Shown: positions 1-64,000 of the stretch, piece by piece
How positions within the stretch are numbered: position 1 is the first letter of the stretch
How the letters are laid out: the number at the start of each line of letters is the position of its first letter
Source: Claveliimonas monacensis
GTDB taxonomy: Bacteria > Bacillota > Clostridia > Lachnospirales > Lachnospiraceae
Assembly (NCBI RefSeq): GCF_014982975.1
Contig: NZ_JADCKL010000002.1
Span: 1-64,000, forward strand
Length of the DNA: 64,000 bases
Reading direction: 5' to 3'
Program-made: the position numbers and the translations under genes
Notes under the pieces: model-generated
Seen by the model: the letters and a program-made list of their open reading frames with translations, nothing else
Database searches by the model: none
Told to the model about the DNA's origin: nothing

Positions 1-159
1 TTTCCTATCCCGTTATTTACTGTTGGCATCAGATCTTCGCTTTCGCTCGATCTGATTTCCGTTCTGAATATTTCTCTTAGAAATTTTCAGGGTCGTTGTC
101 TATTGTTCAGTTATCAAGGTTCTTTTTGTTTTTGCTGTCTCTCGCGAGTCAGCTTGTCT
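1..159 (-). other. rRNA operon leader (transcribed spacer)
   Basis: On the minus strand this stretch reads as the leader of an rRNA operon. It follows a near-consensus promoter and contains the ACCTTGATAACTGAACAAT-type sequence seen around 16S genes in Clostridia. No 16S 5' end is present, so the gene itself must lie beyond position 1. The assignment rests on pattern memory, not alignment. Confidence 0.6.
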
Positions 160-188
160 ATAATAGCATTTTGTTTTCATGTTGTCAA
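160..188 (-). promoter_or_regulatory. Strong sigma-A promoter of the rRNA operon
   Basis: On the minus strand there is a perfect -35 TTGACA (183-188), a 17-bp spacer, and a -10 TATTAT (160-165). It points leftward into the rRNA leader and sits just after the two tRNA-Ser genes. Confidence 0.8.
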
Positions 189-247
189 GAACTTTTTTCA
201 AGTTTTTTGACTTCATTTTTTCAAAAAAAGACAAACGCTATTATAAA

Positions 248-337
248 CGGAGAAGGAGGGATTTGAACCCTCGCGCCGCTATTAACGACCTACTCCCTTT
301 CCAGGGGAGCCCCTTCGGCCAGCTTGGGTACTTCTCC
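248..337 (-). tRNA. tRNA-Ser (anticodon GGA)
   Basis: Class II tRNA with a 7-bp acceptor stem (GGAGAAG pairing with CTTCTCC). The anticodon stem CTCCC/GGGAG encloses the loop CTGGAAA, giving anticodon GGA for UCC/UCU. It has a long variable arm, a standard T arm (GGGTTCAAATCCC) and discriminator G. The CCA end is not encoded. Confidence 0.95.
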
Positions 338-384
338 AAATTGCCCTTTCATAAATCCCAGACTTTCATCTGTTCAATATGAAG

Positions 385-470
385 CGGAGAGGGTGGGATT
401 CGAACCCACGCGCCCTTTCGGACAAACGGTTTTCAAGACCGCCTCGTTATGACCACTTCGATACCTCTCC
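385..470 (-). tRNA. tRNA-Ser (anticodon TGA)
   Basis: Class II tRNA with acceptor GGAGAGG/CCTCTCC, anticodon loop CTTGAAA giving anticodon TGA, a variable arm, T arm GGGTTCGAATCCC and discriminator G. It lies 47 bp upstream of the tRNA-Ser(GGA), in the same direction, so the two are probably co-transcribed. CCA is not encoded. Confidence 0.95.
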
Positions 471-572
471 ACGATAGTTTGTTTTCATGCCGCTTTCTCA
501 GCGACATTGGTTATTTTATCACACGGGAATTCCTGAGTCAATACAAAATTTTAAGTTTTTTGGTTTTTCCTG

Positions 573-1316
573 TCAAAGCTCCGGGAAACACCTTCTTACA
601 AAGACTTTTGCGATCTCCAGGTCTTCCGGAGTTGTGATCTTTATGTTTTCAAAGCTTCCTTCTGTCATATGGACAGGGATGTGCAGTTCGTTTTCCACTG
701 CCATGGCATCGTCTGTGGCCTGTATCGTATCGCGGGACATCATCCTGGCATATGCTTCTGTAATAATAGAAGCATCAAAGACCTGGGGGGTCTGGATAAT
801 CCACACAAACTTCCGATCAGGCGTTTCCCTGGAAAAGGCCTTCTCATCCACAAGTTTGACTGTATCTTTGCTGGGGACCCCCACCACACAGGCGCTGTGC
901 GCCTCAACATCGTTGTAAGCCCTCTGGATGATCTCCTCTGTCAAAAATGGTCTGGCGCTGTCATGGATAAAAATGTACCGCTCTTCCAGACCACCTTCAG
1001 CCTGGACTTCCTTCAGGCCTTCCCAGACAGAATGATACCGTTCTCTGCCCCCCTCTACAATGCAGGTCACCTTGGTAAAATGATATTTTTCCACAAATTC
1101 TTTTCTGACATACTCCACCTGACCGGCTCCAACCACCAGGATCACATCGTCGATCACTTCTGACTTTTCAAACGTATAGAGCGAGTAAAAGAGAACCGGA
1201 CGGTTCTGGATCAGAAGATACTGCTTCTGTATCTTAGCTCCCATCCTGGTCCCCTGCCCTCCCGCCAACAGAATAGCGGTGCATCTTTTCTTTTCCGGTT
1301 TCTTACACATCTTCAT
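573..1316 (-). CDS. ispD: 2-C-methyl-D-erythritol 4-phosphate cytidylyltransferase
   Basis: IspD couples MEP to CTP, giving CDP-methylerythritol in the non-mevalonate isoprenoid pathway. The 247-residue protein shows the nucleotidyltransferase signature LLAGGQGTRMG near the N terminus, then HDSARPF, the TPQ stretch (IIQTPQVF), ATDD, and the C-terminal KITTPEDL typical of the family. An in-frame GTG lies 12 bases upstream, but the ATG at 1316 is preferred because GAGAGG sits correctly in front of it. The ATG lies one base after the tsaD stop, so translation is probably coupled. It is the last gene of a leftward block. ispG of the same pathway lies at 40.8 kb. Confidence 0.95.
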   Translation of the reverse strand: MKMCKKPEKKRCTAILLAGGQGTRMGAKIQKQYLLIQNRPVLFYSLYTFEKSEVIDDVILVVGAGQVEYVRKEFVEKYHFTKVTCIVEGGRERYHSVWEGLKEVQAEGGLEERYIFIHDSARPFLTEEIIQRAYNDVEAHSACVVGVPSKDTVKLVDEKAFSRETPDRKFVWIIQTPQVFDASIITEAYARMMSRDTIQATDDAMAVENELHIPVHMTEGSFENIKITTPEDLEIAKVFVRRCFPEL

Positions 1317-1317
1317 T

Positions 1318-2346
1318 TTACCTCTCACCCAGCCTCAGATTGGGAACCGCGTTAAGATCCCACCCATGCCGGGTACCATTGATATACTCATAGTAAGCAG
1401 CCACGCCGATCATGGCCGCATTGTCTGTGCAGTAGATAGGAGAGGGATAATAGAATTTTATTCCTCTTTCTTCACACGCCTGGGCCATTGCCTGGCGAAG
1501 GGCGCTGTTAGCTGCCACGCCTCCGGCAATGGCAAATTTATCCACACCAAATTCTTCCACTGCATGCATGGCATTTCCCACAAGCACATCTGTCACTGCC
1601 TTCTGGAAAGAGGCAGCCACATCTGCCTGTCTGAAACTTTCCCCTTTCATCTTGCATCCATTAATATAGTTGAGAACTGCTGACTTCACACCGCTGAAGC
1701 TGAAATCATAGGGGGCGTCCTCCACGTGAGCCCTTGGGAACTGGACAGCATCCGGATTCCCTTCTTTTGCCACCTTATCAATCTTCGGTCCTCCCGGGTA
1801 TCCAAGTCCAATAGCCCGGGCCACCTTGTCAAAGGCCTCCCCCGCCGCATCGTCTCTTGTCCTCCCAAGAATATCAAATTTTCCGTAATCTCTTACACGC
1901 ACAAGATGGGTGTGGCCCCCGGAAACAACCAGGCAGAGAAAAGGCGGTTCCAATTCCCTGTGCTCAATAAAATTGGCCGCAATATGCCCCTCAATATGAT
2001 GCACTCCCACCAGAGGTTTGCCGGCCGCATAGGCAATAGCCTTGGCTTCCGCCACTCCCACGAGAAGAGCACCTACAAGGCCGGGCCCGTAGGTTACACC
2101 TACTGCGTCTATGTCTTGCAGGGAGACACCGGCTTCTGCCAGCGCCTTCTCTATCACCTGATTGATCTTTTCAATGTGTTTCCTGGACGCGATCTCGGGC
2201 ACGACACCGCCGTACAGTGTGTGGAGATCGATCTGAGAATAAATAATATTCGAAAGAATCTCCCTGCCGTTTCTGACAACAGCCGCCGCCGTCTCATCGC
2301 AGGAACTCTCTATCGCAAGAATAAGAATATCTTTCTTTTCGTTCAT
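1318..2346 (-). CDS. tsaD: tRNA N6-adenosine threonylcarbamoyltransferase TsaD
   Basis: TsaD transfers the threonylcarbamoyl group from TC-AMP to A37 of ANN-decoding tRNAs, working with TsaB and TsaE. The 342-residue protein begins with the ASKHA phosphate motif ([14 protein letters not shown]). It carries the metal-binding HxEGH motif ([11 protein letters not shown]), VSGGHTHLV, and the late [11 protein letters not shown] segment. Length is normal. tsaB and tsaE lie about 2 kb upstream in the same direction, with rimI, a zinc-binding protein and RNase Z between. The stop codon lies next to the ispD start. Confidence 0.97.
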
Positions 2347-2364
2347 TTTGCCGCCTCTGCCTTC

Positions 2365-3279
2365 TTATTTATCATCTGAAAATACCAGTTCCATCGTTCT
2401 GCCGTCCCTGGCTGTCACCGTGTTGGGAAAGATCTCTCTCACATCTCCCAGAAACTCCTCCGGATGATTCAGAGATGGGCTGTAATGTGTCAACCACATC
2501 TCTTTCACCTCCGCCTCTCTTGCAAGACGGGCCGCCTCGTAGAACGTCATATGCTTGTACTCTTTGGCTTTTTTCTGTTTGTCTTTCTCTCCGTACATCC
2601 CCTCACAGATAAAGAGGTCTGCATGTCTGGCATTGTTTCTTATGGAGTCTGTGGGCCGGGTGTCGGTGCAATAGGTAACTTTCAATCCCTTTCTAGGAGG
2701 CCCAAGCACCATATCCGGTGTCAGCGTCCGCCCCTCATACTCCACCGTCTCGCCCTTCTGGAGCAATCCCCAGCAACGCTGAGGGATACCGGCAGCTTCT
2801 GCCCGGGCCACATCAAATTTTCCCGCCCGGTCCACTTCCAGGGTATACCCGTAGCAGAGAACATTGTGATTGACACGGAAAGCCTTCAGGCGGTACCCGT
2901 TCATCTCAAATGTCTGCTCCGGCTCCGTGATCTCCATAAACTGGATCTTAAAAGGAAGCTCGGGGGCAATGACGCGCAGAGCGTTTACCACACGCTCCAG
3001 GCCTTTGGGGCCGATCAGCGTGAGGGGCTCGGTTCTGTCTGCATTCCCCATAGTGAGCAAAAGTCCGGGAAGTCCGCTGATGTGATCTCCGTGATAATGC
3101 GTAAAACAGATCACGTCAATAGGCTTAAAGCTCCATCCCTTCTCCTTGATAGCGATCTGGGTGCCTTCCCCGCAGTCGATGAGAAGGCTGCTTCCATTAT
3201 AGCGGACCATCAGAGCGGTCAGCCAGCGATAAGGGAGGGGCATCATCCCTCCCGTTCCAACTAAACATACGTCTAACAT
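2365..3279 (-). CDS. rnz: Ribonuclease Z
   Basis: Metallo-beta-lactamase-fold endonuclease that removes 3' trailers from tRNA precursors, which matters here because the tRNA genes in this window do not encode CCA. The 304-residue protein has the zinc motif THYHGDHISGLPG near residue 60. Other ligand regions are VNHN, TDTRPTD and the late LTHYSP. Length matches the family. It starts one base after the small zinc-binding protein ends and is followed 18 bases later by tsaD, so it belongs to the same operon. Confidence 0.96.
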   Translation of the reverse strand: MLDVCLVGTGGMMPLPYRWLTALMVRYNGSSLLIDCGEGTQIAIKEKGWSFKPIDVICFTHYHGDHISGLPGLLLTMGNADRTEPLTLIGPKGLERVVNALRVIAPELPFKIQFMEITEPEQTFEMNGYRLKAFRVNHNVLCYGYTLEVDRAGKFDVARAEAAGIPQRCWGLLQKGETVEYEGRTLTPDMVLGPPRKGLKVTYCTDTRPTDSIRNNARHADLFICEGMYGEKDKQKKAKEYKHMTFYEAARLAREAEVKEMWLTHYSPSLNHPEEFLGDVREIFPNTVTARDGRTMELVFSDDK

Positions 3280-3280
3280 T

Positions 3281-3520
3281 CTATTCTCCTACTGGAATAA
3301 CAAATGTGGCCACAAAGGCGTCGTAGCACTCTTCGCAGAGATCAAAAGAATCCACCTGGTTGTCTTTCTCCGAAAAATACCCCCACCTCTTCTCCACTGA
3401 GAGGAAGTCCGCTCTTGGCTCTCCCTTTTCTGTGGGGATTTCCTTTCCACATTTATTACAGATTATTTTTTTAACTTTTTTATGAGTCTCTTTTGTTTCT
3501 ATCACTTCATACTGGCGCAT
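3281..3520 (-). CDS. Small protein with two CxxC knuckles, unknown function
   Basis: 79 residues with CNKCGKE near residue 21 and CEECYDAF near residue 62. Two CxxC pairs of this kind usually bind one zinc. The middle is charged and aromatic (KRWGYFSEKDNQ), and there is no signal peptide or membrane segment. A perfect AGGAGG lies 7 bases before the ATG. The stop is adjacent to the rnz start, implying coupled translation. I do not recognise a named family. The position between rimI and rnz suggests a tRNA- or ribosome-related role, but that is inference from context. Confidence 0.8.
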   Translation of the reverse strand: MRQYEVIETKETHKKVKKIICNKCGKEIPTEKGEPRADFLSVEKRWGYFSEKDNQVDSFDLCEECYDAFVATFVIPVGE

Positions 3521-3571
3521 ACATTTCCTCCTAAATGGTATTTTGCAGGATTGTTCTTCTGTTACGCCTAC

Positions 3572-3600
3572 ATTATATATGGCTGAGCCGCCCTGTCATA
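3572..3600 (-). promoter_or_regulatory. Possible internal promoter before the zinc-binding protein
   Basis: In the 106-bp gap after rimI the minus strand has a perfect -10 TATAAT (3572-3577), a 17-bp spacer and a weak -35 TATGAC (3595-3600). It could give the zinc protein-rnz-tsaD-ispD segment its own transcript. Confidence 0.35.
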
Positions 3601-3626
3601 GTGGGAACTGTTTCCTTCTCTTACAG

Positions 3627-4070
3627 CTATTTCCCCAGGTCCCGGCTCATCAGCACTCCATCCTCCACCGGATCGGTATAGTATCGTCTCCGAATGCCAT
3701 CCTGTACAAAACCATAGTCTGTATAGAAGGAAATAGCAGGGACATTACTCTCCCGCACATCCAGGAGAAGGCGCGTGATGCCGCCTACCTCGCAGAGATT
3801 TTCCAGTTCCAGCAGAAGCCGGCCCCCTACCCCCTGCCTTCTCTTCTGAGGGATCACCGCGATCCGGGCGATCTCCCCGTCTTCCAGGGCATAGTACATG
3901 ATCAGATAGCCGATCAACTGGCGGTCTTCATATGCCGCCAGAAGCAGCGTCTGCTTTTGTCTGTAGCTGTCCATCAAGGCCTGCTCGCTCCATGGATCCG
4001 GAAAGATCTCCGCCTCAAGCCTGGCCACAGCAGGGATATCCATCTCTTTCATTTTCCTGATCACAAGCAT
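3627..4070 (-). CDS. rimI: Ribosomal protein bS18-type alanine N-acetyltransferase RimI
   Basis: GNAT-family acetyltransferase of 147 residues. The acetyl-CoA binding motif A is visible as IAVIPQKRRQGVGGRLL in the middle of the protein, followed by LDVRESNVPAISFYTDYGF, the usual RimI C-terminal region. The start at 4070 is chosen because AAGGAG, overlapping the tsaB stop, lies directly upstream; longer readings would overlap tsaB. Linkage with tsaB, tsaD and tsaE is a common bacterial arrangement. The true substrate in this organism could be another N terminus. Confidence 0.92.
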   Translation of the reverse strand: MLVIRKMKEMDIPAVARLEAEIFPDPWSEQALMDSYRQKQTLLLAAYEDRQLIGYLIMYYALEDGEIARIAVIPQKRRQGVGGRLLLELENLCEVGGITRLLLDVRESNVPAISFYTDYGFVQDGIRRRYYTDPVEDGVLMSRDLGK

Positions 4071-4074
4071 TTTC

Positions 4075-4779
4075 CTACTCCTTCTTCTCTCGCTGCGCCC
4101 GTTCCCGTTCAGCCTGAGACATGCGCAGATAGTCCGGCGCATGCTGTGCGGCCGTCTCTGTTCTTCCCTGTTTGAAATACTCTATCCCCAGCGCACCCAC
4201 GGAAGCTGCCCGCTGTCTGTTCATGTGAGCCGGAGCGTATGTGTGGGGCACAGACAAGGCCTCATCCAGCACATCCCTGTATACCGGAACACCATCTCCC
4301 AGGAAGATCACTGCCTGTCCCAGCTCATTCAGCCTGTCTGCCAGCTCCACCACAGGTACGGCGCACTGATCCACAACTGTGGAAAATCCGCCCTGAAAAG
4401 AATAGACTCCTGTGTACACCTGCTTCCTCCTGGCATCCATGAGAGGGCAGACCATCTCTGACACGCCGTACAGATTATAGGCAAGTCCCTCCAGCGTGGG
4501 AATGTGGATCAGCGGAATGTCCAGAGCAAGTCCCAGTCCTTTCGCTGTGGCCGACCCGATCCGAAGCCCGGTGAAGGAGCCGGGACCAGCTGCCACCGCA
4601 ATGGCATCCAGCGTTCCAAGGTCCAACTCGATCATCCCAGCTATCTCATCCACCATGGGAAGGAGGGTCTGGGAGTGCGTCTTCTTATAGTTGACTGTAT
4701 ATTCTGCTATTGTCTGATCTTCCTCCACGACTGCGGCTGAAGCCACAAGTCCGGAGCTGTCCAGTGCTAATATCCTCAT
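4075..4779 (-). CDS. tsaB: tRNA threonylcarbamoyladenosine biosynthesis protein TsaB
   Basis: TsaB is the non-catalytic ASKHA partner that dimerises with TsaD in t6A synthesis. The 234-residue protein opens with ILALDSSG and has KTHSQTLLP and the family signature AAGPGSFTGLRIG around residue 70, followed by DARRKQVYTGVY. Start 4779 is chosen because AAGGAAG precedes it. An upstream extension lacks a ribosome site and does not match the family N terminus. tsaE ends 25 bases upstream and rimI starts 4 bases downstream. Confidence 0.95.
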   Translation of the reverse strand: MRILALDSSGLVASAAVVEEDQTIAEYTVNYKKTHSQTLLPMVDEIAGMIELDLGTLDAIAVAAGPGSFTGLRIGSATAKGLGLALDIPLIHIPTLEGLAYNLYGVSEMVCPLMDARRKQVYTGVYSFQGGFSTVVDQCAVPVVELADRLNELGQAVIFLGDGVPVYRDVLDEALSVPHTYAPAHMNRQRAASVGALGIEYFKQGRTETAAQHAPDYLRMSQAERERAQREKKE

Positions 4780-4804
4780 CGGTCCATCTTCCTTATCTGT
4801 ATGA

Positions 4805-5242
4805 TTATTGATCACGGCCTTTTTCTTCCACAGTAATCCTGCGGAAATCAAATCCCCGGCCCGGGTCTTTTTCTATCTTTATTTCCACATAATGTTCCGG
4901 CAGGATCTCCTCTATCAGATCCGCCCACTCTATCAGGCTTACACCTTCTCCGTAAATACAATCCTCGTACCCGATCTCATCCATTTCCTCCACATCGCCG
5001 ATCCGGTACACGTCAAAATGATAGAGAGGCATGCGGCCCTCCTCATAGATCTGCACGATAGTAAAGGTGGGACTGCTGACAGGTTCCTCTATGCCAAGCC
5101 CTTTTGCCAGGCCTTTTGTGAACACGGTCTTGCCCACTCCCAGATCTCCCACCAGAGTATAGACATCCCCCGGTCTGGCCTTCTCGCCGATCTGGAAGCC
5201 CAGATCAAAGGTATTCTTTTCACTGTTCGACTCAAACACCAT
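4805..5242 (-). CDS. tsaE: tRNA threonylcarbamoyladenosine biosynthesis ATPase TsaE
   Basis: Small P-loop ATPase of 145 residues that binds the TsaBD complex and is needed for cycling in t6A formation. The Walker A motif GDLGVGKT lies near residue 33, followed by FTKGLAKGLG and the switch-like SPTFTIVQIY. Then come HFDVYRI and LIEWADLI, all hallmark TsaE segments. It ends 25 bases before tsaB and starts 5 bases after the YcxB-like gene. Confidence 0.95.
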   Translation of the reverse strand: MVFESNSEKNTFDLGFQIGEKARPGDVYTLVGDLGVGKTVFTKGLAKGLGIEEPVSSPTFTIVQIYEEGRMPLYHFDVYRIGDVEEMDEIGYEDCIYGEGVSLIEWADLIEEILPEHYVEIKIEKDPGRGFDFRRITVEEKGRDQ

Positions 5243-5247
5243 CTGTT

Positions 5248-5775
5248 TTATCTCCTGTCCTGTCTTTTTCTGATGTGCACTCCCGCCGGCGGTATATGTG
5301 CCGAGATCATGTCCACTACTGCTTCGTACTCCTCTCCAAGCTGTGCGACAGGCAGTACCATAGCATGCTTTTTGTCATCATAGAGAATGAGTATATGCTT
5401 TCTCGAGACTGCTTTTCGCATATTCTCCCATGCCACTGTCTTTTCTTTGTCAGCAGCCACTGTCTGTATGCCTTTCTGATCAAAAATATATTCCACAGGT
5501 TTTATGAATTTCTTCTTCCCCTGAAGGGTAGATACTCTGTTTTTGATCACAGCCGGAAATCCGAGCAGAAGAAGCAGGGCAAAGACAGCAAAGATTACGG
5601 TCATAAGCCATTGCCCCCGCACTGCAAAAGCAACTGTCAGCCCCGCATTGAGCGCCCCCAGCACCAGCACAGCCACACCCGGAACTCCTGTGTAAATCTG
5701 ATAGAGCATAAACTCTGATATAGCATCCGCATCAAGCGTGATACGGACCTTGATCTCCTTCTTTTCCTCTTTCAT
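5248..5775 (-). CDS. YcxB-like membrane protein
   Basis: 175 residues with two strong hydrophobic segments (about residues 33-52 and 57-74, with FAVFALLLLLGF). The cytoplasmic C-terminal part reads VEYIFDQKGIQTVAADKEKTVAWENM, which resembles the YcxB-like family. Function is unknown for the family. It is the first gene of the tsaE-tsaB-rimI block, five bases upstream of tsaE. A TATAAT -10 candidate lies near 5805-5810 on the minus strand, so transcription of the block may begin here. Confidence 0.7.
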   Translation of the reverse strand: MKEEKKEIKVRITLDADAISEFMLYQIYTGVPGVAVLVLGALNAGLTVAFAVRGQWLMTVIFAVFALLLLLGFPAVIKNRVSTLQGKKKFIKPVEYIFDQKGIQTVAADKEKTVAWENMRKAVSRKHILILYDDKKHAMVLPVAQLGEEYEAVVDMISAHIPPAGVHIRKRQDRR

Positions 5776-5899
5776 TTCCCTTCTCCTTTACACCTATGTG
5801 GAATATTATAGCATATCTTTTTTTCTTCGGCTACACATGATATACTTATTTAAAGACTGCCGCAGGCAAAAAAGCCAGGCGAAAAGGAGGAATTTTAAA

Positions 5900-6262
5900 T
5901 TGAATTTTTCATTTTATCACAACAATATCAACGTATATGATCTGGAAAAATCTCTGGATTTTTACGAGAAAGCCCTGGGACTTACTGTAACCCGGGAGAC
6001 AACAGCCGAGGACGGAAGCTTCAAGCTCGTCTACCTTGGAGACGGCGTCACCCCGCATCTTCTGGAGCTCACCTGGCTTCGGGATATGGACCGCCCCTAC
6101 AATCTGGGCGACAACGAATTCCACCTGGCTTTCCACACAGATAACTTCGAAAAGGCACATGAACTGCACAAGGAAATGGGCTGCATCTGCTTCGAGAACG
6201 AGGCTATGGGCATCTACTTCATCTCTGATCCGGACGGATACTGGCTGGAGATCTGTCCATAG
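5900..6262 (+). CDS. VOC-family protein (glyoxalase/dioxygenase fold)
   Basis: 120-residue single-domain vicinal-oxygen-chelate protein. It begins FYHNNINVYDLEKSLDFYEK, the usual first beta-alpha-beta unit, and ends YFISDPDGYWLEICP, where the final Glu is the conserved metal ligand. It looks like lactoylglutathione lyase, but anaerobic Firmicutes often lack glutathione, so the substrate is open. The start is a TTG at 5900, placed by a perfect AGGAGG nine bases upstream; the longer open frame lacks such a site. It is monocistronic and ends before a strong two-way terminator. Confidence 0.85.
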   Translation: MNFSFYHNNINVYDLEKSLDFYEKALGLTVTRETTAEDGSFKLVYLGDGVTPHLLELTWLRDMDRPYNLGDNEFHLAFHTDNFEKAHELHKEMGCICFENEAMGIYFISDPDGYWLEICP

Positions 6263-6286
6263 GTATTTCATGCGTCTATACATCAC

Positions 6287-6325
6287 AAAGGTCCGGACCG
6301 CCCCAAAAGGCAGTCCGGACCTTTT
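6287..6325. terminator. Bidirectional intrinsic terminator
   Basis: Perfect 12-bp stem AAAGGTCCGGAC/GTCCGGACCTTT around a 14-nt loop, with T runs on either strand. It lies between the converging VOC and ribU genes. Confidence 0.9.
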
Positions 6326-6334
6326 TCTGTTTCC

Positions 6335-6964
6335 CTAATGGTTCATATGGAACACCGGGCTGATCTTCTTGTAGATAAGAAATACGATCAGCGACACCAG
6401 GACTCCCTTGAGAATGTTAAACGGAGCCACGGCAAAGGCAACAAATGTAAACAGATCTGTAATGCTTCCGTTAACAGCCGTTCCCATGGCTACCAGGCTG
6501 TCTATAGGGAGCTGGAAAGCCGCCGCATAAGTCGGAAGAAGCACGTACGCATTGAGCACACATCCCAGCAGAGTCATAAAGACTGTTCCTGCAGCCATGC
6601 CGATGATGGCTCCTTTTCTGGTACGTTTTCTGCGGTAAATGATCCCCGCCGGCACTACAAGGGCACATCCAATGAGGAAGTTGGCAACCTCCCCCACACC
6701 CGCTGTTGTGGTGCCATTGATAAAGAAGTTCAGAAGAATCTTGACAAGTTCAATGGCTGCGCCTGCCAGAGGTCCCATGGCAAAAGTTCCGATCATCACC
6801 GGCACCTCGCTGAAATCGATCTCGTAAAACGAAGGCGCAAAGGGCAGGGGGATCTCAAAAAGCATCAGGACCACCGCAATGGCCGCCAGCATACCTACCT
6901 GGACGATGGTGCGGATCTTTGTTCCCGCTTTTACATTTGTGTTGTTCATAACCTGTGTACTCAT
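6335..6964 (-). CDS. ribU: Riboflavin ECF transporter substrate-binding subunit RibU
   Basis: 209-residue integral membrane S-component that captures riboflavin for a shared ECF energy-coupling module, which is not in this window. About six hydrophobic segments are visible. The RibU loop FEIPLPFAPSFYEIDFSEVP after the first helix and the following MIGTFAMGP are characteristic of the riboflavin S-component. Ribosome site AAAGGAGAG precedes the ATG. Control is by the FMN riboswitch and terminator immediately upstream, which independently supports the vitamin B2 assignment. Confidence 0.95.
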   Translation of the reverse strand: MSTQVMNNTNVKAGTKIRTIVQVGMLAAIAVVLMLFEIPLPFAPSFYEIDFSEVPVMIGTFAMGPLAGAAIELVKILLNFFINGTTTAGVGEVANFLIGCALVVPAGIIYRRKRTRKGAIIGMAAGTVFMTLLGCVLNAYVLLPTYAAAFQLPIDSLVAMGTAVNGSITDLFTFVAFAVAPFNILKGVLVSLIVFLIYKKISPVFHMNH

Positions 6965-7030
6965 TTTCTTTCTCTCCTTTGATGAATAAGATATTGTGCA
7001 GGAAAGAAAATCTTCCTGGAATTATGCAAC

Positions 7031-7062
7031 AAAAAAAGCTCCGATATAAATGATATCGGAGC
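7031..7062 (-). terminator. Terminator of the FMN riboswitch (expression platform)
   Basis: On the minus strand there is a perfect 10-bp stem GCTCCGATAT/ATATCGGAGC with a 5-nt loop, followed by seven T. It lies between the FMN aptamer and ribU, so FMN binding should stop transcription before the gene. Confidence 0.92.
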
Positions 7063-7097
7063 CATGAAAATCAATCATCTCAATCCTATTGCATAGT

Positions 7098-7239
7098 TCT
7101 TCTCTCATCCAGACTTTACTGTCGGTTTTGGAATTTCACCAAATCAGCCGTTTACACAACTTCATGCTCTGCAGCGCACCTGTGTGCTCACGGGTCGCGG
7201 ACTATACCGCCGGTTGGGACTTTCACCCGACCCCGAAGA
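7098..7239 (-). ncRNA. FMN riboswitch (RFN element)
   Basis: Read on the minus strand, the conserved blocks occur in order: GGGTCGGGTGAAAGTCCC, ACCGGCGGTATAGTCC, TTGGTGAAATTCC and CCGACAGTAAAGTCTGGATG. These are the hallmark junction sequences of the six-helix FMN aptamer. It leads into a strong terminator and then ribU. Confidence 0.97.
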
Positions 7240-7342
7240 CTTTATTCCTTTTACAGAAAATACTATACCTCTTTCTCATACAGATTGCAAGCATCTAAAA
7301 AAGATTTACTGTTTTTTCTCTTATGCGGCGAATTCCGGATAC

Positions 7343-7367
7343 AAAAAACCAGTGCATCTGCACTGGT
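7343..7367 (-). terminator. Terminator after tRNA-Pro
   Basis: On the minus strand the stem ACCAGTGCA/TGCACTGGT is followed by TTTTTT, directly downstream of the tRNA-Pro 3' end. Confidence 0.88.
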
Positions 7368-7374
7368 CTCAAAA

Positions 7375-7449
7375 TCGGGGTAACAGGATTCGAACCTGCG
7401 ACCTCGCGGCCCCCAGCCGCGCGCTCTAACCAAACTGAGCCATACCCCG
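7375..7449 (-). tRNA. tRNA-Pro (anticodon GGG)
   Basis: Acceptor stem CGGGGTA/TACCCCG with discriminator A. Anticodon stem CGCGG/CCGCG encloses the loop CTGGGGG, giving anticodon GGG. T arm is CAGGTTCGAATCCTG. CCA is not encoded. Confidence 0.95.
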
Positions 7450-7646
7450 GTCACAGATAGTATTATACTCGAAGTCTGTCGCAAATTGCAAGTGTTTTTT
7501 TAATAAATCGTGAAATTCATAACATTTTTCTATTTTGCCATCTACTTCACCCTGAAATCTGCCTGCATTCTATAAATACTATTCCCTGTTTTCAGACAAA
7601 TATGCTAAAATATCTATAAAATCTTATGCGAAAGGAGCCCCGGATT

Positions 7647-8447
7647 ATGAAATTAATTGTAACAGGACCCAGGGGAAAAATGGGCAGGCTTATTACACAG
7701 GCCGCCGCAAAGCACTCTGACATCGAGCTGATCGCCGGAGTAGGGCCTTCAGGAAGGGATTATATCGGAAAGGATCTGGGCGATGTGGCCATGACAGGCC
7801 GGCAGCTGGGAGTGTCCGTAGTGGATAACCTGGAGTCCGTCATAGACAGCTGTGATGTGATCATTGACTTCTCCACAAAAGAAATGGGGATGCAGGTGCT
7901 TGAAAGCGCTGTCCGCCACAAAAAGGCACTTGTGTGCGGCACTACCGGATTTTCACCGGAGGAAATGGCAAAATTCAGGGAAGCCGCGTCTTCCATCCCC
8001 ATGCTCTACGCAGCCAACACTTCCAAATTAGTAAACATTATGAATAAGCTGCTGGAGATCGTGACCACCGCAGTGGGAGATGAGGCAGATATTGAGATCC
8101 TGGAAATGCATGATCAGTGGAAAAAAGATGCCCCCAGCGGTACCTCCAAAGAGATGGGAGAGATCATGGCACATGCCATGGGAAAAGAGCTGGATGACAT
8201 TGCAGTCTACGGGCGCCACGGCGCATCTCCCCGGGAAAAAGGGACTATTGGCTACCATTCTCTCAGAGCCGGAAACATTCCAAGCAGCCACACGGTGTAT
8301 TTTGGTTTCATGGGAGAGCGCCTTGAGATCACCCATCACTCCTACAACTGGGAATGCTTTGCCAGAGGAGCCGTGGACTGCGGCGTATTTCTGGCAGATA
8401 AGGCTCCCGGCTGGTACACCATCCAGGATGTACTGCATCTGTCTTAA
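7647..8447 (+). CDS. dapB: 4-hydroxy-tetrahydrodipicolinate reductase (divergent DapB)
   Basis: DapB reduces the dihydrodipicolinate precursor with NAD(P)H on the way to diaminopimelate and lysine. The 266-residue protein has an N-terminal dinucleotide site (VTGPRGKMGR) and CGTTGF. KKDAPSGTSKEMGE, GTIGYHSLRAGNIPSSHTV and FARGAV follow. The usual HH pair before the lysine is HD here (MHDQWKKDAPSGT): the first His and the Lys are kept, the second His is Asp. Start 7647 is supported by AAAGGAG. It stands alone with no other lysine genes nearby. Confidence 0.85.
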   Translation: MKLIVTGPRGKMGRLITQAAAKHSDIELIAGVGPSGRDYIGKDLGDVAMTGRQLGVSVVDNLESVIDSCDVIIDFSTKEMGMQVLESAVRHKKALVCGTTGFSPEEMAKFREAASSIPMLYAANTSKLVNIMNKLLEIVTTAVGDEADIEILEMHDQWKKDAPSGTSKEMGEIMAHAMGKELDDIAVYGRHGASPREKGTIGYHSLRAGNIPSSHTVYFGFMGERLEITHHSYNWECFARGAVDCGVFLADKAPGWYTIQDVLHLS

Positions 8448-8573
8448 CTTAAGCACCACGCCGTCTTTTCAGTCGGGAATATTGGAGAAAAAGGGGAGGA
8501 CCGGAGGAGCAGAGAGAAGATTTCCCCAGTCTGCCTGCCGGAATCCCCCCGGATCCAGACGGCAAACTCTTAT

Positions 8574-10307
8574 TTACGCCAGTCTCCAGTTCTGGCTTTC
8601 TGTCTGCAATTTCACCATGCGGGCGTAAAGACCGTTTTTCTCCTTCAATTCTTCTGGCGCGCCTTCCTCCGCCACAACACCTTCCGAGAGTACCACAATT
8701 TTGTCTGCGCCTGCCACCGTGCGCATCCTGTGAGCAATCACCAGTACAGTCTTATCTTCAATCAGTCTGGAAAGTGCTGTCTGAATCAATGTTTCATTTT
8801 CTACATCCAGTGAAGCGGTGGCCTCGTCCAAAAGAATAATCGGAGCATTTTTCAAAAAGGCCCGGGCAATGGAAATACGCTGCCGTTCCCCTCCGGAAAG
8901 CTCACAGCCGTTCTCCCCGATATTGGTATTCCACCCATCAGGCAGTTTTTCTGCAAATTCGTCCACATTGGCCAGTCTTGCCGCCGCCATCACCTGCTCG
9001 TCGGTAGCTTCCTTATTTCCAATCCGTATATTTTCCAAAATAGTATTGTCGAATAAAGTCACGTCTTGAAATACTATGGAAAACAGGGACAACAGTGTTT
9101 CCGGATCTGTTTTGGAAATATCCATACCTCCCACAGTAATTCTGCCCCGGCTCACATCCCAGAACCTTGCTGCCAGTCGGGAAACCGTCGTTTTCCCGCC
9201 GCCGGATGGCCCTACCAGAGCTGTAACCTCACCCTGCTTCGCAGTAAAAGAAACATCTTTCAGAACCGTTTCTCCAGTGTTATAGGCAAAGCTCACATGG
9301 TCAAAGACTATATCAAAACCTTTGTTGGAAAGCCGGGTATCTCCCTGCTGAATGGGATGATCAAGGATTTCATTCATACGGGCAATATTGGTACGTGTGC
9401 TGATTACCGCCGCCAGATTTTGAAGCGCGCCTTGCAACGGATCATAAAGCCGTGATACGACCAGTAAAAACAGGAAAAAAGTGATCACATCCAGACTGCC
9501 TTGAATCAACAGCACAGAACCAGCCAGCGCAACCGTGGCAATCCCTGTTTTCAATACTAATGATGCAGAAACCACAAAGGCGGCAAGTCCGAATTCGTTT
9601 AGGATAGAGCGGCGTTCCACTGCACGGATTTTCTTTCCCAGTCCCTTCATGTATTCCGCCTCGGCATTATTGGCTTTCAAGTCCCGCACTGTCTCGATAC
9701 ACTCCTGAATCCCATCAGCACAGGTAATCCTGACGTCCATGGCTTTTTGATTGAGTTTTTCCTGCACTTTCGCAGAAAAACCTACGATAGCAAAAGCCAC
9801 GGGCGTGACCCAGAGCGCTGCCAGTGCCATGCGCCAGTCAAAAATGAACAGACTGATGGAAATGAGAATTGTGGAGATGATGGAGCCTGCCAATTCGGGA
9901 ATGAAGTGAGAAAAACTCTGCTCCAGAAAAGTGCAGTCCGCCATAATTGTGCTGGTGAGATCAGCCAGATCCTTTTTACCAAAAAAGGACAGCGGGATCT
10001 TCCGCAGCTGTTCTGCCAGCGTAATACGCCGCACACCGCTCTCTGTATAAGTAGCAAAGTAGGTGGCATTATACTGAATGTAAGTGGTAAACAAAATCAA
10101 ACCGATACACGCCACACATCCAATCACGTAAAATGCAATTTTTTCTCCGGGAACGCCGCCGTTTAGCAGATCCCTCACAAAATAGAACAGCAATCCCACC
10201 GGGAACATAAAGGAAAGATTCTGCATAACGCAGGCCAGACAGCCTTTTACCAGATCCTTTGCTCCCTGCTCGGAGAGCGCATATCGTTTTTGTAATCGTT
10301 TTATCAT
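8574..10307 (-). CDS. ABC exporter half-transporter (second subunit)
   Basis: 577-residue permease-ATPase fusion of the type IV exporter fold. About six transmembrane helices fill residues 20-310. The nucleotide-binding domain carries Walker A GPSGGGKTT, signature LSGGERQR, Walker B IILLDEATASLD and the H-loop IAHRM. The start at 10307 is set by AGGAGG embedded in the last codons of the upstream ABC gene. The two subunits probably form a heterodimer. The TetR gene next door suggests drug or toxic-compound efflux. Some pairs of this shape import siderophores, so the direction of transport is uncertain. Confidence 0.9.
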   Translation of the reverse strand: MIKRLQKRYALSEQGAKDLVKGCLACVMQNLSFMFPVGLLFYFVRDLLNGGVPGEKIAFYVIGCVACIGLILFTTYIQYNATYFATYTESGVRRITLAEQLRKIPLSFFGKKDLADLTSTIMADCTFLEQSFSHFIPELAGSIISTILISISLFIFDWRMALAALWVTPVAFAIVGFSAKVQEKLNQKAMDVRITCADGIQECIETVRDLKANNAEAEYMKGLGKKIRAVERRSILNEFGLAAFVVSASLVLKTGIATVALAGSVLLIQGSLDVITFFLFLLVVSRLYDPLQGALQNLAAVISTRTNIARMNEILDHPIQQGDTRLSNKGFDIVFDHVSFAYNTGETVLKDVSFTAKQGEVTALVGPSGGGKTTVSRLAARFWDVSRGRITVGGMDISKTDPETLLSLFSIVFQDVTLFDNTILENIRIGNKEATDEQVMAAARLANVDEFAEKLPDGWNTNIGENGCELSGGERQRISIARAFLKNAPIILLDEATASLDVENETLIQTALSRLIEDKTVLVIAHRMRTVAGADKIVVLSEGVVAEEGAPEELKEKNGLYARMVKLQTESQNWRLA

Positions 10308-10311
10308 CTGG

Positions 10312-12081
10312 TTATACCTCCTTTGCAACCTTCCAATGAACGGAAGTCTGATAGTTCTGCCACATCCGGCTGAAGATACCATTCTGCGCCAGCAGATCAC
10401 GGCTGGTGCCACTCTCGGCAATCCGCCCGTCACAAATCACATAGATTTTATCCGCACCCACTACAGTGGAGAGCCGGTGTGCAATCATAATAACCGTCTT
10501 TCCTTCAGAAAGCTTTGAAAAAGCAGCCTGTACCCGCGTTTCATTATCCGGATCAGCAAAAGCCGTTGCTTCATCTAAAATAATGATCGGCGCGTTTTTC
10601 AGCATGGTACGGGCGATGGCAATTCGTTGCTGCTCGCCGCCAGAGAGATAGACACCCCTTGTACCAATTACTGTGTCCACTCCTTGAGGCAGTTTTTCAA
10701 GAATATCATCACACTGAGCATTGTGAAGCGCAGCGAGGATTTCTTCCCGGGTTGCATCGCGTCTGCCCATACGTACATTTTCCAGAATGGAGGCTTTGAT
10801 AAGACGGCTGTTCTGAAACACAAAGGAAACAGTGTCCATCAGTTCCTCTTTTCCAATCTCTTTCACATCGACTCCGCCAATCTTTATACTGCCGCTCTGC
10901 GGATCAAAGAAACGCGGGATCAGATTGGCAAGCGTAGTTTTACCGCCGCCGGATGGTCCGACAAAGGCTACGGTCTGCCCCTGGGGAATGGTAATGGAAA
11001 CGCCTTTCAACACCTCTGTTTTTCCATCATAGCTGAAATGGATATCTCGCAGTTCCACGGAAGCATCTTCCGGGTGTCCGGGGTGCTCTGCTTCCTCTAA
11101 TGGCTTCAGATTTAAAACGCTGTCGATTCTCTGTAACGCATCGTTTACAATCATGGCATTTTCGCTTTGGAACATAATGCGTGTCAGTGTGACAGAGATA
11201 ACTGGCGTAATGATAATATAGAAAATCAAGTCCAGCAGGAATTCTGTCGTTACTCCGTTTTGTGTAAACAGCAGACCACCCGCGATCAGCATGGCAAAAA
11301 CCCCGTTAATGGCTGCTGTATAAAGCATCATAGGCATTCGTAGCTGTTTAGTATAGGCGATCACCCATATTTTGTAACGCTCAATCGATTCCTTGAATTT
11401 TTTGAAGGAGAAAATTGTCTGGCCAAAGGTTTTAACTACCGGAATACCCCGGACATATTCCACCGCCTCGTTGGACATATCATCCAGCGCATTCTGGTAC
11501 TCTTTCATTTTTTCCTGCATCTGCTGCCCGGTCATTGCCATCATAATCAAAAACCCCAGAACCACCGGGACAAGGCTCAGGAGACCGAGACGCCAGTCGA
11601 ACACCAGCAGCAATACCAGAAGTCCACAGGGCGTCGCAGTCGCATTGGCCCGGTCGGGAAGCTGATGGGCAAGATAGGTTTCTGTAGCAGCGCTGGATTC
11701 ATTGACAATTTTGCGTAGTTTACCACTGCCAAAGCTTTCTGCAAACCCAGGCGGCAGCTTGATAATATGTTCCATGGTCTGTAGCCGCAGGTTAGTGGCA
11801 ATGCGAAATGCACCCTTATGGGAGCACATCAGTCCCGCTATGTAGATAAGCACGGAAATGACCGAAAACAGCACTGCCATCCAGCCATTATGAGTCAGAT
11901 TCTGCGCCCGGCTGAAGTCCGGAGCGACCTCCAGCACGTCCCGGATCACTTTCCAGATATAATAAAAGGGTACCAGCGCAATGAAGGCACTAATGGCTGA
12001 CAGTGCCCACGAAGCATAGATCAGGTATTTGTGGTTACCTGCGATTTGGAGCAGGCGAGACAGATTGGATTGCTTTTTCAA
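10312..12081 (-). CDS. ABC exporter half-transporter (first subunit)
   Basis: 589 residues, transmembrane domain followed by ATPase domain: Walker A GPSGGGKTT, signature YLSGGEQQR, Walker B IIILDEATAFAD, H-loop IAHRL. The D-loop reads ATAFADPDNE, where the usual SALD is replaced. The start codon is TTG at 12081, eight bases after AAGGAGG. The final codons contain the ribosome site of the second subunit, so the pair is translationally coupled. The 108 bases before the start, after tetR, hold two inverted repeats that may be operators. Co-directional with tetR. Confidence 0.9.
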   Translation of the reverse strand: MKKQSNLSRLLQIAGNHKYLIYASWALSAISAFIALVPFYYIWKVIRDVLEVAPDFSRAQNLTHNGWMAVLFSVISVLIYIAGLMCSHKGAFRIATNLRLQTMEHIIKLPPGFAESFGSGKLRKIVNESSAATETYLAHQLPDRANATATPCGLLVLLLVFDWRLGLLSLVPVVLGFLIMMAMTGQQMQEKMKEYQNALDDMSNEAVEYVRGIPVVKTFGQTIFSFKKFKESIERYKIWVIAYTKQLRMPMMLYTAAINGVFAMLIAGGLLFTQNGVTTEFLLDLIFYIIITPVISVTLTRIMFQSENAMIVNDALQRIDSVLNLKPLEEAEHPGHPEDASVELRDIHFSYDGKTEVLKGVSITIPQGQTVAFVGPSGGGKTTLANLIPRFFDPQSGSIKIGGVDVKEIGKEELMDTVSFVFQNSRLIKASILENVRMGRRDATREEILAALHNAQCDDILEKLPQGVDTVIGTRGVYLSGGEQQRIAIARTMLKNAPIIILDEATAFADPDNETRVQAAFSKLSEGKTVIMIAHRLSTVVGADKIYVICDGRIAESGTSRDLLAQNGIFSRMWQNYQTSVHWKVAKEV

Positions 12082-12115
12082 AAAAATCCCTCCTTTTTAT
12101 TGATTTATGATACAG

Positions 12116-12134
12116 AGAACACATACTGTGTTCT
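12116..12134. promoter_or_regulatory. Perfect inverted repeat before the ABC pair
   Basis: AGAACACA-TAC-TGTGTTCT is a perfect 8-bp inverted repeat with a 3-bp centre, 35 bases upstream of the first ABC start. The size suits a dimeric repressor such as the neighbouring TetR protein. Confidence 0.5.
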
Positions 12135-12150
12135 TCTTATATCCGCATTG

Positions 12151-12166
12151 GTTAGTTATAGCTAAC
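12151..12166. promoter_or_regulatory. Second inverted repeat between tetR and the ABC genes
   Basis: GTTAGTTATAGCTAAC has 5-bp arms (GTTAG/CTAAC) around TTATAG. It lies 17 bases upstream of the palindrome at 12116-12134. Confidence 0.35.
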
Positions 12167-12189
12167 TATTGACCAAAAATTACAGGGCG

Positions 12190-12792
12190 TTACTGCCCCA
12201 TAATTTTCATCCATCCGGCTGTATAAAAAGCGCGCATCTCCTTTACATAGTTTTCTGCGTCATCCAGCCGCATTTCATGAATTACCAGCTCAAAAAAAGT
12301 ATGAAACATACCAGTGATCAGAATATGCTCTAATGCAGGGTCGATCTTAGGTGAAGGACGTCCAAGTTCCTCCAGAACCTTCTGATAGGAATGTGTTGCT
12401 TCCACTTCAATTTCCACCATTTCATCAATCAGACCGGAAAATTTTGTCCCTTCTGAACAGCAAAGGATAAGTTTACATTCTTCCAGATGTGCATAGGCAT
12501 AGTGAAGCATCTCAAACATGCACATCCCGGAAATATCGCCCATAACTTCTGGCTGCTGTTCTTGTGGAAGCCCGGCAAATTCCTGCTGTGCCTTCCTGAA
12601 GCAGGTAAGAATATATTTGTAATGTTTACCTACCAGCGCTTCAAACAGTTCTGCTTTACTTTTGTAATACCCATAAAAGGCCCCGGTAGTCATGCCTACC
12701 GACTTGACAATGTTTCGCAGGGAAGCATCTTTATAACCTTTTTCCAAAAACTCTGCTTTTGCCGCCTGATGAATGCGTTCCAAAGTTGTCAA
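12190..12792 (-). CDS. TetR-family transcriptional regulator
   Basis: About 200 residues. The N-terminal helix-turn-helix reads ASLRNIVKSVGMTTGAFYGY, followed by YKSKAELFEALV, the standard TetR linker. The C-terminal ligand domain is unassigned. The start is uncertain. The TTG at 12792 is the first standard start in frame, but the perfect AAGGAGG lies about 20 bases upstream of it, and an in-frame ATA sits at ideal spacing, with the frame staying open between. It probably represses itself and the two ABC genes that follow. Confidence 0.88.
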   Translation of the reverse strand: MTTLERIHQAAKAEFLEKGYKDASLRNIVKSVGMTTGAFYGYYKSKAELFEALVGKHYKYILTCFRKAQQEFAGLPQEQQPEVMGDISGMCMFEMLHYAYAHLEECKLILCCSEGTKFSGLIDEMVEIEVEATHSYQKVLEELGRPSPKIDPALEHILITGMFHTFFELVIHEMRLDDAENYVKEMRAFYTAGWMKIMGQ

Positions 12793-12823
12793 GTTTCCGT
12801 CTATTGTATTCGCCCTCCTTATA

Positions 12824-12852
12824 ACGATGTTATATATCGCTGTTATATTGTA
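12824..12852. promoter_or_regulatory. AT-rich interrupted palindrome over the tetR promoter
   Basis: The segment just downstream of the tetR -10 contains ATAACGAT and a matching ATCGCTGTTAT in inverted orientation, partly overlapping the likely transcription start. This is the usual place for a TetR operator. Confidence 0.45.
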
Positions 12853-12875
12853 ATCTATAAAAAAGACATTGTCAA
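12847..12875 (-). promoter_or_regulatory. Promoter of tetR
   Basis: Minus strand: -35 TTGACA (12870-12875), 17-bp spacer, -10 TACAAT (12847-12852). It begins right after the dtd terminator. Confidence 0.8.
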
Positions 12876-12880
12876 GAAGA

Positions 12881-12919
12881 AAACTCTATGCAGATGGCCA
12901 AAACCATTGACATAGAGTT
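12881..12919. terminator. Terminator downstream of dtd
   Basis: The 9-bp stem AACTCTATG/CATAGAGTT encloses a loop of about 20 nt. T-rich tails follow on both strands, stronger on the plus strand. Confidence 0.75.
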
Positions 12920-12938
12920 TTTTATTTCTTACCACAAA

Positions 12939-13385
12939 TTACAAAGTCTCCGAATCAAGAATGATCGTGAAAGGTCCGTCATTCGTAAGACTTACCTTCA
13001 TATCCGCCCCGAAACTTCCTTTCTGCACTACCGACACCGTCTCTTTACACTTCGCGATAATATACTCATACATCTCCTCCGCCATGTCAGGCGCCCCTGC
13101 CTCTATAAAGCTGGGTCGGTTTCCCTTTTTGCAGTTGGCGTACAAAGTAAACTGGGATATGAGCAGAAGGCTGCCTCCCACTGTATCCAGAGACAGGTTG
13201 GTCTTTCCATTCTCATCCTCAAAAATGCGCAGGCCGAGCATTTTCTTTACCATCTTATCCGCAATTTCCTTTGTGTCGCTGTCTGACACGCCGATCAGCA
13301 CCATAAAACCTTTTCCAATCTCACCGATCGTCTGACCATCCACCTTCACATCCGCATTTGTGACTCTCTGTATAACAAAACGCAT
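12939..13385 (-). CDS. dtd: D-aminoacyl-tRNA deacylase
   Basis: DTD hydrolyses D-amino acids and glycine mischarged on tRNA. The 148-residue protein begins [17 protein letters not shown] and carries the SQFTLYA motif and the cross-subunit NDGPFT motif with the Gly-cis-Pro pair; Phe follows where Val is common. RPSFIEAG is also typical. Length is normal. It has its own ribosome site (AAAGGAGG) and a terminator downstream. Confidence 0.95.
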
Positions 13386-13449
13386 AATATTTCCTCCTTT
13401 TCGTTATCTTCTATCATCCACGAACAGGAGGAAAATGTCAATACAATCT

Positions 13450-13956
13450 TTATTTCTGTTCTTCCCGCTTCTTCCGTATATAAGACTCCACCTCATTTTT
13501 TTCTATCCCCAGCGAAACAGCAAGCTCTCCAAAAAGATTTTCCTGGGCAGCGTGAAGACAGCGCTCATCACCTGCGGTCACTTTTTTCCCCTGGGCCAGC
13601 CTCTTCTCCTTGCGGACATTAATTGTTTTGATCACCCGCACCCACTGTCTCGTGTCACAGGTTTTCAGCGCTCTTTTCAAAGTTTCTTCCCTCTGCCGCT
13701 CATTATCGATCTGGATCATATCCATCCCGTCAATCTCACCGATCAGCTGTTCTGCTTCATGCCGGGAGATCACATACCGCATAATGATCTTTTCACTGTC
13801 TGCCGGCACATAGATCACGCCTCCCTTTGAATACAGGGGGGACAGTGTATAGTAATCCTTCCCGGCAGACGCTTCCTCCAGGCGGATAGGACCTATACTT
13901 TCCACTCTGCACACACCGTGCTGTCCGCAGACAATATACGCTCCTGTCTCAAACAT
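13450..13956 (-). CDS. CarD-family RNA polymerase-binding regulator
   Basis: 168-residue CarD/CdnL-type protein. The N-terminal Tudor-like polymerase-interacting domain reads MFETGAYIVCGQHGVCRVES, with IYVPADSEKI after it. The remainder is helical and basic (KTINVRKEKRLAQGKK), as in the DNA-binding domain. Start 13956 is chosen because AAAGGAG is seven bases upstream; the ATG two codons earlier is too close to it. CarD proteins stabilise open complexes at rRNA and other promoters; target promoters here are unknown. Confidence 0.9.
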   Translation of the reverse strand: MFETGAYIVCGQHGVCRVESIGPIRLEEASAGKDYYTLSPLYSKGGVIYVPADSEKIIMRYVISRHEAEQLIGEIDGMDMIQIDNERQREETLKRALKTCDTRQWVRVIKTINVRKEKRLAQGKKVTAGDERCLHAAQENLFGELAVSLGIEKNEVESYIRKKREEQK

Positions 13957-14009
13957 TCCCATTCTCCTTTCTTCCATATTAGAGAGTATTCCCCAAAATA
14001 CCATTACAT

Positions 14010-14047
14010 AAAAATCCGCCTATCCACAGATGTGGTAGACGGATTTT
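14010..14047. terminator. Bidirectional terminator
   Basis: Imperfect long stem AAAAATCCGCCTAtCCACA/TGTGGtAGaCGGATTTTT with a short loop. It serves the EamA gene on the minus strand. Confidence 0.85.
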
Positions 14048-14137
14048 TATCTCTGTCTTTCTTTTATTTTATCAGACAAATCCATTTTAGGTAAGTCTTT
14101 TCCAGAAAATATTTTATTTTCGGCATTTTTGCGAGTG

Positions 14138-15034
14138 TTACAGAGCTGCCGTTTGTCTATTTTTACTCTGTTTTTCAGGAATCTGTGCCAGTACGATAGC
14201 CGCAAACATCAAGATGCAGCCAACTCCTTCTCTCACTGACAGCTGTTCTCCAAGGATCGCCCACCCGGCCAGGACAGAAATGCAGGACTCCAGGCTCAGG
14301 ATCAGTGAAGCCACTGTAGGATTCATATTCTTCTGTCCGATGATCTGCAGTGTATAGGCCACACCGCAGGATAGAACACCCGCGTACAGAAGCGGCCCCC
14401 AGCTGCGCATGATCCCCTCCACCGTAGTGGTTTCAAAAGCCGCCATTGGAAACATGGACAGGATGCCAGCCACAAAGAACTGGATACAGGACATCTTCAC
14501 CCCGTCTGTCCTGGGAGCAAAATAGTCAATGACCAGAATATGGACAGTAAACAGAAGCGCTCCTATGAATACGTAGATATCCCCTCTTCCCACACTGAAG
14601 GACTCTGTGATACAGAGAAAGTACAGTCCCGCAAGCGCAAGCGCCACCGCAAGCCATATCTTCCACCCTGTCTTCTTTCCCAAAAATATGCCAAACACCG
14701 GCACAAGGACAATGTAGAACGCTGTGATGAATCCTGCTTTTCCCGCCGTAGTGTACTGAATGCCGATCTGCTGCATACTGCTGGCAGCAAACAGTGCCAG
14801 TCCGCAGCAGATTCCTCCAGCCGCCAGTGTTTTCACGTCACCCTTCTCGTTGGAATTTTTATTAATCTTTCCCAGAATATAAATACAGGGGAGCAGGGCC
14901 ACGCCGCCGATAAGAGAACGGATTCCGTTAAATCCGAAAGGTCCCAGATAGTCCATCCCCACACTCTGGGCGACAAAGGCAGTTCCCCATATAAACGCTG
15001 TCAGAAACAGCATAAATGCATTTTTTCTCCTCAT
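14138..15034 (-). CDS. EamA/DMT-superfamily transporter
   Basis: 298-residue membrane protein with about ten hydrophobic helices in two EamA repeats. The first starts AFIWGTAFVAQS. The second contains SCGVAYTLQIIGQK and LILSLESCISVLAGWAILGE, both characteristic of drug/metabolite transporters. Substrate is unknown, possibly amino acids or metabolites. It is monocistronic, with a good promoter (15092-15119) and a terminator at 14010-14047. The ribosome site AAAGGAG precedes the start. Confidence 0.9.
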   Translation of the reverse strand: MRRKNAFMLFLTAFIWGTAFVAQSVGMDYLGPFGFNGIRSLIGGVALLPCIYILGKINKNSNEKGDVKTLAAGGICCGLALFAASSMQQIGIQYTTAGKAGFITAFYIVLVPVFGIFLGKKTGWKIWLAVALALAGLYFLCITESFSVGRGDIYVFIGALLFTVHILVIDYFAPRTDGVKMSCIQFFVAGILSMFPMAAFETTTVEGIMRSWGPLLYAGVLSCGVAYTLQIIGQKNMNPTVASLILSLESCISVLAGWAILGEQLSVREGVGCILMFAAIVLAQIPEKQSKNRQTAAL

Positions 15035-15091
15035 ATATTCTCCTTTAGTTCTTCCTTTATCAAAAATTTCCTTAACTACAACAACTCGTTC

Positions 15092-15131
15092 AGTATAGCA
15101 TATTCATGATTTTTTTCAAATGGTGTATACT
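15092..15131. promoter_or_regulatory. Overlapping divergent promoters of EamA and YwaF genes
   Basis: Minus strand: TTGAAA (15114-15119), 16-bp spacer, TATACT (15092-15097). Plus strand: TATACT (15126-15131) with a weak -35 at 15103-15108. The elements interlock, so the two genes may compete for polymerase. Confidence 0.55.
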
Positions 15132-15179
15132 AAAGAAAATATGCGGGTGTACATGACAGATGGAAAGCAGGAGGATTTT

Positions 15180-15809
15180 ATGCTGAAGTTCAGACGTTTT
15201 TTCTTGGCAAGCGGTATATTGATGCTGGCATCAGAGCTGTGGAAGCAGTACACGCTGACTTTCCTCCTTGGCGGTGGGAATTACAACTGGTGGTATTTTC
15301 CCTTTCAACTCTGCAGCATCCCCATGTACGTGTGTCTCCTTCTGCCCTGGGTCCGCAGCAGGTGCGTGCAGCAGGTGCTCACAGCTTTTCTGGTGGATTT
15401 CGGCATGCTGGGCGGCATCTTTGCCTTCTTTGACACAAGCGGCATGCACTACGACTATTTTCCTCTCACCGTCCACTCCTTTGCATGGCACATCCTGCTC
15501 ATCATACTGGGACTGGCCGCAGCCCGCTCTGACCAGGCTGCTTCCAGCTGGAGTGACTACGCCGGAGCCGCCGCTCTGTATCTTACCTGCTGCCTTACAG
15601 CCACAGGTCTTAACCTGACCCTGGACCATCTGGGAACTATCAATATGTTCTATATCAACCCGGACTACCCTATGACCCAGAAAATATTCTCAGACATTGC
15701 CGCTGTCCTGGGGGATACTGCAGGCATCTTCATCTATATAGGTGCCACCTTGACGGGAGCCGCCATCTTTCACTTTCTCTGGCGTTTTTCTACTTCACGG
15801 GCACTTTGA
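15180..15809 (+). CDS. YwaF-like integral membrane protein
   Basis: 209 residues with six to seven hydrophobic helices. NYNWWYFPFQLCSIPMYVCL and the later PLTVHSFAWHILLI resemble the YwaF/TIGR02206 group of uncharacterised membrane proteins. The start at 15180 is set by AGGAGG five bases upstream; in-frame ATGs further 5' lack a site. Its last 20 bases overlap the end of the converging MerR gene. Function is unknown. Confidence 0.75.
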   Translation: MLKFRRFFLASGILMLASELWKQYTLTFLLGGGNYNWWYFPFQLCSIPMYVCLLLPWVRSRCVQQVLTAFLVDFGMLGGIFAFFDTSGMHYDYFPLTVHSFAWHILLIILGLAAARSDQAASSWSDYAGAAALYLTCCLTATGLNLTLDHLGTINMFYINPDYPMTQKIFSDIAAVLGDTAGIFIYIGATLTGAAIFHFLWRFSTSRAL

Positions 15810-16626
15810 TCTTCACCACATAATCCTCCTCCCCGGCTCCCGCAAGATAGCTGAGCATGTCGTACACATAGCAGTCGCCGACAATGGCAAGATGTTCTTT
15901 TCTGGTAAATTCCATCAGCTTTTCCAGGCTGTCCCGCACAGAACCGTAGGGTCCTTTATGCATAATGACAACAAAATCCCCCTCCGGCTTCTCGTATAGA
16001 TCTTCCTCCTTGAAGAACCCTTCCTCATATATACTTTCCGGTATTTTTGTAAACAGAAAGCTTTCCTTTTCTTCCTCCGCTTCCATCATTTCCTTTAAAA
16101 TGATGGAGCCTACAGAAGCGTGGTTCCGGATGCCGTGGTTTTCACATTTTCGTATGTGCTCTCCCAACAGCCTGGCAGAAGCGTTGATACTGTCCCCCTC
16201 CGCGCAGGCAAAATCCGTTACCAGCAGATATTCTTTTTCACCATGCTCAATTCTGGGGACATCGTACCTGGCATCCAGGGCTTCTTCCGTCATCTGTATC
16301 ATTTCTTCCATAAATACAGAAAGCTCTTCCAGTTCCTTTTGTTTCTCCCGGATCTGGCACTGCTTTTCCCGGAAAATTTCCAGAAAATAGCCTGTATCAA
16401 AATTCTGAAAGCATTTCCGTATATCTTCCAGGGAACTGCCTGTATATTTCATGGTCTGGATCAGGTCAAAATCATAAAACTGAACAGCCGTGTAATACCG
16501 GTAGCCATTTTCTCCCACATAAGCCGGTTTCAGAATGCCCGTCCTGTCATAGTGGAAGAGAGTCTCCTTTGTCGTACCGCACAATTTTGCAAACTGCCCT
16601 GTCGTAATATAAGGTTCTTTGTTCAT
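15790..16626 (-). CDS. MerR-family regulator with GyrI-like effector domain
   Basis: 278 residues. The N-terminal winged helix reads YITTGQFAKLCGTTKETLFH, followed by GYRYYTAVQFYDFDLIQTMK. A coiled coil follows (EKQCQIREKQKELEELSVFM). The C-terminal domain has the GyrI/BmrR-like fold (VVIMHKGPYGSVRDSLEKLM) that binds bulky hydrophobic drugs. It is divergent from the MATE exporter, and the shared interval contains a 19-bp-spacer promoter typical of MerR activation. It is therefore probably the drug-sensing activator of that pump. Confidence 0.9.
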   Translation of the reverse strand: MNKEPYITTGQFAKLCGTTKETLFHYDRTGILKPAYVGENGYRYYTAVQFYDFDLIQTMKYTGSSLEDIRKCFQNFDTGYFLEIFREKQCQIREKQKELEELSVFMEEMIQMTEEALDARYDVPRIEHGEKEYLLVTDFACAEGDSINASARLLGEHIRKCENHGIRNHASVGSIILKEMMEAEEEKESFLFTKIPESIYEEGFFKEEDLYEKPEGDFVVIMHKGPYGSVRDSLEKLMEFTRKEHLAIVGDCYVYDMLSYLAGAGEEDYVVKIKVPVK

Positions 16627-16653
16627 CCTGCCTCTGTTCTCCTCATTTTCCCC

Positions 16654-16684
16654 TTGACTATTGTGTTACCCTATAGTTTACCAT
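16654..16684 (+). promoter_or_regulatory. MerR-type promoter of the MATE gene
   Basis: -35 TTGACT (16654-16659), 19-bp spacer, -10 TACCAT (16679-16684). The overlong spacer contains the inverted repeat ACTAT...ATAGT, as in MerR operators that activate by untwisting DNA. Confidence 0.7.
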
Positions 16685-16710
16685 TCTCTACGAAGGAGAA
16701 CAATACAAGT

Positions 16711-18132
16711 ATGAATACAATCATTACAGACACTGACACAACACAAAATCATTCATCAGAACTCACGGAAACACCTGGCGGACACAACCGGATGTTTGAA
16801 GAAATGCCTCCCACCCGGCTCTTTTTCCGCTGTGCCATCCCCAATATGATCAGCATGGCCGTGGTTTCTCTCTATACCATAGCTGACGGGATCTTCGTGG
16901 GATATTACATCGGCGCCCAGGCCCTGGCCGCCATCAATCTGGTCATGCCCCTGATCATGATCAGCTTCGCCTTTTCAGATATGGTGGCGGTTGGCTCTTC
17001 TGTGCAGATTGCCATCTGGCTGGGCCGGAAGGATGAGAAAATGGCCAGCCGGATTTTTTCCACTGCCTGTCTTCTCATCCTGCTTTCCGCCCTTGTCATG
17101 GGAACGCTGGCCTACGCCTTCTCCTATCCCCTTGTGCAGCTTCTTGGTGCCACAGGGGAGGTAGCGGATCTGGCTGTTCGTTACATGCGGGTTTACGCTG
17201 TCTTCTCCGTACTGATCATGCACTTTTTTGCAGTGGATAATTACCTGCGCATCTGCGGACGGGTCCACTACAGCATGGCCATGAATGTAGGCATGTCCCT
17301 GGCAAACATCCTTCTGGACTGGCTCTTTATCGGCGCCTTTGGATGGGGCATCGAAGCCGCTGCCCTGGCCTCCTGCCTGAGCCTCATGTGCGGAAATATC
17401 ATCTGCTTCCTTCCTTTTTTTGCAGGGAAAATGCCGCTTGGATTTACAAGGAAGTGGATCAGGCCACGGCTCATTGGAAACATCATCGCCAACGGAAGTT
17501 CGGAGTTTTTCAACAACATTTCCGGCTCTGTATGTATGATCATTTTCAACGCTGCCCTTCTGTCTGTGGGCGGATATATGGCAGTGGCGGCCTTCAGTAT
17601 CATTATGTATGTGGACAGCGTGGTAAAGGCTTTGCTTTTTGGTATGGGCGATGCCCTTCAGCCCTCCATCAGCTACAACTACGGCGCAGGAAACCCGTCT
17701 CGGATCCGTGCCATCGAAGGGCGGGTTCTGGCGGCAGGACTGCTTCTTTCCCTGGCAGTGCTGCTCTTCATGCAAACCGGAGGGGAGGGACTTCTTTCCC
17801 TTTTTGCAAAAGGAGACAGTGAACTGATTGCCATGAGCGTACATGGGATGCGGCTGTTTTCCCTGTCTTACCTGTTTACCTGGTGCGCTATTTTATCCGG
17901 TTCCTTTTTTACTGCACTGAACCGCCCCGTCTTCTCCCTTGTAACGGCCGCCGGACAGACTCTGGTGTTTCCTGTTCTGTTCCTTTTCATCCTTCCCCGT
18001 TTTCTGGGACTGGACGGCATCTGGCTGTCCCCTGTGTGCGCGGGAGGGGTATCCTCCCTTGTCTGCCTTCTGTTCCAGGCCGACACAAATCGCCGTCTCC
18101 GGAAAAGCTTTCATAGCCGGAACGCCGCGTGA
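16711..18132 (+). CDS. MATE-family efflux transporter
   Basis: 473 residues, about twelve hydrophobic helices arranged as two MatE repeats. The first opens PTRLFFRCAIPNMISMAVVS. The second contains FNNISGSVCMIIFNAALLSV and GMGDALQPSISYNYGAGNP, a strong MATE signature. It likely exports cationic drugs in exchange for Na+ or H+. Start 16711 follows GAAGGAG; upstream codons in the same frame are antisense to the MerR gene and are not coding. Regulation by the divergent MerR protein is strongly suggested. Confidence 0.93.
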   Translation: MNTIITDTDTTQNHSSELTETPGGHNRMFEEMPPTRLFFRCAIPNMISMAVVSLYTIADGIFVGYYIGAQALAAINLVMPLIMISFAFSDMVAVGSSVQIAIWLGRKDEKMASRIFSTACLLILLSALVMGTLAYAFSYPLVQLLGATGEVADLAVRYMRVYAVFSVLIMHFFAVDNYLRICGRVHYSMAMNVGMSLANILLDWLFIGAFGWGIEAAALASCLSLMCGNIICFLPFFAGKMPLGFTRKWIRPRLIGNIIANGSSEFFNNISGSVCMIIFNAALLSVGGYMAVAAFSIIMYVDSVVKALLFGMGDALQPSISYNYGAGNPSRIRAIEGRVLAAGLLLSLAVLLFMQTGGEGLLSLFAKGDSELIAMSVHGMRLFSLSYLFTWCAILSGSFFTALNRPVFSLVTAAGQTLVFPVLFLFILPRFLGLDGIWLSPVCAGGVSSLVCLLFQADTNRRLRKSFHSRNAA

Positions 18133-18155
18133 CGACTTTTGTCATGCCGGATTTT

Positions 18156-18184
18156 TTGACCTTTTCCTCAAAAAGCGGTATAAT
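18156..18184 (+). promoter_or_regulatory. Promoter of the DUF6465 gene
   Basis: -35 TTGACC (18156-18161), 17-bp spacer, perfect -10 TATAAT (18179-18184). Confidence 0.85.
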
Positions 18185-18252
18185 ACATTGCGTAACAGAC
18201 AGGAATTCTATTCTGCCATATGCAATTATGTGATCCAAGGAGGTAAACAGTC

Positions 18253-18582
18253 ATGAAAAAGAATAACAGAATATCACATACAGGTCAGGCACCCAGATCC
18301 ATCGTTACGACAAAAGACACAACCAAGGCAATTGAAACAAGAGCCGGTGTCCTGCAGGATCCGCCAAAGAGCGCCGCAGAGCTGAAGACAGAAGTATACC
18401 TTCAGTATCTTGGAACAGAGTGCAGTACTGACGATATTATTGCAAAAGTAAAAAATATCTGGACAAAGGATATGGGCAAAAAGGCAGAGGATATGAAAAA
18501 TATCCGCATTTACCTCAAACCGGAAGAGATGACAGCCTACTATGTGATCAACGAGGAAACCACTGGAAAGATCGCCCTGTAA
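18253..18582 (+). CDS. DUF6465-family protein
   Basis: 109 residues. A disordered, basic N terminus precedes a C-terminal domain with EVYLQYLGTECSTDDIIAKV and the ending KPEEMTAYYVINEETTGKI. I recognise this ending as the DUF6465 pattern common in Clostridia. No membrane segment or catalytic motif is visible and function is unknown. AAGGAGG precedes the ATG, the promoter is strong, and a terminator follows, so this is a well-expressed single gene. Confidence 0.8.
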   Translation: MKKNNRISHTGQAPRSIVTTKDTTKAIETRAGVLQDPPKSAAELKTEVYLQYLGTECSTDDIIAKVKNIWTKDMGKKAEDMKNIRIYLKPEEMTAYYVINEETTGKIAL

Positions 18583-18597
18583 AACTCCTGCATGAAA

Positions 18598-18646
18598 AAG
18601 ACTCCCGACAAACATCTGAAAACGCAGACGTCTGCCGGGAGTTTTA
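18598..18646. terminator. Bidirectional terminator
   Basis: Stem ACTCCCG (18601-18607)/CGGGAGT (18636-18642) with a large loop containing a smaller hairpin (AGACGTCT). T-rich tails occur on both strands. It separates the DUF6465 gene from the converging YczE gene. Confidence 0.75.
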
Positions 18647-19387
18647 TACTTCCACCCCTGCCAGCCGAATCATCCGGTCATATGTAAAATGATTGAACAC
18701 AGCAATCGTCCTCCCGACGCCAATCACAGCCAGCACCGTTCCCACGCCGATCCCCACCAGATGCCCGGCAAAGATAAGACTCACTGTGATTGTGACAGTG
18801 ATGTTCACAAGGTCAAAGCAATTCTTTGTAAATCCCACACTTCTGTAGATACAATCCGCTATAGCCTGTACGATCCCGTCTCCCGGATTCGGGATAATAC
18901 GCATATTCAGCGACATGGCAGCCCCGATCCCTGTCAGTATGACGGCAAGGACAAGAACCATCACACGCAGCGCCATCTGGCCGACCGTCACCTTTCCCTC
19001 TCCGCAAAGGTCCGGGATCACTGCCGAAAACACATTCAGAAATCTTGTAAACACAAGGCTCAGCGGTATCTGTAGTACATCCATGAGAAGTACAAGCCTG
19101 CTGTCTGTTTTGTTTGCATGGGCGAGTGCCTCCCCTTCCTTTCTGGCCGCTCTCCTGCTGCGGACCAGATGAAGTATCATCTCGATCAGAACAAAAATGC
19201 AGTACAGACCAAGCGTCACGTTGCCGAAGTTATGATCGAAAATGGTGGATACACTGTAGGCCACAGAGATGATGGGGGATACGCCAAGTCCGGTCTTGGT
19301 GTTCAGCGTAAGTCCCAGTGCCAGAACGAGAAGTCCCAGAAGGTAAAAGAATACACGGAACAGAATACTTCTGTTGTCTTTTTTCAA
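18644..19387 (-). CDS. YczE/YitT-like membrane protein
   Basis: 247 residues, about five hydrophobic helices. The N-terminal FYLLGLLVLALGLTLNTKTG and the phrase LGVSPIISVAYSVS match the YczE/YyaS/YitT group. PGDGIVQAIADCIYRSVGFT is another family feature. The members are uncharacterised integral membrane proteins. Its 5' end is followed 36 bases away by the YolD-like gene in the same direction. Confidence 0.82.
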   Translation of the reverse strand: MKKDNRSILFRVFFYLLGLLVLALGLTLNTKTGLGVSPIISVAYSVSTIFDHNFGNVTLGLYCIFVLIEMILHLVRSRRAARKEGEALAHANKTDSRLVLLMDVLQIPLSLVFTRFLNVFSAVIPDLCGEGKVTVGQMALRVMVLVLAVILTGIGAAMSLNMRIIPNPGDGIVQAIADCIYRSVGFTKNCFDLVNITVTITVSLIFAGHLVGIGVGTVLAVIGVGRTIAVFNHFTYDRMIRLAGVEV

Positions 19388-19423
19388 ATAAATCCCTCCT
19401 ACTTTTTGTTCCGGTATATTATT

Positions 19424-19798
19424 TTACGGATTCTGACAGGATCTGTCAAATTCTCTGCCGACCTCCTGCACCTCCACCTCGTACAGATCCTCAAAATCGA
19501 TCTTCGTATCCACGATCTTCAGTATCCTTGCCGTTCCGTCTATACGGGACACCATCCCCGTCAGCTTCACATACTCCCCCTCCTGGAAATACACGGCCGT
19601 CACCATATCATTCCTCCGGATCTGTCTGAGGATCCGATCCAGCTCCTCCTGCCGTTCCGGACAGAGCTGGGCCTTTGGCACTGTGACCTTTTCTTTTTTC
19701 CTCAGCGCGTCCTCATATCCTTTCAGAGCGGCAAAAGGCATAAACTGCTTTGCTCTTTCCTGGCGGCTCATACCGCCTCTTCCATCTGTACATTTCAC
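19424..19798 (-). CDS. YolD-like protein
   Basis: 124 residues. The N-terminal DGRGGMSRQERAKQFMPFAA, followed by LKGYEDALRKKE, is the YolD-like signature. The remainder is a small beta-rich domain (MVTAVYFQEGEYVKLTGMVS). YolD-like proteins are almost always next to Y-family polymerases, as here, where the gene starts 17 bases after the polymerase stop. The partnership suggests a role in SOS mutagenesis, though its biochemistry is not known. The start could also be the ATG nine codons in. Confidence 0.85.
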   Translation of the reverse strand: MKCTDGRGGMSRQERAKQFMPFAALKGYEDALRKKEKVTVPKAQLCPERQEELDRILRQIRRNDMVTAVYFQEGEYVKLTGMVSRIDGTARILKIVDTKIDFEDLYEVEVQEVGREFDRSCQNP

Positions 19799-19815
19799 CC
19801 CGGTTTCCCCCTTTT

Positions 19816-21105
19816 CTACACGCCGCTTTTATGTCCTCCGATCTGGCAGTTTCTCTCCATGGTAGTGGCGCCCTCCTGCAGATCCATACCTCTTACAACT
19901 GCATTTTTCCCGTACTTTTCCTTGATCGCAAGCAGCGCTTTCTGCATCCTGTGCTCCCTGTCCAGCTCTGCCGGGTCCGTAAAGAGATCATACTGCCGCC
20001 AGGCTTCATCCACCACATGGTTAAAAGTGACGCTGATCCTGCGCACCGGCGTGTGGCGATCCACGATCCGGTCATAAAGACGCCCGGTACAGGCCATAAG
20101 CTGCCGGGAAGAGCTTGTCGTCAGTGTCATGTTCTCGGTCCCATGGGCGGATTTTTTCTCTATTCTCCTGCAGTATCCCACATGAAGGGTAACCGAGTCC
20201 GTGACCAGCCCCTTCTCCACCAGTTCCAGACTGAGAAGGTCTGCCATCTCTCTGGCCACCAGCCTCCCTTCCTCAAAACTGTAGTCCCTGGGCAGCACCT
20301 GTCCGTTGGAAACGGAACTGGATTTCGGCCTGTAGGTTTTGATATCTTCCATGGTCGTACTCTCTCTGCCCCAGGCATGGTCAATGAGCAGCTCCGCATC
20401 AACACCGAACATACGGTAGAGCATCCCTTCATCTGCATGGGCCACCTCCTCCATGGTGGTGAGACCACACTGGGACAGCCTCCTCTCAATCCCCTTTCCG
20501 ATCCGCCAGAAATCTGTCAGAGGCCTGTGTCTCCAAAGCTGCATCCTGTAGCTTTCTTCATCCAGCTCCCCCACATGCCCTTCTGAATGCTTGGCTGTGA
20601 TATCCATGGCAATCTTGGCCAGATAGAGATTGGTCCCCACCCCCACCGAGGCAGTAATCCCCGTCGTTTCATACACATCTTCCATGATCTTTACACCCAG
20701 TTCCTTACCGCTCATCTGATACATATCCAGATACCGTGTCACATCCATAAACACCTCGTCGATGCTGTAGACATGGATATCCTCCTTTGAAATGTACTTC
20801 AAATAAATGCCATATACCCGGGCAGACCAGTCGATGTAAAGCTGCATCCTCGGCGGCGCCATGATATATCTGATCCCTTTTGGGATCTCAAACACCCGGC
20901 ATCTTCCGGGCACTCCCAGCGCTTTCATGGCAGGGGAAACAGCCAGGCAGATGGTCTGGTCCGTCCTTTCCGGATCTGCCACCACAAGATTTGCAGTCAT
21001 GGGATCCAGGCCTCTCTCCCGGCATTCCACGGAAGCATAAAAAGATTTCAGATCGATACACACATATGTCTTTTGTCTTTCCGTCCGGACAGATCTTTCC
21101 ATCAT
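19816..21105 (-). CDS. Y-family DNA polymerase (UmuC/DinB-like)
   Basis: 429 residues. The palm begins VCIDLKSFYASVECRERGLD, giving the first catalytic Asp. The second acidic pair is in YSIDEVFMD. TGITASVGVGTNLYLAKIAMD and a helix-hairpin-helix region (DFWRIGKGIERRLSQCGL) follow, then the little-finger domain. Its role is error-prone synthesis across lesions. Length and the YolD partner resemble the YqjW/UvrX branch of Firmicutes. It is controlled by a LexA box immediately upstream. Confidence 0.93.
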   Translation of the reverse strand: MMERSVRTERQKTYVCIDLKSFYASVECRERGLDPMTANLVVADPERTDQTICLAVSPAMKALGVPGRCRVFEIPKGIRYIMAPPRMQLYIDWSARVYGIYLKYISKEDIHVYSIDEVFMDVTRYLDMYQMSGKELGVKIMEDVYETTGITASVGVGTNLYLAKIAMDITAKHSEGHVGELDEESYRMQLWRHRPLTDFWRIGKGIERRLSQCGLTTMEEVAHADEGMLYRMFGVDAELLIDHAWGRESTTMEDIKTYRPKSSSVSNGQVLPRDYSFEEGRLVAREMADLLSLELVEKGLVTDSVTLHVGYCRRIEKKSAHGTENMTLTTSSSRQLMACTGRLYDRIVDRHTPVRRISVTFNHVVDEAWRQYDLFTDPAELDREHRMQKALLAIKEKYGKNAVVRGMDLQEGATTMERNCQIGGHKSGV

Positions 21106-21134
21106 GGCTCTCCCTCCCTGGATTTCTATTCAAT

Positions 21135-21148
21135 CGAACATTTGTTCT
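21135..21148. promoter_or_regulatory. LexA (SOS) box
   Basis: CGAACATTTGTTCT matches the Firmicutes LexA consensus GAAC-N4-GTTC. It lies 7 bases downstream of the -10 of the polymerase promoter, where a bound repressor would block initiation. Confidence 0.9.
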
Positions 21149-21154
21149 GTTTTG

Positions 21155-21183
21155 ATTATAGCAGGGATGCCCAGGGTTTTCAA
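21155..21183 (-). promoter_or_regulatory. Promoter of the polymerase-YolD operon
   Basis: Minus strand: -35 TTGAAA (21178-21183), 17-bp spacer, perfect -10 TATAAT (21155-21160). Confidence 0.85.
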
Positions 21184-21184
21184 C

Positions 21185-21218
21185 TGGTGATTTCTGACAA
21201 ATGGTGATTTCTGACAAA
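21185..21218. repeat. 17-bp tandem repeat
   Basis: TGGTGATTTCTGACAAA occurs twice head to tail. It is followed by a second short repeat, ATTCCCACCC, twice within 30 bases. It lies just upstream of the SOS promoter and may be replication slippage. Confidence 0.7.
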
Positions 21219-21324
21219 TTCCCACCCCAAAAATTCCCACCCGACACAAAAATCTGTACAGACACGTAAAAAGAGAGTGATGCTCCGTCTGTTACTTCTG
21301 CATCACTCCCTTGATCTGATCACG

Positions 21325-21894
21325 CTACTTTTTCTGATTTTTTGCCCGGGTCCACTCTGCCCAGCTATCCTCCTCGGTCTGCTCCATCTTTGTCTTAAGA
21401 AAATCATATATGTTCCCGACATGGTTCAGATCCTCTTCCAGGATATCTGCTATTTCCTCCGCCTCACAGCCTTTCAGCATTTTCCTTCGGATCATCCGGA
21501 ACAGCTGATACTCCTGGCCTTCCGCGCGGCCTATCGCCTGGCCTTCTTCCATCCCCTCCTCCCGGGCCCGCCTCTGCTCGATGACCTTCTCTTCCCACTC
21601 CTGCATATATTTCACTCCAATCTCTTCGCTTGATTTAATCATGGCTATCCTGCACTGCAGCTCCCGGATCTTTCCGCTCCTGCAGGAACTGCTGACCTCC
21701 TCTGTGGTGTGCTCTATGTACCGGAGCAGTTCGATCAGCTCTTCCTTTTCTGCCTGGGGAGGATACTTAAGAAGAATATCCTTTCCAAGGATGATCTCCA
21801 GGATGGTCTGCATGATAACAGGATCTTCCATTGCCTCCGCAAACAGAAAGCGGTCCAGCAGATTCAGGTCTTTCAGTGCTTTGTGAAACGCCAT
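21325..21894 (-). pseudogene. Rpn/PD-(D/E)XK transposase-like gene with nuclease core deleted
   Basis: Open frame of 189 residues with AAAGGAG and a good promoter (TTGTCA-17-TATAAT at 21910-21938). The N terminus (FHKALKDLNLLDRFLFAEAM, then MQTILEIILGKDILLKYPPQ) and the C terminus (ELIELLRYIEHTTEEV, SEEIGVKYMQEWEEKV) match the two ends of the Lachnospiraceae PD-(D/E)XK transposase-like family. The roughly 120-residue catalytic middle is missing. The join falls at AEKEELIELL and is in frame, so a core-less protein may still be made. Family identity rests on recognition, not a search. Confidence 0.75.
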
Positions 21895-22141
21895 TCGTAT
21901 TCTCCTTTCATTATAAGCGGCAATGTACAAGTTGACAATAAAAACATGAAAAAGCAAAATTTTCCTGCCAGACCTGTACGTCAGAAAGTGATGTGAGGGG
22001 TATTGACACGTCGGAAGACACTCCTCGAAATAAAAAGATTTTATAAGATAGTGTAAGAAAGAATCCCCGTCCGGAGATTTTTACATAATGAAGTATATAA
22101 AGATTAACAGATGGATATAAAAATGTCAACCAGAAACAGAT

Positions 22142-22171
22142 CGGGCAGGAGAAGATTCCTTCCCCTGCCCG
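22142..22171 (-). terminator. Possible terminator of the FtsX operon
   Basis: Perfect 8-bp GC-rich stem CGGGCAGG/CCTGCCCG just after the permease reading frame. The T tract on the minus strand is weak. Confidence 0.55.
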
Positions 22172-22190
22172 GTACAGAATTTTCATTTTA

Positions 22191-24765
22191 CTATTCCATT
22201 CTCAGTCTTTCCACCACACTGTGCTTCTCCAGGTTCCGGAAACACAGATAGGGGATCACTACTGCCAGGACAAGGATCAGCGGTGTGCATATGCCAAGGG
22301 GCAGCAATGTAAAATGGAAGGTGGCAAAGTCGTCCGCCGCCGTCACTGCCCGCACGCCGATGCCTACTGCCAGCGCACTGACCGCCCATGAGACAAGAAG
22401 GGTCAGCCCGGCGTAGTACAATCCCTCGTACACCAGCATCCGGCAGAGCTGCCGTTTCGTCATGCCTACGCTCTGGATCATGGCGAACTCCCTTCTGCGG
22501 GATACAATGGCCGTGATCATGGAGTTGGCAAAGTTCAGCACTCCTACCAGGGCGATGATAATACTGATGGCATTTCCCATGACAGCCGAGGACCTTGTCT
22601 CCTCCTGGTACTGCTGTGCCATGGACTGACGGGAGGTCACAGGAAGAGTCCTGTCCACGGAGGCTGTGTAGGTATCCAGCATCTCCTGCATGGCGTCCAC
22701 CTGGCCATCTTCCACATTGGCGTAGAGTTTCCGCAGGGTGTTGTCCGGATACAGCTCTCTGAACGTACCGGACGGGATCACATACTGCAGGTCAATGCAG
22801 GTCAAGGCCTGCGTCCTCCCCGGCCTCCATAGCGCCGTCCACAATGGATGTGCCCGGCAGGACAACGGCCATCACCTGGTAGCTTTTTCCATCCAGCTCC
22901 ACCGTATCGCCCACAGGGGAGGCAGGCAGGACATCCAGGCTTTCCGCCTCTTCCCTGGAGATGGCGGCGGACGTGACAGCCAGCACGTAATCTCCCGTGG
23001 CAAATGCCTCAGGATCAAATGTACCTGCCAGCACATTGTCCTCCTCCGTCATCTCATCAAGGGGAATACCGTCCAGGCCGAACATGGAAACTGTGGCTTT
23101 CTTCTCTGCCAGAGAGTTTCTGGCATCCTCTGCCCCCTGTTCATCGTAGCTCTCCCAGTCAGCCAGAACCTCCTCATTGTAGTAGGAAGCAAGGCCTGCG
23201 GCTGTCGGATCATCCATCTGCCAGACAAACTGGTGGGAGTAAGCATGTCCTGTGTCCTCCACGCCATCGGCGTTTTCTACCTGTCTCACCAGATCCTGCC
23301 CCAGCGTTGTACCCTGGGGATCGTAGTTTCCCGTATAGTCCTCACTGGAAGCGTCGGAGAGTTCAAAGTCGGCAATGGTCAGCCCGGAGAGGTATTTCTC
23401 CATGTCAAAAGACGCATTTTTCGCATAGAAACAGCTCAGAAGCACCAGTCCCAGGGACAGGGAGCAGATGACAAGAGCCGTCCGCCTTTTGTTCCTGCCC
23501 AGATTGGCCCAGGCCATCCCGCCAAGGGACGCACTGCCCCGCCTTTTTGTTGTCTTCTTCATCCTGTCCGGCGCATCGCTGGCCCGCAGGGCCTCAATGG
23601 GAGACACTTTTCCTGCAAGCCGGGCCGGGCGCAGGCAGGAGATGAGAACCGTGATCCAGGCAAACAGGGCCGAACCCACAAAAATCACCGGACTGGCAGA
23701 TACCACGCTCTCCCCTTCCATCATGCCAAGCAGAACCGGAACCAGAAGGAACCCAAGTCCCCAGCCAAGAACCAGCCCCAGGGGGATGCCAATAAGGCAA
23801 AGGCGGTCTGCCTGTCCGTAGATCAGCTTCTTAAGCTGCTTTTTTGTCATGCCCAGTGTCTTCAGTTTTCCGTAGAACTGCACATCGGCAGTGACACTGA
23901 TCTGGAAAATATTGTAGATGATCAGATACCCGGCCACAAAGACAAGGATCATCCCCAGATACATGGGAAGGCTTTCCGAGAAAGCGGAAGCGTTCATCTC
24001 CAGCGAGTAAGCCAGGTTCACACCGTACTCCAGGCCGGTCAGATCTGTGTCAGCCAGGATGCCGTCCATGGTTTCTTCAATATTTCTGTCACTGTAAAGA
24101 TTGACCTGAGCCATGTGCGTGCCAAGGATCTGTCCCTCCGAAACCGGGCCGTCCACACCCCCGGTCATCTGGTCGACGAAAGACCGGGAGACCCAGGCCA
24201 TGCTGGCATAACTGGACTCATTTCCCTCCCAGAAACCGCAGAGGGTAAAGGTGGAGGAAACCGTCTCCTGGCTGGTGAGATCCGGCCGCCATTCCAGTGT
24301 CACCTGCTGCCCCAGCTTGTGGGGAATGCCTAGGTAATCAAGAACAGTGGTATCCACTGCCAGCTCATCCGCCCCTTCCGGCATCCGCCCCGCAGAGGGC
24401 CAGGCAAAGGAGTGGGAGGCGTAAGCCTCATCCGCCCAGCGGATCTCTGTCTGGTGCCCTGCAAGATCACTGTTTTCCGCCACTCCCAGGACAATACTCT
24501 CGCCCGTCTCCTCCACATCCGGGTGGGCGTCGATAAGGGCCACTTCCTCGTCTGTAATGCTCTTAAAAGAGGCCTGGGCATCGTAGCCTGTCTGACGGAA
24601 GGTCATCTCGATCATGTTCCGGCTCATGCTCTGGGCCAGGGTAAAAAGGGTGGTGAACATGAGCGTTGTCATCAGAATAGCCAGCACAGCCACCATATTC
24701 CGGCCTTTATTTTTCTTAAACAGCCGGCTGTTCAGCGTTTTGATCGGTTTAAATATTTCTCTCAC
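22191..24765 (-). pseudogene. FtsX-like ABC permease, frameshifted
   Basis: The first 657 residues read in one frame from the ATG at 24765: an N-terminal helix, an extracellular domain, FtsX core MYLGMILVFVAGYLIIYNIF, MTKKQLKKLIYGQADRL and a second helix set. That frame stops at 22792. The remaining 200 residues (DLQYVIPSGTFRELYP, then NAISIIIALVGVLNFANSMI and REFAMIQSVGMTKRQL) continue in the next frame to 22191. The break coincides with an exact 10-bp tandem duplication; removing one copy restores GLDLQYVIP. The intact protein would be about 855 residues, a peptide-detoxification type permease partnered with the ATPase upstream. Confidence 0.9.
22786..22805. repeat. 10-bp tandem duplication causing the permease frameshift
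   Basis: TTGACCTGCA is repeated twice head to tail on the minus strand. With a single copy the permease frame is continuous. Confidence 0.9.
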
Positions 24766-24780
24766 AGCAAAGCACCCCCT

Positions 24781-25252
24781 TTACTGTGACACGATGCGGC
24801 CGTCTTCTATACGGATCACACGGTCCGCCATGCTGGCAATCTCCGGGTTGTGGGTGATCATGACAATGGTCTGGTAGAACTTCTGGCTGGTCATCCGAAG
24901 AAGTCCGATCACATCGTCGCTTGTTCTTGTGTCCAGATTTCCGGTGGGTTCGTCCGCCAGCACAATGGCCGGGCGTGTAATGAGAGCCCTTGCAATGGCC
25001 GCCTGCTGCCTCTGTCCCCCGGACAGTTCCCCCAGGAGAGCCGAAAGTCTGTCTGAAAGCCCCAGTGTCTCCACCAGCTCCTCAAAAAAGGCCCGGTCCG
25101 GTTTATCATTTCCCATATCCAGGGGAAACAGAATATTTTCCTCCACCGTCAGCATGGGAATAAGATTAAAATTCTGATAGATAAATCCCACCTTGTTTCT
25201 CCGGTACACGGCGAGCTGCGGCTCTTTCAGCGTGTCGATCCTGGCCCCGCCT
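24781..25252 (-). pseudogene. 5'-truncated ABC transporter ATP-binding gene
   Basis: The frame begins RIDTLKEPQLAVYRRNKVGF without a start codon of its own. It continues through the Q-loop (IYQNFNLIP), the signature LSGGQRQQ, Walker B IVLADEPTGNLD and the H-loop MITHNPEIAS. About 65 N-terminal residues, including Walker A, are absent, so it cannot bind ATP normally. The GTG/ATG-type starts further in would give an even shorter fragment. It is the partner of the downstream FtsX gene, in the MacB/LolD-like family that works with two-component systems. Confidence 0.85.
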
Positions 25253-25693
25253 GGCTGTCAGCGAGCCGAAATCCAGACTTAAGAAACCGTCTGCCCACAG
25301 GTCTTTTGGGGACTGCTCTTTTCCCCCTGCATGGCGCAGAGCTGCCTCCACTCTTTTGAGAAGGATCTTCATACTGAAAGGCTTGGTCACATAGTCGTCT
25401 GCCCCCAGGTCAAATCCTGCCACCACATCCTCCTCCAGATCATTGGCCGTAAGAAAAATGACCGGCAGCTGTGGGCATTCTTCCTTCAGCTCCCGGCACA
25501 GATCCATTCCATTTCCGTCCGGCAGATTGACATCCAGCAGTACCAGGTCAAATTCTTCCGTCGCCACAAGCTGTCTGGCCTTCCCCGTATTGTAAGCTGC
25601 CACAGTCAGGTAGCCGTTCATATCCAGCTCAAAACAAAGGCCCGCACTCAGGGCCAGATCGTCTTCCACCACCATGATTTTTCCCGCACTCAT
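25253..25693 (-). pseudogene. 3'-truncated OmpR-type response regulator
   Basis: The receiver domain is complete: IMVVEDDLALSAGL, phosphoacceptor region VLLDVNLPDGNG, FLTANDLEEDV and DDYVTKPFS. The linker into the output domain ends at LSLDFGSLTAR. From there the frame runs into the ABC sequence and stops about 27 codons later with unrelated residues. The winged-helix DNA-binding domain and the expected sensor kinase are missing. One deletion joining this gene to the ABC ATPase explains both truncations. AAGGAG lies upstream of the ATG at 25693. Confidence 0.85.
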
Positions 25694-25864
25694 CGTTCAT
25701 TCATTCTCCTTGTCCTTATCATCCTGCCGCCGGCTCTTCAGACGCCGGCATTACCTTTATATTTCACCGGTCTCCAAAGGACAAGAGTCTCCTTTTTCCC
25801 TCTTGCAATCGCCTGTATATATTGTAAAATAGCTGTGAAGGCTTATTGCGGGGAGGATCATAGG

Positions 25865-27076
25865 ATGCAAAGCACATGGGAAAAGCGCAGAAAGAGAGTT
25901 TTCGAGATCATAGAGGTAGGGACAGAGTACGACTATATCAGCCGCATCTATGACTTTTTTAATGCTTTCTGCATCATTCTTAATCTGATAGTCAGCATGG
26001 TCTACACATTTGAAGAGTACCGGACCGCTTACGGCAGTCTGCTGATGACCATAGAGCAGGCCACTGTGGCTCTTTTTATGGTGGATTATTTTCTCCGCAT
26101 ATGGACGGCAAAATATCTGTACCCGGGCAGCACTCAGCCCAGGGCTATTTTGAAATATATGACTTCCTTTACAGGCATTGTGGACCTTCTGTCCTTTCTG
26201 CCCCAGTATCTCCCCTTCTTTTTCCCGGCGGGAGCCATCGCCTTCCGCATGTTCCGGATCATACGGATCTTCCGCCTGTTCCGCATCAATGCCTACTACG
26301 ACTCTCTGAATGTGATCACGGAAGTCATTGTGAGCAAAAAGCAACAGCTTTTTTCTTCCGTTTTCATCATCCTCATGCTGATGCTGGCCTCCAGCCTGTG
26401 CATGTACAGCCTGGAGCACGAGGCCCAGCCGGAAGTGTTCTCCAACGCTTTCTCGGGGATCTGGTGGGCTGCCTCCACCCTGCTCACTGTAGGCTACGGC
26501 GACATTTACCCCATCACTGTCCTTGGGAAAATGTTCGGCATCTTTATCGCCTTCCTGGGCGTGGGTATTGTGGCCATCCCCACCGGTATCATTTCCGCGG
26601 GATTCGTGGATCAGTATTCCCGCATCAAGAGGATGAGTGAGTACGGCCAGGAGGCGGACATCCATTTCATTCAGATCCATCTGACCGACCAGGACAAGTG
26701 GGCAGGAAAGACCATCTCCCAGCTCCACCTCCCTGCCCGGGTCATTGTGGCTGCCATCCAGCGGGATCACAAGATCATCGTCCCCCGGGGAAACATGGTG
26801 GTGAAAGCCGGGGACGCCATGGTATTGGGAGCTGAGTCCTTCCACAACAACAAGGGGGAGCGCATTCAGCTCAAGGAAATGGTGCTCCAGAAAAATCATC
26901 CCTGGATCGGTCAGCGCATCCAGGAGCTGGATATCTCCAGAAGATCCATCATCGTCCTTGTCAAGAGAAACGGCCGCACGCTGATCCCCAACGGCAACAT
27001 GCTCCTTCGGGAACAGGATATGGTCATCTTCTACTCTCAGATCCACATGGCAGGGGCCACGGAGATAGATGTGTAA
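25865..27076 (+). CDS. Voltage-gated potassium channel with RCK-type C-terminal domains
   Basis: 403 residues. Six hydrophobic segments occupy residues 30-240. S4 has regularly spaced arginines (FRMFRIIRIFRLFRI, about 127-141). The pore filter is TLLTVGYGD (208-213 for TVGYGD). The C-terminal 150 residues form two TrkA-C-like ligand-binding units (KTISQLHLPARVIVAAIQRD and QRIQELDISRRSIIVLVKRN). There is no Rossmann RCK-N domain between them. Start 25865 follows GGGGAGG. It is monocistronic and divergent from the decayed two-component/ABC locus. It should mediate K+ flux gated by voltage and possibly a nucleotide or ion bound to the C-terminal units. Confidence 0.93.
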   Translation: MQSTWEKRRKRVFEIIEVGTEYDYISRIYDFFNAFCIILNLIVSMVYTFEEYRTAYGSLLMTIEQATVALFMVDYFLRIWTAKYLYPGSTQPRAILKYMTSFTGIVDLLSFLPQYLPFFFPAGAIAFRMFRIIRIFRLFRINAYYDSLNVITEVIVSKKQQLFSSVFIILMLMLASSLCMYSLEHEAQPEVFSNAFSGIWWAASTLLTVGYGDIYPITVLGKMFGIFIAFLGVGIVAIPTGIISAGFVDQYSRIKRMSEYGQEADIHFIQIHLTDQDKWAGKTISQLHLPARVIVAAIQRDHKIIVPRGNMVVKAGDAMVLGAESFHNNKGERIQLKEMVLQKNHPWIGQRIQELDISRRSIIVLVKRNGRTLIPNGNMLLREQDMVIFYSQIHMAGATEIDV

Positions 27077-27124
27077 GCCTGCGGGAATTGATGGAATTTT
27101 CGTAAGAATTTTTTCAATTTCGGA

Positions 27125-27154
27125 TTGACAAGACATGTAAGAATATGATATAAA
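27125..27154 (+). promoter_or_regulatory. Promoter of tRNA-Trp
   Basis: -35 TTGACA (27125-27130), 18-bp spacer, -10 TATAAA (27149-27154), 35 bases before the tRNA. Confidence 0.75.
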
Positions 27155-27188
27155 TATCAAGTGACCGATTTAGGTCAGAAAATGATGC

Positions 27189-27259
27189 AGGGGATTGGTC
27201 AAATGGTATGACAGGAGTCTCCAAAACTCTTAGCGGGAGTTCGATTCTCTCATCCCCTG
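27189..27259 (+). tRNA. tRNA-Trp (anticodon CCA)
   Basis: Acceptor AGGGGAT/ATCCCCT, anticodon stem GGAGT/ACTCT with loop CTCCAAA, giving anticodon CCA. T arm is GGGAG-TTCGATT-CTCTC and the discriminator is G. The 3' CCA is not encoded. It has its own promoter and terminator. Confidence 0.92.
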
Positions 27260-27264
27260 TTATG

Positions 27265-27307
27265 AAAGAGCTGGAAATGCTTGAAAAATAAGCGTTTCCA
27301 GCTCTTT
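27265..27307 (+). terminator. Terminator after tRNA-Trp
   Basis: Perfect 13-bp stem AAAGAGCTGGAAA/TTTCCAGCTCTTT followed by TGTTTT. Confidence 0.88.
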
Positions 27308-27322
27308 TGTTTTATTCGGAAA

Positions 27323-27350
27323 ATCAAAGGGTATCAAACAGGGTATCAAA
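27323..27350. repeat. Short direct repeats after the tRNA terminator
   Basis: GGGTATCAAA occurs twice, 13 bases apart, between the tRNA-Trp terminator and the ubiD terminator. Such repeats next to a tRNA gene can be a leftover of integrase-mediated insertion, but no integrase is present. Confidence 0.4.
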
Positions 27351-27368
27351 ATATTAAATCACGAAAAT

Positions 27369-27417
27369 GAAAGAGCCTTTTCGGGGTTGTATGCCAACCG
27401 ACCGAAAGGGCTCTTTC
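27369..27417. terminator. Terminator downstream of the UbiD-family gene
   Basis: Very long hairpin: GAAAGAGCCTTTTCGG/CCGAAAGGGCTCTTTC plus an inner GGTTG/CAACC stem, with T-rich tails on both strands. Confidence 0.82.
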
Positions 27418-27467
27418 CATTTCTTTGCTCTTACATCCGATACTCTGCAAGCGCCTCCGAAACGCTT

Positions 27468-28934
27468 CTAAAATCCATATTCCTCCCAGTTGTCCAGCAC
27501 CTTCTGCTGCAGCTCTTCCGGATAGCCGCGGAAGGATGCTTCTACTGGTCTGCGCTCTTCAGGCCAGCTGTGGAACGGAGTCAGACAGTTGTAGATCACA
27601 CGCGTGGAGACAGCGCTTTTCTTCTCCTCCGGACTCAGGTACGCTACCAGCGGGAATATATACTGTTCCGGAATCGTCACTCTCCTGTCCGGGTGATGCC
27701 GGGTGGCAATAGCCCATGTGAGCTGGCTGATATCGCTTGGATCAATGTCGTCGTCCACTACGATCACCTTTGGAATATAAGATCCCCCTTTTGAAGAAAA
27801 TACAGCTCTTCCGATTTCAGATGCCAGCTTGTCGTCATCCTCGCAGGAACGGTTCCTGTCCACAGAGACGACAAACCAATGAGCCGCGGATTCCATGGGA
27901 ATGAAACATTCTTTTATCGGGAATCCCTGCCTGCGCAGTACATTCTGGATACTGGCGGCAATGCTGATGCCCCAGTTGGTATGATTCTCCTCTGTAGGCA
28001 CACCGGCCACGCAGAGAGGCATAATGGGATCATCCCGGTGTGTCATGGCTGTGACCTTAAAGCAGGGTACCTGCTGGCTTCTCCCTGACCACACATACCC
28101 GCCGTATTCGCCCATCGGTCCCTCCGGCACCTTTTCATCCAGTGACGCCAGCCCTTCGATGACAATCTCTGTAGATGCCGGCACAAGAAGATCATTTGTC
28201 TCACACTTCACCACATCCACCGGCTCTTTATACCAGCCGCCCATCATCTCTCCCTCACTTACACCGGAAGGCAGAGGATAGCCGGCGATCATGGCAATAG
28301 CCGGATCAACACCCAGGCAGAGAGCAAAGGGCATTTCCTTTCCTATCTCTTTCCACCGCGCATAGATTTTTCCAAAATCCTGGGTCGGGATCACAACGCC
28401 CGCGATCGTCCGGGGTCCGTCCAGCATAGCACGGGAGATGGCCCAGTTTACCCATTTCCCGTCCGGGGTGGCTGCGATAAAGATCCCATATGTATTGATA
28501 TAGCGTCCCCCATCCCCATGGTGGATCCAGGGAACCGGAAGTTTTGTCAGATCGATCTCATCCCCAAACAGCTTATTTTCCTTGCATGGACCGCTCTCCA
28601 CTTCCCTTGGCGGTATGGGCTTCACATCCGGGAGCCGCGACCACTCCGCCACCAGCCCCGGGGCACTCGTATCCACCGGAAGCCCCAGAGACAGAGCAAC
28701 CCTCAAAAATGGATGGCTCCGGTCCGGGCTCAACCCTACCGGCGCCCCCAGCACCCGAAATCCCGGAGTACACCCTTTGATATTCTGGAAAAGAGGTGCC
28801 GGTGCCGGGAGATCATAGGCACGCCTTGTAATAGCACTCATCTCCAGGTTCCAGTCCACCTCCTTCTCAACAGTCACAATCTCACCACATTCTTTCAGTT
28901 TTTCCACATACTCTCGAAAACTTTTGATCATCAT
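27468..28934 (-). CDS. UbiD-family decarboxylase, ferulate decarboxylase (Fdc1) type
   Basis: 488-residue prFMN-dependent (de)carboxylase. INTYGIFIAATPDGKWVNWA with following SRAM supplies the conserved Asn and Arg. VPEGPMGEYGGY supplies the Glu pair five residues apart that completes the Glu-Arg-Glu catalytic triad of Fdc1. ENHTNWGISIAA and CFIPMESAAHWFVV also align by eye with Fdc1 rather than E. coli UbiD. The substrate is probably an aromatic or unsaturated acid. The gene stands alone with a consensus promoter; no prFMN synthase (UbiX) lies in the window. The ribosome site is AGGAGG and two ATGs in tandem could each serve. Confidence 0.9.
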   Translation of the reverse strand: MMIKSFREYVEKLKECGEIVTVEKEVDWNLEMSAITRRAYDLPAPAPLFQNIKGCTPGFRVLGAPVGLSPDRSHPFLRVALSLGLPVDTSAPGLVAEWSRLPDVKPIPPREVESGPCKENKLFGDEIDLTKLPVPWIHHGDGGRYINTYGIFIAATPDGKWVNWAISRAMLDGPRTIAGVVIPTQDFGKIYARWKEIGKEMPFALCLGVDPAIAMIAGYPLPSGVSEGEMMGGWYKEPVDVVKCETNDLLVPASTEIVIEGLASLDEKVPEGPMGEYGGYVWSGRSQQVPCFKVTAMTHRDDPIMPLCVAGVPTEENHTNWGISIAASIQNVLRRQGFPIKECFIPMESAAHWFVVSVDRNRSCEDDDKLASEIGRAVFSSKGGSYIPKVIVVDDDIDPSDISQLTWAIATRHHPDRRVTIPEQYIFPLVAYLSPEEKKSAVSTRVIYNCLTPFHSWPEERRPVEASFRGYPEELQQKVLDNWEEYGF

Positions 28935-28962
28935 GTTTTCCCTCCTCGTGACATATCCTGTT

Positions 28963-28979
28963 CAGGTACCAATACCCTG
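28963..28979. promoter_or_regulatory. Inverted repeat in the ubiD leader
   Basis: CAGGTACCAATACCCTG is a near-perfect palindrome lying between the promoter and the ribosome site, a place suited to a repressor. Confidence 0.4.
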
Positions 28980-28988
28980 ATGATTTCG

Positions 28989-29017
28989 ATTATAGTAAAG
29001 AAATTTTTCCATGTCAA
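28989..29017 (-). promoter_or_regulatory. Consensus promoter of the UbiD-family gene
   Basis: Minus strand: perfect -35 TTGACA (29012-29017), 17-bp spacer, perfect -10 TATAAT (28989-28994). Confidence 0.88.
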
Positions 29018-29119
29018 ACAGGCGGATCTCCTGTATTTTTATCAGCGGTCTCCCCGTCATACCCGCCCCTCTCCCCTCATATAATAGAGAGACAACTGCA
29101 AGATGAAGGATACCACCCT

Positions 29120-29959
29120 ATGTTCCGCAAAATGAGATCTCTTCCTTTTCTCCGGGTCACTCTTATACTGGCCGCTGCCTTTCTCCTTGGACGCACAGCC
29201 GCCCAGGTGACCTCCTTTGTCACCGCATCCCACTCTGATCAGATCCATTCTTCAGCCGAGGGAAACTGGGGCCTTGGCTTCCAGGAGGAGGGCCAGCCTC
29301 CCGTGGGAAATGCCACTGTGGATGAACTGGCACAGTACAACGCCTTCTACCTGGGCGATACAGATCAGAAACGGATCTACCTGACCTTTGATGCAGGTTA
29401 TGAGAATGGCAATACCGAGCCCATTCTGGACGCTCTGAAAAAGCATAAAGCTCCCGCTGCATTTTTTGTAGTGGGAAACTTCATCTCTGAGAACCCGGAT
29501 CTGATCCGCCGGATGGTGGAAGAGGGACACACGGTAGCCAACCACACCTCCACTCACCCCGATATGTCCCGGATTTCCACCCTGGAAGCCTTCCGGGAAG
29601 AGCTGGAGGGTGTGGAAAATTGCTATAAGGAGATCACAGGAAAGGAGATGACAAAATTTTACCGTCCTCCCCAGGGGAAGTACAATGTGGAAAACCTGAA
29701 AATGGCAAAGGGACTTGGCTACCACACCTTCTTCTGGAGCCTCGCCTACGTAGACTGGTACCAGGACGATCAGCCCACAAAGGAAGAGGCCTTTGACAAA
29801 CTGCTGGGCCGCATTCATCCGGGCGCTGTCGTCCTCCTCCACAGCACCTCCTCCACCAACGGAGAGATCATGGATGAACTTCTGGGGAAGTGGGAGGACA
29901 TGGGATACTCTTTTGGGTCACTTGAAGAACTTGCAGCAGACACAAAACAAGAAAAATGA
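29120..29959 (+). CDS. PdaA-like polysaccharide deacetylase
   Basis: 279 residues with a signal-anchor at 10-32 (FLRVTLILAAAFLLGRTAAQ). The NodB domain starts KRIYLTFDAGYENGNTEPIL. The metal-binding HTSTHPDMS block and the RPPQGKY motif follow, then late VVLLHSTS. The TFD-A-GYENG form, lacking the second Asp, is like PdaA of Bacillus (TFDNGYENG). PdaA makes muramic-delta-lactam in spore cortex, so a sporulation role is likely. A TATAAT-like -10 lies near 29079. The gene is single and ends before a hairpin. Confidence 0.88.
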   Translation: MFRKMRSLPFLRVTLILAAAFLLGRTAAQVTSFVTASHSDQIHSSAEGNWGLGFQEEGQPPVGNATVDELAQYNAFYLGDTDQKRIYLTFDAGYENGNTEPILDALKKHKAPAAFFVVGNFISENPDLIRRMVEEGHTVANHTSTHPDMSRISTLEAFREELEGVENCYKEITGKEMTKFYRPPQGKYNVENLKMAKGLGYHTFFWSLAYVDWYQDDQPTKEEAFDKLLGRIHPGAVVLLHSTSSTNGEIMDELLGKWEDMGYSFGSLEELAADTKQEK

Positions 29960-29968
29960 CAGACAAAA

Positions 29969-30021
29969 GGCGGGCCTGCATCCAGGTGCCGTTCCCGGCA
30001 CTTCTCTTCAGCAGGTCCGCC
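29969..30021. terminator. Hairpin between PdaA and thiC
   Basis: GC-rich stem GGCGGGCCTGC/GCAGGTCCGCC with a 30-nt loop, between the converging genes. The T tract is modest. Confidence 0.55.
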
Positions 30022-30054
30022 TCTCATCCCGTCTTTTATTTTCCGCCCGCCGAT

Positions 30055-31365
30055 TTAAAGAATATCAATGTACTCTCCTGCCAGGGCCTTGTTCATGCTG
30101 CGCACGGCACAGAATTTACCGCACATGCTGCATGTGTCGCTGTGGTCATCCTCCGGGCTTCTGCTGTCCCGGATGGCTTTTGCAGTCTCCGGATCCAGTG
30201 CGCATTCAAACTGTGCATCCCAGTCCAGCTTCTGTCTTGCCTCCGCCATGCGGTCATCGATATCTCTTGCTCCCGGGATGCCCTTGGCAATGTCCGCCGC
30301 ATGAGCTGCGATCTTGGAGGCAATGATCCCCTGCTTCACATCATCCACATTGGGCAGGGCCAGATGCTCTGCCGGTGTTACATAGCAGAGGAAAGCCGCT
30401 CCGCTCATAGCTGCTACAGCGCCGCCGATGGCTGCTGTGATATGATCGTACCCCGGTGCAATGTCTGTGACAAGAGGCCCCAGCACATAGAAAGGCGCTC
30501 CCATGCAGATACTCTTCTGCACCTCCATATTGGCCGCCACCTGGTCAAGCGGCACATGCCCCGGTCCTTCTACCATAACCTGTACATTGTGATCCCAGGC
30601 CCGTTTTGTCAGTTCGCCAAGGCGCACCAGCTCCTCGATCTGGCAGACATCTGTAGCGTCAGCCAGACAGCCGGGACGGCAGGCGTCTCCCAGGGAGATG
30701 GTCACGTCGTACTCCTCACAGATATCCAGGATCTCATCAAAGTACTCGTAAAACGGGTTCTCCTCCCCTGTCATGCTCATCCAGGCAAATACCAGGCTTC
30801 CTCCCCGGCTCACAATGTTCATTTTTCTCTTGTGTTTCCGGATCTGCTCAATGGTCTTGCGGGTAATACCGCAGTGAAGAGTCACAAAATCCACCCCGTC
30901 CTCTGCGTGCAGACGGATCACATCAACAAAATCCTTTGCCGTGAGAGTCGCCAGATCTCTCTGATAGTGGATCACACTGTCGTACACCGGCACAGTCCCG
31001 ATCATAACCGGGCACTCGCTTGTCAGCTTCTGCCGGAAAGGCTGGGTATTGCCGTGACTGGAGAGATCCATGATGGCCTCCGCTCCCAGATTCACGGCGC
31101 TCATCACCTTCTGCATCTCGATATCATAGTCCTTGCAGTCCCTGGATACACCCAGGTTTACATTAATCTTTGTGCGAAGCATACTGCCCACTCCCTCCGG
31201 ATCCAGGCAGGTGTGGCGTTTGTTGGCGCAGATCGCCACCTTTCCCTCTGCCACAAGCTGCATCAGCTTTTCCACCGGCATGTTTTCCTTCTCTGCCACC
31301 CTCTTGATCTGGGGTGTCACGATGCCCTTGCGGGCTGCATCCATCTGTGTTGTGTAAGTTTCCAT
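30055..31365 (-). CDS. thiC: Phosphomethylpyrimidine synthase ThiC
   Basis: Radical SAM enzyme that rearranges aminoimidazole ribotide into HMP-P, the pyrimidine half of thiamine. 436 residues. [37 protein letters not shown] and [10 protein letters not shown] are all visible. The C-terminal cluster motif CSMCGKFC (CX2CX4C) binds the 4Fe-4S centre. Start 31365 follows GGAGG, which contains the stop codon of a small upstream ORF. It lies 245 bases downstream of thiW in the operon headed by the TPP riboswitch. Other thiamine genes are not in the window. Confidence 0.97.
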
Positions 31366-31370
31366 TCGTC

Positions 31371-31502
31371 CTACCTCCATTTGCGTTTTTCCTTCTTTTT
31401 CTGACGCCGGCCATGGAAACAGCGGGGAGAAGAGGGATCCTTTCCCCTTCTCTCCATCCGGATGCCGACGCCTTCACCTCTGTATAACACGGTGATCATC
31501 AT
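31371..31502 (-). CDS. Small ORF (43 residues) coupled to thiC
   Basis: A perfect AGGAGG lies nine bases before tandem ATGs (31502 and 31499). The 43-residue product is very basic at its C terminus ([13 protein letters not shown]). The TAG stop lies inside the thiC ribosome site, five bases before the thiC ATG, so the two would be translationally coupled. The middle of the ORF forms a strong RNA hairpin (GGAGAGAAGGG/CCCTCTTCTCC). I recognise no family. It may be a leader peptide, a real small protein, or only a chance frame over a structured leader. Confidence 0.45.
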
Positions 31503-31609
31503 GGCTGTATTTCCTCCTTTTTTTGTACAACCAGATTTTTCTATAGCGACACAAAGTGGTGTCCCCAGTCTGCCGCTTTTTCAGAGGGCAAGCCCTCCGA
31601 TCTGCATAT

Positions 31610-32122
31610 TTACCCAGCTGCCCGCAGCTGGTTCATGACGCCGCCCTTCTCTAACACTGTGATCAGGATAAATGCCAGTATACTTCCTGCCACGGTGGAC
31701 ACGAGAAACGGGACAACGTACACAAAAAGTCCCGCAGGCTCCATCCCCATCAGTAGTTTGGCTGCAGGATAGGCGCAAAGTCCGCCCAGGATGCCTGTCC
31801 CAAGTGCCTCAGCCACACAGGTGGGCGCCAGCTTTTTCCAGCCTGCATAGACCAGTCCGCAGCAGAGGGCTCCCACCATACTGCCAGGAAAGGCCAGAAG
31901 ACTTCCGATCCCCAGGATATTGCGCAGAAGACTTGCCGTAAAAGCGATTCCTACGCCCCATCCGGGTCCCAGCGTCACTGCGGCCAGAATGTTGACCATG
32001 TGCTGCACCGGAGCGCACTTGCTGCCCGCTATGGGAAAACTGATCAGACTCCCCACGACGGCCAGAGCTGTGAGAACTCCTGCAAGCACCAGTTTCTTCG
32101 TTGCTGTATTTTGTCTCATCAA
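31610..32122 (-). CDS. thiW: ECF transporter S component ThiW (thiazole precursor)
   Basis: 170-residue membrane protein with five to six hydrophobic helices. The motifs FPIAGSKCAPVQHMVNILAA and LGPGWGVGIAFTASLLRNIL followed by GSLLAFPGSMVGAL are characteristic of ThiW, an ECF S-component predicted to import hydroxyethylthiazole. It is the first gene after the TPP riboswitch, and thiC follows. The energy-coupling module must be encoded elsewhere. Confidence 0.93.
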   Translation of the reverse strand: MMRQNTATKKLVLAGVLTALAVVGSLISFPIAGSKCAPVQHMVNILAAVTLGPGWGVGIAFTASLLRNILGIGSLLAFPGSMVGALCCGLVYAGWKKLAPTCVAEALGTGILGGLCAYPAAKLLMGMEPAGLFVYVVPFLVSTVAGSILAFILITVLEKGGVMNQLRAAG

Positions 32123-32161
32123 TACACAGCTCCTTTCTCTATTTGATCAGATGCACGGAAC

Positions 32162-32187
32162 AAAAAAGAGATGCACGAGGGCATCTC
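32162..32187 (-). terminator. Terminator of the TPP riboswitch
   Basis: Minus strand: stem GAGATGC/GCATCTC with a 6-nt loop followed by TTTTTTG, between the aptamer and thiW. This gives transcription-off control by TPP. Confidence 0.9.
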
Positions 32188-32204
32188 CTATTAACACACG
32201 AATA

Positions 32205-32300
32205 CACATCCCTACGTTGGCATTATCCAAATCAGGTTGCGGGTCGAGACGATAACAGCCTCCTCTCAGCCGGCTAACGGCCAGCTCCCCGTGACACGCT
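32205..32300 (-). ncRNA. TPP riboswitch (THI element)
   Basis: On the minus strand the conserved blocks appear in order: GGGGAGC, GGCTGAGAGGA, ACCCGCAACCTGATTTGG, ATAATGCCAACGTAGGGA. These are the pyrimidine- and pyrophosphate-sensing arms of the TPP aptamer. It precedes thiW-thiC. Confidence 0.97.
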
Positions 32301-32394
32301 TATCCAATTGTATCTGATCCATAATCATTATAGACCTGAGGAAACCTATTTGCAAGGATTTTCGCCAAAGAGCCGGCCTGTTTTCATCCTTTTC

Positions 32395-33051
32395 CTATTC
32401 GTTTTCCAGACTGATCCTGGGCAGATTCCACCGGTAGTGTGAGGCAAGGCACCTGATCACCAGCACCAGCATCACCCCTGCAAACATGGCGGCCGTCATG
32501 CCGGTCACGCTGTAGAGCGCCGTACACGCCACGGCGCCTGCTATGGAGGCGCAGGCATAGATGTGGCGGACAAATATGTAGGGCGGAACGCCTGCCATAA
32601 CATCTCTGAGAAGTCCGCCCCCCACACCGGTCACTGTCCCGGTGAAGATCAGAAGGAAGGCGTTATCCCCGTATCCCTGCTGGAGGCCTGCGTTTACCCC
32701 TACCACTGTAAAAATTCCCAGTCCCACAGCGTCCATCAGCATCATAGCCCCGTCATACAATTTTCCCAGCCTTTCGCTGGACAGGGACTGCCGGAAATAC
32801 ATCACCCCGAAGACAAGGCAGGAAACCAGGACAGCCACCGTCGCATAGACCGGATTTCGGAACACGTTGGGCGGTATGATCCCCACTACAATGTCCCGGA
32901 CAGCCCCTCCGCCCACGGCGGTGATCACTCCCAGCACGCACACGCCAAATATATCCATGGATTTTTGAATCCCCACCAGTGCTCCGGAGACAGCAAAGGC
33001 CACTGTGCCAATGACCTCCAATATAAAAACAACATTATCTTGAACACTCAT
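32395..33051 (-). CDS. Trimeric intracellular cation (TRIC) channel family protein
   Basis: 218 residues, seven hydrophobic helices in two repeats. Each repeat has the Gly-rich kink: VLGVITAVGGGAVRDIVVGI and FTGTVTGVGGGLLRDVMAGV, the signature of the former UPF0126/YadS family. It probably acts as a homotrimeric K+/Na+ channel. Start 33051 follows AGGAAG; a longer reading to 33114 is open but has no family-like N terminus. It starts 79 bases after the PgsA-like gene in the same direction. Confidence 0.9.
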   Translation of the reverse strand: MSVQDNVVFILEVIGTVAFAVSGALVGIQKSMDIFGVCVLGVITAVGGGAVRDIVVGIIPPNVFRNPVYATVAVLVSCLVFGVMYFRQSLSSERLGKLYDGAMMLMDAVGLGIFTVVGVNAGLQQGYGDNAFLLIFTGTVTGVGGGLLRDVMAGVPPYIFVRHIYACASIAGAVACTALYSVTGMTAAMFAGVMLVLVIRCLASHYRWNLPRISLENE

Positions 33052-33129
33052 TTTCTTCTTCCTCTCACACGCATCATTGTCTGACAGGGCTGCCGCAAAC
33101 CGGCTGCCTGCCATCTGTATAACCTGTAT

Positions 33130-33687
33130 TTATTTTTTCTTCAGCGTCCTGATATGATGGCTGCCGTAGAGCACAAGGGACAAAAGCATCATAACCATGC
33201 AGATCCCGATCAGTACCTGTGACACCTGTGCCGGGATATTGTACCAGAACAGATGGAGAACCATCATGGCGTAGAGAAGCCAGGTGGTGACTTTCCCGTG
33301 CCAGTCTGCCCCGAATACGCTGCCCGTCTTCCGGATTACCAGAAGTCCGGTAATGCCCATGAATATTTCTTTTACAACCATGATCCCAAGGGGAAGCACC
33401 ATGAGAGGAAATCTTGTCAGAAGACAGGCCAGCATGGCCGCCTGGGTCAGTTTGTCTGCCACTGGATCCAGCACCTTTCCCAGATCGCTTGTCATGTGGA
33501 ACCGTCTCGCTATCAGACCATCCGCCGTATCCGTCACACCAGATATGATCAGCACGATCCCGGTCCATATATAGTTCTTCTCCACACAGTAAAGCCAGGC
33601 GAACACCGGGATCAGACAGAGCCGGAAAAAGGACAGGATGTTGGGAATGGTCAGTATTTTATGTTTTGAAGTTTCTTCTCGTATCAT
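33130..33687 (-). CDS. CDP-alcohol phosphatidyltransferase (PgsA-like)
   Basis: 185-residue membrane enzyme with the family motif D-x2-DG-x2-AR-x8-G-x3-D-x3-D: DTADGLIARRFHMTSDLGKV followed by LDPVADKL. About five hydrophobic helices. It likely makes phosphatidylglycerophosphate from CDP-diacylglycerol and glycerol 3-phosphate. Without the usual neighbours (such as cinA or ymfM) it could be a paralogue using another alcohol, or a cardiolipin-type synthase. It ends 78 bases before the TRIC channel start. Confidence 0.87.
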   Translation of the reverse strand: MIREETSKHKILTIPNILSFFRLCLIPVFAWLYCVEKNYIWTGIVLIISGVTDTADGLIARRFHMTSDLGKVLDPVADKLTQAAMLACLLTRFPLMVLPLGIMVVKEIFMGITGLLVIRKTGSVFGADWHGKVTTWLLYAMMVLHLFWYNIPAQVSQVLIGICMVMMLLSLVLYGSHHIRTLKKK

Positions 33688-33791
33688 CTTGATGCTCCTT
33701 CTTTATTTTTTATGCGGATCATCCGGTTCCGGCCGGACGTATACAATAAAGTATATACCAACGCCCGCGGACAGACAAGGTGTTACGGGGC

Positions 33792-33834
33792 AAAAAAGAC
33801 GTGCCGGGCAGAAGTGTCTTCCGCACAGCACGTC
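33792..33834 (-). terminator. Terminator after the aldo/keto reductase
   Basis: Minus strand: stem GACGTGC/GCACGTC with a 23-nt loop followed by TTTTTTG. Confidence 0.85.
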
Positions 33835-33869
33835 GAAGCTGCAGATATACGATTCTATACCACAGAAAC

Positions 33870-34721
33870 CTAGTCGTGGATCTTGTAGTTGGCAAGCAGC
33901 ATTTCCGCCACACCCGGCGCCTCCGGATCGTGGTGTCCCTTTCCCGTATCCAGGGCACGGATCTCTTCCATCTCGCTGTCCTCCAGCTCAAAATCAAAAA
34001 TGTCTATATTGCCCGCAATCCGCTCCGGGTTGGTAGATTTCGGCAGGACGATCAGTCCCTCCTGTATTTCAGACCTGAGAATGATCTGCCCTGGGTTCTT
34101 TCCATATTTTTCTGCCAGTTTTACGATAACCGGATGACTAAGAAGAGCCCCATCACCGTGTCCTAACGGCTGGTACGCCTCGATCTTCACATCCGCCTCG
34201 TCCAGAAGCGCCCTGAGTTCTCTCTGCTGGAAGAAAGGATTGCACTCCACCTGGTTCACAGCCGGCATGGTGTCAAACTGAGGAACAAATTCCTTCCAGA
34301 TCGTTGGAGTCATATTGCTGACGCCGATGGATTTTATCCTGCCTTCCTTCTTTGCCTCCTCCAGCGCTTTCCACGCGCCGGCCACATCGCCGTATGGCTG
34401 GTGCAGCAGATACAGATCCACATAGTCCAGACCAAGCTTTTCCAGGGATGTCTCCAGTCCTTTTCTGGCCGCCTCGTAACCGTAGTCCTGGAGCCAAAGC
34501 TTGCTTGTGATAAAGATCTCCTCCCGCGGGATCCCGCTGACTTTCACCGCTTTTCCTACGTCAGATTCGTTAAAATAAGCTGCTGCTGTATCGATATGGC
34601 GGTAACCTGCCTTCAGCGCCTGGGATACGGCCTCGTATGCAGGCCCGTCATTGGGCACAAGAAATACGCCAAATCCCACTGCCGGGATTTTATTACCATC
34701 GTTCAATGTGATCATTTCCAT
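33870..34721 (-). CDS. Aldo/keto reductase
   Basis: 283-residue (alpha/beta)8 NADPH-dependent oxidoreductase. The catalytic tetrad is visible: Asp and Tyr in HIDTAAAYFNE, Lys in ITSKLW, His in LLHQPYGD. The cofactor motif LPKSTNPERIAGN lies in the C-terminal third. It resembles the 2,5-diketo-gluconate reductase/prostaglandin F synthase branch; the physiological carbonyl substrate is unknown. AAAGGAGG precedes the ATG and a terminator follows. It is monocistronic. Confidence 0.92.
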   Translation of the reverse strand: MEMITLNDGNKIPAVGFGVFLVPNDGPAYEAVSQALKAGYRHIDTAAAYFNESDVGKAVKVSGIPREEIFITSKLWLQDYGYEAARKGLETSLEKLGLDYVDLYLLHQPYGDVAGAWKALEEAKKEGRIKSIGVSNMTPTIWKEFVPQFDTMPAVNQVECNPFFQQRELRALLDEADVKIEAYQPLGHGDGALLSHPVIVKLAEKYGKNPGQIILRSEIQEGLIVLPKSTNPERIAGNIDIFDFELEDSEMEEIRALDTGKGHHDPEAPGVAEMLLANYKIHD

Positions 34722-34877
34722 GACTCTTCCTCCTTTTAAACCTATGCATTACAGGAAACCACTTTTGTTTTCCCTGTTTACATTTTAGTACACAGTTTCA
34801 AAAAAGTACAATGCCAATGGAGTATTATAGTATAACTAATCTGCATACTCTTGCCGTTCAAAACGCCTCTTTGGCTT

Positions 34878-34973
34878 TTAATCCTGCAGGATTTCTGTGC
34901 TTTCTCCCTGCACAAATACGGCCTGGTCGTCCGTGAGCACTTTCAGCTCAAGCTCCTGTCCATATTTTCTGAT
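34878..34973 (-). pseudogene. Possible coding remnant (C-terminal fragment)
   Basis: A 31-codon stop-bounded stretch reads GQELELKVLTDDQAVFVQGE near its end and stops with TAA. The amino-acid pattern alternates like a real beta-rich C terminus, but there is no start codon or ribosome site and no family is recognised. Confidence 0.3.
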
Positions 34974-35055
34974 TTACAATATACTTTCCATAATTTTGTC
35001 TATTCTGCCATATTGCCAGATTGCTTTATGTCAGTTATAATAAAAGCCACTCAAC

Positions 35056-35124
35056 GGGAAAATCTTTTCCCTCATGTCATTGTCAAATGACATTCTTTTA
35101 TTCAACCGGCGGTTTCCGCCTTTT
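35056..35124 (+). other. Three consecutive perfect hairpins upstream of the Rpn gene
   Basis: GGGAAAA-TC-TTTTCCC, then ATGTCATT-GTCA-AATGACAT, then GGCGG-TTT-CCGCC followed by TTTT. The elements are back to back and terminator-like on the plus strand, 70 bases before the start of the Rpn gene. Confidence 0.6.
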
Positions 35125-35194
35125 GTTCCCTTTTATATGAGCTCTTAAAAGGTTGCAGCTTTCTGTTTTTATGTCTATAATGGAGGTGTAACAT

Positions 35195-36118
35195 TTGAAA
35201 TCAAACTTCATAAATACTGATGAATATCCCGAGGCAGACAGGCAGTACAAGGACCGGCTCTTCCGTTTTGTCTTTCAGAAACCGGAAGACCTTCTCTCCC
35301 TCTACAACGCCGTCAACGGCACAGACTACAAAGATCCCGATGCTCTGGAGATCAATACCCTGGGAAACGTCCTGTACCTGTCCATGAAAAATGACATTTC
35401 CTTCCTCGTCAGCGGCACCCTCAACCTGTACGAGCACCAGAGTACCTGCAATCCCAACATGCCCATGCGGGGACTCTTCTACTTCTCAAGGCTGTACGAG
35501 AAGTACATTGCCGTCCAGGACATCAACATCTACAGCAGCGCCGCCAAGACCTTCCCTTTCCCCAGACATGTTGTCTTCTACAACGGGACAGCGGAAGAAC
35601 CGGACAGGAAAGTCCTGCGACTCAGCGATCTATACGAGATAGTCCCAGGGGACAGCCATCCCTCCTTGGAGTGTGAGACGCTGATGCTGAACATCAATTA
35701 CGGACACAACAGGTCTCTCATGGAAAAATGCAGGAGACTGGAGGAGTACGCCATCTTCGTCCACACCGTCCGGGAGAATCTGGAAAGACAGATGACCCTT
35801 GACCAGGCAGTCACAGAGGCAGTGGACACCTGCATCCGGGACGGGGTTCTGAAGGATATTCTGACAGAGCAGAAATCGGAGGTGATCCAGATGGTTCTGG
35901 AGACGTTTGACCAGGAGAAATATGAAAAGGCTATGCACCAAGAGGGCTATGACGACGGTTATTCTGACGGCAAAAAGGACGGCTATTCCGATGGCAAAGC
36001 AGACATGTTTCTGGAGCTGATCCGCAAGAAACTGGCAAAAGGCAGCTCTCTGGAAAAGATTGCACGGGAACTGGAGACAGATCTGGAAACGGTACAGAAG
36101 CTGGCTGATCAGATATAA
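35195..36118 (+). CDS. Rpn-family recombination-promoting nuclease / transposase-like protein
   Basis: 307 residues, apparently full length. The PD-(D/E)XK core lies in the first 150 residues: DRLFRFVF, then NDISFLVSGTLNLYEHQST with the E-x-Q element, and NMPMRGLFYFSRLYEKYI. The C terminus holds degenerate Gly-Tyr-Asp repeats (EGYDDGYSDGKKDGYSDGKA), typical of this family. The start is TTG at 35195, six bases after GGAGGTG. Members act as DNA nucleases linked to RecA-independent recombination or phage defence. It is separate from, and more complete than, the decayed relatives at 21.3 and 59.7 kb. Confidence 0.82.
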   Translation: MKSNFINTDEYPEADRQYKDRLFRFVFQKPEDLLSLYNAVNGTDYKDPDALEINTLGNVLYLSMKNDISFLVSGTLNLYEHQSTCNPNMPMRGLFYFSRLYEKYIAVQDINIYSSAAKTFPFPRHVVFYNGTAEEPDRKVLRLSDLYEIVPGDSHPSLECETLMLNINYGHNRSLMEKCRRLEEYAIFVHTVRENLERQMTLDQAVTEAVDTCIRDGVLKDILTEQKSEVIQMVLETFDQEKYEKAMHQEGYDDGYSDGKKDGYSDGKADMFLELIRKKLAKGSSLEKIARELETDLETVQKLADQI

Positions 36119-36215
36119 ATATAAGCACAAGTCAAAAAGTCTTTCCATAGAAAACAGGAGGGCAGATCCTTCTCTGTCCTCCTGCCATTTTCACTTATGA
36201 TATTTCTGCTTTTCT

Positions 36216-39200
36216 CTACCAGGCGTCAAACAGTGAGAGCTGGTTGCTCTCCGGCAGATCTCCGAAAAGTCCCAGATCGTTCATCAGATCAATAACTGTC
36301 TTGCTGACTTTGGTCCTCTGGCGGAAATCATCCCTGCTCAGGTAGGGTCCCTGCTCGGAAGCGGCCTCCACAGCCTCGGCAGCCTTGTCTCCCATTCCGT
36401 CGATACTGGAAAGGGGCGGCATCAGCTTACCGTCCACGATCTGGAACCTGGACGCCTTTGCCTTGTAGATATCAATGGGCACAAACTCGAAGCCCCGGGC
36501 GTACATTTCCTGGACGATCCTCATGTCTTTCAGTGTATCCTGCTCCTTCTTGCTGAGGGAGTCCTTGCGTCTTTCATAGTCCTTAATGTAGAAATTGAGC
36601 TGTTCCTTCCCCTGGCACATAAGCTCGTAGGAGAAGGCGTCCGCACGGATACCGAAGTAAGCCGCATAGTAGGCCAGCGGGTAGTTGATCTTGCAGTAGG
36701 CGATGCGGTAGGCCATCATAACGTAGGCTGCCGCGTGGGCCTTGGGGAACATGTACTTGATCTTCTCACAGGACCAGATGTACCAGTCCGGCACACCGTG
36801 CTCTGTCATATCTTTCTTAAAGTCCGGCCACTCTTTACATTTTCCCTTGGCCACAGCTCCTTTACGCACCCTCTCCATGATGGTAAAGGACTCCTCGCTG
36901 TCCATCCCCTTGTTGATAAGATAGGTCATAATATCGTCACGGGTACAGATGGCCGTGGAAATGGTGGCCTTTCCGCTTAAGATCAGTTCCTGGGCGTTGT
37001 TCAGCCACACGTCCGTCCCATGGGACAGACCAGAGATACGGATCAGGTCAGAGAGCGTCTTTGGCTTTGTATCCACCACCATCTGGATAACGAAATCTGT
37101 GCCAAACTCCGGAATACCCAGACATCCCACCGGACAGCCTCCGATGTCGGAAGGCTTGATGCCCAGAACTTCCGTACCCTGGAAAAGGCTCATAACGCCG
37201 GGATCATCCAGAGGGATCTTTGTTGCGTCAAACCGGTTGTCCGTCTCGTTGTATTCGTTATCCATGGCCGGGGAGCTGATATACTCCTCCAACGTCTTGA
37301 TCATGGTAGGATCATCGTGTCCCAGGATATCCAGCTTCAGTAGGTTGTGGTCAATAGAATGGTAGTCAAAGTGGGTGGTCACGATATCCGTATGCATATC
37401 ATTAGCCGGGTGCTGTACCGGAGTAAAAGAGTTGATATCCTCTCCCAGCGGCAGAACGATGATTCCACCAGGGTGCTGGCCGGTGCTCCTGCGGATACCG
37501 GTACATCCCTGTACGATCCTGTCAATCTCGCAGGTACGCTTTCTCTGTCCCCGCTCCTCAAAATAATTTTTCACAAATCCAAAGGCCGTCTTATCCGCCA
37601 GAGTACCAATGGTGCCGGCCCGATATGTCTGACCGTCACCAAAGATAACCTCTGTATACTTGTGCGCATTGCTCTGGTAGTCTCCAGAAAAGTTCAGGTC
37701 AATATCCGGCTCCTTGTTTCCCTTAAACCCAAGGAATGTCTCAAAGGGGATATCAAACCCGTCTTTTACAAGTTTTTCTCCGCACACCGGGCAATTCTTG
37801 TCCGGCATATCCATGCCGCAGCCTCCGGCGTATTTTCGCACTTCATCTGAGGTAAAATCGCTGTAATGACACTTGGGACAGTAGTAGTGGGGACTTAATG
37901 GATTGACCTCCGTGATCCCGGCCATGGTAGCCACAAAAGAGGACCCTACCGATCCACGGGATCCTACCAGATAGCCGTCCTCCACCGACTTCCATACCAG
38001 CTTCTGGGCAATGATGTACATAACGGCAAACCCGTTGGAGATAATGGAGTTCAGCTCCCTCTCAAGACGCTCCACCACCACTTCCGGCAGATCCTCGCCG
38101 TACATCTCATGGGCTTTGTTGTAACAGATATCCCTCAGCATCTGATCCGAGTTGGGAATCACAGGAGGGCATTTATCCGGCCGCACTGGCGAGATCTTCT
38201 CCACCCAGTCCGCGATCATGTTGGGATTATCGATGACCACTTCTTTTGCCTTAGCTGAACCCAGGTAGTCAAATTCTGCCAGCATCTCCTCTGTCGTCCG
38301 CAGGTAAAGGGGCGCCTGGTTGTCCGCATCCCCAAAGCCTTTTCCCGCCATGATGATCCGGCGGTAGACTTCATCCTCCGGATCCAGGAAATGGACGTCA
38401 CAGGTGGCCACTACAGGCTTGTTGAACTTCTCCCCCAGCCGGATGATCTTTCGGTTGATCTCTTTTAAATCTTCCTCCGAATGGACATTGGATACTCTGT
38501 CACTGTCGATCATAAAGGCATTGTTTCCCAGGGGCTGGATCTCCAGATAGTCATAGTAATCCACAATACGGGCAATCCTCTCCTCGGACTTGTCATCCAG
38601 GATGGCCTGGTAAAGCTCGCCCGCCTCGCAGGCGCTCCCCAGGATCAGGCCTTCCCTGTATTTGGAAAATTCACTCTTGGGTATCCGGGGATGCCTTGCA
38701 AAGTAATCCAGGTGGGACTTAGAGATCAGTGTGTAAAGGTTTGTCCTTCCAATATCGTTCCTGGCCAGGATAATGGCGTGGTAAGAGGGCATCTTCCTTA
38801 CAGAGTCCGCATTGTTCTTCACCCCGAACCGGTTCAGTTCCTTCAGTGTATGGATGTCCCGCTCTGCCAGCATCTCCACAAATTTCTCAAAGATCTCCGC
38901 CGTGGCTCCCGCATCATCCACTGCCCGGTGGTGATTTTCCAGGGAAATATTCAGAGCCTTTGCCACAATGTTCAGCTTAAACCTGGACAGGGTGGGCAGG
39001 AGAACTCTGGCCATGGCCACCGTGTCCACGGAAGTAAAATCCGGCTGGATATCCTGGTAGCGGCAGTTCTGCTCAATAAAGCTGACATCAAAGGATGCGT
39101 TGTGAGCCACCAGCACACCGTCCCCGATAAACTCCAGAAACTGCGGCAGCACTTCCTCGATGGGAGGGGCGTCCATGACCATGGCGTCGGTAATGCTGGT

Positions 39201-40790
39201 GAGCTGGGTGATCTTAAACGGAATCGGGATCTGCGGGTTCACAAAAGTGCTGAACTTATCTGTGATCTTTCCCTTCTCCACCTTCACGGCCCCGATCTCG
39301 ATGATCTTGTCCTTGATGGGGCTGAAACCTGTGGTCTCCAGGTCAAAGACAATGAATGTGCCCATCAGATCCTGACCTTTTTCGTTGATGGCCACATCCG
39401 ACAGGTCATCCACCAGGTAGGCCTCCACCCCGTAAATAACCTTAAAGGAATCGTCCTTGTCCAGTGTCTCTATGAAATGATTGGCGTCTGTAAACGCCTG
39501 CACCACGCCGTGATCCGTGATGGCGATGGCTTTGTGCCCCCAGTCGTGGGCGCGCTTCACAATGTCCTTCACCTCGGAGACGCCGTCCATATCGCTCATC
39601 TTCGTATGGCAGTGCAGTTCCACCCGCTTCTCCGGAGCCGTATCCTTTCTGGTCACGGTAAAGTCCGAGATCTTCCGGATGCCTGTGACAGAACCGATGG
39701 TCAGCTCCCCGTCGAACTTGTCGATCGTCGTGACGCCCTTGATCTTCAGGAACGCACCCATCTTAATATCCTGGAGCATATCCGGAAGCTGCTCGTTGCG
39801 GACAAACATTTTCACCATAATGGTGTCCGTAAAATCCGTCACCGCATACATGATGATGGTCTTTTCATTCCGGATCTCCCTGGTATCAAAGCTGATGACC
39901 TTGCCCCGGATGGTGATCTCTCCCATCTCGCTGACCACTTCTTTCAGCTCAATGGCCGCATCATCAAAATCACGCCCGTAAATGACATTGGGATCGTCTG
40001 ATTTCCGGTAAGAAGAGAATTCTCTCTTCCGAAAACCGCCGTTTCCCTTTGAAAATCCATCCTTGAAGCCGCCTTTGGAGCCACTTTTCCCCGCCTGTCC
40101 TTCTTCCGGCTTTTTGGCGGGAGCAGATTTGTCCTCTTTCTTCCCTTCAGAGGCTGCGCCCTCTTTCTCCTCCTCCGCAGCTTTTTCCCGCAGAAGCCTT
40201 TCCTTGCGCAGAACCTGGTTTTTCTCTACAATGGCGTCTACTTCCTGCTGCAGCTTCAGGTCATTGTACTTCAGGCTGCTCTCCTTGGGCTTCTCATAGA
40301 CCACACGCACTTCCAAAGGCACATGGAATCGGTCGTTGAACACAGAAGTAAGAAGCTGCACCACGGAGTCCTTCTTTCCCTGGGCGATCACCGTATCCTG
40401 AAGGGTCAGGCACATGATATTGCCGTCCTCAAAAGAATAACTGGAAGTCTGGAGCATATTCCGCTCAACCACACTTTTCTGTTCTGCTTCCAGGAGAATA
40501 CTGTCGTAGTACTCCCGCATCAGATTTTCCGGCGTATACTGGGCAGACAGCTGATAGTCCTCCCTGACCTCGATGCGGATGGGAGCCCTGCCGAAAAGCT
40601 GCTCCTTGATCATCTTCTCCAGCTCATAGATCCGCCGTTTCTTGATCAGATGCCGGCTGAAAATATGCACACGTATAAAATCTCTTGCGGAGTTGGAGGC
40701 CACTTTTGTGACCTCCACCTCCGCAAGGAGCATCTTCATCTCTTCACTTACCTTTAAAGTTGGAAACACTTCAAAAAACAATTTACTCAT
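36216..40790 (-). CDS. polC: DNA polymerase III, PolC-type alpha subunit
   Basis: Replicative polymerase of low-GC Gram-positives, 1524 residues. Order: N-terminal domain (1-190), Lys/Gly/Glu-rich linker (195-265), OB domain (285-385), and PHP domain starting ELHCHTKMSD near 391. A DnaQ-like 3'-5' exonuclease is inserted from about 478 (FIVFDLETTGFSPIKDKIIE). The polymerase core and helix-hairpin-helix follow, ending SNQLSLFDAW. A zinc module is seen as CPKCHYSDF and CPVCGEKL. Start 40790 lies inside the last codons of ispG, eight bases of overlap, giving coupled translation. Confidence 0.97.
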   Translation of the reverse strand: MSKLFFEVFPTLKVSEEMKMLLAEVEVTKVASNSARDFIRVHIFSRHLIKKRRIYELEKMIKEQLFGRAPIRIEVREDYQLSAQYTPENLMREYYDSILLEAEQKSVVERNMLQTSSYSFEDGNIMCLTLQDTVIAQGKKDSVVQLLTSVFNDRFHVPLEVRVVYEKPKESSLKYNDLKLQQEVDAIVEKNQVLRKERLLREKAAEEEKEGAASEGKKEDKSAPAKKPEEGQAGKSGSKGGFKDGFSKGNGGFRKREFSSYRKSDDPNVIYGRDFDDAAIELKEVVSEMGEITIRGKVISFDTREIRNEKTIIMYAVTDFTDTIMVKMFVRNEQLPDMLQDIKMGAFLKIKGVTTIDKFDGELTIGSVTGIRKISDFTVTRKDTAPEKRVELHCHTKMSDMDGVSEVKDIVKRAHDWGHKAIAITDHGVVQAFTDANHFIETLDKDDSFKVIYGVEAYLVDDLSDVAINEKGQDLMGTFIVFDLETTGFSPIKDKIIEIGAVKVEKGKITDKFSTFVNPQIPIPFKITQLTSITDAMVMDAPPIEEVLPQFLEFIGDGVLVAHNASFDVSFIEQNCRYQDIQPDFTSVDTVAMARVLLPTLSRFKLNIVAKALNISLENHHRAVDDAGATAEIFEKFVEMLAERDIHTLKELNRFGVKNNADSVRKMPSYHAIILARNDIGRTNLYTLISKSHLDYFARHPRIPKSEFSKYREGLILGSACEAGELYQAILDDKSEERIARIVDYYDYLEIQPLGNNAFMIDSDRVSNVHSEEDLKEINRKIIRLGEKFNKPVVATCDVHFLDPEDEVYRRIIMAGKGFGDADNQAPLYLRTTEEMLAEFDYLGSAKAKEVVIDNPNMIADWVEKISPVRPDKCPPVIPNSDQMLRDICYNKAHEMYGEDLPEVVVERLERELNSIISNGFAVMYIIAQKLVWKSVEDGYLVGSRGSVGSSFVATMAGITEVNPLSPHYYCPKCHYSDFTSDEVRKYAGGCGMDMPDKNCPVCGEKLVKDGFDIPFETFLGFKGNKEPDIDLNFSGDYQSNAHKYTEVIFGDGQTYRAGTIGTLADKTAFGFVKNYFEERGQRKRTCEIDRIVQGCTGIRRSTGQHPGGIIVLPLGEDINSFTPVQHPANDMHTDIVTTHFDYHSIDHNLLKLDILGHDDPTMIKTLEEYISSPAMDNEYNETDNRFDATKIPLDDPGVMSLFQGTEVLGIKPSDIGGCPVGCLGIPEFGTDFVIQMVVDTKPKTLSDLIRISGLSHGTDVWLNNAQELILSGKATISTAICTRDDIMTYLINKGMDSEESFTIMERVRKGAVAKGKCKEWPDFKKDMTEHGVPDWYIWSCEKIKYMFPKAHAAAYVMMAYRIAYCKINYPLAYYAAYFGIRADAFSYELMCQGKEQLNFYIKDYERRKDSLSKKEQDTLKDMRIVQEMYARGFEFVPIDIYKAKASRFQIVDGKLMPPLSSIDGMGDKAAEAVEAASEQGPYLSRDDFRQRTKVSKTVIDLMNDLGLFGDLPESNQLSLFDAW

Positions 40791-41838
40791 TCCAGTGTTC
40801 AAGCTCCCATCTCAGTGTGTCCAGAAGTTCCTCTTCCTTTACTTTCTTGACGATCTCTCCCTTTTTGATAAGCAGGCCCTCGCCGATGCCGCCGGCAATT
40901 CCGATGTCAGCCTCCTTCGCCTCCCCGGGACCGTTAACCACGCAGCCCATGACGGCCACCTTGATGTCAAGGGGAATGTCCGCCACCATCTGCTCCACCT
41001 TATTTGCCAGGCCAATGAGATCGATCTTGGTCCGCCCGCAGGTGGGACAGGAGACTACCTCGATACCGCCTTTTCGCAGCCCCAGCGTCCGCAGGATCAG
41101 CTTGGCACTTTTGATCTCCTCCACCGGATCTCCCGTCAGAGATACGCGGATGGTATCTCCTATCCCCTGGTTCAGAATAAGGGCAAGGCCAATGGATGAT
41201 TTGATATTTCCAGACATGAGCGTGCCCGACTCAGTGATTCCCACATGGAGAGGGTAAGGGCACTCTCTGGCGATCAGTTCATGGGCCTTCACGCACATCA
41301 ATACATCAGACGATTTGATGCTGACCACCAGATTGTCATACCCCATCTCCTCGATCATATGTACCTTGTCCAGTGCGCTCTCCACGATCCCTTCTGCCGT
41401 GACACCTCCGTATTTTTCCACCAGATCTTTTTCCAGAGACCCGCTGTTGACACCTACACGGATAGGGATATTCTTCTCTTTCGCCTTCTCCACCACCATG
41501 CGGACCCGATCCTTAGAGCCGATATTCCCCGGATTGATGCGTATCTTGTCCGCCCCGTTCTCAATGGCCGCAATAGCCAGCCGGTAATCAAAATGGATAT
41601 CCGCTACAAGTGGAATGTGAATACTCTTCTTAATCTCTCTCAGCGCCAGAGCCGCTTCTTCCGTAGGCACTGCGCAGCGAATGATCTCACACCCTGCCTT
41701 CTCCAGACGAAGGATCTGCGCTACGGTAGCTTCCACATCCTCGGTCTTTGTGTTGGTCATAGACTGGATGGCAATGGGATGTCCACCGCCGATCCACACA
41801 TCGCCTATTCTGATCTGTTTTGTCTCATTTCTGGTCAT
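40783..41838 (-). CDS. ispG: 4-hydroxy-3-methylbut-2-enyl diphosphate synthase IspG
   Basis: 4Fe-4S enzyme converting MEcPP to HMBPP in the MEP pathway. 351 residues, TIM barrel first (IQSMTNTKTEDVEATVAQIL), then DIHFDYRLAI and KIRINPGNIG. The C-terminal cluster domain carries CPTCGRTKID and MGCVVNGPGEAKEADIG. The start at 41838 follows AAGGAG; an upstream extension has no support. In relatives, dxr and rseP usually precede ispG; here they do not. ispD of the same pathway is at 0.6 kb. Confidence 0.96.
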   Translation of the reverse strand: MTRNETKQIRIGDVWIGGGHPIAIQSMTNTKTEDVEATVAQILRLEKAGCEIIRCAVPTEEAALALREIKKSIHIPLVADIHFDYRLAIAAIENGADKIRINPGNIGSKDRVRMVVEKAKEKNIPIRVGVNSGSLEKDLVEKYGGVTAEGIVESALDKVHMIEEMGYDNLVVSIKSSDVLMCVKAHELIARECPYPLHVGITESGTLMSGNIKSSIGLALILNQGIGDTIRVSLTGDPVEEIKSAKLILRTLGLRKGGIEVVSCPTCGRTKIDLIGLANKVEQMVADIPLDIKVAVMGCVVNGPGEAKEADIGIAGGIGEGLLIKKGEIVKKVKEEELLDTLRWELEHWNE

Positions 41839-41969
41839 ATCCCTTCTCCTTCTGTATACATATAACTTTCCTATAAGGTCCAATGGAACAAAAAGAGTCC
41901 CTCTCCCTGGTCTTCGTCTCAGCTTTGGACCTTTAAAGAGGAACCCTGTTTTGTCTGTATCCTCAGCAC

Positions 41970-42431
41970 CTACTGCCTGTCAAATATCATCTGCTCCCCG
42001 TACTCTCTCTCTGTGAGGGTCAGCTGTCCCTGGTCCACACTGTAGGAGAAAGTTGTGGTGAGGTTCGTCAGAGCACTGCGCAGGTTCTCTTCCGTGTACT
42101 GGCCTCCGGATTTATCCGCCTGATCAGCCAGCGCGCCTGGGATTTCCTTGAAAGTAACAATTTTTCCATCCCTGTCCAGGCTGTACTGCAGCTCCACTTC
42201 AACGGCCTGCTGTTCCACCACATCCGGCAGCGTGACTGTCACTCTTTCATTGTCTTTTATATCCAGTGTAAGCTCACTGCCCTCACTCATCCAGGCACCT
42301 TCCAGCGGATTGGAAGTGAACATGCGGACAAGGAAAAACACGGCAATGGCCACGATCACAACGGAGCTGACCGTGATCACGATCCTCCAAAGTTTACTTC
42401 TTTCAGCTTCATTATTTTTTGCAATCAGCAT
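41970..42431 (-). CDS. Membrane-anchored protein with lipocalin-like domain, unknown
   Basis: 153 residues. One membrane segment at about 17-38 (IVITVSSVVIVAIAVFFLVR) precedes an extracellular beta-rich domain that begins NPLEGAWMSEGSELTLDIKD, the G-x-W start usual in small lipocalin-like domains. There are no cysteines or catalytic motif. It is co-directional with ispG, about 130 bases upstream, and may share its transcript. Function is unknown. Confidence 0.7.
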   Translation of the reverse strand: MLIAKNNEAERSKLWRIVITVSSVVIVAIAVFFLVRMFTSNPLEGAWMSEGSELTLDIKDNERVTVTLPDVVEQQAVEVELQYSLDRDGKIVTFKEIPGALADQADKSGGQYTEENLRSALTNLTTTFSYSVDQGQLTLTEREYGEQMIFDRQ

Positions 42432-42644
42432 AAATATCGTCCTCTCATATGTCTCCTCCCCGGAGACTTTTTCCTTTTTTAAATTATAGGTGGTTTTAGC
42501 GGCAGTGTCAACGACATATCCTCCCGCGTCATTTTGCGCCGCTTCGCATCATTTACCGCAACATTTTGTTGAGTATCGACACTATTTCCCCGTCCACGGC
42601 TTTAAGCTGGTAAAATATGGTATCAATACAAAGGAGGAAGAGGC

Positions 42645-43001
42645 ATGTCATTTCCACAGAGACTGAAAACACTTCGCGCGGAACACAATATGACGCAGCT
42701 CCAACTTGGCCAGCGCATGAACCTTTCCCGCAGTACGATCACAGGCTATGAAACGAAGCACCGTCAGCCTTCTCACGAGAAGCTGGCAGACATGGCCGAG
42801 ATCTTCGGCGTCTCTGTAGACTATCTCATCGACGGGGACGAAACACTGACTCCGCTTTCCCGGACACAGCATGAGCGCATCATAGACGAGAAATTTTTCC
42901 GTCTCTACTCTCAGCTCTCCGTCACCTCAAAAGAACATGCCCTCGACTATCTTGAACTTCTAAAGCTCAGAGATGAAAAACAGGCGCAGGAACGGCCCTA
43001 G
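42645..43001 (+). CDS. XRE-family transcriptional regulator
   Basis: 118 residues. The helix-turn-helix occupies residues 6-60: RLKTLRAEHNMTQLQLGQRM, then LSRSTITGYETKHRQPSHEK, LADMAEIFGVSVDYLIDGDE. The C-terminal 45 residues are helical and may dimerise. It is a stand-alone gene between divergent/convergent genes, with AAAGGAGG before the ATG. Target unknown. Confidence 0.9.
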   Translation: MSFPQRLKTLRAEHNMTQLQLGQRMNLSRSTITGYETKHRQPSHEKLADMAEIFGVSVDYLIDGDETLTPLSRTQHERIIDEKFFRLYSQLSVTSKEHALDYLELLKLRDEKQAQERP

Positions 43002-43024
43002 AGGAAAGTTCCTGACGCCTGTAT

Positions 43025-43768
43025 TTATTTCACAAAACGCTCGTAAATATACCTGTTGGCCTCCAGCTCCTGGCTGTCGTCCAGTGCCTCCAGCTCGCTA
43101 AAGCCGTATTTCCGCTCCAGAGCCCTGGCAATGAGCCAGTCGCAGACCTGAGGATTTTTCGGAAGCAGCGGACCGTGGAGGTACGTGCCGATGACATTTT
43201 TGTACACCACTCCCTCGCAGCCGCTGTTCTCTTCATTTCCGTATCCGTGGAGCACTTTCCCAAAAGGCCTGTTCTGCCCTATAAAAGTCCTGCCGCCGTG
43301 ATTTTCAAATCCCACTACCGGTGTCTCAAAAAGCTCGCTCTGAAGGACGATATTTCCGATGAGGCGTCCCTCTCCCTGTTCTGTGTACAGATCCACCAAA
43401 TCCAGGCCTTCGATCAGGCCCTCCTCTGTCCGGTAATATTTTCCGAGAAGCTGGTAACCGCCGCACACGGCAATGACCACTCCGTTATCCTCTACATAGT
43501 TCTTAAAATCCTCCTGGATGTCTTTCAGCTTCTGGCAGACGATCATCTGCTCCCTGTCAGAGCCGCCGCCCAAAAGCACAATGTCCAGTTTTGAGAAATC
43601 AATCTGGTCGTTCAGCTCAAACTCAACCGTCTCGGCCTCGATCCCCCTCCAGATGCAGCGTTGCATCAGGCAGGCAATATTTCCCCGGTCTCCATACAGA
43701 TTGAGAAGATCCGGATAGAGGTGGCCGATGGTGATCTTTCTTGTCTCTTTTCTCTCACTGCTCTCCAT
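43025..43768 (-). CDS. gatD: Lipid II isoglutaminyl synthase, glutaminase subunit GatD
   Basis: 247-residue class I-type glutaminase supplying ammonia to MurT, which amidates D-Glu of lipid II. Visible are ITIGHLYPDLLNLYGDRGNI, the nucleophile Cys in VIAVCGGYQLLG, and the catalytic His region GFENHGGRTF. The start is placed at 43768 because AAGGAGG lies ten bases upstream; the ATG three codons earlier is too close to it. It follows murT by 15 bases. The pair is nearly always an operon in Gram-positives. Confidence 0.95.
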   Translation of the reverse strand: MESSERKETRKITIGHLYPDLLNLYGDRGNIACLMQRCIWRGIEAETVEFELNDQIDFSKLDIVLLGGGSDREQMIVCQKLKDIQEDFKNYVEDNGVVIAVCGGYQLLGKYYRTEEGLIEGLDLVDLYTEQGEGRLIGNIVLQSELFETPVVGFENHGGRTFIGQNRPFGKVLHGYGNEENSGCEGVVYKNVIGTYLHGPLLPKNPQVCDWLIARALERKYGFSELEALDDSQELEANRYIYERFVK

Positions 43769-43783
43769 GCTCCGCATCCCTCC

Positions 43784-45124
43784 TTATTTCTGTTCCTCAA
43801 GTTTTTTCAGCACATTCCTTGTGCCAAAAAGAGCGGTATAGTTCACCAGGACATACAGATTGCCGCAACCGTTATCCACCCGCTCGCAGATCGCTTTCTC
43901 CACATCCGCCTCCAGCTGGGAGGGAATGTCCACATACTTGAGCCGGAGCCGCATATCCTGGCAACGGATGCCGCTGACTGTAATAGAGTTTACATTGGCC
44001 TCTTTAAATCTGTCAAAATCCACATCCCACAGCCAGGACACATCAATACCGTCCTGGGCGTTATCATTGATGACAATAATGATATCTTTCAGTGTATCGT
44101 CCTGCATGACTGCCGAGATATTTTGATTAAATCCTGCCGGATTCTTTGCCAGGTTCAGAGTGATCTCAGTCTCCTTAACCCGGAACCGCTCCATCCGCCC
44201 GTTCTCCGGGTTAAATGCTGCCAGCATGTCATTAAAGTGGGGCAGTTCCACCCCTGCCGCACGGGCTGCCGTGTAAGCCGCCAGAATATTGTACACATTG
44301 TAAAAGCCCCGGTAGTTGGCCGTGATCCTGCGTCCCTCCACCGTGAAGGCGAGGCGGTCTCCCACCTCAATATCTGAGGCATTGTACCGGATGTCCGGCC
44401 GCCTGAAATCACAGCTTGTACACTGGTAGACTCCCAACTGGCTGTAATGGTAAAAATCATAGTGGAGGGGCGCGCCGCATTTCTTACAGAAACGGCCCTC
44501 CCGGATCTCGTGGGCACTGCTGTCATCCGTCACTTTCTCATTTATCCCGTACGTAATGTATGGATTCCCCGCATCCATGGCCAGGAAAGCGCTGAGGGCG
44601 TCATCCCCGTTTACCACCACTTTCATATCCGGGGCACTCTGCATCACTTCTTTTAGAATATTCATCGTGATATCGATCTCACCATACCGGTCCAGCTGAT
44701 CCCGGAACAGGTTGGTCAGGACCATGTAGTCTGGCTTGAAATAAGGAAAAACTCTTCTTGTGGACGCCTCATCGATCTCAATACAGGCACAGTCCGCATC
44801 CAGCCTGCCGGACCATCCGGCCGCCAGCACAAAAGCCGCCGCCACACCATTCAGCATGTTGGAGCCTGTATGGTTGCAGACTACCTTCTTTCCCTCTGCC
44901 TCCAGCGCAGCACAAAGCATATTGTTGGTCGTTGTCTTCCCGTTGGTCCCGCAGACGATAAAAATGTCTCCCCGCACCTGGGAAGCCAGCTCTCTCAGTA
45001 TATCCGGGCAGATGCGAAGGGCAATCTTACCGGCCCAGGTAACGCCCTGCCTGTGGAAAATGTGTACGCTTGCCGCCTGAGCTGCTTTTGCCGCCCAGAC
45101 TGCTGCCATTCTTCGTAACTTCAT
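43784..45124 (-). CDS. murT: Lipid II isoglutaminyl synthase, ligase subunit MurT
   Basis: Mur-ligase-like ATPase that amidates the alpha-carboxyl of D-Glu in lipid II using ammonia from GatD. 446 residues: P-loop VCGTNGKTTTNNML near residue 55, ACIEIDEASTRRV, and VLTNLFRDQLDRYGEI. The family-specific Cys4 zinc ribbon is CKKCGAPLHYDF plus CTSCDF. NLAKNPAGFNQ is also typical. Start 45124 is chosen because AAAGGAAAAAAGC precedes it; the extra upstream codons lack similarity. Amidation affects cross-linking and resistance to lysozyme and beta-lactams. Confidence 0.95.
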   Translation of the reverse strand: MKLRRMAAVWAAKAAQAASVHIFHRQGVTWAGKIALRICPDILRELASQVRGDIFIVCGTNGKTTTNNMLCAALEAEGKKVVCNHTGSNMLNGVAAAFVLAAGWSGRLDADCACIEIDEASTRRVFPYFKPDYMVLTNLFRDQLDRYGEIDITMNILKEVMQSAPDMKVVVNGDDALSAFLAMDAGNPYITYGINEKVTDDSSAHEIREGRFCKKCGAPLHYDFYHYSQLGVYQCTSCDFRRPDIRYNASDIEVGDRLAFTVEGRRITANYRGFYNVYNILAAYTAARAAGVELPHFNDMLAAFNPENGRMERFRVKETEITLNLAKNPAGFNQNISAVMQDDTLKDIIIVINDNAQDGIDVSWLWDVDFDRFKEANVNSITVSGIRCQDMRLRLKYVDIPSQLEADVEKAICERVDNGCGNLYVLVNYTALFGTRNVLKKLEEQK

Positions 45125-45350
45125 TGCTTTTTTCCTTTTAAAAAATATATTATATATGTACTTATACAAACAGACACAGTCCTGTGCCCGCCTTCATATA
45201 CTGTATTATTTTACCTTCTGGCCTGTCACAAGTCAACCGCCATTCCCTGACTGCTTCTTTCCATTTGTCCTCTCTTTTCTCTCTTCCTGTTTTGTTATAA
45301 TTTTCACAATTTTCCCTCTTTTTTTCTTAAATCTTTGTATCTTATTTATA

Positions 45351-45379
45351 TTTACTATTGTATCCCCCCGTGTTATGAT
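45351..45379 (+). promoter_or_regulatory. Candidate promoter of a small RNA
   Basis: Plus strand: -35 TTTACT, 17-bp spacer, -10 TATGAT. No coding sequence follows in this direction before the terminator near 45553. Confidence 0.45.
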
Positions 45380-45384
45380 ACAGA

Positions 45385-45555
45385 CATAAACAGCTAGATA
45401 TTTTTTTAACGATCAGGCGTCCCAGGTACGCACGCTTTCCGGCTGAACTGCCAGGAACATCCGGAAAGCAAATAAACCTTTTTTTCATACAATAGAATCC
45501 TTTAAAACGGAAAAACAGCTCCGGGCTTTTAGGCGCCAGGGGCTGTTTTTCTGTT
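45385..45555 (+). ncRNA. Candidate stand-alone small RNA of about 170 nt
   Basis: It follows a plausible plus-strand promoter and ends in a terminator. Inside is a perfect 9-bp hairpin GCTTTCCGG/CCGGAAAGC (45440-45473) in otherwise AT-rich DNA. There is no open frame worth calling. It does not match SRP RNA, 6S RNA or any riboswitch core I know. The family is unknown. Confidence 0.35.
45512..45553. terminator. Bidirectional terminator after the hydroxylase operon
   Basis: Stem AAAAACAGC/GCTGTTTTT with a loop of about 23 nt, T runs on both strands, 26 bases after the molybdenum-subunit stop on the minus strand. Confidence 0.85.
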
Positions 45556-45578
45556 CTCTGCTATCCTTCTATAAGACG

Positions 45579-47891
45579 CTAGGCCTTCTTTTCCATCATT
45601 CCCATAAGGATCTTCTCCGGCGTGATGGGAAGCTCCCTGTGCCATACGCCGGTGGCGTTGAAGATGGCGTGGGCAATAGCCGGAGAGGGGGTGTTGATGA
45701 CCACCTCTCCAATGGACTTAGCTCCAAAGGGGCCGGTCTCTTCATAGCTGCTCTCAAATTCCACCCGCAGTTTTCCCACGTCCAGGCGGCTGGGGATCTT
45801 ATACTGCATGAAGGAATTCTCCAGTATTCTTCCTTTTTTACTGTAAGTGATATCCTCATAGAGAGCCATGCCAATGCCCTGGGCCAGGCCGCCCTCTGTC
45901 TGGATCCTTGTAAGATTCGGATTCATGGGCGTACCGCAGTCCACCACGGCCATATAGTCCAAAAGCTCCACAGCTCCTGTCTCTTTGTCCACTTCCAGCT
46001 CTGCCATGCCCACCATAAGGGGCGGAGGCGATGTAGGAGAAGAGTGGGTCACTGTCACCTGTACCGGCTCCCGGTTTCCGCACATGGATTTTGTGGCAAT
46101 ATCCTTAAGAAGCACTTCCTTTGTCCCGTCAGCCCGGCGCACCCGGTCAGCGGCAAACTCTACTTCTGCTTCTTCGCACTCCATCATGCCGGCTGCAATG
46201 GCACAGATGTGGCCTTTCAGTTCTACAGCCGCCTTCTCCACAGCTTTTCCCGTCACGTACATGGTACTGGAGGCGTAAGATCCGGAGTCATAGGGAGAGG
46301 AATCTGTGTCCGCGCCGTAGACAATGATATTGTCCAGGTCACACTCCAGGCACTCTGCCGCCACCTGAGCCAGCGTGGTATCACATCCGGTTCCCATGTC
46401 CGCCGCTCCGATAGACAGGATATAAAATCCTTCGTCATTTAACTTCAGTGTGGCTGATCCTACATCCACACCGGAAATGCCGGAGCCCTGCATGGCCATA
46501 GCCACTCCCTTGGCACGGATCTTTCCATTTCCCATATCTCTGGCCAGTGGCTTCTCATCCCAGTGGAACATCTCTTTGGCCCTTGCCATACAGCGGTCCA
46601 GCGCGCAGGCTGTCATCTTTTCATTGTAATAAGCCATGGCTGTCTGGCCCTGGCGGACCATATTTTTCTCCCGGATCTCCACCGGATCCATATGCAGCTT
46701 GTCTGCCAGCTCGCTGACGATACTCTCCACTGCAAAGATACCCTGTGTGGCGCCGTAGCCCCTGTAGGCGCCGGCTGCCTGCACATTAGTATACACTACG
46801 TCATAATTGAAGCGGTAGGCCTCCATATTTCCATTGTAGAGAGGAATGGACTTGTGCCCGCTCAGACCCACGGTTGTGGGGCCGTGTTCTCCGTAAGCCC
46901 CGGTGTTGGATAAGGTGTACACGTCCAGCGCACGGATGGTTCCATCGTTCATGGCTCCCACCTTCACCCGGACCTCCATCTCATGACGGGGTGATCCTGC
47001 GATCTGGCTCTCCTGCCTTGTGTAGATCAGCTTGGCAGCCTTCCCCGTCTTCCATGTGACAAAGGCCGGAAAAACTTCTGTCACGCAGGACTGCTTTGCC
47101 CCAAATCCGCCGCCGATGCGGGGCTTGGTCACCCGCACTTTTGACTTGGGGATATCCAGCGCATTGGCCACGATCCTGCGGACGTGGAAGACGATCTGGG
47201 TGGAACTGATAATGTGCAGACGCCCGTAGAGATCCATGCAGGTGTAAGTCCGGAAAGTCTCCATCATGGCCTGGCTGTCCGGCTTTGTATGGTAGGTGTG
47301 CTCCAGCACAATGTCGCAGTCCTCCATGACAGCATCCACATCTCCCTTGCTGTCCTTTGCTGACGCGCACAGATTTCGCTGATTGTCAGCACCCACCGGG
47401 CAGAGTGCCTGCCAGTTCTCCTCCGGATGCACAAGGATCTTATTGTCTTTTGCCGTGTGCATATCCAGTACCGGCTCCAGCACTTCGTATTTCACTTTGA
47501 TAAGCTTTAAAGCCTTGTCCACAGCCTTTTCATTTTCTCCCGCCACAATGGCCACAGCATCTCCCACAAACCGCAGTCTCTGGTCCAGGATCAGCCTGTC
47601 GTACGGGCTGGCCTCAGGATACGTCTGTCCAGCCATCGTAAAACGCCTGTCCGGCACATCTTTGTAGGTATAGATGGCCTCAATACCGGGCACCTTCATG
47701 GCAATGTCCGTATTGATCTCCTGCACGAGCGCATGGGCGTGAGGGCTGTGGAGCACCTTCACCACCAGACAGTCAGAAGGCGTGATATCATCCATGTACA
47801 CCGGCTTTCCGGTGACAAGGGCCATGGCATCTTTCTTCCTCACAGATCGGTTCACATATCGATAATTACTTCCTGGTATCTGGTCCGGCAT
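45579..47891 (-). CDS. Molybdenum hydroxylase, molybdopterin-binding large subunit (xanthine dehydrogenase family)
   Basis: 770 residues. An N-terminal 'a/b hammerhead' domain (ALVTGKPVYMDDI) precedes the Moco domain: PRIGGGFGAKQ, QAAGAYRGYGATQGIFAVES and the C-terminal GPFGAKSIGEVVINTPSPA with the catalytic Glu. This family hydroxylates purines, nicotinate and other heterocycles. The motifs cannot say which, or whether the enzyme is selenium-dependent. The start ATG overlaps the stop of the 2Fe-2S subunit gene. No maturation factors (XdhC-type) or Moco genes are in the window. Confidence 0.93.
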   Translation of the reverse strand: MPDQIPGSNYRYVNRSVRKKDAMALVTGKPVYMDDITPSDCLVVKVLHSPHAHALVQEINTDIAMKVPGIEAIYTYKDVPDRRFTMAGQTYPEASPYDRLILDQRLRFVGDAVAIVAGENEKAVDKALKLIKVKYEVLEPVLDMHTAKDNKILVHPEENWQALCPVGADNQRNLCASAKDSKGDVDAVMEDCDIVLEHTYHTKPDSQAMMETFRTYTCMDLYGRLHIISSTQIVFHVRRIVANALDIPKSKVRVTKPRIGGGFGAKQSCVTEVFPAFVTWKTGKAAKLIYTRQESQIAGSPRHEMEVRVKVGAMNDGTIRALDVYTLSNTGAYGEHGPTTVGLSGHKSIPLYNGNMEAYRFNYDVVYTNVQAAGAYRGYGATQGIFAVESIVSELADKLHMDPVEIREKNMVRQGQTAMAYYNEKMTACALDRCMARAKEMFHWDEKPLARDMGNGKIRAKGVAMAMQGSGISGVDVGSATLKLNDEGFYILSIGAADMGTGCDTTLAQVAAECLECDLDNIIVYGADTDSSPYDSGSYASSTMYVTGKAVEKAAVELKGHICAIAAGMMECEEAEVEFAADRVRRADGTKEVLLKDIATKSMCGNREPVQVTVTHSSPTSPPPLMVGMAELEVDKETGAVELLDYMAVVDCGTPMNPNLTRIQTEGGLAQGIGMALYEDITYSKKGRILENSFMQYKIPSRLDVGKLRVEFESSYEETGPFGAKSIGEVVINTPSPAIAHAIFNATGVWHRELPITPEKILMGMMEKKA

Positions 47892-48367
47892 CAGATCTTC
47901 CCTCCTTCCGCCTGGCTTTTCTTATAGTTAATGTAGGCCCGGATCCCCCGCAGCTGCCCTTCATATCCGGAACAGCGGCACAGGTTTCCTGCCAGGTATT
48001 CTTTGATCTCCTCGTCAGTGGGATCTGGATTTTCCCGGAACATGGCAATTCCGTTCATCATCAGTCCCGGATTACAGAATCCGCACTGCTCTGCTCCCTC
48101 ATCCGCGATATAGGCGCCAAAACCTTCCGCCTCCTCCTGGAGTCCTTCCAGTGTGATCACTCTGTGTCCGTCCGCCCTGGCTGCCAGAAGGCTGCAGGAC
48201 AGGACCGGCTTATCATCCACAAACACCGTACACAGGCCGCAGTTGGAAGTATCGCATCCCCGCTTTACACTGTTACATCCCTGCTCCCGCAAAAAGTCAA
48301 TGAGAAGCATGTCCGGGGCAATCTGGGCGGTTACTTTCTTTTCATTTAAAAGGATCTGTATCTGCAT
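47891..48367 (-). CDS. Molybdenum hydroxylase, 2Fe-2S subunit
   Basis: 158 residues. The plant-ferredoxin-like cluster is GCDTSNCGLCTV with a later Cys in LSCSLLAARA. The second cluster is QCGFCNPGLMM and LAGNLCRCSGYEGQ. It passes electrons from the molybdenum site to the FAD subunit. TGATG overlaps join it to both neighbouring subunits. The order FAD, 2Fe-2S, molybdenum is that of many Clostridial hydroxylases. Confidence 0.95.
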   Translation of the reverse strand: MQIQILLNEKKVTAQIAPDMLLIDFLREQGCNSVKRGCDTSNCGLCTVFVDDKPVLSCSLLAARADGHRVITLEGLQEEAEGFGAYIADEGAEQCGFCNPGLMMNGIAMFRENPDPTDEEIKEYLAGNLCRCSGYEGQLRGIRAYINYKKSQAEGGKI

Positions 48368-49191
48368 CAGTTTCTCCCCTCCTGCTCTTTTTCTTTTTTC
48401 TCTCCTTCTCCTGCGATCTGCAGAAGGGCTCTCTTCGCCAGCACGCCCGCAATGATCTTCCGGTACTGGGCGCTTCCTCTCAGGTTGCTGCTTGTCTCCA
48501 CGGTCTCTGACACGTACGCGCCGAATTTCTCCGCGCTCTCCTCTGTGATCCCCTCTACCAGCAGCCCCTTCTCATCTCTGAGACAGACTGCCTTCATGGG
48601 CCTGGCCCCAACAACGCAGCGGATTTCCCTTTCAATCTCAGTCACACAGCAGGCCAGAACCGGGAAGTCCGTCTTTGTATTTCTCTGGGAGAGATAGGCT
48701 GCCCGCACAGGTCTCTTGGGCACGATCACGTATGTCAGGATATCATTGTCATAGGGAAGATATGCAAACTCTTCCACAGACAGTCTTCCTCTCTTGTAGA
48801 GTTCCACTTCCGCTCCTGCTGCCATCAGAAAGGTCAGCACATCGGAAAATCCATACCTGCCGAACACACTGCCTCCCACAGTAGCCATGTTCCGGAACTG
48901 GACGCCTACAATGTGGCGCACGCTCTCCCTGGCCGCCCCCTGTGTCAGGTCGTTCAGCCCCTTATGGAGCTCCATCTGGCGAAGCGTCACCATAGCGCCG
49001 ATGCGGAACTCGCTCTCCGTCTCCTCAATAGTGTCCAGCCCCAGGCCGGACAGATCAATGGCTGTCCCTACGTTTCTCTTCTGCATCTTCAGCCAGAGCA
49101 TGCCTCCCAGAACCACATTGCTCCTCTTCTGGTTCAGCTCGTATGCCTCCTCCAGGCTGGATGCCTTCACATACTGATTAATCGTAAGCAC
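48367..49191 (-). CDS. Molybdenum hydroxylase, FAD-binding subunit
   Basis: 274 residues of the CO dehydrogenase flavoprotein-like family. The PCMH fold is seen in VVLGGMLWLKMQKR and in QFRNMATVGGSVFGRYGFSD, which matches the usual ATVGGN FAD motif. LSQRNTKTDFPVLACCVT and the C-terminal helical domain (SSNLRGSAQYRKIIAGVLAK) follow. The first FAD loop lacks the common AGGTD form. It is the first gene of the operon. Confidence 0.92.
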   Translation of the reverse strand: MLTINQYVKASSLEEAYELNQKRSNVVLGGMLWLKMQKRNVGTAIDLSGLGLDTIEETESEFRIGAMVTLRQMELHKGLNDLTQGAARESVRHIVGVQFRNMATVGGSVFGRYGFSDVLTFLMAAGAEVELYKRGRLSVEEFAYLPYDNDILTYVIVPKRPVRAAYLSQRNTKTDFPVLACCVTEIEREIRCVVGARPMKAVCLRDEKGLLVEGITEESAEKFGAYVSETVETSSNLRGSAQYRKIIAGVLAKRALLQIAGEGEKKEKEQEGRN

Positions 49192-49381
49192 GTCTTCTCT
49201 CCTTTTCTCTTTGTTAAAATCTTTTGGATCATTTCCCCGATAAATCCCGTCACATATCTATAAAGCCGATATATTATAGCATATTTCTCCTCTGTTCGGA
49301 AGAGAAAAGCGCTCTTTTCCGGATTTTCCCGCTTTTTGATTTACAGATCTTCCGAAGAAGAAGGACGGAAAGAGATCTCCG

Positions 49382-49852
49382 TCAGAATCTCTCCCCGTCC
49401 TTCTCCAGGATATGCCACAGGAGCGCCTCGCAGCCCTCCTTTATATCATTGTAAGTCACATCAAAATTCCCGGTGTACCAGGGATCCGCGATATCTCTTG
49501 GCCGGTCCGAGAAATCCAGAAGCCGGTGCACCTTGTGATCCGGGTCCGAACCGATGATCCTATTCATATTCCGGATATTCCAGCTCTCCATACCGATCAG
49601 GTAATCGTAGTTCTCATAGTCTTTCTTTGTCATCTGCACAGCATACTTTCCTTTGGTGCTGATGCCAAACTCCCGCAGCTTCCGGGTTGTCCCCGGATGG
49701 ACCGGGTTGCCGATCTCCTCCCGACTGGTGGCCGCCGAAGCGACGTGAAACCGGTCGCCCAGCCCCTGCTTTTGTACCATGTCGCGGAAGACGAACTCCG
49801 CCATGGGGGAACGGCAGATGTTGCCGTGGCAGACAAATAGTATTTTTATCAT
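49382..49852 (-). CDS. Low-molecular-weight protein-tyrosine phosphatase
   Basis: 156 residues. The N-terminal P-loop is FVCHGNICRSPMAE (CX5R at residues 8-14) and the general acid Asp lies in DFSDRPRDIADPWYTG. Length is typical. It probably dephosphorylates tyrosine-phosphorylated proteins such as kinases of capsule synthesis. No partner kinase is adjacent. A conspicuous inverted repeat lies 35 bases upstream and may control it. Confidence 0.93.
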   Translation of the reverse strand: MIKILFVCHGNICRSPMAEFVFRDMVQKQGLGDRFHVASAATSREEIGNPVHPGTTRKLREFGISTKGKYAVQMTKKDYENYDYLIGMESWNIRNMNRIIGSDPDHKVHRLLDFSDRPRDIADPWYTGNFDVTYNDIKEGCEALLWHILEKDGERF

Positions 49853-49886
49853 GTTCGCATTTCTCCTTATATGTTGGTTTTCCTCT

Positions 49887-49935
49887 GAAAAGTTGTAAAG
49901 TAGGTTGTAACACTTCCCCCATTTTACAACTTTTC
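49887..49935. repeat. Perfect 13-bp inverted repeat upstream of the phosphatase
   Basis: GAAAAGTTGTAAA (49887-49899) and its exact complement (49923-49935), 23 bases apart. The spacer contains another GTTGTAA. No T tract follows, so it is more like an operator or recombination site than a terminator. Confidence 0.75.
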
Positions 49936-50050
49936 AACTTACCTAGCTACATATCTTTTTGTATATCATCAAAGTCTACCTGCATATAAGTATTCAATGT
50001 CACATCGAGTTTTTTCTGCCAGCTTGCAGAGTTTCTCCTCCCACTGTAAT

Positions 50051-50082
50051 TTGACACTTTGGAACCAACTTTTGACACTTTG
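50051..50082. repeat. Two direct repeats downstream of fic
   Basis: TTGACACTTTG occurs at 50051-50061 and 50072-50082, exactly 21 bases apart, two turns of the helix, close to the end of the Fic gene. Confidence 0.7.
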
Positions 50083-50095
50083 AAAATTATTTTAC

Positions 50096-50986
50096 TTAAT
50101 ATGGAATTCTAAAATAATCCAAATACGCTTTATATCGATCCTGTGCAGTCAGGCATGTATCTGTCAGATAGCCTTTTTCATTGTTCCATTCTTTCAATCC
50201 TCGATAATAGAATATTTTCATGCTATCTTCGATAATAAATGGGACAATATTATATTTCAGACATTCCTTGAACATAATCAGCCTGCCCACACGACCGTTA
50301 CCGTCCTGAAACGGATGAATTCGCTCAAACTTTACGTGGAAGTCCAGAATATCTTCAAATGTCTTTTCTTCTTTTGCGTTATAAGCTGTCAGCAATGCTT
50401 TCATCTTACCGGCAACTTCTTCGGGTAGAACAGTATCCATCCCCCCTACTTCATTAGGCAATTTCTTATAATCCCCCACTGCAAACCAGTCTTTTCTGGA
50501 ATCGCTGGTTCCGCTTTTCAAAGTCAGATGAAGCTCCTTAATAAACTTCTCAGTCAAAGCAGCTTTTGCATGATCAATGATCATATCAATGCATCGAAAA
50601 TGATTTGACGTTTCAATCACATCATCTACGTTGATAACTTCATTTTCCACGCCAATGGTATTGGTTTCAAAAATATATCTGGTCTGATCATGGGTCAGAC
50701 GACTTCCCTCAATATGGTTTGAGTTATACGTTAAATCAATTTGTGTTTTATGGTAAATACCGCCGGAATATTTACTTGCCTTTTGTTCCTGCAAGATATC
50801 CAGCAATGTGAGTGGTGGTTCTTTCTTTTTGTTGGAACGCTCTGGTTTTTCGGCATTCTCCGGAATATTCCAGGTCTTTCCGGTAAGAAAAGCCCCCTGC
50901 ACACGCCCATGAGCACAATAGTTTCTCACACTGCGCTCCGATATATTCCATTTTTTTGCTATTTCAGTAACCGAACGGTATCGCAT
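50096..50986 (-). CDS. Fic-family protein with N-terminal HTH
   Basis: 296 residues. Residues 1-45 form a small helix-turn-helix (TEIAKKWNISERSVRNYCAH) like MerR/excisionase proteins. An inhibitory helix motif S/T-x3-E-G/N is seen in NSNHIEGS (about 89-94), so the protein may block its own ATP site. The catalytic motif is HPFQDGNGRVGR (223-234), complete with His, Asp, Asn and Arg. It likely transfers AMP to proteins, and the target is unknown. Start 50986 follows GGAGG. It sits in an AT-rich patch with the AbiF gene. Confidence 0.92.
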   Translation of the reverse strand: MRYRSVTEIAKKWNISERSVRNYCAHGRVQGAFLTGKTWNIPENAEKPERSNKKKEPPLTLLDILQEQKASKYSGGIYHKTQIDLTYNSNHIEGSRLTHDQTRYIFETNTIGVENEVINVDDVIETSNHFRCIDMIIDHAKAALTEKFIKELHLTLKSGTSDSRKDWFAVGDYKKLPNEVGGMDTVLPEEVAGKMKALLTAYNAKEEKTFEDILDFHVKFERIHPFQDGNGRVGRLIMFKECLKYNIVPFIIEDSMKIFYYRGLKEWNNEKGYLTDTCLTAQDRYKAYLDYFRIPY

Positions 50987-51352
50987 CTGCTTTCCTCCGT
51001 TATCAATCAAATAAAATACTACCTGCATCTATATTATAGTATATCATATTATCGGCAATAATTCCATCTGCCTTCTGTATTTCGCAATATGTTTTTGCCG
51101 TTTCCGGAAGTTTCAATTATCAAAACATATCATGGCTTGTTTTGCCAGCGTCCTATTATTCACCAATTTTCGATTATTAAAAATCACGCACACTTCATTC
51201 GTTTTTGTGTTCATATTTTATTAAGGTTATAGTGAATAGCTCTAATAAAAGTGGCGAAGTGCTTATCGTAACACTTCGCCGAAAGCCTAATCGGTTTGAG
51301 CATAATATGCTTGATTAGGTCTGCTTTAATATTTTATGCGCTTTAACTGAAT
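50987..51352. other. AT-rich intergenic region between fic and abiF
   Basis: About 366 bases with no gene. A TATAAT -10 for fic lies near 51035-51040. Two perfect hairpins stand at 51253-51280 and 51286-51319. Confidence 0.6.
51253..51319 (-). other. Two-hairpin element just after abiF
   Basis: Minus strand: CCTAATC/GATTAGG with an inner AGCAT/ATGCT stem, then GGCGAAGTG/CACTTCGCC followed by ACTTTTATT. It starts 33 bases after the abiF stop. It may be a terminator or a structured RNA end. Confidence 0.55.
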
Positions 51353-52261
51353 TTAAACACTCAAATGTGATTTCCAATCTGTCGGCATATTCATTGCTGT
51401 AAAACTGAGCACACCACCATTATTCTGAAGCAGCTTATCCAATTCATTAACAAATAACATCCATTCTTCATCTGACGATCTCAGATATTTCATTGCCAGC
51501 AAAATCTGATATAACCCGTTATGTGCTGGTGCAGGTGTTACTTTATCAGCATTCAGAATTTCCGGTGTGGTATGTATTGTTCGATTATATATTCTAGAAT
51601 TATGAGCACACATATTTCTCAACACAGAAACAGCTTGTACCCATGAAGAAAACATTTTCTTTGATGGAGTCACCAAATTTCCTTTTTTAGAGGTATACTG
51701 ATAATTAGATGCCAAAATCGAATATGTACTGCCTGTCCCTGTTTTCAAATTTTTAATTATCTTTGATAATGTTCCAAAGGAAAGAACTTCCACAACTGCC
51801 CATACTGGCACCTCACCTTCATGATTATCAAAATTATGTTTGATGAACACATCGTTAGAACGTGCAATCTCTGATGCTATTGTGGACATATTCTGCCAGT
51901 ACATTTTTTTCTCTTTAAAAATTGATGAATCCTGTAAGATTAAAGGATCTCCATGTATCAGTAATGCTTCTACTAATCGGACTCTCAATGCTATTTCAAT
52001 TTTGGAAATCATTGAGAAAATCAGAGCCGATAATTCCTGATCAAATTGATACAATTTTAAAATATCTTCAAACTTTGTTCCCGGAAAATACTTCTTTGTA
52101 GCATTATCATATAAGTGGAACGAGTATCCACGCAAACGATAAAATCCAACTGATTTTAACGCCTTTTCTACGTCCTCACGAGAAGCAATTACCATTCCTG
52201 CATCAATATATGATTGTACCTGCTGTGCTATTGTTAATATTTGTTTTGGATATTGATACAT
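51353..52261 (-). CDS. AbiF/AbiD-like abortive infection protein (Abi_2, HEPN fold)
   Basis: 302 residues, all-helical. The N terminus MYQYPKQILTIAQQVQSYID and the phrase KSVGFYRLRGYSFHLYDN are typical of the Abi_2 family. The HEPN ribonuclease motif R-x4-6-H is RNMCAHNSRIYNR in the C-terminal half. The family gives abortive infection against phages, presumably by RNA cleavage. Start 52261 is the first family-like Met, four bases after GGGGTG. A structured RNA with its own promoter and terminator lies directly upstream. Nearby are Fic and a transposon remnant. Confidence 0.9.
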   Translation of the reverse strand: MYQYPKQILTIAQQVQSYIDAGMVIASREDVEKALKSVGFYRLRGYSFHLYDNATKKYFPGTKFEDILKLYQFDQELSALIFSMISKIEIALRVRLVEALLIHGDPLILQDSSIFKEKKMYWQNMSTIASEIARSNDVFIKHNFDNHEGEVPVWAVVEVLSFGTLSKIIKNLKTGTGSTYSILASNYQYTSKKGNLVTPSKKMFSSWVQAVSVLRNMCAHNSRIYNRTIHTTPEILNADKVTPAPAHNGLYQILLAMKYLRSSDEEWMLFVNELDKLLQNNGGVLSFTAMNMPTDWKSHLSV

Positions 52262-52277
52262 AAAACACCCCATAAAC

Positions 52278-52332
52278 AAAAAAGTCCCACCGGGTTGCGC
52301 ATGAAAAAATCAGAGGCGTGGTGGGTTCTGTT
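52278..52332 (-). ncRNA. AbiF-associated structured RNA
   Basis: On the minus strand: promoter, then CCCACCACGCCTCTGA, an unpaired T-run, GCGCAACCCGGTGGG and a T6 tail. The CCCACC/GGTGGG stem closes a loop of about 28 nt and ends as a terminator 17 bases before the abiF start. Abi_2 genes are known to be preceded by a conserved RNA of this kind; I match it from memory. Confidence 0.65.
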
Positions 52333-52338
52333 ACTATC

Positions 52339-52366
52339 AGTATACAACTTTTATTGCGGCTGTCAA
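52339..52366 (-). promoter_or_regulatory. Promoter of the AbiF RNA
   Basis: Minus strand: -35 TTGACA (52361-52366), 16-bp spacer, -10 TATACT (52339-52344), about 7 bases before the start of the structured RNA. Confidence 0.75.
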
Positions 52367-52414
52367 TATTCCTTTTCGAAAAAGAATACAAGCTCCCATT
52401 ATTTTTTGCAGTAC

Positions 52415-52508
52415 ATACCCCATATTTCCTAATACGTCGTTCTTCTTCCAGCAGATCCAAATCTGGAATGTAGTAGTCTCCAACCAGAACATAATCAATC
52501 TCATTTTC
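52415..52508 (-). pseudogene. TnpV remnant (transposon-encoded protein fragment)
   Basis: A frame running to 52640 carries NEIDYVLVGDYYIPDLDLLE followed by EERRIRKYG, the N terminus of the TnpV family from Tn4451-like transposons (typically IDYTLVGDYYIPDLKLPEE). The following residues do not match and the start is lost. It marks past mobile-element activity next to abiF. Confidence 0.6.
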
Positions 52509-52656
52509 TCTGATTCTATCCTTCCGCGGATTATCTCGGAATGCTATAGGCATCCAATTCTTTATTGAGCCCCTCCCGAAAATTTCAGTCAAAAACTGGC
52601 GGAAAATCACGGCTTCTGCACCGCCATTCCCCGCCGGCATATTTATTTACATGCAT

Positions 52657-53196
52657 CTAAAATTCATACCTGAGCACAGCACAGTTTTCCACACCGAAAG
52701 CCGCGTACTCTGCATTGGTCATATCAAAGAAATACGACTGGACAACTCTGGCAATCCCGTTGTGGGCCACCAGGATATAGGTTTTCTCATCCGCCTCTTC
52801 CCGGATCTCATCCAGGAGATTGTAGACTCTCTGAGCCAGCTGCAGCATGGACTCACCGCTGCCATTGCGGCAGCAGAACTCTTCTTTTGCCTTCTTAAAT
52901 TCTGCCCCATGACGGGAAGTGGACTCCCACTTTCCAAAGTTCTGCTCCTTCAGCCGAGGCTCCATCCTGGCCGGGATTCCGGTGATCTCCGAGATATGCC
53001 GGGCCGTCTCCGCCGCGCGGACAAGAGGCGAATACAAGATTTCATCTGCCCGGATTCCCTCTGCCACTATCTTTTTTCCGGTCTCAACAGCCTGCTGATG
53101 CCCCAGCTCCGTCAGCTCGATATCTGTGGCGCCGCAGATCTTGTCCTCCACGTTCCACACTGTCTGCCCATGCCGGACAAAATACACGCATCCCAT
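52657..53196 (-). CDS. Histidine phosphatase family protein
   Basis: 179 residues. The phosphoglycerate-mutase-like core begins CVYFVRHGQTVWNVE with the catalytic RHG, and the second His is in ILVAHNGIARVV. LYSPLVRAAETARHI is typical. It may act on phosphoglycolate, adenosylcobalamin phosphate or other small phosphates. It starts six bases after the NifX-FKBP gene stop, so the two are probably co-transcribed. Confidence 0.9.
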   Translation of the reverse strand: MGCVYFVRHGQTVWNVEDKICGATDIELTELGHQQAVETGKKIVAEGIRADEILYSPLVRAAETARHISEITGIPARMEPRLKEQNFGKWESTSRHGAEFKKAKEEFCCRNGSGESMLQLAQRVYNLLDEIREEADEKTYILVAHNGIARVVQSYFFDMTNAEYAAFGVENCAVLRYEF

Positions 53197-53202
53197 ACGA
53201 CT

Positions 53203-54063
53203 CTATTTTACCTCCACCAGCTCAATCTGGAAATTCAGCTCTTTGCCTGCCATCTCATGGTTTGCGTCAAAAGTGATCGTTGTTTCTTCTTTTGCCGTCA
53301 CCTTAACCGGAAAAGGCTGTCCGTACGGGTTGGTCAGGTACACCTGCTGCCCTACAACCAGGTCCTCGGAGCCCGGCATCTGTGCTATCTCAACAGTAAA
53401 GACAGCATTGGGATCCGGCATGCCGTAGGCCTCCTCCGGCATCAGGTGAACGTCCACTACCTGTCCCACTTCCATGTCAGCCACTGCCTGGTCAAATCCG
53501 CGGATCATCTGGCCTGCGCCGCAGACAAATTCCAGCGGTTCTCCGCGGTCATAGGATGAGTCAAACTGCGTTCCGTCATTGAAAGTACCCTTGTAGTGCG
53601 TGCGGCATGTCTTCCCCACATTGCGTCCGGTAATAGCTGGCCAAGAACCGCATCCGCCTCCACAGCTTTCTCCGCAGCCTCCGCCGCAGGAATGCCCTTC
53701 TTCATGGTCGCCGCAGCTGTGCTCCTCTCCGTGATGATGGTCACAGTTTGCTCCTGTGGAGACAAGCTCACCTTTTAAATAGGCTTCCACCACCTGATCT
53801 GTATTGCCTTCTGCGCCGGCGCACAGCTCCACGCCCGCCTCTTTCAGGGCTGCCTGCGCACCCTCGCCAATGCCTCCGCAGATCAGCACGTCTACAGACT
53901 GCTCTGCCAGAACGCCCGCCAGAGCGCCATGTCCTACGCCATTAGAGCTGATCACCTCGCTGGAGACCACTTTGCCGTCCTCTGTCTCGTATACTTTAAA
54001 AAACTCTGTCCTTCCAAAATGCTGAAATACATTTCCGTCATCGTAAGTTACTGCAATTTTCAT
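53203..54063 (-). CDS. NifX/NifB-like domain fused to SlyD-type FKBP prolyl isomerase
   Basis: 286 residues in three parts. Residues 1-105 are a dinitrogenase iron-molybdenum cofactor-binding domain (MKIAVTYDDGNVFQHFGRTE, VDVLICGGIGEGAQAALKEA). Residues 106-140 are a metal-binding linker with six His and six Cys (CDHHHGEEHSCGDHEEGHSC). The rest is a SlyD-like FKBP with its insert-in-flap domain (THYKGTFNDGTQFDSS, PEEAYGMPDP) and the signature FDANHEMAGKELNF. It may handle Ni, Co or Fe-Mo centres and fold metalloproteins. It is upstream of a histidine phosphatase. Confidence 0.88.
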   Translation of the reverse strand: MKIAVTYDDGNVFQHFGRTEFFKVYETEDGKVVSSEVISSNGVGHGALAGVLAEQSVDVLICGGIGEGAQAALKEAGVELCAGAEGNTDQVVEAYLKGELVSTGANCDHHHGEEHSCGDHEEGHSCGGGCGESCGGGCGSWPAITGRNVGKTCRTHYKGTFNDGTQFDSSYDRGEPLEFVCGAGQMIRGFDQAVADMEVGQVVDVHLMPEEAYGMPDPNAVFTVEIAQMPGSEDLVVGQQVYLTNPYGQPFPVKVTAKEETTITFDANHEMAGKELNFQIELVEVK

Positions 54064-54179
54064 TTTTCATCCCCATCTTTCTTCTTGATTTCACTGGTCG
54101 TGTATGTATTAGTATAGATTATCCGGAAAAAATCTTCAATACAGGCCGGCTTTTTCTACCGGATATTTCTCTGCACTTT

Positions 54180-54920
54180 TTACGGCAGTACTGCCGCCGG
54201 ATGAAAATGCAGGTAATCTCCCGACACCAGCATGTACCGGACCCCCTGGAAATCTCCCCGGATACTGTCCCCGAAGCGGCTCTCCCCGTGACAGTGAGAG
54301 TACACAACCGCTGTTACACTGTACTCCTGTGCAATCTCTGTAAATGGCGAGGTTTGCTCCAGTATGTTGGTGGGCGGGTAATGCAGAAACATGATAAATT
54401 TCTTGTACCCGGCCTCTCGGGCCTGTGAAAAAGAACTTCGCAGGCGGGCCATCTCTCTTTCCACCAGTTTTCTTGCCTGCTCTTCCTTTTGTTCATCCCA
54501 CCCCACAATTCGTCCCTGATGATCCAGGTAGAAGGGGCCCTCAAATGTATAGCCTTTTGTTCCCACCAGCGCGTAATCCTGATACACAGCAAAATTATTC
54601 TGGAGGAAAAACAGTTTCCCCCTGTATTCTTCATTCAGACGCTCTGTCTTTTTGGCGTCCCAGAACATATCATGGTTGCCCCGCAGGAGTATCTTACGGC
54701 CCGGGAACCTTTCAATAAACGCCAGATCCTCCCGGCAATCCGCCAGTTTTCTGCCCCAGGAATGATCGCCAGTGAGCACGAGTGTATCCTCCGGCTTCAC
54801 GATCTGCCGGACATATTTCTCGATCTTTCGATCGTGATGTCTCCACACTTTCCCGAATTTATCCATTGATTTATCGCTTTGAAAGCTCAGATGCAGATCT
54901 CCCAATGCGTAAAGCGCCAT
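54180..54920 (-). CDS. Metallophosphoesterase
   Basis: 246 residues of calcineurin-like fold. Metal motifs in order are YALGDLHLS, LTGDHSWG, LLRGNHDMFWD and VYSHCHGESRFG. LFFLQNNFAVYQDYALVGTK is typical of the YkuE-distant group from Clostridia. The substrate is unknown (phosphodiester or nucleotide). There is no signal peptide, so it is cytoplasmic. The ribosome site is GGAGG-like (AAAGGAGGC) before the ATG. Confidence 0.88.
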   Translation of the reverse strand: MALYALGDLHLSFQSDKSMDKFGKVWRHHDRKIEKYVRQIVKPEDTLVLTGDHSWGRKLADCREDLAFIERFPGRKILLRGNHDMFWDAKKTERLNEEYRGKLFFLQNNFAVYQDYALVGTKGYTFEGPFYLDHQGRIVGWDEQKEEQARKLVEREMARLRSSFSQAREAGYKKFIMFLHYPPTNILEQTSPFTEIAQEYSVTAVVYSHCHGESRFGDSIRGDFQGVRYMLVSGDYLHFHPAAVLP

Positions 54921-54955
54921 GCAATCATGCCTCCTTTGCCTCTGCTTCCTGTCTC

Positions 54956-55228
54956 CTACAGGCCATTTCTGTAGACATCATTCATCACTGCCTGTGCCTG
55001 CTCCATCTCCTTCTTCTGCATGATCTGCTGCCTGTCGCTCAGGATAGCCAGCATCTCATCCACCAGATCCTCGATCCTGGGATTGCTGACCCGGTACAGA
55101 TATGCCAGCATTCTGCCGGCAGTATAATCTGTGTTCATATGTTTATATGCGATTTCTGCGCAGAACTCTTTCGGATATCCCTTTTCCATCAGGATCCTGT
55201 ACAGTTCTTTTGTTTTCTCTGACGCCAT
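54956..55228 (-). CDS. Hypothetical helical protein
   Basis: 90 residues, acidic and helical: MASEKTKELYRILMEKGYPK, EFCAEIAYKHMNTDYTAGRM, then DEMLAILSDRQQIMQKKEME. It has no membrane segment or known motif. Start 55228 follows GGAGGTG within the end of the DUF1653 gene, four bases after its stop, so it is translationally coupled to that gene. Family not recognised. Confidence 0.75.
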   Translation of the reverse strand: MASEKTKELYRILMEKGYPKEFCAEIAYKHMNTDYTAGRMLAYLYRVSNPRIEDLVDEMLAILSDRQQIMQKKEMEQAQAVMNDVYRNGL

Positions 55229-55232
55229 CGTC

Positions 55233-55685
55233 TCACACCTCCAGTTTTTCAAACCGGTATGTCTGTTTTACATCCGGATATTTTTCCCGGTCCACCCTGC
55301 TCATGAACATGCCATAAGGCCGGGCGCAGATCTTAAACGGTGCATACAGCGCCTGATAGATCACCAGACGCTCTCCGGTCTCCGTGTGCTGCGCAAAGGC
55401 CAGCACCTTATACAGATACTCGGAGGTCTCATCAGACACCCACTCTCTCTTGAAGTGGCGCACAATATCGCCCACCTGGATATCACGTTCTTCCCCTTTC
55501 TCCTCGGTCGGTTCCGGCTCTGTGTCCAGCTCCATATATTCATCCTTATCCAGAGAAACCGGGATCCCCGATTTCCCTATAATATGCACACCCCCGTACC
55601 AGGTACCGGAAATCTCAAAGATGTCGCCAATCTCATACTCTGCATTGTATGCATCATTCTTCCTGATCACTCTGATCCTTGCCAT
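55233..55685 (-). CDS. DUF1653-domain protein
   Basis: 150 residues. The C-terminal half carries the DUF1653 pattern: GDIVRHFKREWVSD, YLYKVLAFAQHTETGERLVI, YQALYAPFKICARPYGMFMS. The N-terminal half is a small beta domain (YEIGDIFEISGTWYGGVHII). The function of the family is unknown. It is coupled to the 90-residue protein downstream. Confidence 0.82.
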   Translation of the reverse strand: MARIRVIRKNDAYNAEYEIGDIFEISGTWYGGVHIIGKSGIPVSLDKDEYMELDTEPEPTEEKGEERDIQVGDIVRHFKREWVSDETSEYLYKVLAFAQHTETGERLVIYQALYAPFKICARPYGMFMSRVDREKYPDVKQTYRFEKLEV

Positions 55686-55711
55686 AGCATCCTCCCTTAT
55701 GTAAAATTTCT

Positions 55712-56323
55712 TTATTCAGCTGCACGCTGCCCGCACGCAAATACCAGGATCCGCTCCCGCACATCTCCGCCCGGAAACAGGTCCCTGCAATCAATCTCGT
55801 CCAGGAAGTCCAGTTCATCCACTGTCATCAGATAGGACACATATTCATCTGACGGGTAGTAGAAAAACAGCAGGATTTCCCTTGGTGCCTCATACCAGGA
55901 CTTCCGTATGCGGCCCATGACTTTGCGCAGGATTTCCAGTGAAAAAGGATTGAAAAAATAAATCCGATCCACTTTATCCGGCACGGCAAAATGCTCTGCA
56001 TCTGCCAGTACAAACTCTGTCCTGTCCGACTGGACCGCCGTCTCCTGATTAGTCACAGCTTTTTCCAGCATCCTCCTGTCATACTCAACGCCAATGCTCC
56101 TGCACCTTGTCTGCCAGGACAGGAAAAAATCCGCCCTGCCTTTGCCGCACCCATAATCCAGCACGGTGTTCCCCTTTCGGATATAACCCGCATTTGCCAG
56201 CCTCTCCAGCACGGAGTAGGGAGTTGGCTCGTAAGGATACCGGTATTGGTCCGCCTGGGAGTCATCCCGCCCTGTTGTCCGGATATGTAAAAATCTGTCC
56301 CATTTGTCTTCTTCCATGCCCAT
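55712..56323 (-). CDS. Class I SAM-dependent methyltransferase
   Basis: 203 residues. The SAM-binding motif I reads VLDYGCGKGRADFFLS (about residues 55-70), followed by GVEYDRRMLEKA (motif II) and FVLADAEHF (motif III). FYYPSDEYVSYL occurs near the C terminus. No methyl acceptor can be inferred. The start at 56323 has AGGAG nine bases upstream, inside the end of thpR, so the pair is coupled. Confidence 0.85.
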   Translation of the reverse strand: MGMEEDKWDRFLHIRTTGRDDSQADQYRYPYEPTPYSVLERLANAGYIRKGNTVLDYGCGKGRADFFLSWQTRCRSIGVEYDRRMLEKAVTNQETAVQSDRTEFVLADAEHFAVPDKVDRIYFFNPFSLEILRKVMGRIRKSWYEAPREILLFFYYPSDEYVSYLMTVDELDFLDEIDCRDLFPGGDVRERILVFACGQRAAE

Positions 56324-56326
56324 ACT

Positions 56327-56812
56327 CTACAACTCCTGGTAGACAACTTTCCCGTTTTTCATCTCTGACTTCATAAGAGACACGCTCTCTACAGTCATCT
56401 CCGCCCTGGGGAGATGGACCTGGTAAGGCTTTTTAGCAGAAACTTTCCGGATCAGGGTAATGTGCGGGACAAATTTGTCATTTTCAAAAGGTACGCCGTT
56501 CTCCCTGAGCGCATCCCGCAGCTCTTTTACATACGTCTTCAGCTTTTGGTTTCCTTTTACTCCCGCCCACAGGATATTTCCAAAATTCCCCTTTTCCGAA
56601 AGCGCCAGCCGGAAGCTGGGAAGGGGCACCTTACTGATGACTTCCTTCACTTTTCCCGGGTCATCATACTCCCCGATGAAAGCCAGGGTCATATGCAGGT
56701 TCCGGGCAGGGACATAATTCCCCTCCACCCCCCGCTTTTTGAGATCATGCATACAGGCAACAAGGGATTTCTGCATACCATCTGAGAGGCGGATAGCGAT
56801 AAACAGTCTCAT
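56327..56812 (-). CDS. thpR: RNA 2',3'-cyclic phosphodiesterase (2H family)
   Basis: 161 residues with the two H-x-T/S-x motifs that define the family, HMTLAFIG and HITLIRK. The N terminus MRLFIAIRLSDG is the usual ThpR start. It opens 2',3'-cyclic phosphates or joins 2'-5' linkages in RNA. The start ATG overlaps the TrmH stop as ATGA, giving coupled translation in a small RNA-modification group with TrmH. Confidence 0.9.
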   Translation of the reverse strand: MRLFIAIRLSDGMQKSLVACMHDLKKRGVEGNYVPARNLHMTLAFIGEYDDPGKVKEVISKVPLPSFRLALSEKGNFGNILWAGVKGNQKLKTYVKELRDALRENGVPFENDKFVPHITLIRKVSAKKPYQVHLPRAEMTVESVSLMKSEMKNGKVVYQEL

Positions 56813-57687
56813 AAAATGCACTTCCTTTCTGTCTGTGTTTTTTCTATGGTGCAGCCACTTTGCCTCCCCAGCTCCCAGAAAGCCACTGCGCTGGCCGCCG
56901 CCACATTCAGGGAATCCACGCCATGACTCATGGGGATCTTGATGGTGTAATCGGAGGCTGCTATGGTCGCGTCCTGCAGCCCTTCACCTTCTGTCCCCAG
57001 GATGACCGCCAGCTTGTCTTCTGACCGCAGAGCAGGCGCGTCAATGTCCACGGACTCGTCATGGAGCGCCATAGAGGCCGTAGCAAATCCAAGGCTCTTC
57101 AGATAGGCCATGCCCTCCTCCGGCCATCTCCCCGCCTCTTCTTCACTGAGGAATGTCCAGGGGATCTGAAAGACGGTGCCCATACTGACCCGGATGGCTC
57201 TGCGGTAGAGCGGGTTGCTGCATCCGGGAGTAAGAAGGACTGCATCCATGTGGAGGGCAGCGGCTGAACGGATGATGGCGCCCACATTGGTGGGATTCAT
57301 AACATTTTCCAGAACAGCGATGCGCTTTGCCTCCCGGCACAGCTCTTCCACTCGGGGCAGAGGTCTCCGGTGCATGGCACAGAGGAGGCCCCGGGTCAGC
57401 TTGTACCCGGTGAGCCGGGTCAGCACCTCGAAGGGAGCCGTGTACACCGGTATGCCCGAACACCTGTCGATCACTTCCGCTGCTTCACCCTTTATATTCC
57501 TGTCTTCCGTCAGAATGGACACAGGTTCATACCCTGCATCCAGTGCCCGCATAACTACTTTGGGGCTCTCTGCAATAAAGAGCCCTTCTTCCGGCTTGTC
57601 TTTATTCAAAAGCTGAGCCTCTGTCAGTCTGGCATAGACATCCAGCGCCTCTGCATTAAAATCTGTGATTTCTATCAAATTCCCCAT
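56809..57687 (-). CDS. SpoU/TrmH-family RNA 2'-O-methyltransferase
   Basis: 292 residues. An N-terminal substrate-recognition domain (EGLFIAESPKVVMRALDAGY) precedes the SPOUT knot: motif 1 VLENVMNPTNVGAIIRSAAA, motif 2 AVILGTEGEGL, motif 3 IPMSHGVDSLNVAAASAVAF. It methylates ribose 2'-O in 23S rRNA or tRNA; the exact site is not set by the sequence. Start 57687 follows AAGGAG. It overlaps thpR by four bases. Confidence 0.92.
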   Translation of the reverse strand: MGNLIEITDFNAEALDVYARLTEAQLLNKDKPEEGLFIAESPKVVMRALDAGYEPVSILTEDRNIKGEAAEVIDRCSGIPVYTAPFEVLTRLTGYKLTRGLLCAMHRRPLPRVEELCREAKRIAVLENVMNPTNVGAIIRSAAALHMDAVLLTPGCSNPLYRRAIRVSMGTVFQIPWTFLSEEEAGRWPEEGMAYLKSLGFATASMALHDESVDIDAPALRSEDKLAVILGTEGEGLQDATIAASDYTIKIPMSHGVDSLNVAAASAVAFWELGRQSGCTIEKTQTERKCIL

Positions 57688-57737
57688 ATTTGTATATCTC
57701 CTTGCTGTCCTTGTTTTCACTTGCCTTTCTGAACGCT

Positions 57738-57998
57738 CTAAAAAAAGAACAAAATGGCTGCCTGGGACACCAAAAGTATCGGAATCACTCGGAACAAGGG
57801 CTTCCTTGTCTTGTGATGAAACAGATACATGCCTGCCAGCGCACCAGCCGAGCCGCCGATAAGAGCCAGTCCCAGCAAAGTCGCTTCCGAAATCCGGTAT
57901 TTGTTCCTGACAGCTCTCCTTTTATCCACTCCAAATGCTACAAATGTAACAAAATTGACCAGGACGAGATAACAGACTGTCCAGTTAAAATCCTGCAT
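57738..57998 (-). CDS. DUF1294 small membrane protein
   Basis: 86 residues. Two to three hydrophobic helices flank the family motif VDKRRAVRNKYRISEATLLG, followed by GMYLFHHKTRKPLFRV. It is an uncharacterised membrane protein. It precedes the TrmH gene by 50 bases in the same direction, and a terminator for the AAA gene lies just upstream. Confidence 0.88.
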   Translation of the reverse strand: MQDFNWTVCYLVLVNFVTFVAFGVDKRRAVRNKYRISEATLLGLALIGGSAGALAGMYLFHHKTRKPLFRVIPILLVSQAAILFFF

Positions 57999-58026
57999 AG
58001 TTTCTTCCCTTTCTGTATAAGCGAAA

Positions 58027-58055
58027 GGCCCGGAAATGCACGGACATTCCGGACC
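58027..58055. terminator. Terminator after the AAA+ gene
   Basis: Stem GGCCCGGAA/TTCCGGACC with a small loop, one wobble, and a T-rich tail on the minus strand. It lies 28 bases after the AAA stop. Confidence 0.65.
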
Positions 58056-58082
58056 ATTTTGTTTTTCTTATTTTGTTGGTCA

Positions 58083-59567
58083 TCATCCCAGCAGGTCACG
58101 CACCATGGAGGCGTCAAATGTCACAGACTTTACATGATCCACTTCGATCTGATACAGCGCATTGGCGGCAATGTGCTCAGCAGCCTGCTCCAGATCACGG
58201 ATCCCGCTGGTGTTTCTGTGCAGGTCAATGACAGCCTCCAGTCCGTCCGGTGTCAGGCTGCATTCACTTTTCTCCATTCCGATCCTGCGCAGGACTTTCG
58301 GGAGCGCGTACTCCGAGAAAATGACTTTCTTCTCCTCCGGAGTATAGTCCGGTATCTCAATAACGGCAAACCTGGACATGAGAGGTGCGCTGATCTGATC
58401 TTTCTCATTGGCAGTGGCAATAGGATACACGCCCACTGTCGGGATCATACACTCAATATAGTTATCCGTAAATCCCAGATTATCCAGCAGCGTCAAAAGT
58501 ACATCTGCAGGATTTCCATTTCCCTTTCCTGCTGCCGCCTTATCCAGTTCGTTTATAATGAAGACCAGATTGGACTCGCCAGCCATGGAAAAGGCATCCA
58601 TAATAATTCCCGGCTTTGCATTGGCATAGATCCTGGAACTTCCGGTGAGCTGCTCCGGATCGTTGATCGAACTCATATCCAAGGTCGTCCATGGCAGTTT
58701 TAAGATCCGCGCTACAGCGTAGGCGATCTGGGATTTTCCGGTTCCTGCGGGCCCGATCAGCAGAAGGCCGTAAGCTGGCAGTGTGTGGGTCCGGTTGATC
58801 TGGATAATCGTCTCAATGATCCGCTGTTTCACCTGCTCCATGCCGTAGAGCTCCTCGTCCAGGATCCGGCGGGCCTCCACGGGATCGATAGACTCAAAAT
58901 AGTTTCCCTTCCACTGGATGTTCATCATAATAGAGAGCGCTCTCTGGGCGTGCCGCCGCTCCTCTGCAGACACTTCATTGGACCGCGCGACAGCCAGGTT
59001 TCTCCTGGCCCAGAGGCGGATATTATCCGGCAGTGTCCGGCCTGCGCAGTTCATAAAATCCGTAATGCTCTGGATGCTGGTCAGCTTCATGCTGTCACCT
59101 GCCTCCTCCTCGTCCTCTCCGGGTTCTTCTTCTGAGGGAGCGTCGCTGGAGAGCAGCCGCTCGATCATAAACTGCAGAAAACCATCTTCTGCTGAGAGTT
59201 TGGAGCCTCCCCCAAACGCGATCTCACGGATCTTGTACACCGCATAAGTGTCCTCCTTGATCACACCGGAGAGACGCACGTTAATATGATTTTCTCCCAG
59301 CCATTTCAGCAGGCTCACAAAGCGGGCATCGATCCGCAGGATGTCTGCGCTGACTGTGCCTTCCTCCGTCTTAAACTCAAAGGCGGTCTTTCTCACCGGG
59401 TTTGTAAAAGCCCCATTTGAGTGGTGCTTCAGCTGTCCGGCTCTGTTGTCCAGCACGAGCACGGGGTGATCCGGTCCTGCCTGAGAGTGACTGGAATAAA
59501 AAACTGTATAAGTACACTGGGGAGCTTTTGACTCCTCCGGCGTGTTATTAAAATCAAATACTGGCAT
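58083..59567 (-). CDS. Lon-like AAA+ ATPase without protease domain
   Basis: 494 residues. Residues 1-135 are a beta-rich N domain; 140-160 is acidic (EEEPGEDEEEAGD). A helical part (170-235) resembles the stretch before Lon's AAA module, then LDEELYGMEQVKQRIIETII. Walker A is GPAGTGKS (272-279). Walker B reads LVFIINELDK, with Asn where Lon has Asp; the Glu is kept. SAPLMSRFAVIEIPDY has the arginine finger. The chain ends after the AAA lid (NTSGIRDLEQAAEHI) with no Ser-Lys protease domain. It is a single gene. It may be an unfoldase or regulatory ATPase. Confidence 0.85.
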   Translation of the reverse strand: MPVFDFNNTPEESKAPQCTYTVFYSSHSQAGPDHPVLVLDNRAGQLKHHSNGAFTNPVRKTAFEFKTEEGTVSADILRIDARFVSLLKWLGENHINVRLSGVIKEDTYAVYKIREIAFGGGSKLSAEDGFLQFMIERLLSSDAPSEEEPGEDEEEAGDSMKLTSIQSITDFMNCAGRTLPDNIRLWARRNLAVARSNEVSAEERRHAQRALSIMMNIQWKGNYFESIDPVEARRILDEELYGMEQVKQRIIETIIQINRTHTLPAYGLLLIGPAGTGKSQIAYAVARILKLPWTTLDMSSINDPEQLTGSSRIYANAKPGIIMDAFSMAGESNLVFIINELDKAAAGKGNGNPADVLLTLLDNLGFTDNYIECMIPTVGVYPIATANEKDQISAPLMSRFAVIEIPDYTPEEKKVIFSEYALPKVLRRIGMEKSECSLTPDGLEAVIDLHRNTSGIRDLEQAAEHIAANALYQIEVDHVKSVTFDASMVRDLLG

Positions 59568-59669
59568 AGTGTCCCCCTGTCTTTTCTGTTGATTTTCTTA
59601 CAGTTTACCATATCGAACTGCAGAGCACAATCTGACATTGTCAATAAAAAGCATCTGTATTTTAGCTTT

Positions 59670-60270
59670 CTATTTTGCCGGCGCAGCGCCTTCCGAGATC
59701 CATTCCTGGACAAGGCTGACACTCTCTTTAAGCGCCCTTGCAATCTGTTCCACCGGCATCCCCATCTCAGCCAGAGAACATGCACTTTCGTGCTTCGCCT
59801 CCATTTTCCCCTCTATCCTTCCTTCTTCTCTTCCGCGCTGCTCAATTCTGTCTGTAATATCACACATAAGCTCCAATCCTCCTTCTTCACATTTCAGATA
59901 TCTGACCCGCCTGGACAGATCGCCCTGGCTGTCATCCTCTGGATCTCCACGGCATACAGATTGCCTTCCAGATCCTCCGCAAACACATCAGGTCTGGCCC
60001 CTCTTGAGACAGCTCTGGAAATGCTGTACTGGGTCTTCACCTGGCACAGACAAAGCTTTTGTCTCCCTGTCAGTATCCTGAGCACATGCTGGCAGGCTGG
60101 TATGTCCTTCAATACCACAGAGGCAAAGACATCACTCAGGAGCGTAAAGCTCTGAATTTCCTGCAGATGCCTTTCACGGCCAGCGAGCCTGTTCTTTTCA
60201 CTCTCTGCTGTGTAACTGGAAATAAAAGCATTGAGATTTCTTTTAGATCTTCTTAGAGATATCAGATACG
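59670..60270 (-). pseudogene. Decayed Rpn/PD-(D/E)XK transposase-like gene
   Basis: The 5' part, without a clear start codon, reads LLSDVFASVVLKDIPACQHV and ends at the nuclease motif RPDVFAEDLEGNLYAVEIQR, then stops at about 59894. The 3' part, in another frame, gives the family C terminus (LELMCDITDRIEQRGREEGR). The catalytic segment after E-x-Q, and most of the middle, is missing. This is a relative of the genes at 21.3 and 35.2 kb, but broken by a deletion with frameshift. Confidence 0.75.
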
Positions 60271-60335
60271 GCGGAAAATGCCGGGAGAAAAGCTTCCAGA
60301 AATGTAATGCTTTATGTATCTACCCTAACACAAAA

Positions 60336-60369
60336 CCGGAAAAGTTTCCATAACATTCCGGCATTTTTT
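60336..60369 (+). terminator. Terminator-like hairpin upstream of the B12 leader
   Basis: CCGGAA/TTCCGG with a 14-nt loop and TTTTTT on the plus strand. No plus-strand gene precedes it, so it may protect the promoter from read-through. Confidence 0.55.
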
Positions 60370-60424
60370 ACTGTCACTCCCTCTCAGAAGCCCCGACACT
60401 TCTGTTCCACAAGCCCCTCGGGGA

Positions 60425-60453
60425 TTGACTTGCCCCTGTCGGTGTGCTATTCT
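60425..60453 (+). promoter_or_regulatory. Promoter of the cobalamin riboswitch-cbi operon
   Basis: -35 TTGACT (60425-60430), 17-bp spacer, -10 TATTCT (60448-60453). Confidence 0.72.
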
Positions 60454-60469
60454 TGGGTAAGTAAATCAA

Positions 60470-60662
60470 ATACACGCAGGTGCCCTGTCCTCTTGCAATA
60501 ACAAAAAGGCAGGGATAATAGGGAAACAGGTGAAAATCCTGTACGGTCCCGCCGCTGTAAGGAGGGAGTAGCCTTTATCAGCCACTGTGTCCGCGAATGC
60601 CAGGTACATGGGAAGGCAAAGGCTGTATAGATCTCCGAGTCAGAAGACCTGCCTGCTTGTAG
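60470..60662 (+). ncRNA. Cobalamin riboswitch
   Basis: Visible in order: CAGGTGCC, the core AATAGGGAAACAGGTGAAAA, TCCCGCCGCTGTAAGGAG, the B12 box GCCACTG, GGGAAGGC, then TCCGAGTCAGAAGACCTGCC. These are the hallmark stretches of the AdoCbl aptamer. It leads into a terminator and the cbiMNQO-cbiK genes. Confidence 0.97.
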
Positions 60663-60742
60663 GAACTGCCGTCTGTCACGGAGTATGATGTGAGGTATGG
60701 AAGCGAAAGACAGATTCCATGGATCTGCCTGTGTGTTTTTAG

Positions 60743-60770
60743 TGCCCCTGTCGTGATCCCGGCAGGGGCA
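60743..60770 (+). terminator. Terminator of the cobalamin riboswitch
   Basis: Stem TGCCCCTG/CAGGGGCA with a 12-nt loop followed by TTTAT, 67 bases before cbiM. It probably forms when B12 is bound. Confidence 0.75.
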
Positions 60771-60836
60771 TTTATCTGATGCAGGCGTACAGCGCCATAG
60801 TATCACACCATACATTTGAAGGAGGATCCATATATT

Positions 60837-61601
60837 ATGACTCGCACATCTATGACTCACCGGGAAAAGCTGCTGGTAGCTCTGTCCGGCATATTCGCCT
60901 TGTCCTTTGCGGCGGCGCCCCAGGCAAAGGCCATGCACATTATGGAGGGATATCTGCCGGGCGGTTTCTGCATCGCCTGGGGCCTCTTGTGTCTTCCCTT
61001 TTTACTGGCAGGCTTTTTCTCCATCCGAAAAACCATACAGGAAAACCGCAAGGCGCTGATCCTGCTGGCCATGTCCGGAGCTTTTATCTTCGTGATCTCC
61101 TCACTGAAGATTCCCTCTGTCACCGGAAGCTGCTCCCACATGACAGGAACCGGGCTGGGCGCTATCCTCTTCAGTCCCTCCTGCGTCAGCATACTGGGTA
61201 TCATCGTCCTTCTGTTCCAGGCCATTCTGCTGGCCCACGGGGGACTGACCACTCTGGGTGCAAACACCTTCTCCATGGCCATCGCAGGCCCTTTTCTCGC
61301 CTGGGGACTGTACGCTCTTCTGAAGAGGCTGAAAGTCAACCGGAGAGTGTCCATTTTCCTGGCGGCAGCCCTCGGCGACCTCTTCACCTACTGTGTCACC
61401 AGTCTGCAGCTTGCCCTGGCCTACCCTTCTCAGGAGGGAGGGATCGCCGCCTCTGCCGTAAAATTCCTGGGCGTCTTTGCTCCCACCCAGCTCCCGCTGG
61501 CCATCATCGAGGGAATCCTCACCGTGGTCATTGTCATCGCACTGGAATCCTACGCAGAGCCGGAACTGAAACTGATCGGTTATTACAAGGAGGCAAAATA
61601 A
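60837..61601 (+). CDS. cbiM: Cobalt ECF transporter substrate-binding subunit CbiM
   Basis: 254 residues. A cleavable signal ([18 protein letters not shown]) is followed by the mature N terminus [11 protein letters not shown], whose His ligands bind Co2+ in CbiM. About six helices follow, with [16 protein letters not shown] and [19 protein letters not shown] as family signatures. Start 60837 follows AAGGAGG at somewhat long spacing. It is the first gene of the B12-regulated operon. Confidence 0.96.
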
Positions 61602-61602
61602 G

Positions 61603-61977
61603 ATGAAAAAAAGGCACATGAGCAAAAATACAAAAACTGTACTTATTCTCCTTGTCATCGCCGCTCTCATAGCCATCGTTCCTCTCTTTGCAAGAAAGGG
61701 AGCATCCTTTGGTGGATCTGACGACGCAGGCAGCGTCATGGTAGAAGAAGTCAGAGGGGAGGAATATGAGCCCTGGTTCACACCTGTCCTCGAAGATCTT
61801 CTGGGCGGAGAACTGCCGGGTGAGGTGGAAAGCCTGCTCTTCTGCATCCAGACCGGCATCGGCGTGGGGATCATCGCCTTCTTCATGGGACGCCTTGTAG
61901 AGCGAAAAAAATGGATGAACAAGTACAAAGAAGAGGAGCAGGATAAAAAGGAGAATACAGACTATGCTGGAGATTGA
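61603..61977 (+). CDS. cbiN: Cobalt transport auxiliary protein CbiN
   Basis: 124 residues with two membrane segments, at about 12-30 (TVLILLVIAALIAIVPLFA) and 82-98 (LFCIQTGIGVGIIAFFMG). The extracellular loop carries FGGSDDAGSVMVEEV and EYEPWFTPVLEDLLGG. CbiN assists cobalt loading into CbiM. The stop overlaps the start of cbiQ by 14 bases. Confidence 0.93.
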   Translation: MKKRHMSKNTKTVLILLVIAALIAIVPLFARKGASFGGSDDAGSVMVEEVRGEEYEPWFTPVLEDLLGGELPGEVESLLFCIQTGIGVGIIAFFMGRLVERKKWMNKYKEEEQDKKENTDYAGD

Positions 61978-62755
61978 TAAACTCTGCTATACATCCAGAC
62001 TGCGATACGTAAATGCCGGGGAAAAGTGTTTCTTTTCCCTGGCTTCTGTCATACTCTGCATTGTCAGCCGTTCCATACCAGCCGCCCTTCTCCTCCTTCT
62101 GGCCTCCACATACCTGACAGTCCAAAGAGGAGGCATTTTTCTTGGCAGATGGCTGAAATATCTGACCCTGCCCCTGTTTTTTCTCCTCCTTAGCACAGGC
62201 GCCATCCTGATCAATATTTCCCAGGTTCCCCTGGATGCCTTCGCCCTGCCGGTGGGCTCACTCTATCTGACAGGGAGCCGGGAAGGTGTGTTTCAGGCCG
62301 TGCAGCTGATCCTGACTGCCCTGGCCTGTGTGTCCGCCCTTTTCTTCCTGTCTTTCAACACACCCATGACAGACATCCTGGCCGTGCTGGAGTCCTGCCG
62401 CCTGCCCCGCCTTCTCATCGAGCTTATGATGCTCACCTACCGGTTCATTTTCCTCCTTCTGGAAAACGCCTCCTCCATGCTTCTTTCCCAGAACGCCAGG
62501 CTTGGAAATAAAGATCTGCGCACAAGCCTTAAATCCCGTGGGCTCCTGGCCTCCATGCTCTTCATCCGCGCCATGAGGCAGGCCGGCTCTCTCTACGACG
62601 CCATGGAGTCCCGCTGCTACGACGGTCAGATCCGGGTACTGCGCGAACATCAGCCTCCCCGCCGGGGAGAGATCCTCTGTATCGCAGCCTTTGAACTGCT
62701 GCTCCTCCTTCTGGCCCTGCTGCCCTCCGCAGCCCCAGCCGGTTGGATCATGTAG
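61964..62755 (+). CDS. cbiQ: Cobalt ECF transporter transmembrane subunit CbiQ
   Basis: 263 residues, five to six helices. It is the T-component coupling CbiMN to the ATPase. Two Ala-Arg-Gly-type coupling helices are indicated by QNARLGNKDLRTSLKSRG and the later MRQAGSLYDAMESRCY. It overlaps cbiN at its start and ends 11 bases before cbiO. Confidence 0.94.
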   Translation: MLEIDKLCYTSRLRYVNAGEKCFFSLASVILCIVSRSIPAALLLLLASTYLTVQRGGIFLGRWLKYLTLPLFFLLLSTGAILINISQVPLDAFALPVGSLYLTGSREGVFQAVQLILTALACVSALFFLSFNTPMTDILAVLESCRLPRLLIELMMLTYRFIFLLLENASSMLLSQNARLGNKDLRTSLKSRGLLASMLFIRAMRQAGSLYDAMESRCYDGQIRVLREHQPPRRGEILCIAAFELLLLLLALLPSAAPAGWIM

Positions 62756-62766
62756 AAAGGAAGTTT

Positions 62767-63636
62767 ATGAGCGATTTTATTCTTGAAGCGAGACATGTAT
62801 CTTACTCTTATGGAAGCGGGGAAGAGCCTTCCCTGAAAGACCTGTCCCTGTCCATCCGGCGGGGCAGCCGCACGGCAGTCATGGGGTCCAACGGCTCCGG
62901 GAAATCCACCTTCTTCCTATGCTGCAACGGCATCCTGCGTCCGGATGAGGGACAGATATACTATGACGGCCAGCCTGTCACTTACCGGAAGAAGGAACTG
63001 CTGGACCTGCGCAAAAAGGTGGGGATCGTATTCCAGAACCCGGACATGCAGCTCTTTTCTGCCAGCGTGTACCAGGAGATCTCCTTTGGCCCTCTCAATC
63101 TGGGACTTTCTGAGACGGAAGCCAAAAGAGAGGTGGAGGAGGTCATCCAGAAGTTGGGCATCGCCCCCTTCCGCCATCGTCCCGCCCACGCCCTGAGCGG
63201 AGGACAGAAAAAGCAGGTGGCCCTGGCGGACATCCTGGTCATGCACCCGGAGCTTCTCATCCTTGACGAGCCCTTTGCCGCCCTGGACCCAAGCCACGTC
63301 CGAATCATCCGGGATATGATCCAGTCCCTGGGCGAGGACCGGTCCATGACAGTCGTCACCGCCACCCACGACACGGGCTTCGCCCTCTCTTGGGCCGACG
63401 AAGTCATCCTCTTCAGGGAGGGACAGGTGCTGGCCCAGGGGACGCCCGCCCGAATTCTGACAGATAGGGAACTGCTGTCTAAGACCAGCCTGGAGGTACC
63501 CGCCGTCATACAGGTCTTCGAAAACCTGCAGGCCGCAGGGATTCTTTCGAAGGGTCTGCCCTCCCCGAAAAGTTTTGAACAGCTTAACATGTATATAAAA
63601 AGAACTGCACATAAGGAGAATACACATGGAACATAA
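62767..63636 (+). CDS. cbiO: Cobalt ECF transporter ATPase CbiO
   Basis: 289 residues. Walker A is GSNGSGKST, Q-loop VFQNPDMQLFSASVY, signature ALSGGQKKQ, Walker B LLILDEPFAALD, H-loop ATHDTGFA. Start 62767 follows AAAGGAAG; a longer frame overlaps cbiQ and lacks support. The last 11 bases overlap the cbiK start. It probably forms a homodimer that drives CbiMNQ. Confidence 0.95.
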   Translation: MSDFILEARHVSYSYGSGEEPSLKDLSLSIRRGSRTAVMGSNGSGKSTFFLCCNGILRPDEGQIYYDGQPVTYRKKELLDLRKKVGIVFQNPDMQLFSASVYQEISFGPLNLGLSETEAKREVEEVIQKLGIAPFRHRPAHALSGGQKKQVALADILVMHPELLILDEPFAALDPSHVRIIRDMIQSLGEDRSMTVVTATHDTGFALSWADEVILFREGQVLAQGTPARILTDRELLSKTSLEVPAVIQVFENLQAAGILSKGLPSPKSFEQLNMYIKRTAHKENTHGT

Positions 63637-64000
63637 AGGACTTCTTGTAGTCAGCTTCGGCACCAGCTACCCGGAGACAAGAAAAAAGAATATCGAACAT
63701 CTGGAAACACTGCTTGCGGAGGCATTTCCGGACCGCACCTTCTACCGCGCCTACACAAGCGGCATGATCCGCAAGAAACTGTGGGAGCGGGACCAGATCC
63801 TGATCCCCAGCGTAAAGGAAGCTGCCCAGGCAGCGCTGGAAGATGGGATCACAGACCTTCTTGTCCAGCCCACACACATCATGAACGGCATTGAAAACGA
63901 CCAGATGAAGGAGGATATCTTAAGTCTGGAGAGCCATTTTGATAAGATCTCTTTCGGCGATCCTCTCATTTCCAGCACAGAGGATCAATTTGCAGTCATT
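63626..64000 (+). CDS. cbiK: Anaerobic sirohydrochlorin cobaltochelatase CbiK (partial)
   Basis: At least 125 residues to the window end, so the 3' end is cut off. It starts MEHKGLLVVSFGTSYPETRK, as in CbiK, and continues with FYRAYTSGMIRKKL and DLLVQPTHIMNGIENDQMKE, where the His is a metal ligand. CbiK inserts Co2+ into sirohydrochlorin for anaerobic B12 synthesis, directly after the cobalt importer genes. AAGGAG precedes the ATG. Further cobalamin genes probably follow. Confidence 0.95.
   Translation, partial: MEHKGLLVVSFGTSYPETRKKNIEHLETLLAEAFPDRTFYRAYTSGMIRKKLWERDQILIPSVKEAAQAALEDGITDLLVQPTHIMNGIENDQMKEDILSLESHFDKISFGDPLISSTEDQFAVI

Follow-up and report, generated by a model that had tools for sequence, protein, structure and literature searches.

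The window, by which we mean the whole stretch of 64,000 nucleotides analysed here, carries a compact unit on its minus strand in which a promoter and a short RNA precede an abiF gene and a second RNA hairpin with a terminator follows it. The features of the unit and its neighbours are as follows, with the kind of evidence in brackets.

52339..52366, minus strand: sigma-70-type promoter of the 5' RNA, TTGACA-16-TATACT (promoter scan; hexamers kept in close homologues)
52286..52325, minus strand: 5' abiF RNA hairpin, CCCACC-A-CGC...GCG-CAACCC-GGTGGG (RF03085; fold; model R2)
52278..52283, minus strand: T-run at the end of the 5' RNA (sequence)
52268-52271, minus strand: GGGG Shine-Dalgarno-like site of abiF (sequence)
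51353..52261, minus strand: abiF, 302 amino acids, HEPN motif RNMCAH with R215 and H220 (Pfam Abi_2, PADLOC AbiD, PDB 8vz6)
51331..51336, minus strand: TAAAAT, conserved -10-like box 11 nt before the stem of the 3' RNA (conservation)
51286..51319, minus strand: 3' abiF-family RNA hairpin, CCTAATC-A-AGC...GCT-CAAACC-GATTAGG (RF03085; model R1; covariation)
51253..51280, minus strand: intrinsic terminator behind the 3' RNA and abiF, GGCGAAGTGTTACGATAAGCACTTCGCC then ACTTTTATTA (terminator scan; fold; conserved)
50096..51028, minus strand: Fic/DOC domain gene, a neighbour and not a conserved part (Pfam domain, PADLOC)
52203..52640, minus strand: remnant open reading frame of 145 amino acids with weak TnpV similarity (E = 0.012, below the cut-off)

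The original prediction had read a series of promoter, RNA and HEPN Abi_2 gene at this locus, and this series is real, with all parts on the minus strand. The abiF product matches Pfam Abi_2 (PF07751) with 166.7 bits against a curated cut-off of 25.6, is called AbiD by PADLOC (305.5 bits) and has the fold of the solved family member PDB 8vz6. Both R215 and H220 of the HEPN RxxxxH site (RNMCAH, residues 215-220) are invariant in 25 aligned proteins. The protein looks like an Abi_2 HEPN toxin, for which RNase toxicity and phage protection are predicted. Its gene likely starts at the ATG at 52261, just downstream of GGGG, with a TTG at 52279 disfavoured, and stops at 51353. The G+C content is 34% for abiF and 39% for the Fic gene, compared with 50.5% for the window.

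The predicted promoter agrees with the consensus at 11 of 12 bases and ranks first among the 10 promoter-like sites of 50000-52700, a region whose shuffled versions average 9.7 sites with at least 9 consensus matches. Using Infernal, the 5' RNA (52325-52285) scored 33.2 bits against the Rfam abiF model RF03085 (E = 9.3e-4 for a search of 1.5 kb and 4.4e-4 for one of the 3.0-Mb genome), which is significant but below the gathering score of 37 bits, and the default Rfam scan of the window does not list the RNA for this reason. The lack of any Infernal match, which the original prediction had named as refuting, is therefore not what was observed. Our own covariance model R2, which was built including this sequence, scored it at 90.9 bits, and 99.5% of pair cells are paired in the stems of the aligned 5' RNAs. 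The terminator ascribed to this RNA is read from the sequence. The closing stem GGTGGG runs directly into ACTTTTTT, and the 5' hairpin itself looks like a terminator or attenuator; the consensus terminator scan does not list it (52278-52325 with the T-run) since its loop is too long for that scan.

An RNA-controlled toxin with its own abiF RNA is a known kind of system. The first reading of the locus is true as far as it went, and its statement that the mechanism is not settled is outdated, as this has largely been worked out in relatives (PMC12373285; PDB 8vz6, PMC12737573). In Clostridioides difficile, RCd22 is reported to start from a SigA promoter, to stop mostly before the gene and repress it, and to neutralize AbiFCd by direct RNA-protein binding and premature termination; its two motifs, which are followed by a separate terminator, were mutated together, and their stems matter (PMC12373285). 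AbiFCd and RCd22 (prophages phi027 and phiC2) share with the window locus the Abi_2 HEPN toxin (about 29% identical), the SigA-type promoter, the abiF-motif RNA with a terminator (putative in the window) in front of the gene, co-transcription by read-through (predicted in the window) and the absence of a second promoter before the gene. In RCd22, however, both motifs belong to one upstream RNA whereas the abiF gene of the window is flanked by a motif on either side, and the 5' motif there runs into the U-tract itself. PbAbiF, whose structure was solved together with its AbiFr ncRNA (PDB 8vz6; PMC12737573), shows 28-29% identity to the window AbiF, and the accessible part of its description does not mention a second RNA gene behind abiF. 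ToxIN-like type III systems carry an RNA antitoxin before the toxin gene with a terminator between them (PMC12373285), an order that the window locus would share if its 5' hairpin acts as predicted, but there the antitoxin is a tandem repeat array rather than one motif upstream and one downstream, and the toxin is of another family, set apart by description in the same source.

By analogy with these relatives, the strong promoter would produce a short RNA mostly ending at its own hairpin and U-tract, with only read-through giving abiF mRNA, as experimentally demonstrated for the C. difficile relative. The hairpin would then bind the AbiF HEPN dimer and keep the RNase inactive, as demonstrated for RCd22 with AbiFCd and reported for PbAbiF. 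An infection that stops transcription or destroys the RNAs may free the RNase and lead to cell arrest.

The first reading was incomplete in one respect, as it overlooked a second RNA behind abiF. This RNA, which recurs throughout a clade, and the signs of its stand-alone life in bacteria and phages are what the present analysis adds. The 3' hairpin lies 33 nt behind the abiF stop and reaches 19.5 bits with RF03085, below the gathering score, being the only other match at E <= 10 in the 3.0-Mb genome when 150 of 1,113 first-look candidates were scored. Such a low score can belong to a working antitoxin, since the two upstream motifs of phage phiC2, from the RCd22 system, score 37.6 and 19.5 bits; phiC2 has no downstream RF03085 match at E <= 10. 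Model R1, built including the 3' RNA of the window, gave it 105 bits. With a model made from 3' RNAs only, the 5' RNA was the second-best match in the window (21.7 bits, E = 0.009), and the reverse model made from 5' RNAs placed the 3' RNA second as well (17.9 bits, E = 0.14). The 5' RNA model recovered the 3' RNA in 7 of 10 loci (L014, L122, L015, L007, L037, L005 and, weakly, L048) and missed it in L051, L055 and L056. Judged by this cross-recovery, the two window RNAs are homologous. Both have the RF03085 layout of a 6-bp outer stem, a single A, a 3-bp inner stem and a 6-nt 3' bulge; they differ from the Rfam family in scoring under its gathering score and in belonging to a clade with two bulge subtypes, CAACCC and CAAACC. 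Regulation by antisense pairing was rejected, since calculated duplexes of the 3' RNA with the 5' RNA and with the abiF start did not surpass shuffled sequences, 77 and 89 of 200 shuffles, respectively, being as low in energy.

The 3' RNA is well conserved. Among the 27 close loci with a 3' flank, 26 carry the form CCTAAYC-A-AGC...GCT-CAAAYC-GRTTAGG with small departures, including one broken inner pair in L048 and L053, while in the sole exception, L052, the abiF frame is open and the 3' RNA has decayed. Copies of other loci (L008-L013), a locus without 3' flank (L057) and one with half of the 3' RNA deleted (L063) were left out of these counts. Counted from the first base of the stop codon, the hairpin starts at base 37 (36 in L055). 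Of the 630 pair cells in 30 sequences, 99.0% hold standard pairs, and 17 both-side changes were found compared with 5.6 in shuffles, with one stem pair being C-G in 15 and U-A in 14 sequences. The alignment, A1, includes the toxin-damaged loci L060, L061, L065 and L067 and the decayed L052, and omits L043, whose 3' RNA is identical to that of the window. Mean pairwise identity across 25 loci is 0.88 for the TAAAAT box, 0.86 for the 3' RNA and 0.92 for the terminator (0.89 for RNA and terminator together), compared with 0.50 for fourfold sites, 0.48 for the initial part of the spacer and 0.29 (range 0.10-0.64) for the sequence past the terminator.

The 20 rows labelled as having two RNAs (19 plus the decayed L052) form one clade, with support of 100/100, in a tree built from 47 proteins. 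In this tree the label 'one' means that no 3' RNA was found, and some rows so labelled lack any detected RNA; the Rfam scan covered these rows except L031, L032, L033, L125 and L142. Clade members come from Lachnospiraceae, Oscillospiraceae, Erysipelotrichaceae, Clostridiaceae, Anaerotignaceae and Anaerovoracaceae. The RNA pair has thus been retained in many bacteria of the gut, and cultured carriers of the cassette include Blautia schinkii (L047) and Holdemania massiliensis (L051). The deeper relatives L014, L122 and L015 have open frames with 58-65% identity to the window AbiF and both RNAs, their 3' RNAs scoring 42, 43.3 and 28.6 bits with RF03085, so that the first two exceed the gathering score. 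The hairpins behind these 3' motifs are unrelated, and that of L014 has no clear T-run. In L016 (57% identity) the gene is broken after residue 172 and only the 5' RNA was detected. Among 26 distant loci, which represent 25 distinct genes (L028 and L138 are one gene), RF03085 at E <= 5 found an upstream RNA in 12 and a downstream RNA in none, at a threshold that would still miss a 19.5-bit copy; 13 of the downstream flanks were also inspected by eye, that of L029 being cut by the contig end. A 3' RNA thus does not appear to be needed for AbiF control in general. A strict motif descriptor likewise gave zero downstream matches in distant AbiFs, a result that carries little weight since the descriptor also missed L004 and L008-L010 (opposite orientation), L048 and L053 (inner-pair change) and the 5' RNAs of the distant group, where the bulge is GACCAC. 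We found no description of a second RNA behind abiF in the literature consulted, although two articles, on the founding RNA motif set (doi 10.1093/nar/gkx699) and on AbiF-Cas13 origins (doi 10.1016/j.cell.2025.01.034), may still mention downstream RNAs.

Our main reading, to which we assign a probability of roughly 70%, is that the module represents an AbiF toxin with an abiF RNA antitoxin, in a clade where two paralogous antitoxin-type RNAs flank the gene. The 3' hairpin with its own terminator would be a second AbiF-binding, neutralizing RNA, probably transcribed from a weak promoter of its own with the conserved -10 box, and would additionally form the tail of each abiF mRNA. The cell would then produce spare antitoxin along with the toxin message, and one dimer could have two different RNAs bound to it. 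Points that speak against this reading are the decayed 3' RNA of L052, the broken inner pairs of L048 and L053, the lone 5' RNA of L016, the lack of downstream matches at distant AbiFs, the RF03085 scores of both window RNAs under the gathering score, the three loci missed by the 5' RNA model and the weak promoter signals before the 3' RNA. A possible, if somewhat doubtful, alternative is autoregulation, in which the 3' hairpin is a site in the mRNA 3' end where AbiF binds or cuts its own message and the conserved AU-rich stretch before it serves for processing and not as a promoter. With the hairpin so close behind the stop and before a strong terminator, read-through abiF mRNA would indeed carry it, no -35 consensus is recognizable before it, and single-strand cleavage could plausibly also occur in the conserved stretch TAAAATATTAAAGCAGA. 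The -10 box is also weak evidence in single loci, where 0.4-24% of random 13-nt stretches equal it, and the -10-like box of L014 agrees at just 4 of 6 positions. However, the distance from the stop to the motif is greater in L122 and L015 (about 50 and 110 nt) and yet a TATACT/TATAAT box stays at 13 and 12 nt before the motif, and some toxin-free derivatives retain the 3' RNA, both of which argue against autoregulation.

The original prediction had further suggested that the RNA and AbiF look like a toxin-antitoxin or phage-triggered control unit, and that Fic, which lies in the same AT-rich patch, may also be a defence gene. The Fic domain gene is present as claimed; it is adjacent, AT-rich as well and listed by PADLOC as candidate PDC-S04. 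A partnership nevertheless seems unlikely, as just two of the 20 clade loci examined (L046 and L005) have a Fic-like HPFxxGNGR motif in the sequence at hand. A transposon scar had also been suggested near abiF. The remnant frame with its sub-threshold TnpV match makes such a scar plausible but weakly supported; this frame overlaps the abiF promoter and 5' RNA and is no part of the cassette.

Conservation drops about 20 nt before the -35 hexamer and just past the terminator, and the flanks differ between most genomes, so that abiF and its two RNAs seem to move as one cassette, roughly 1.2 kb long. Plasmids gave no DNA match to the cassette, and all plasmid and phage matches of the AbiF protein stayed under 60% identity. 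A reading of the two hairpins as transposase-recognized DNA ends of a mobile element, and not as RNAs, is very improbable. The sharp bounds, the varied flanks and internal-deletion derivatives that retain both ends would fit such an element, but conservation extends past both hairpins to the -35 and the terminator, deeper relatives keep the 3' motif while the hairpin behind it differs, and the 5' hairpin corresponds to a demonstrated RNA in a relative (PMC12373285). Equally remote is a leftover leader of a lost tandem abiF gene that hitch-hikes behind the first: neighbouring abi_2 copies are reported to be frequent (PMC12373285) and the two RNAs are homologous, yet the 3' RNA is conserved well above fourfold sites, with changes that preserve its stems, is followed by its own terminator instead of a ribosome site, and is common to the whole clade.

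Some flanks are shared. The 3' flank of the window cassette (51060-51250) is also found behind the 3' RNA of L005, a copy in the same-genus genome G002, while its 5' flank resembles the other copy of that genome, L007, which suggests recombination between cassettes. A palindrome, CTGTTACAC...GTGTAACAG, whose outer arms differ but are self-complementary, precedes the cassette in L007, L037 and L058 and is possibly another mobile hairpin; one outer half-arm seems to be left in the window at 52407-52418.

The RNAs also occur without the toxin. With the 3' model, 397 family genomes yielded 14 strong places (at least 76.9 bits), nine beside full-length abiF matches and five beside remnants or nothing. 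G242 (L108) retains the promoter, the 5' RNA and 13 codons followed by the 3' RNA, and in G013 (L104) 34 C-terminal codons remain between the 5' RNA and the 3' RNA; together with L067, L061, L109 and L099, these loci have lost abiF partly or nearly completely and kept one or both RNAs. RF03085 gave 39 matches in the same genomes, 30 of them with a locus (9 were left unclassified): 17 lie by a full-length AbiF frame, among them L075, cut by a contig end, and L070, a 3' RNA, while 3 lie by a remnant and 10 by none. Loss of the toxin with retention of the RNA fits a toxin-antitoxin pair, and a retained RNA may protect against incoming AbiF; the pattern may also reflect plain decay. In L093 (about 1440-1550), a gene of a probable mobile element, named by eye as replication-initiator-like, is followed by two abiF-type hairpins in tandem, unaccompanied by an AbiF gene.

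Solitary abiF RNAs were additionally found in phages, with counts resting on the Rfam gathering score. Five of 11 named-phage regions exceeded it with RF03085:

Mycobacterium phage Thibault: solitary abiF RNA, 54.9 bits
Salicola phage CGphi29: solitary abiF RNA, 50.1 bits
Mycobacterium phage LittleE: solitary abiF RNA, 49.9 bits
Aeromonas phage PT2 (T7-like): solitary abiF RNA, 44.4 bits
Mycobacterium phage Bromden: solitary abiF RNA, L270 1202-1238, 40.5 bits

Besides the Bromden RNA in L270, the RNAs of these five phages lie at L263 2505-2541, L265 2504-2540, L261 2502-2538 and L271 1203-1238. Rhizobium phage Pasto (L262, 30.3 bits) and L266 (34.2 bits) stayed under the gathering score, and phiNIT1 (Bacillus, L260), RW (Caulobacter, L264), EarlPhillipIV (Erwinia, L267), cyanophage AS-1 (L268) and the IMG/VR contig L163 had no RF03085 match at E <= 1. 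Two core patterns hit 5 and 34 IMG/VR contigs. Of these 39, 31 have a perfectly paired outer stem of 6 bp or more, which the patterns did not specify, and 8 lack a 6-bp outer stem; shuffled sequence gave one match in 3.4 million strand-bases. Rfam scored 21 of these 31 copies, 13 over the cut-off (L148, L149, L151, L160, L162, L167, L171, L173, L174, L177, L180, L181 and L184) and 8 not (3/4 and 10/17 over); the seven of the 17 further contigs that fell under it were L147, L150, L152, L153, L157, L164 and L170. A third pattern (75 contigs) gave 27 matches with a 5-bp outer stem that are partly chance-like and lie outside the Rfam check, and a second phage query returned nothing convincing.

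In none of the 18 whole records with an RNA over the cut-off was an Abi_2 gene found, where the 13 IMG/VR records may be fragments, and among all 50 records searched, with an upheld RNA or not, only the contig of L176 has one. For nine of the 31 IMG/VR copies, a tRNA gene on the same strand is 5-8 nt away, with L152 and L183 sharing one RNA. Rfam, run on eight of the nine, placed L149, L151 and L181 over the cut-off and did not uphold L147, L150, L152, L153 and L163. The Bromden RNA fills the gap between tRNA-Gly (ending at 1194) and tRNA-Lys (starting at 1243) in L270. When the Thibault RNA with its flanks was used as query, LittleE and the Bromden group aligned over 41-43 nt only, which is the RNA itself.

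The simplest reading of the solitary phage RNAs is that they may act as RNA decoys against AbiF, given that the abiF RNA neutralizes AbiF in C. difficile and that phage PhiTE escapes ToxIN via a pseudo-ToxI RNA (PMC5449768). Pseudo-ToxI is a precedent for a phage RNA that mimics the RNA antitoxin of a toxin, but concerns another toxin family and an expanded region in escape mutants as opposed to standing genes in the abiF phages. One abiF sRNA has been reported in cyanophage S-CREM1 and three phage members in Rfam are mentioned, with no anti-AbiF reading in the accessible part of that article (PMC9964418). We found no proposal in the literature consulted that phage abiF RNAs inhibit AbiF, although phage RNAs may still be mentioned in the two articles cited above by doi. 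Taken jointly, the abiF RNA may be a stand-alone AbiF inhibitor whose 3' copy serves as a free antitoxin, which bacteria keep after losing the toxin and which unrelated phages carry as decoys partly hidden in tRNA arrays; we offer this combined picture tentatively, judging its chances to be a little short of even.

Cas13 has been proposed to descend from AbiD/F proteins (PMC12165695, PMC12737573). A clade with two differently evolving AbiF RNAs, one on either side of the gene, would allow each copy to be tested against the other and may bear on how the AbiD/F RNA became a guide. Inhibition of AbiF by the solitary RNAs of phages, if real, would account for part of the unannotated sequence between phage genes and tRNA genes, help to predict which phages escape AbiF, and add an RNA-only form of counter-defence.

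Other structured RNAs were observed near phage tRNA genes. ROOL RNAs occur in L148 (8330-8912, 269.9 bits) and L153 (8371-9064, 231.3 bits), near the same tRNA genes as the abiF-type hairpins of those viral contigs, and Bacillus phage phiNIT1 has a skipping-rope RNA (RF02924, 46.8 bits, over the cut-off) beside tRNA genes at L260 3498-3568.
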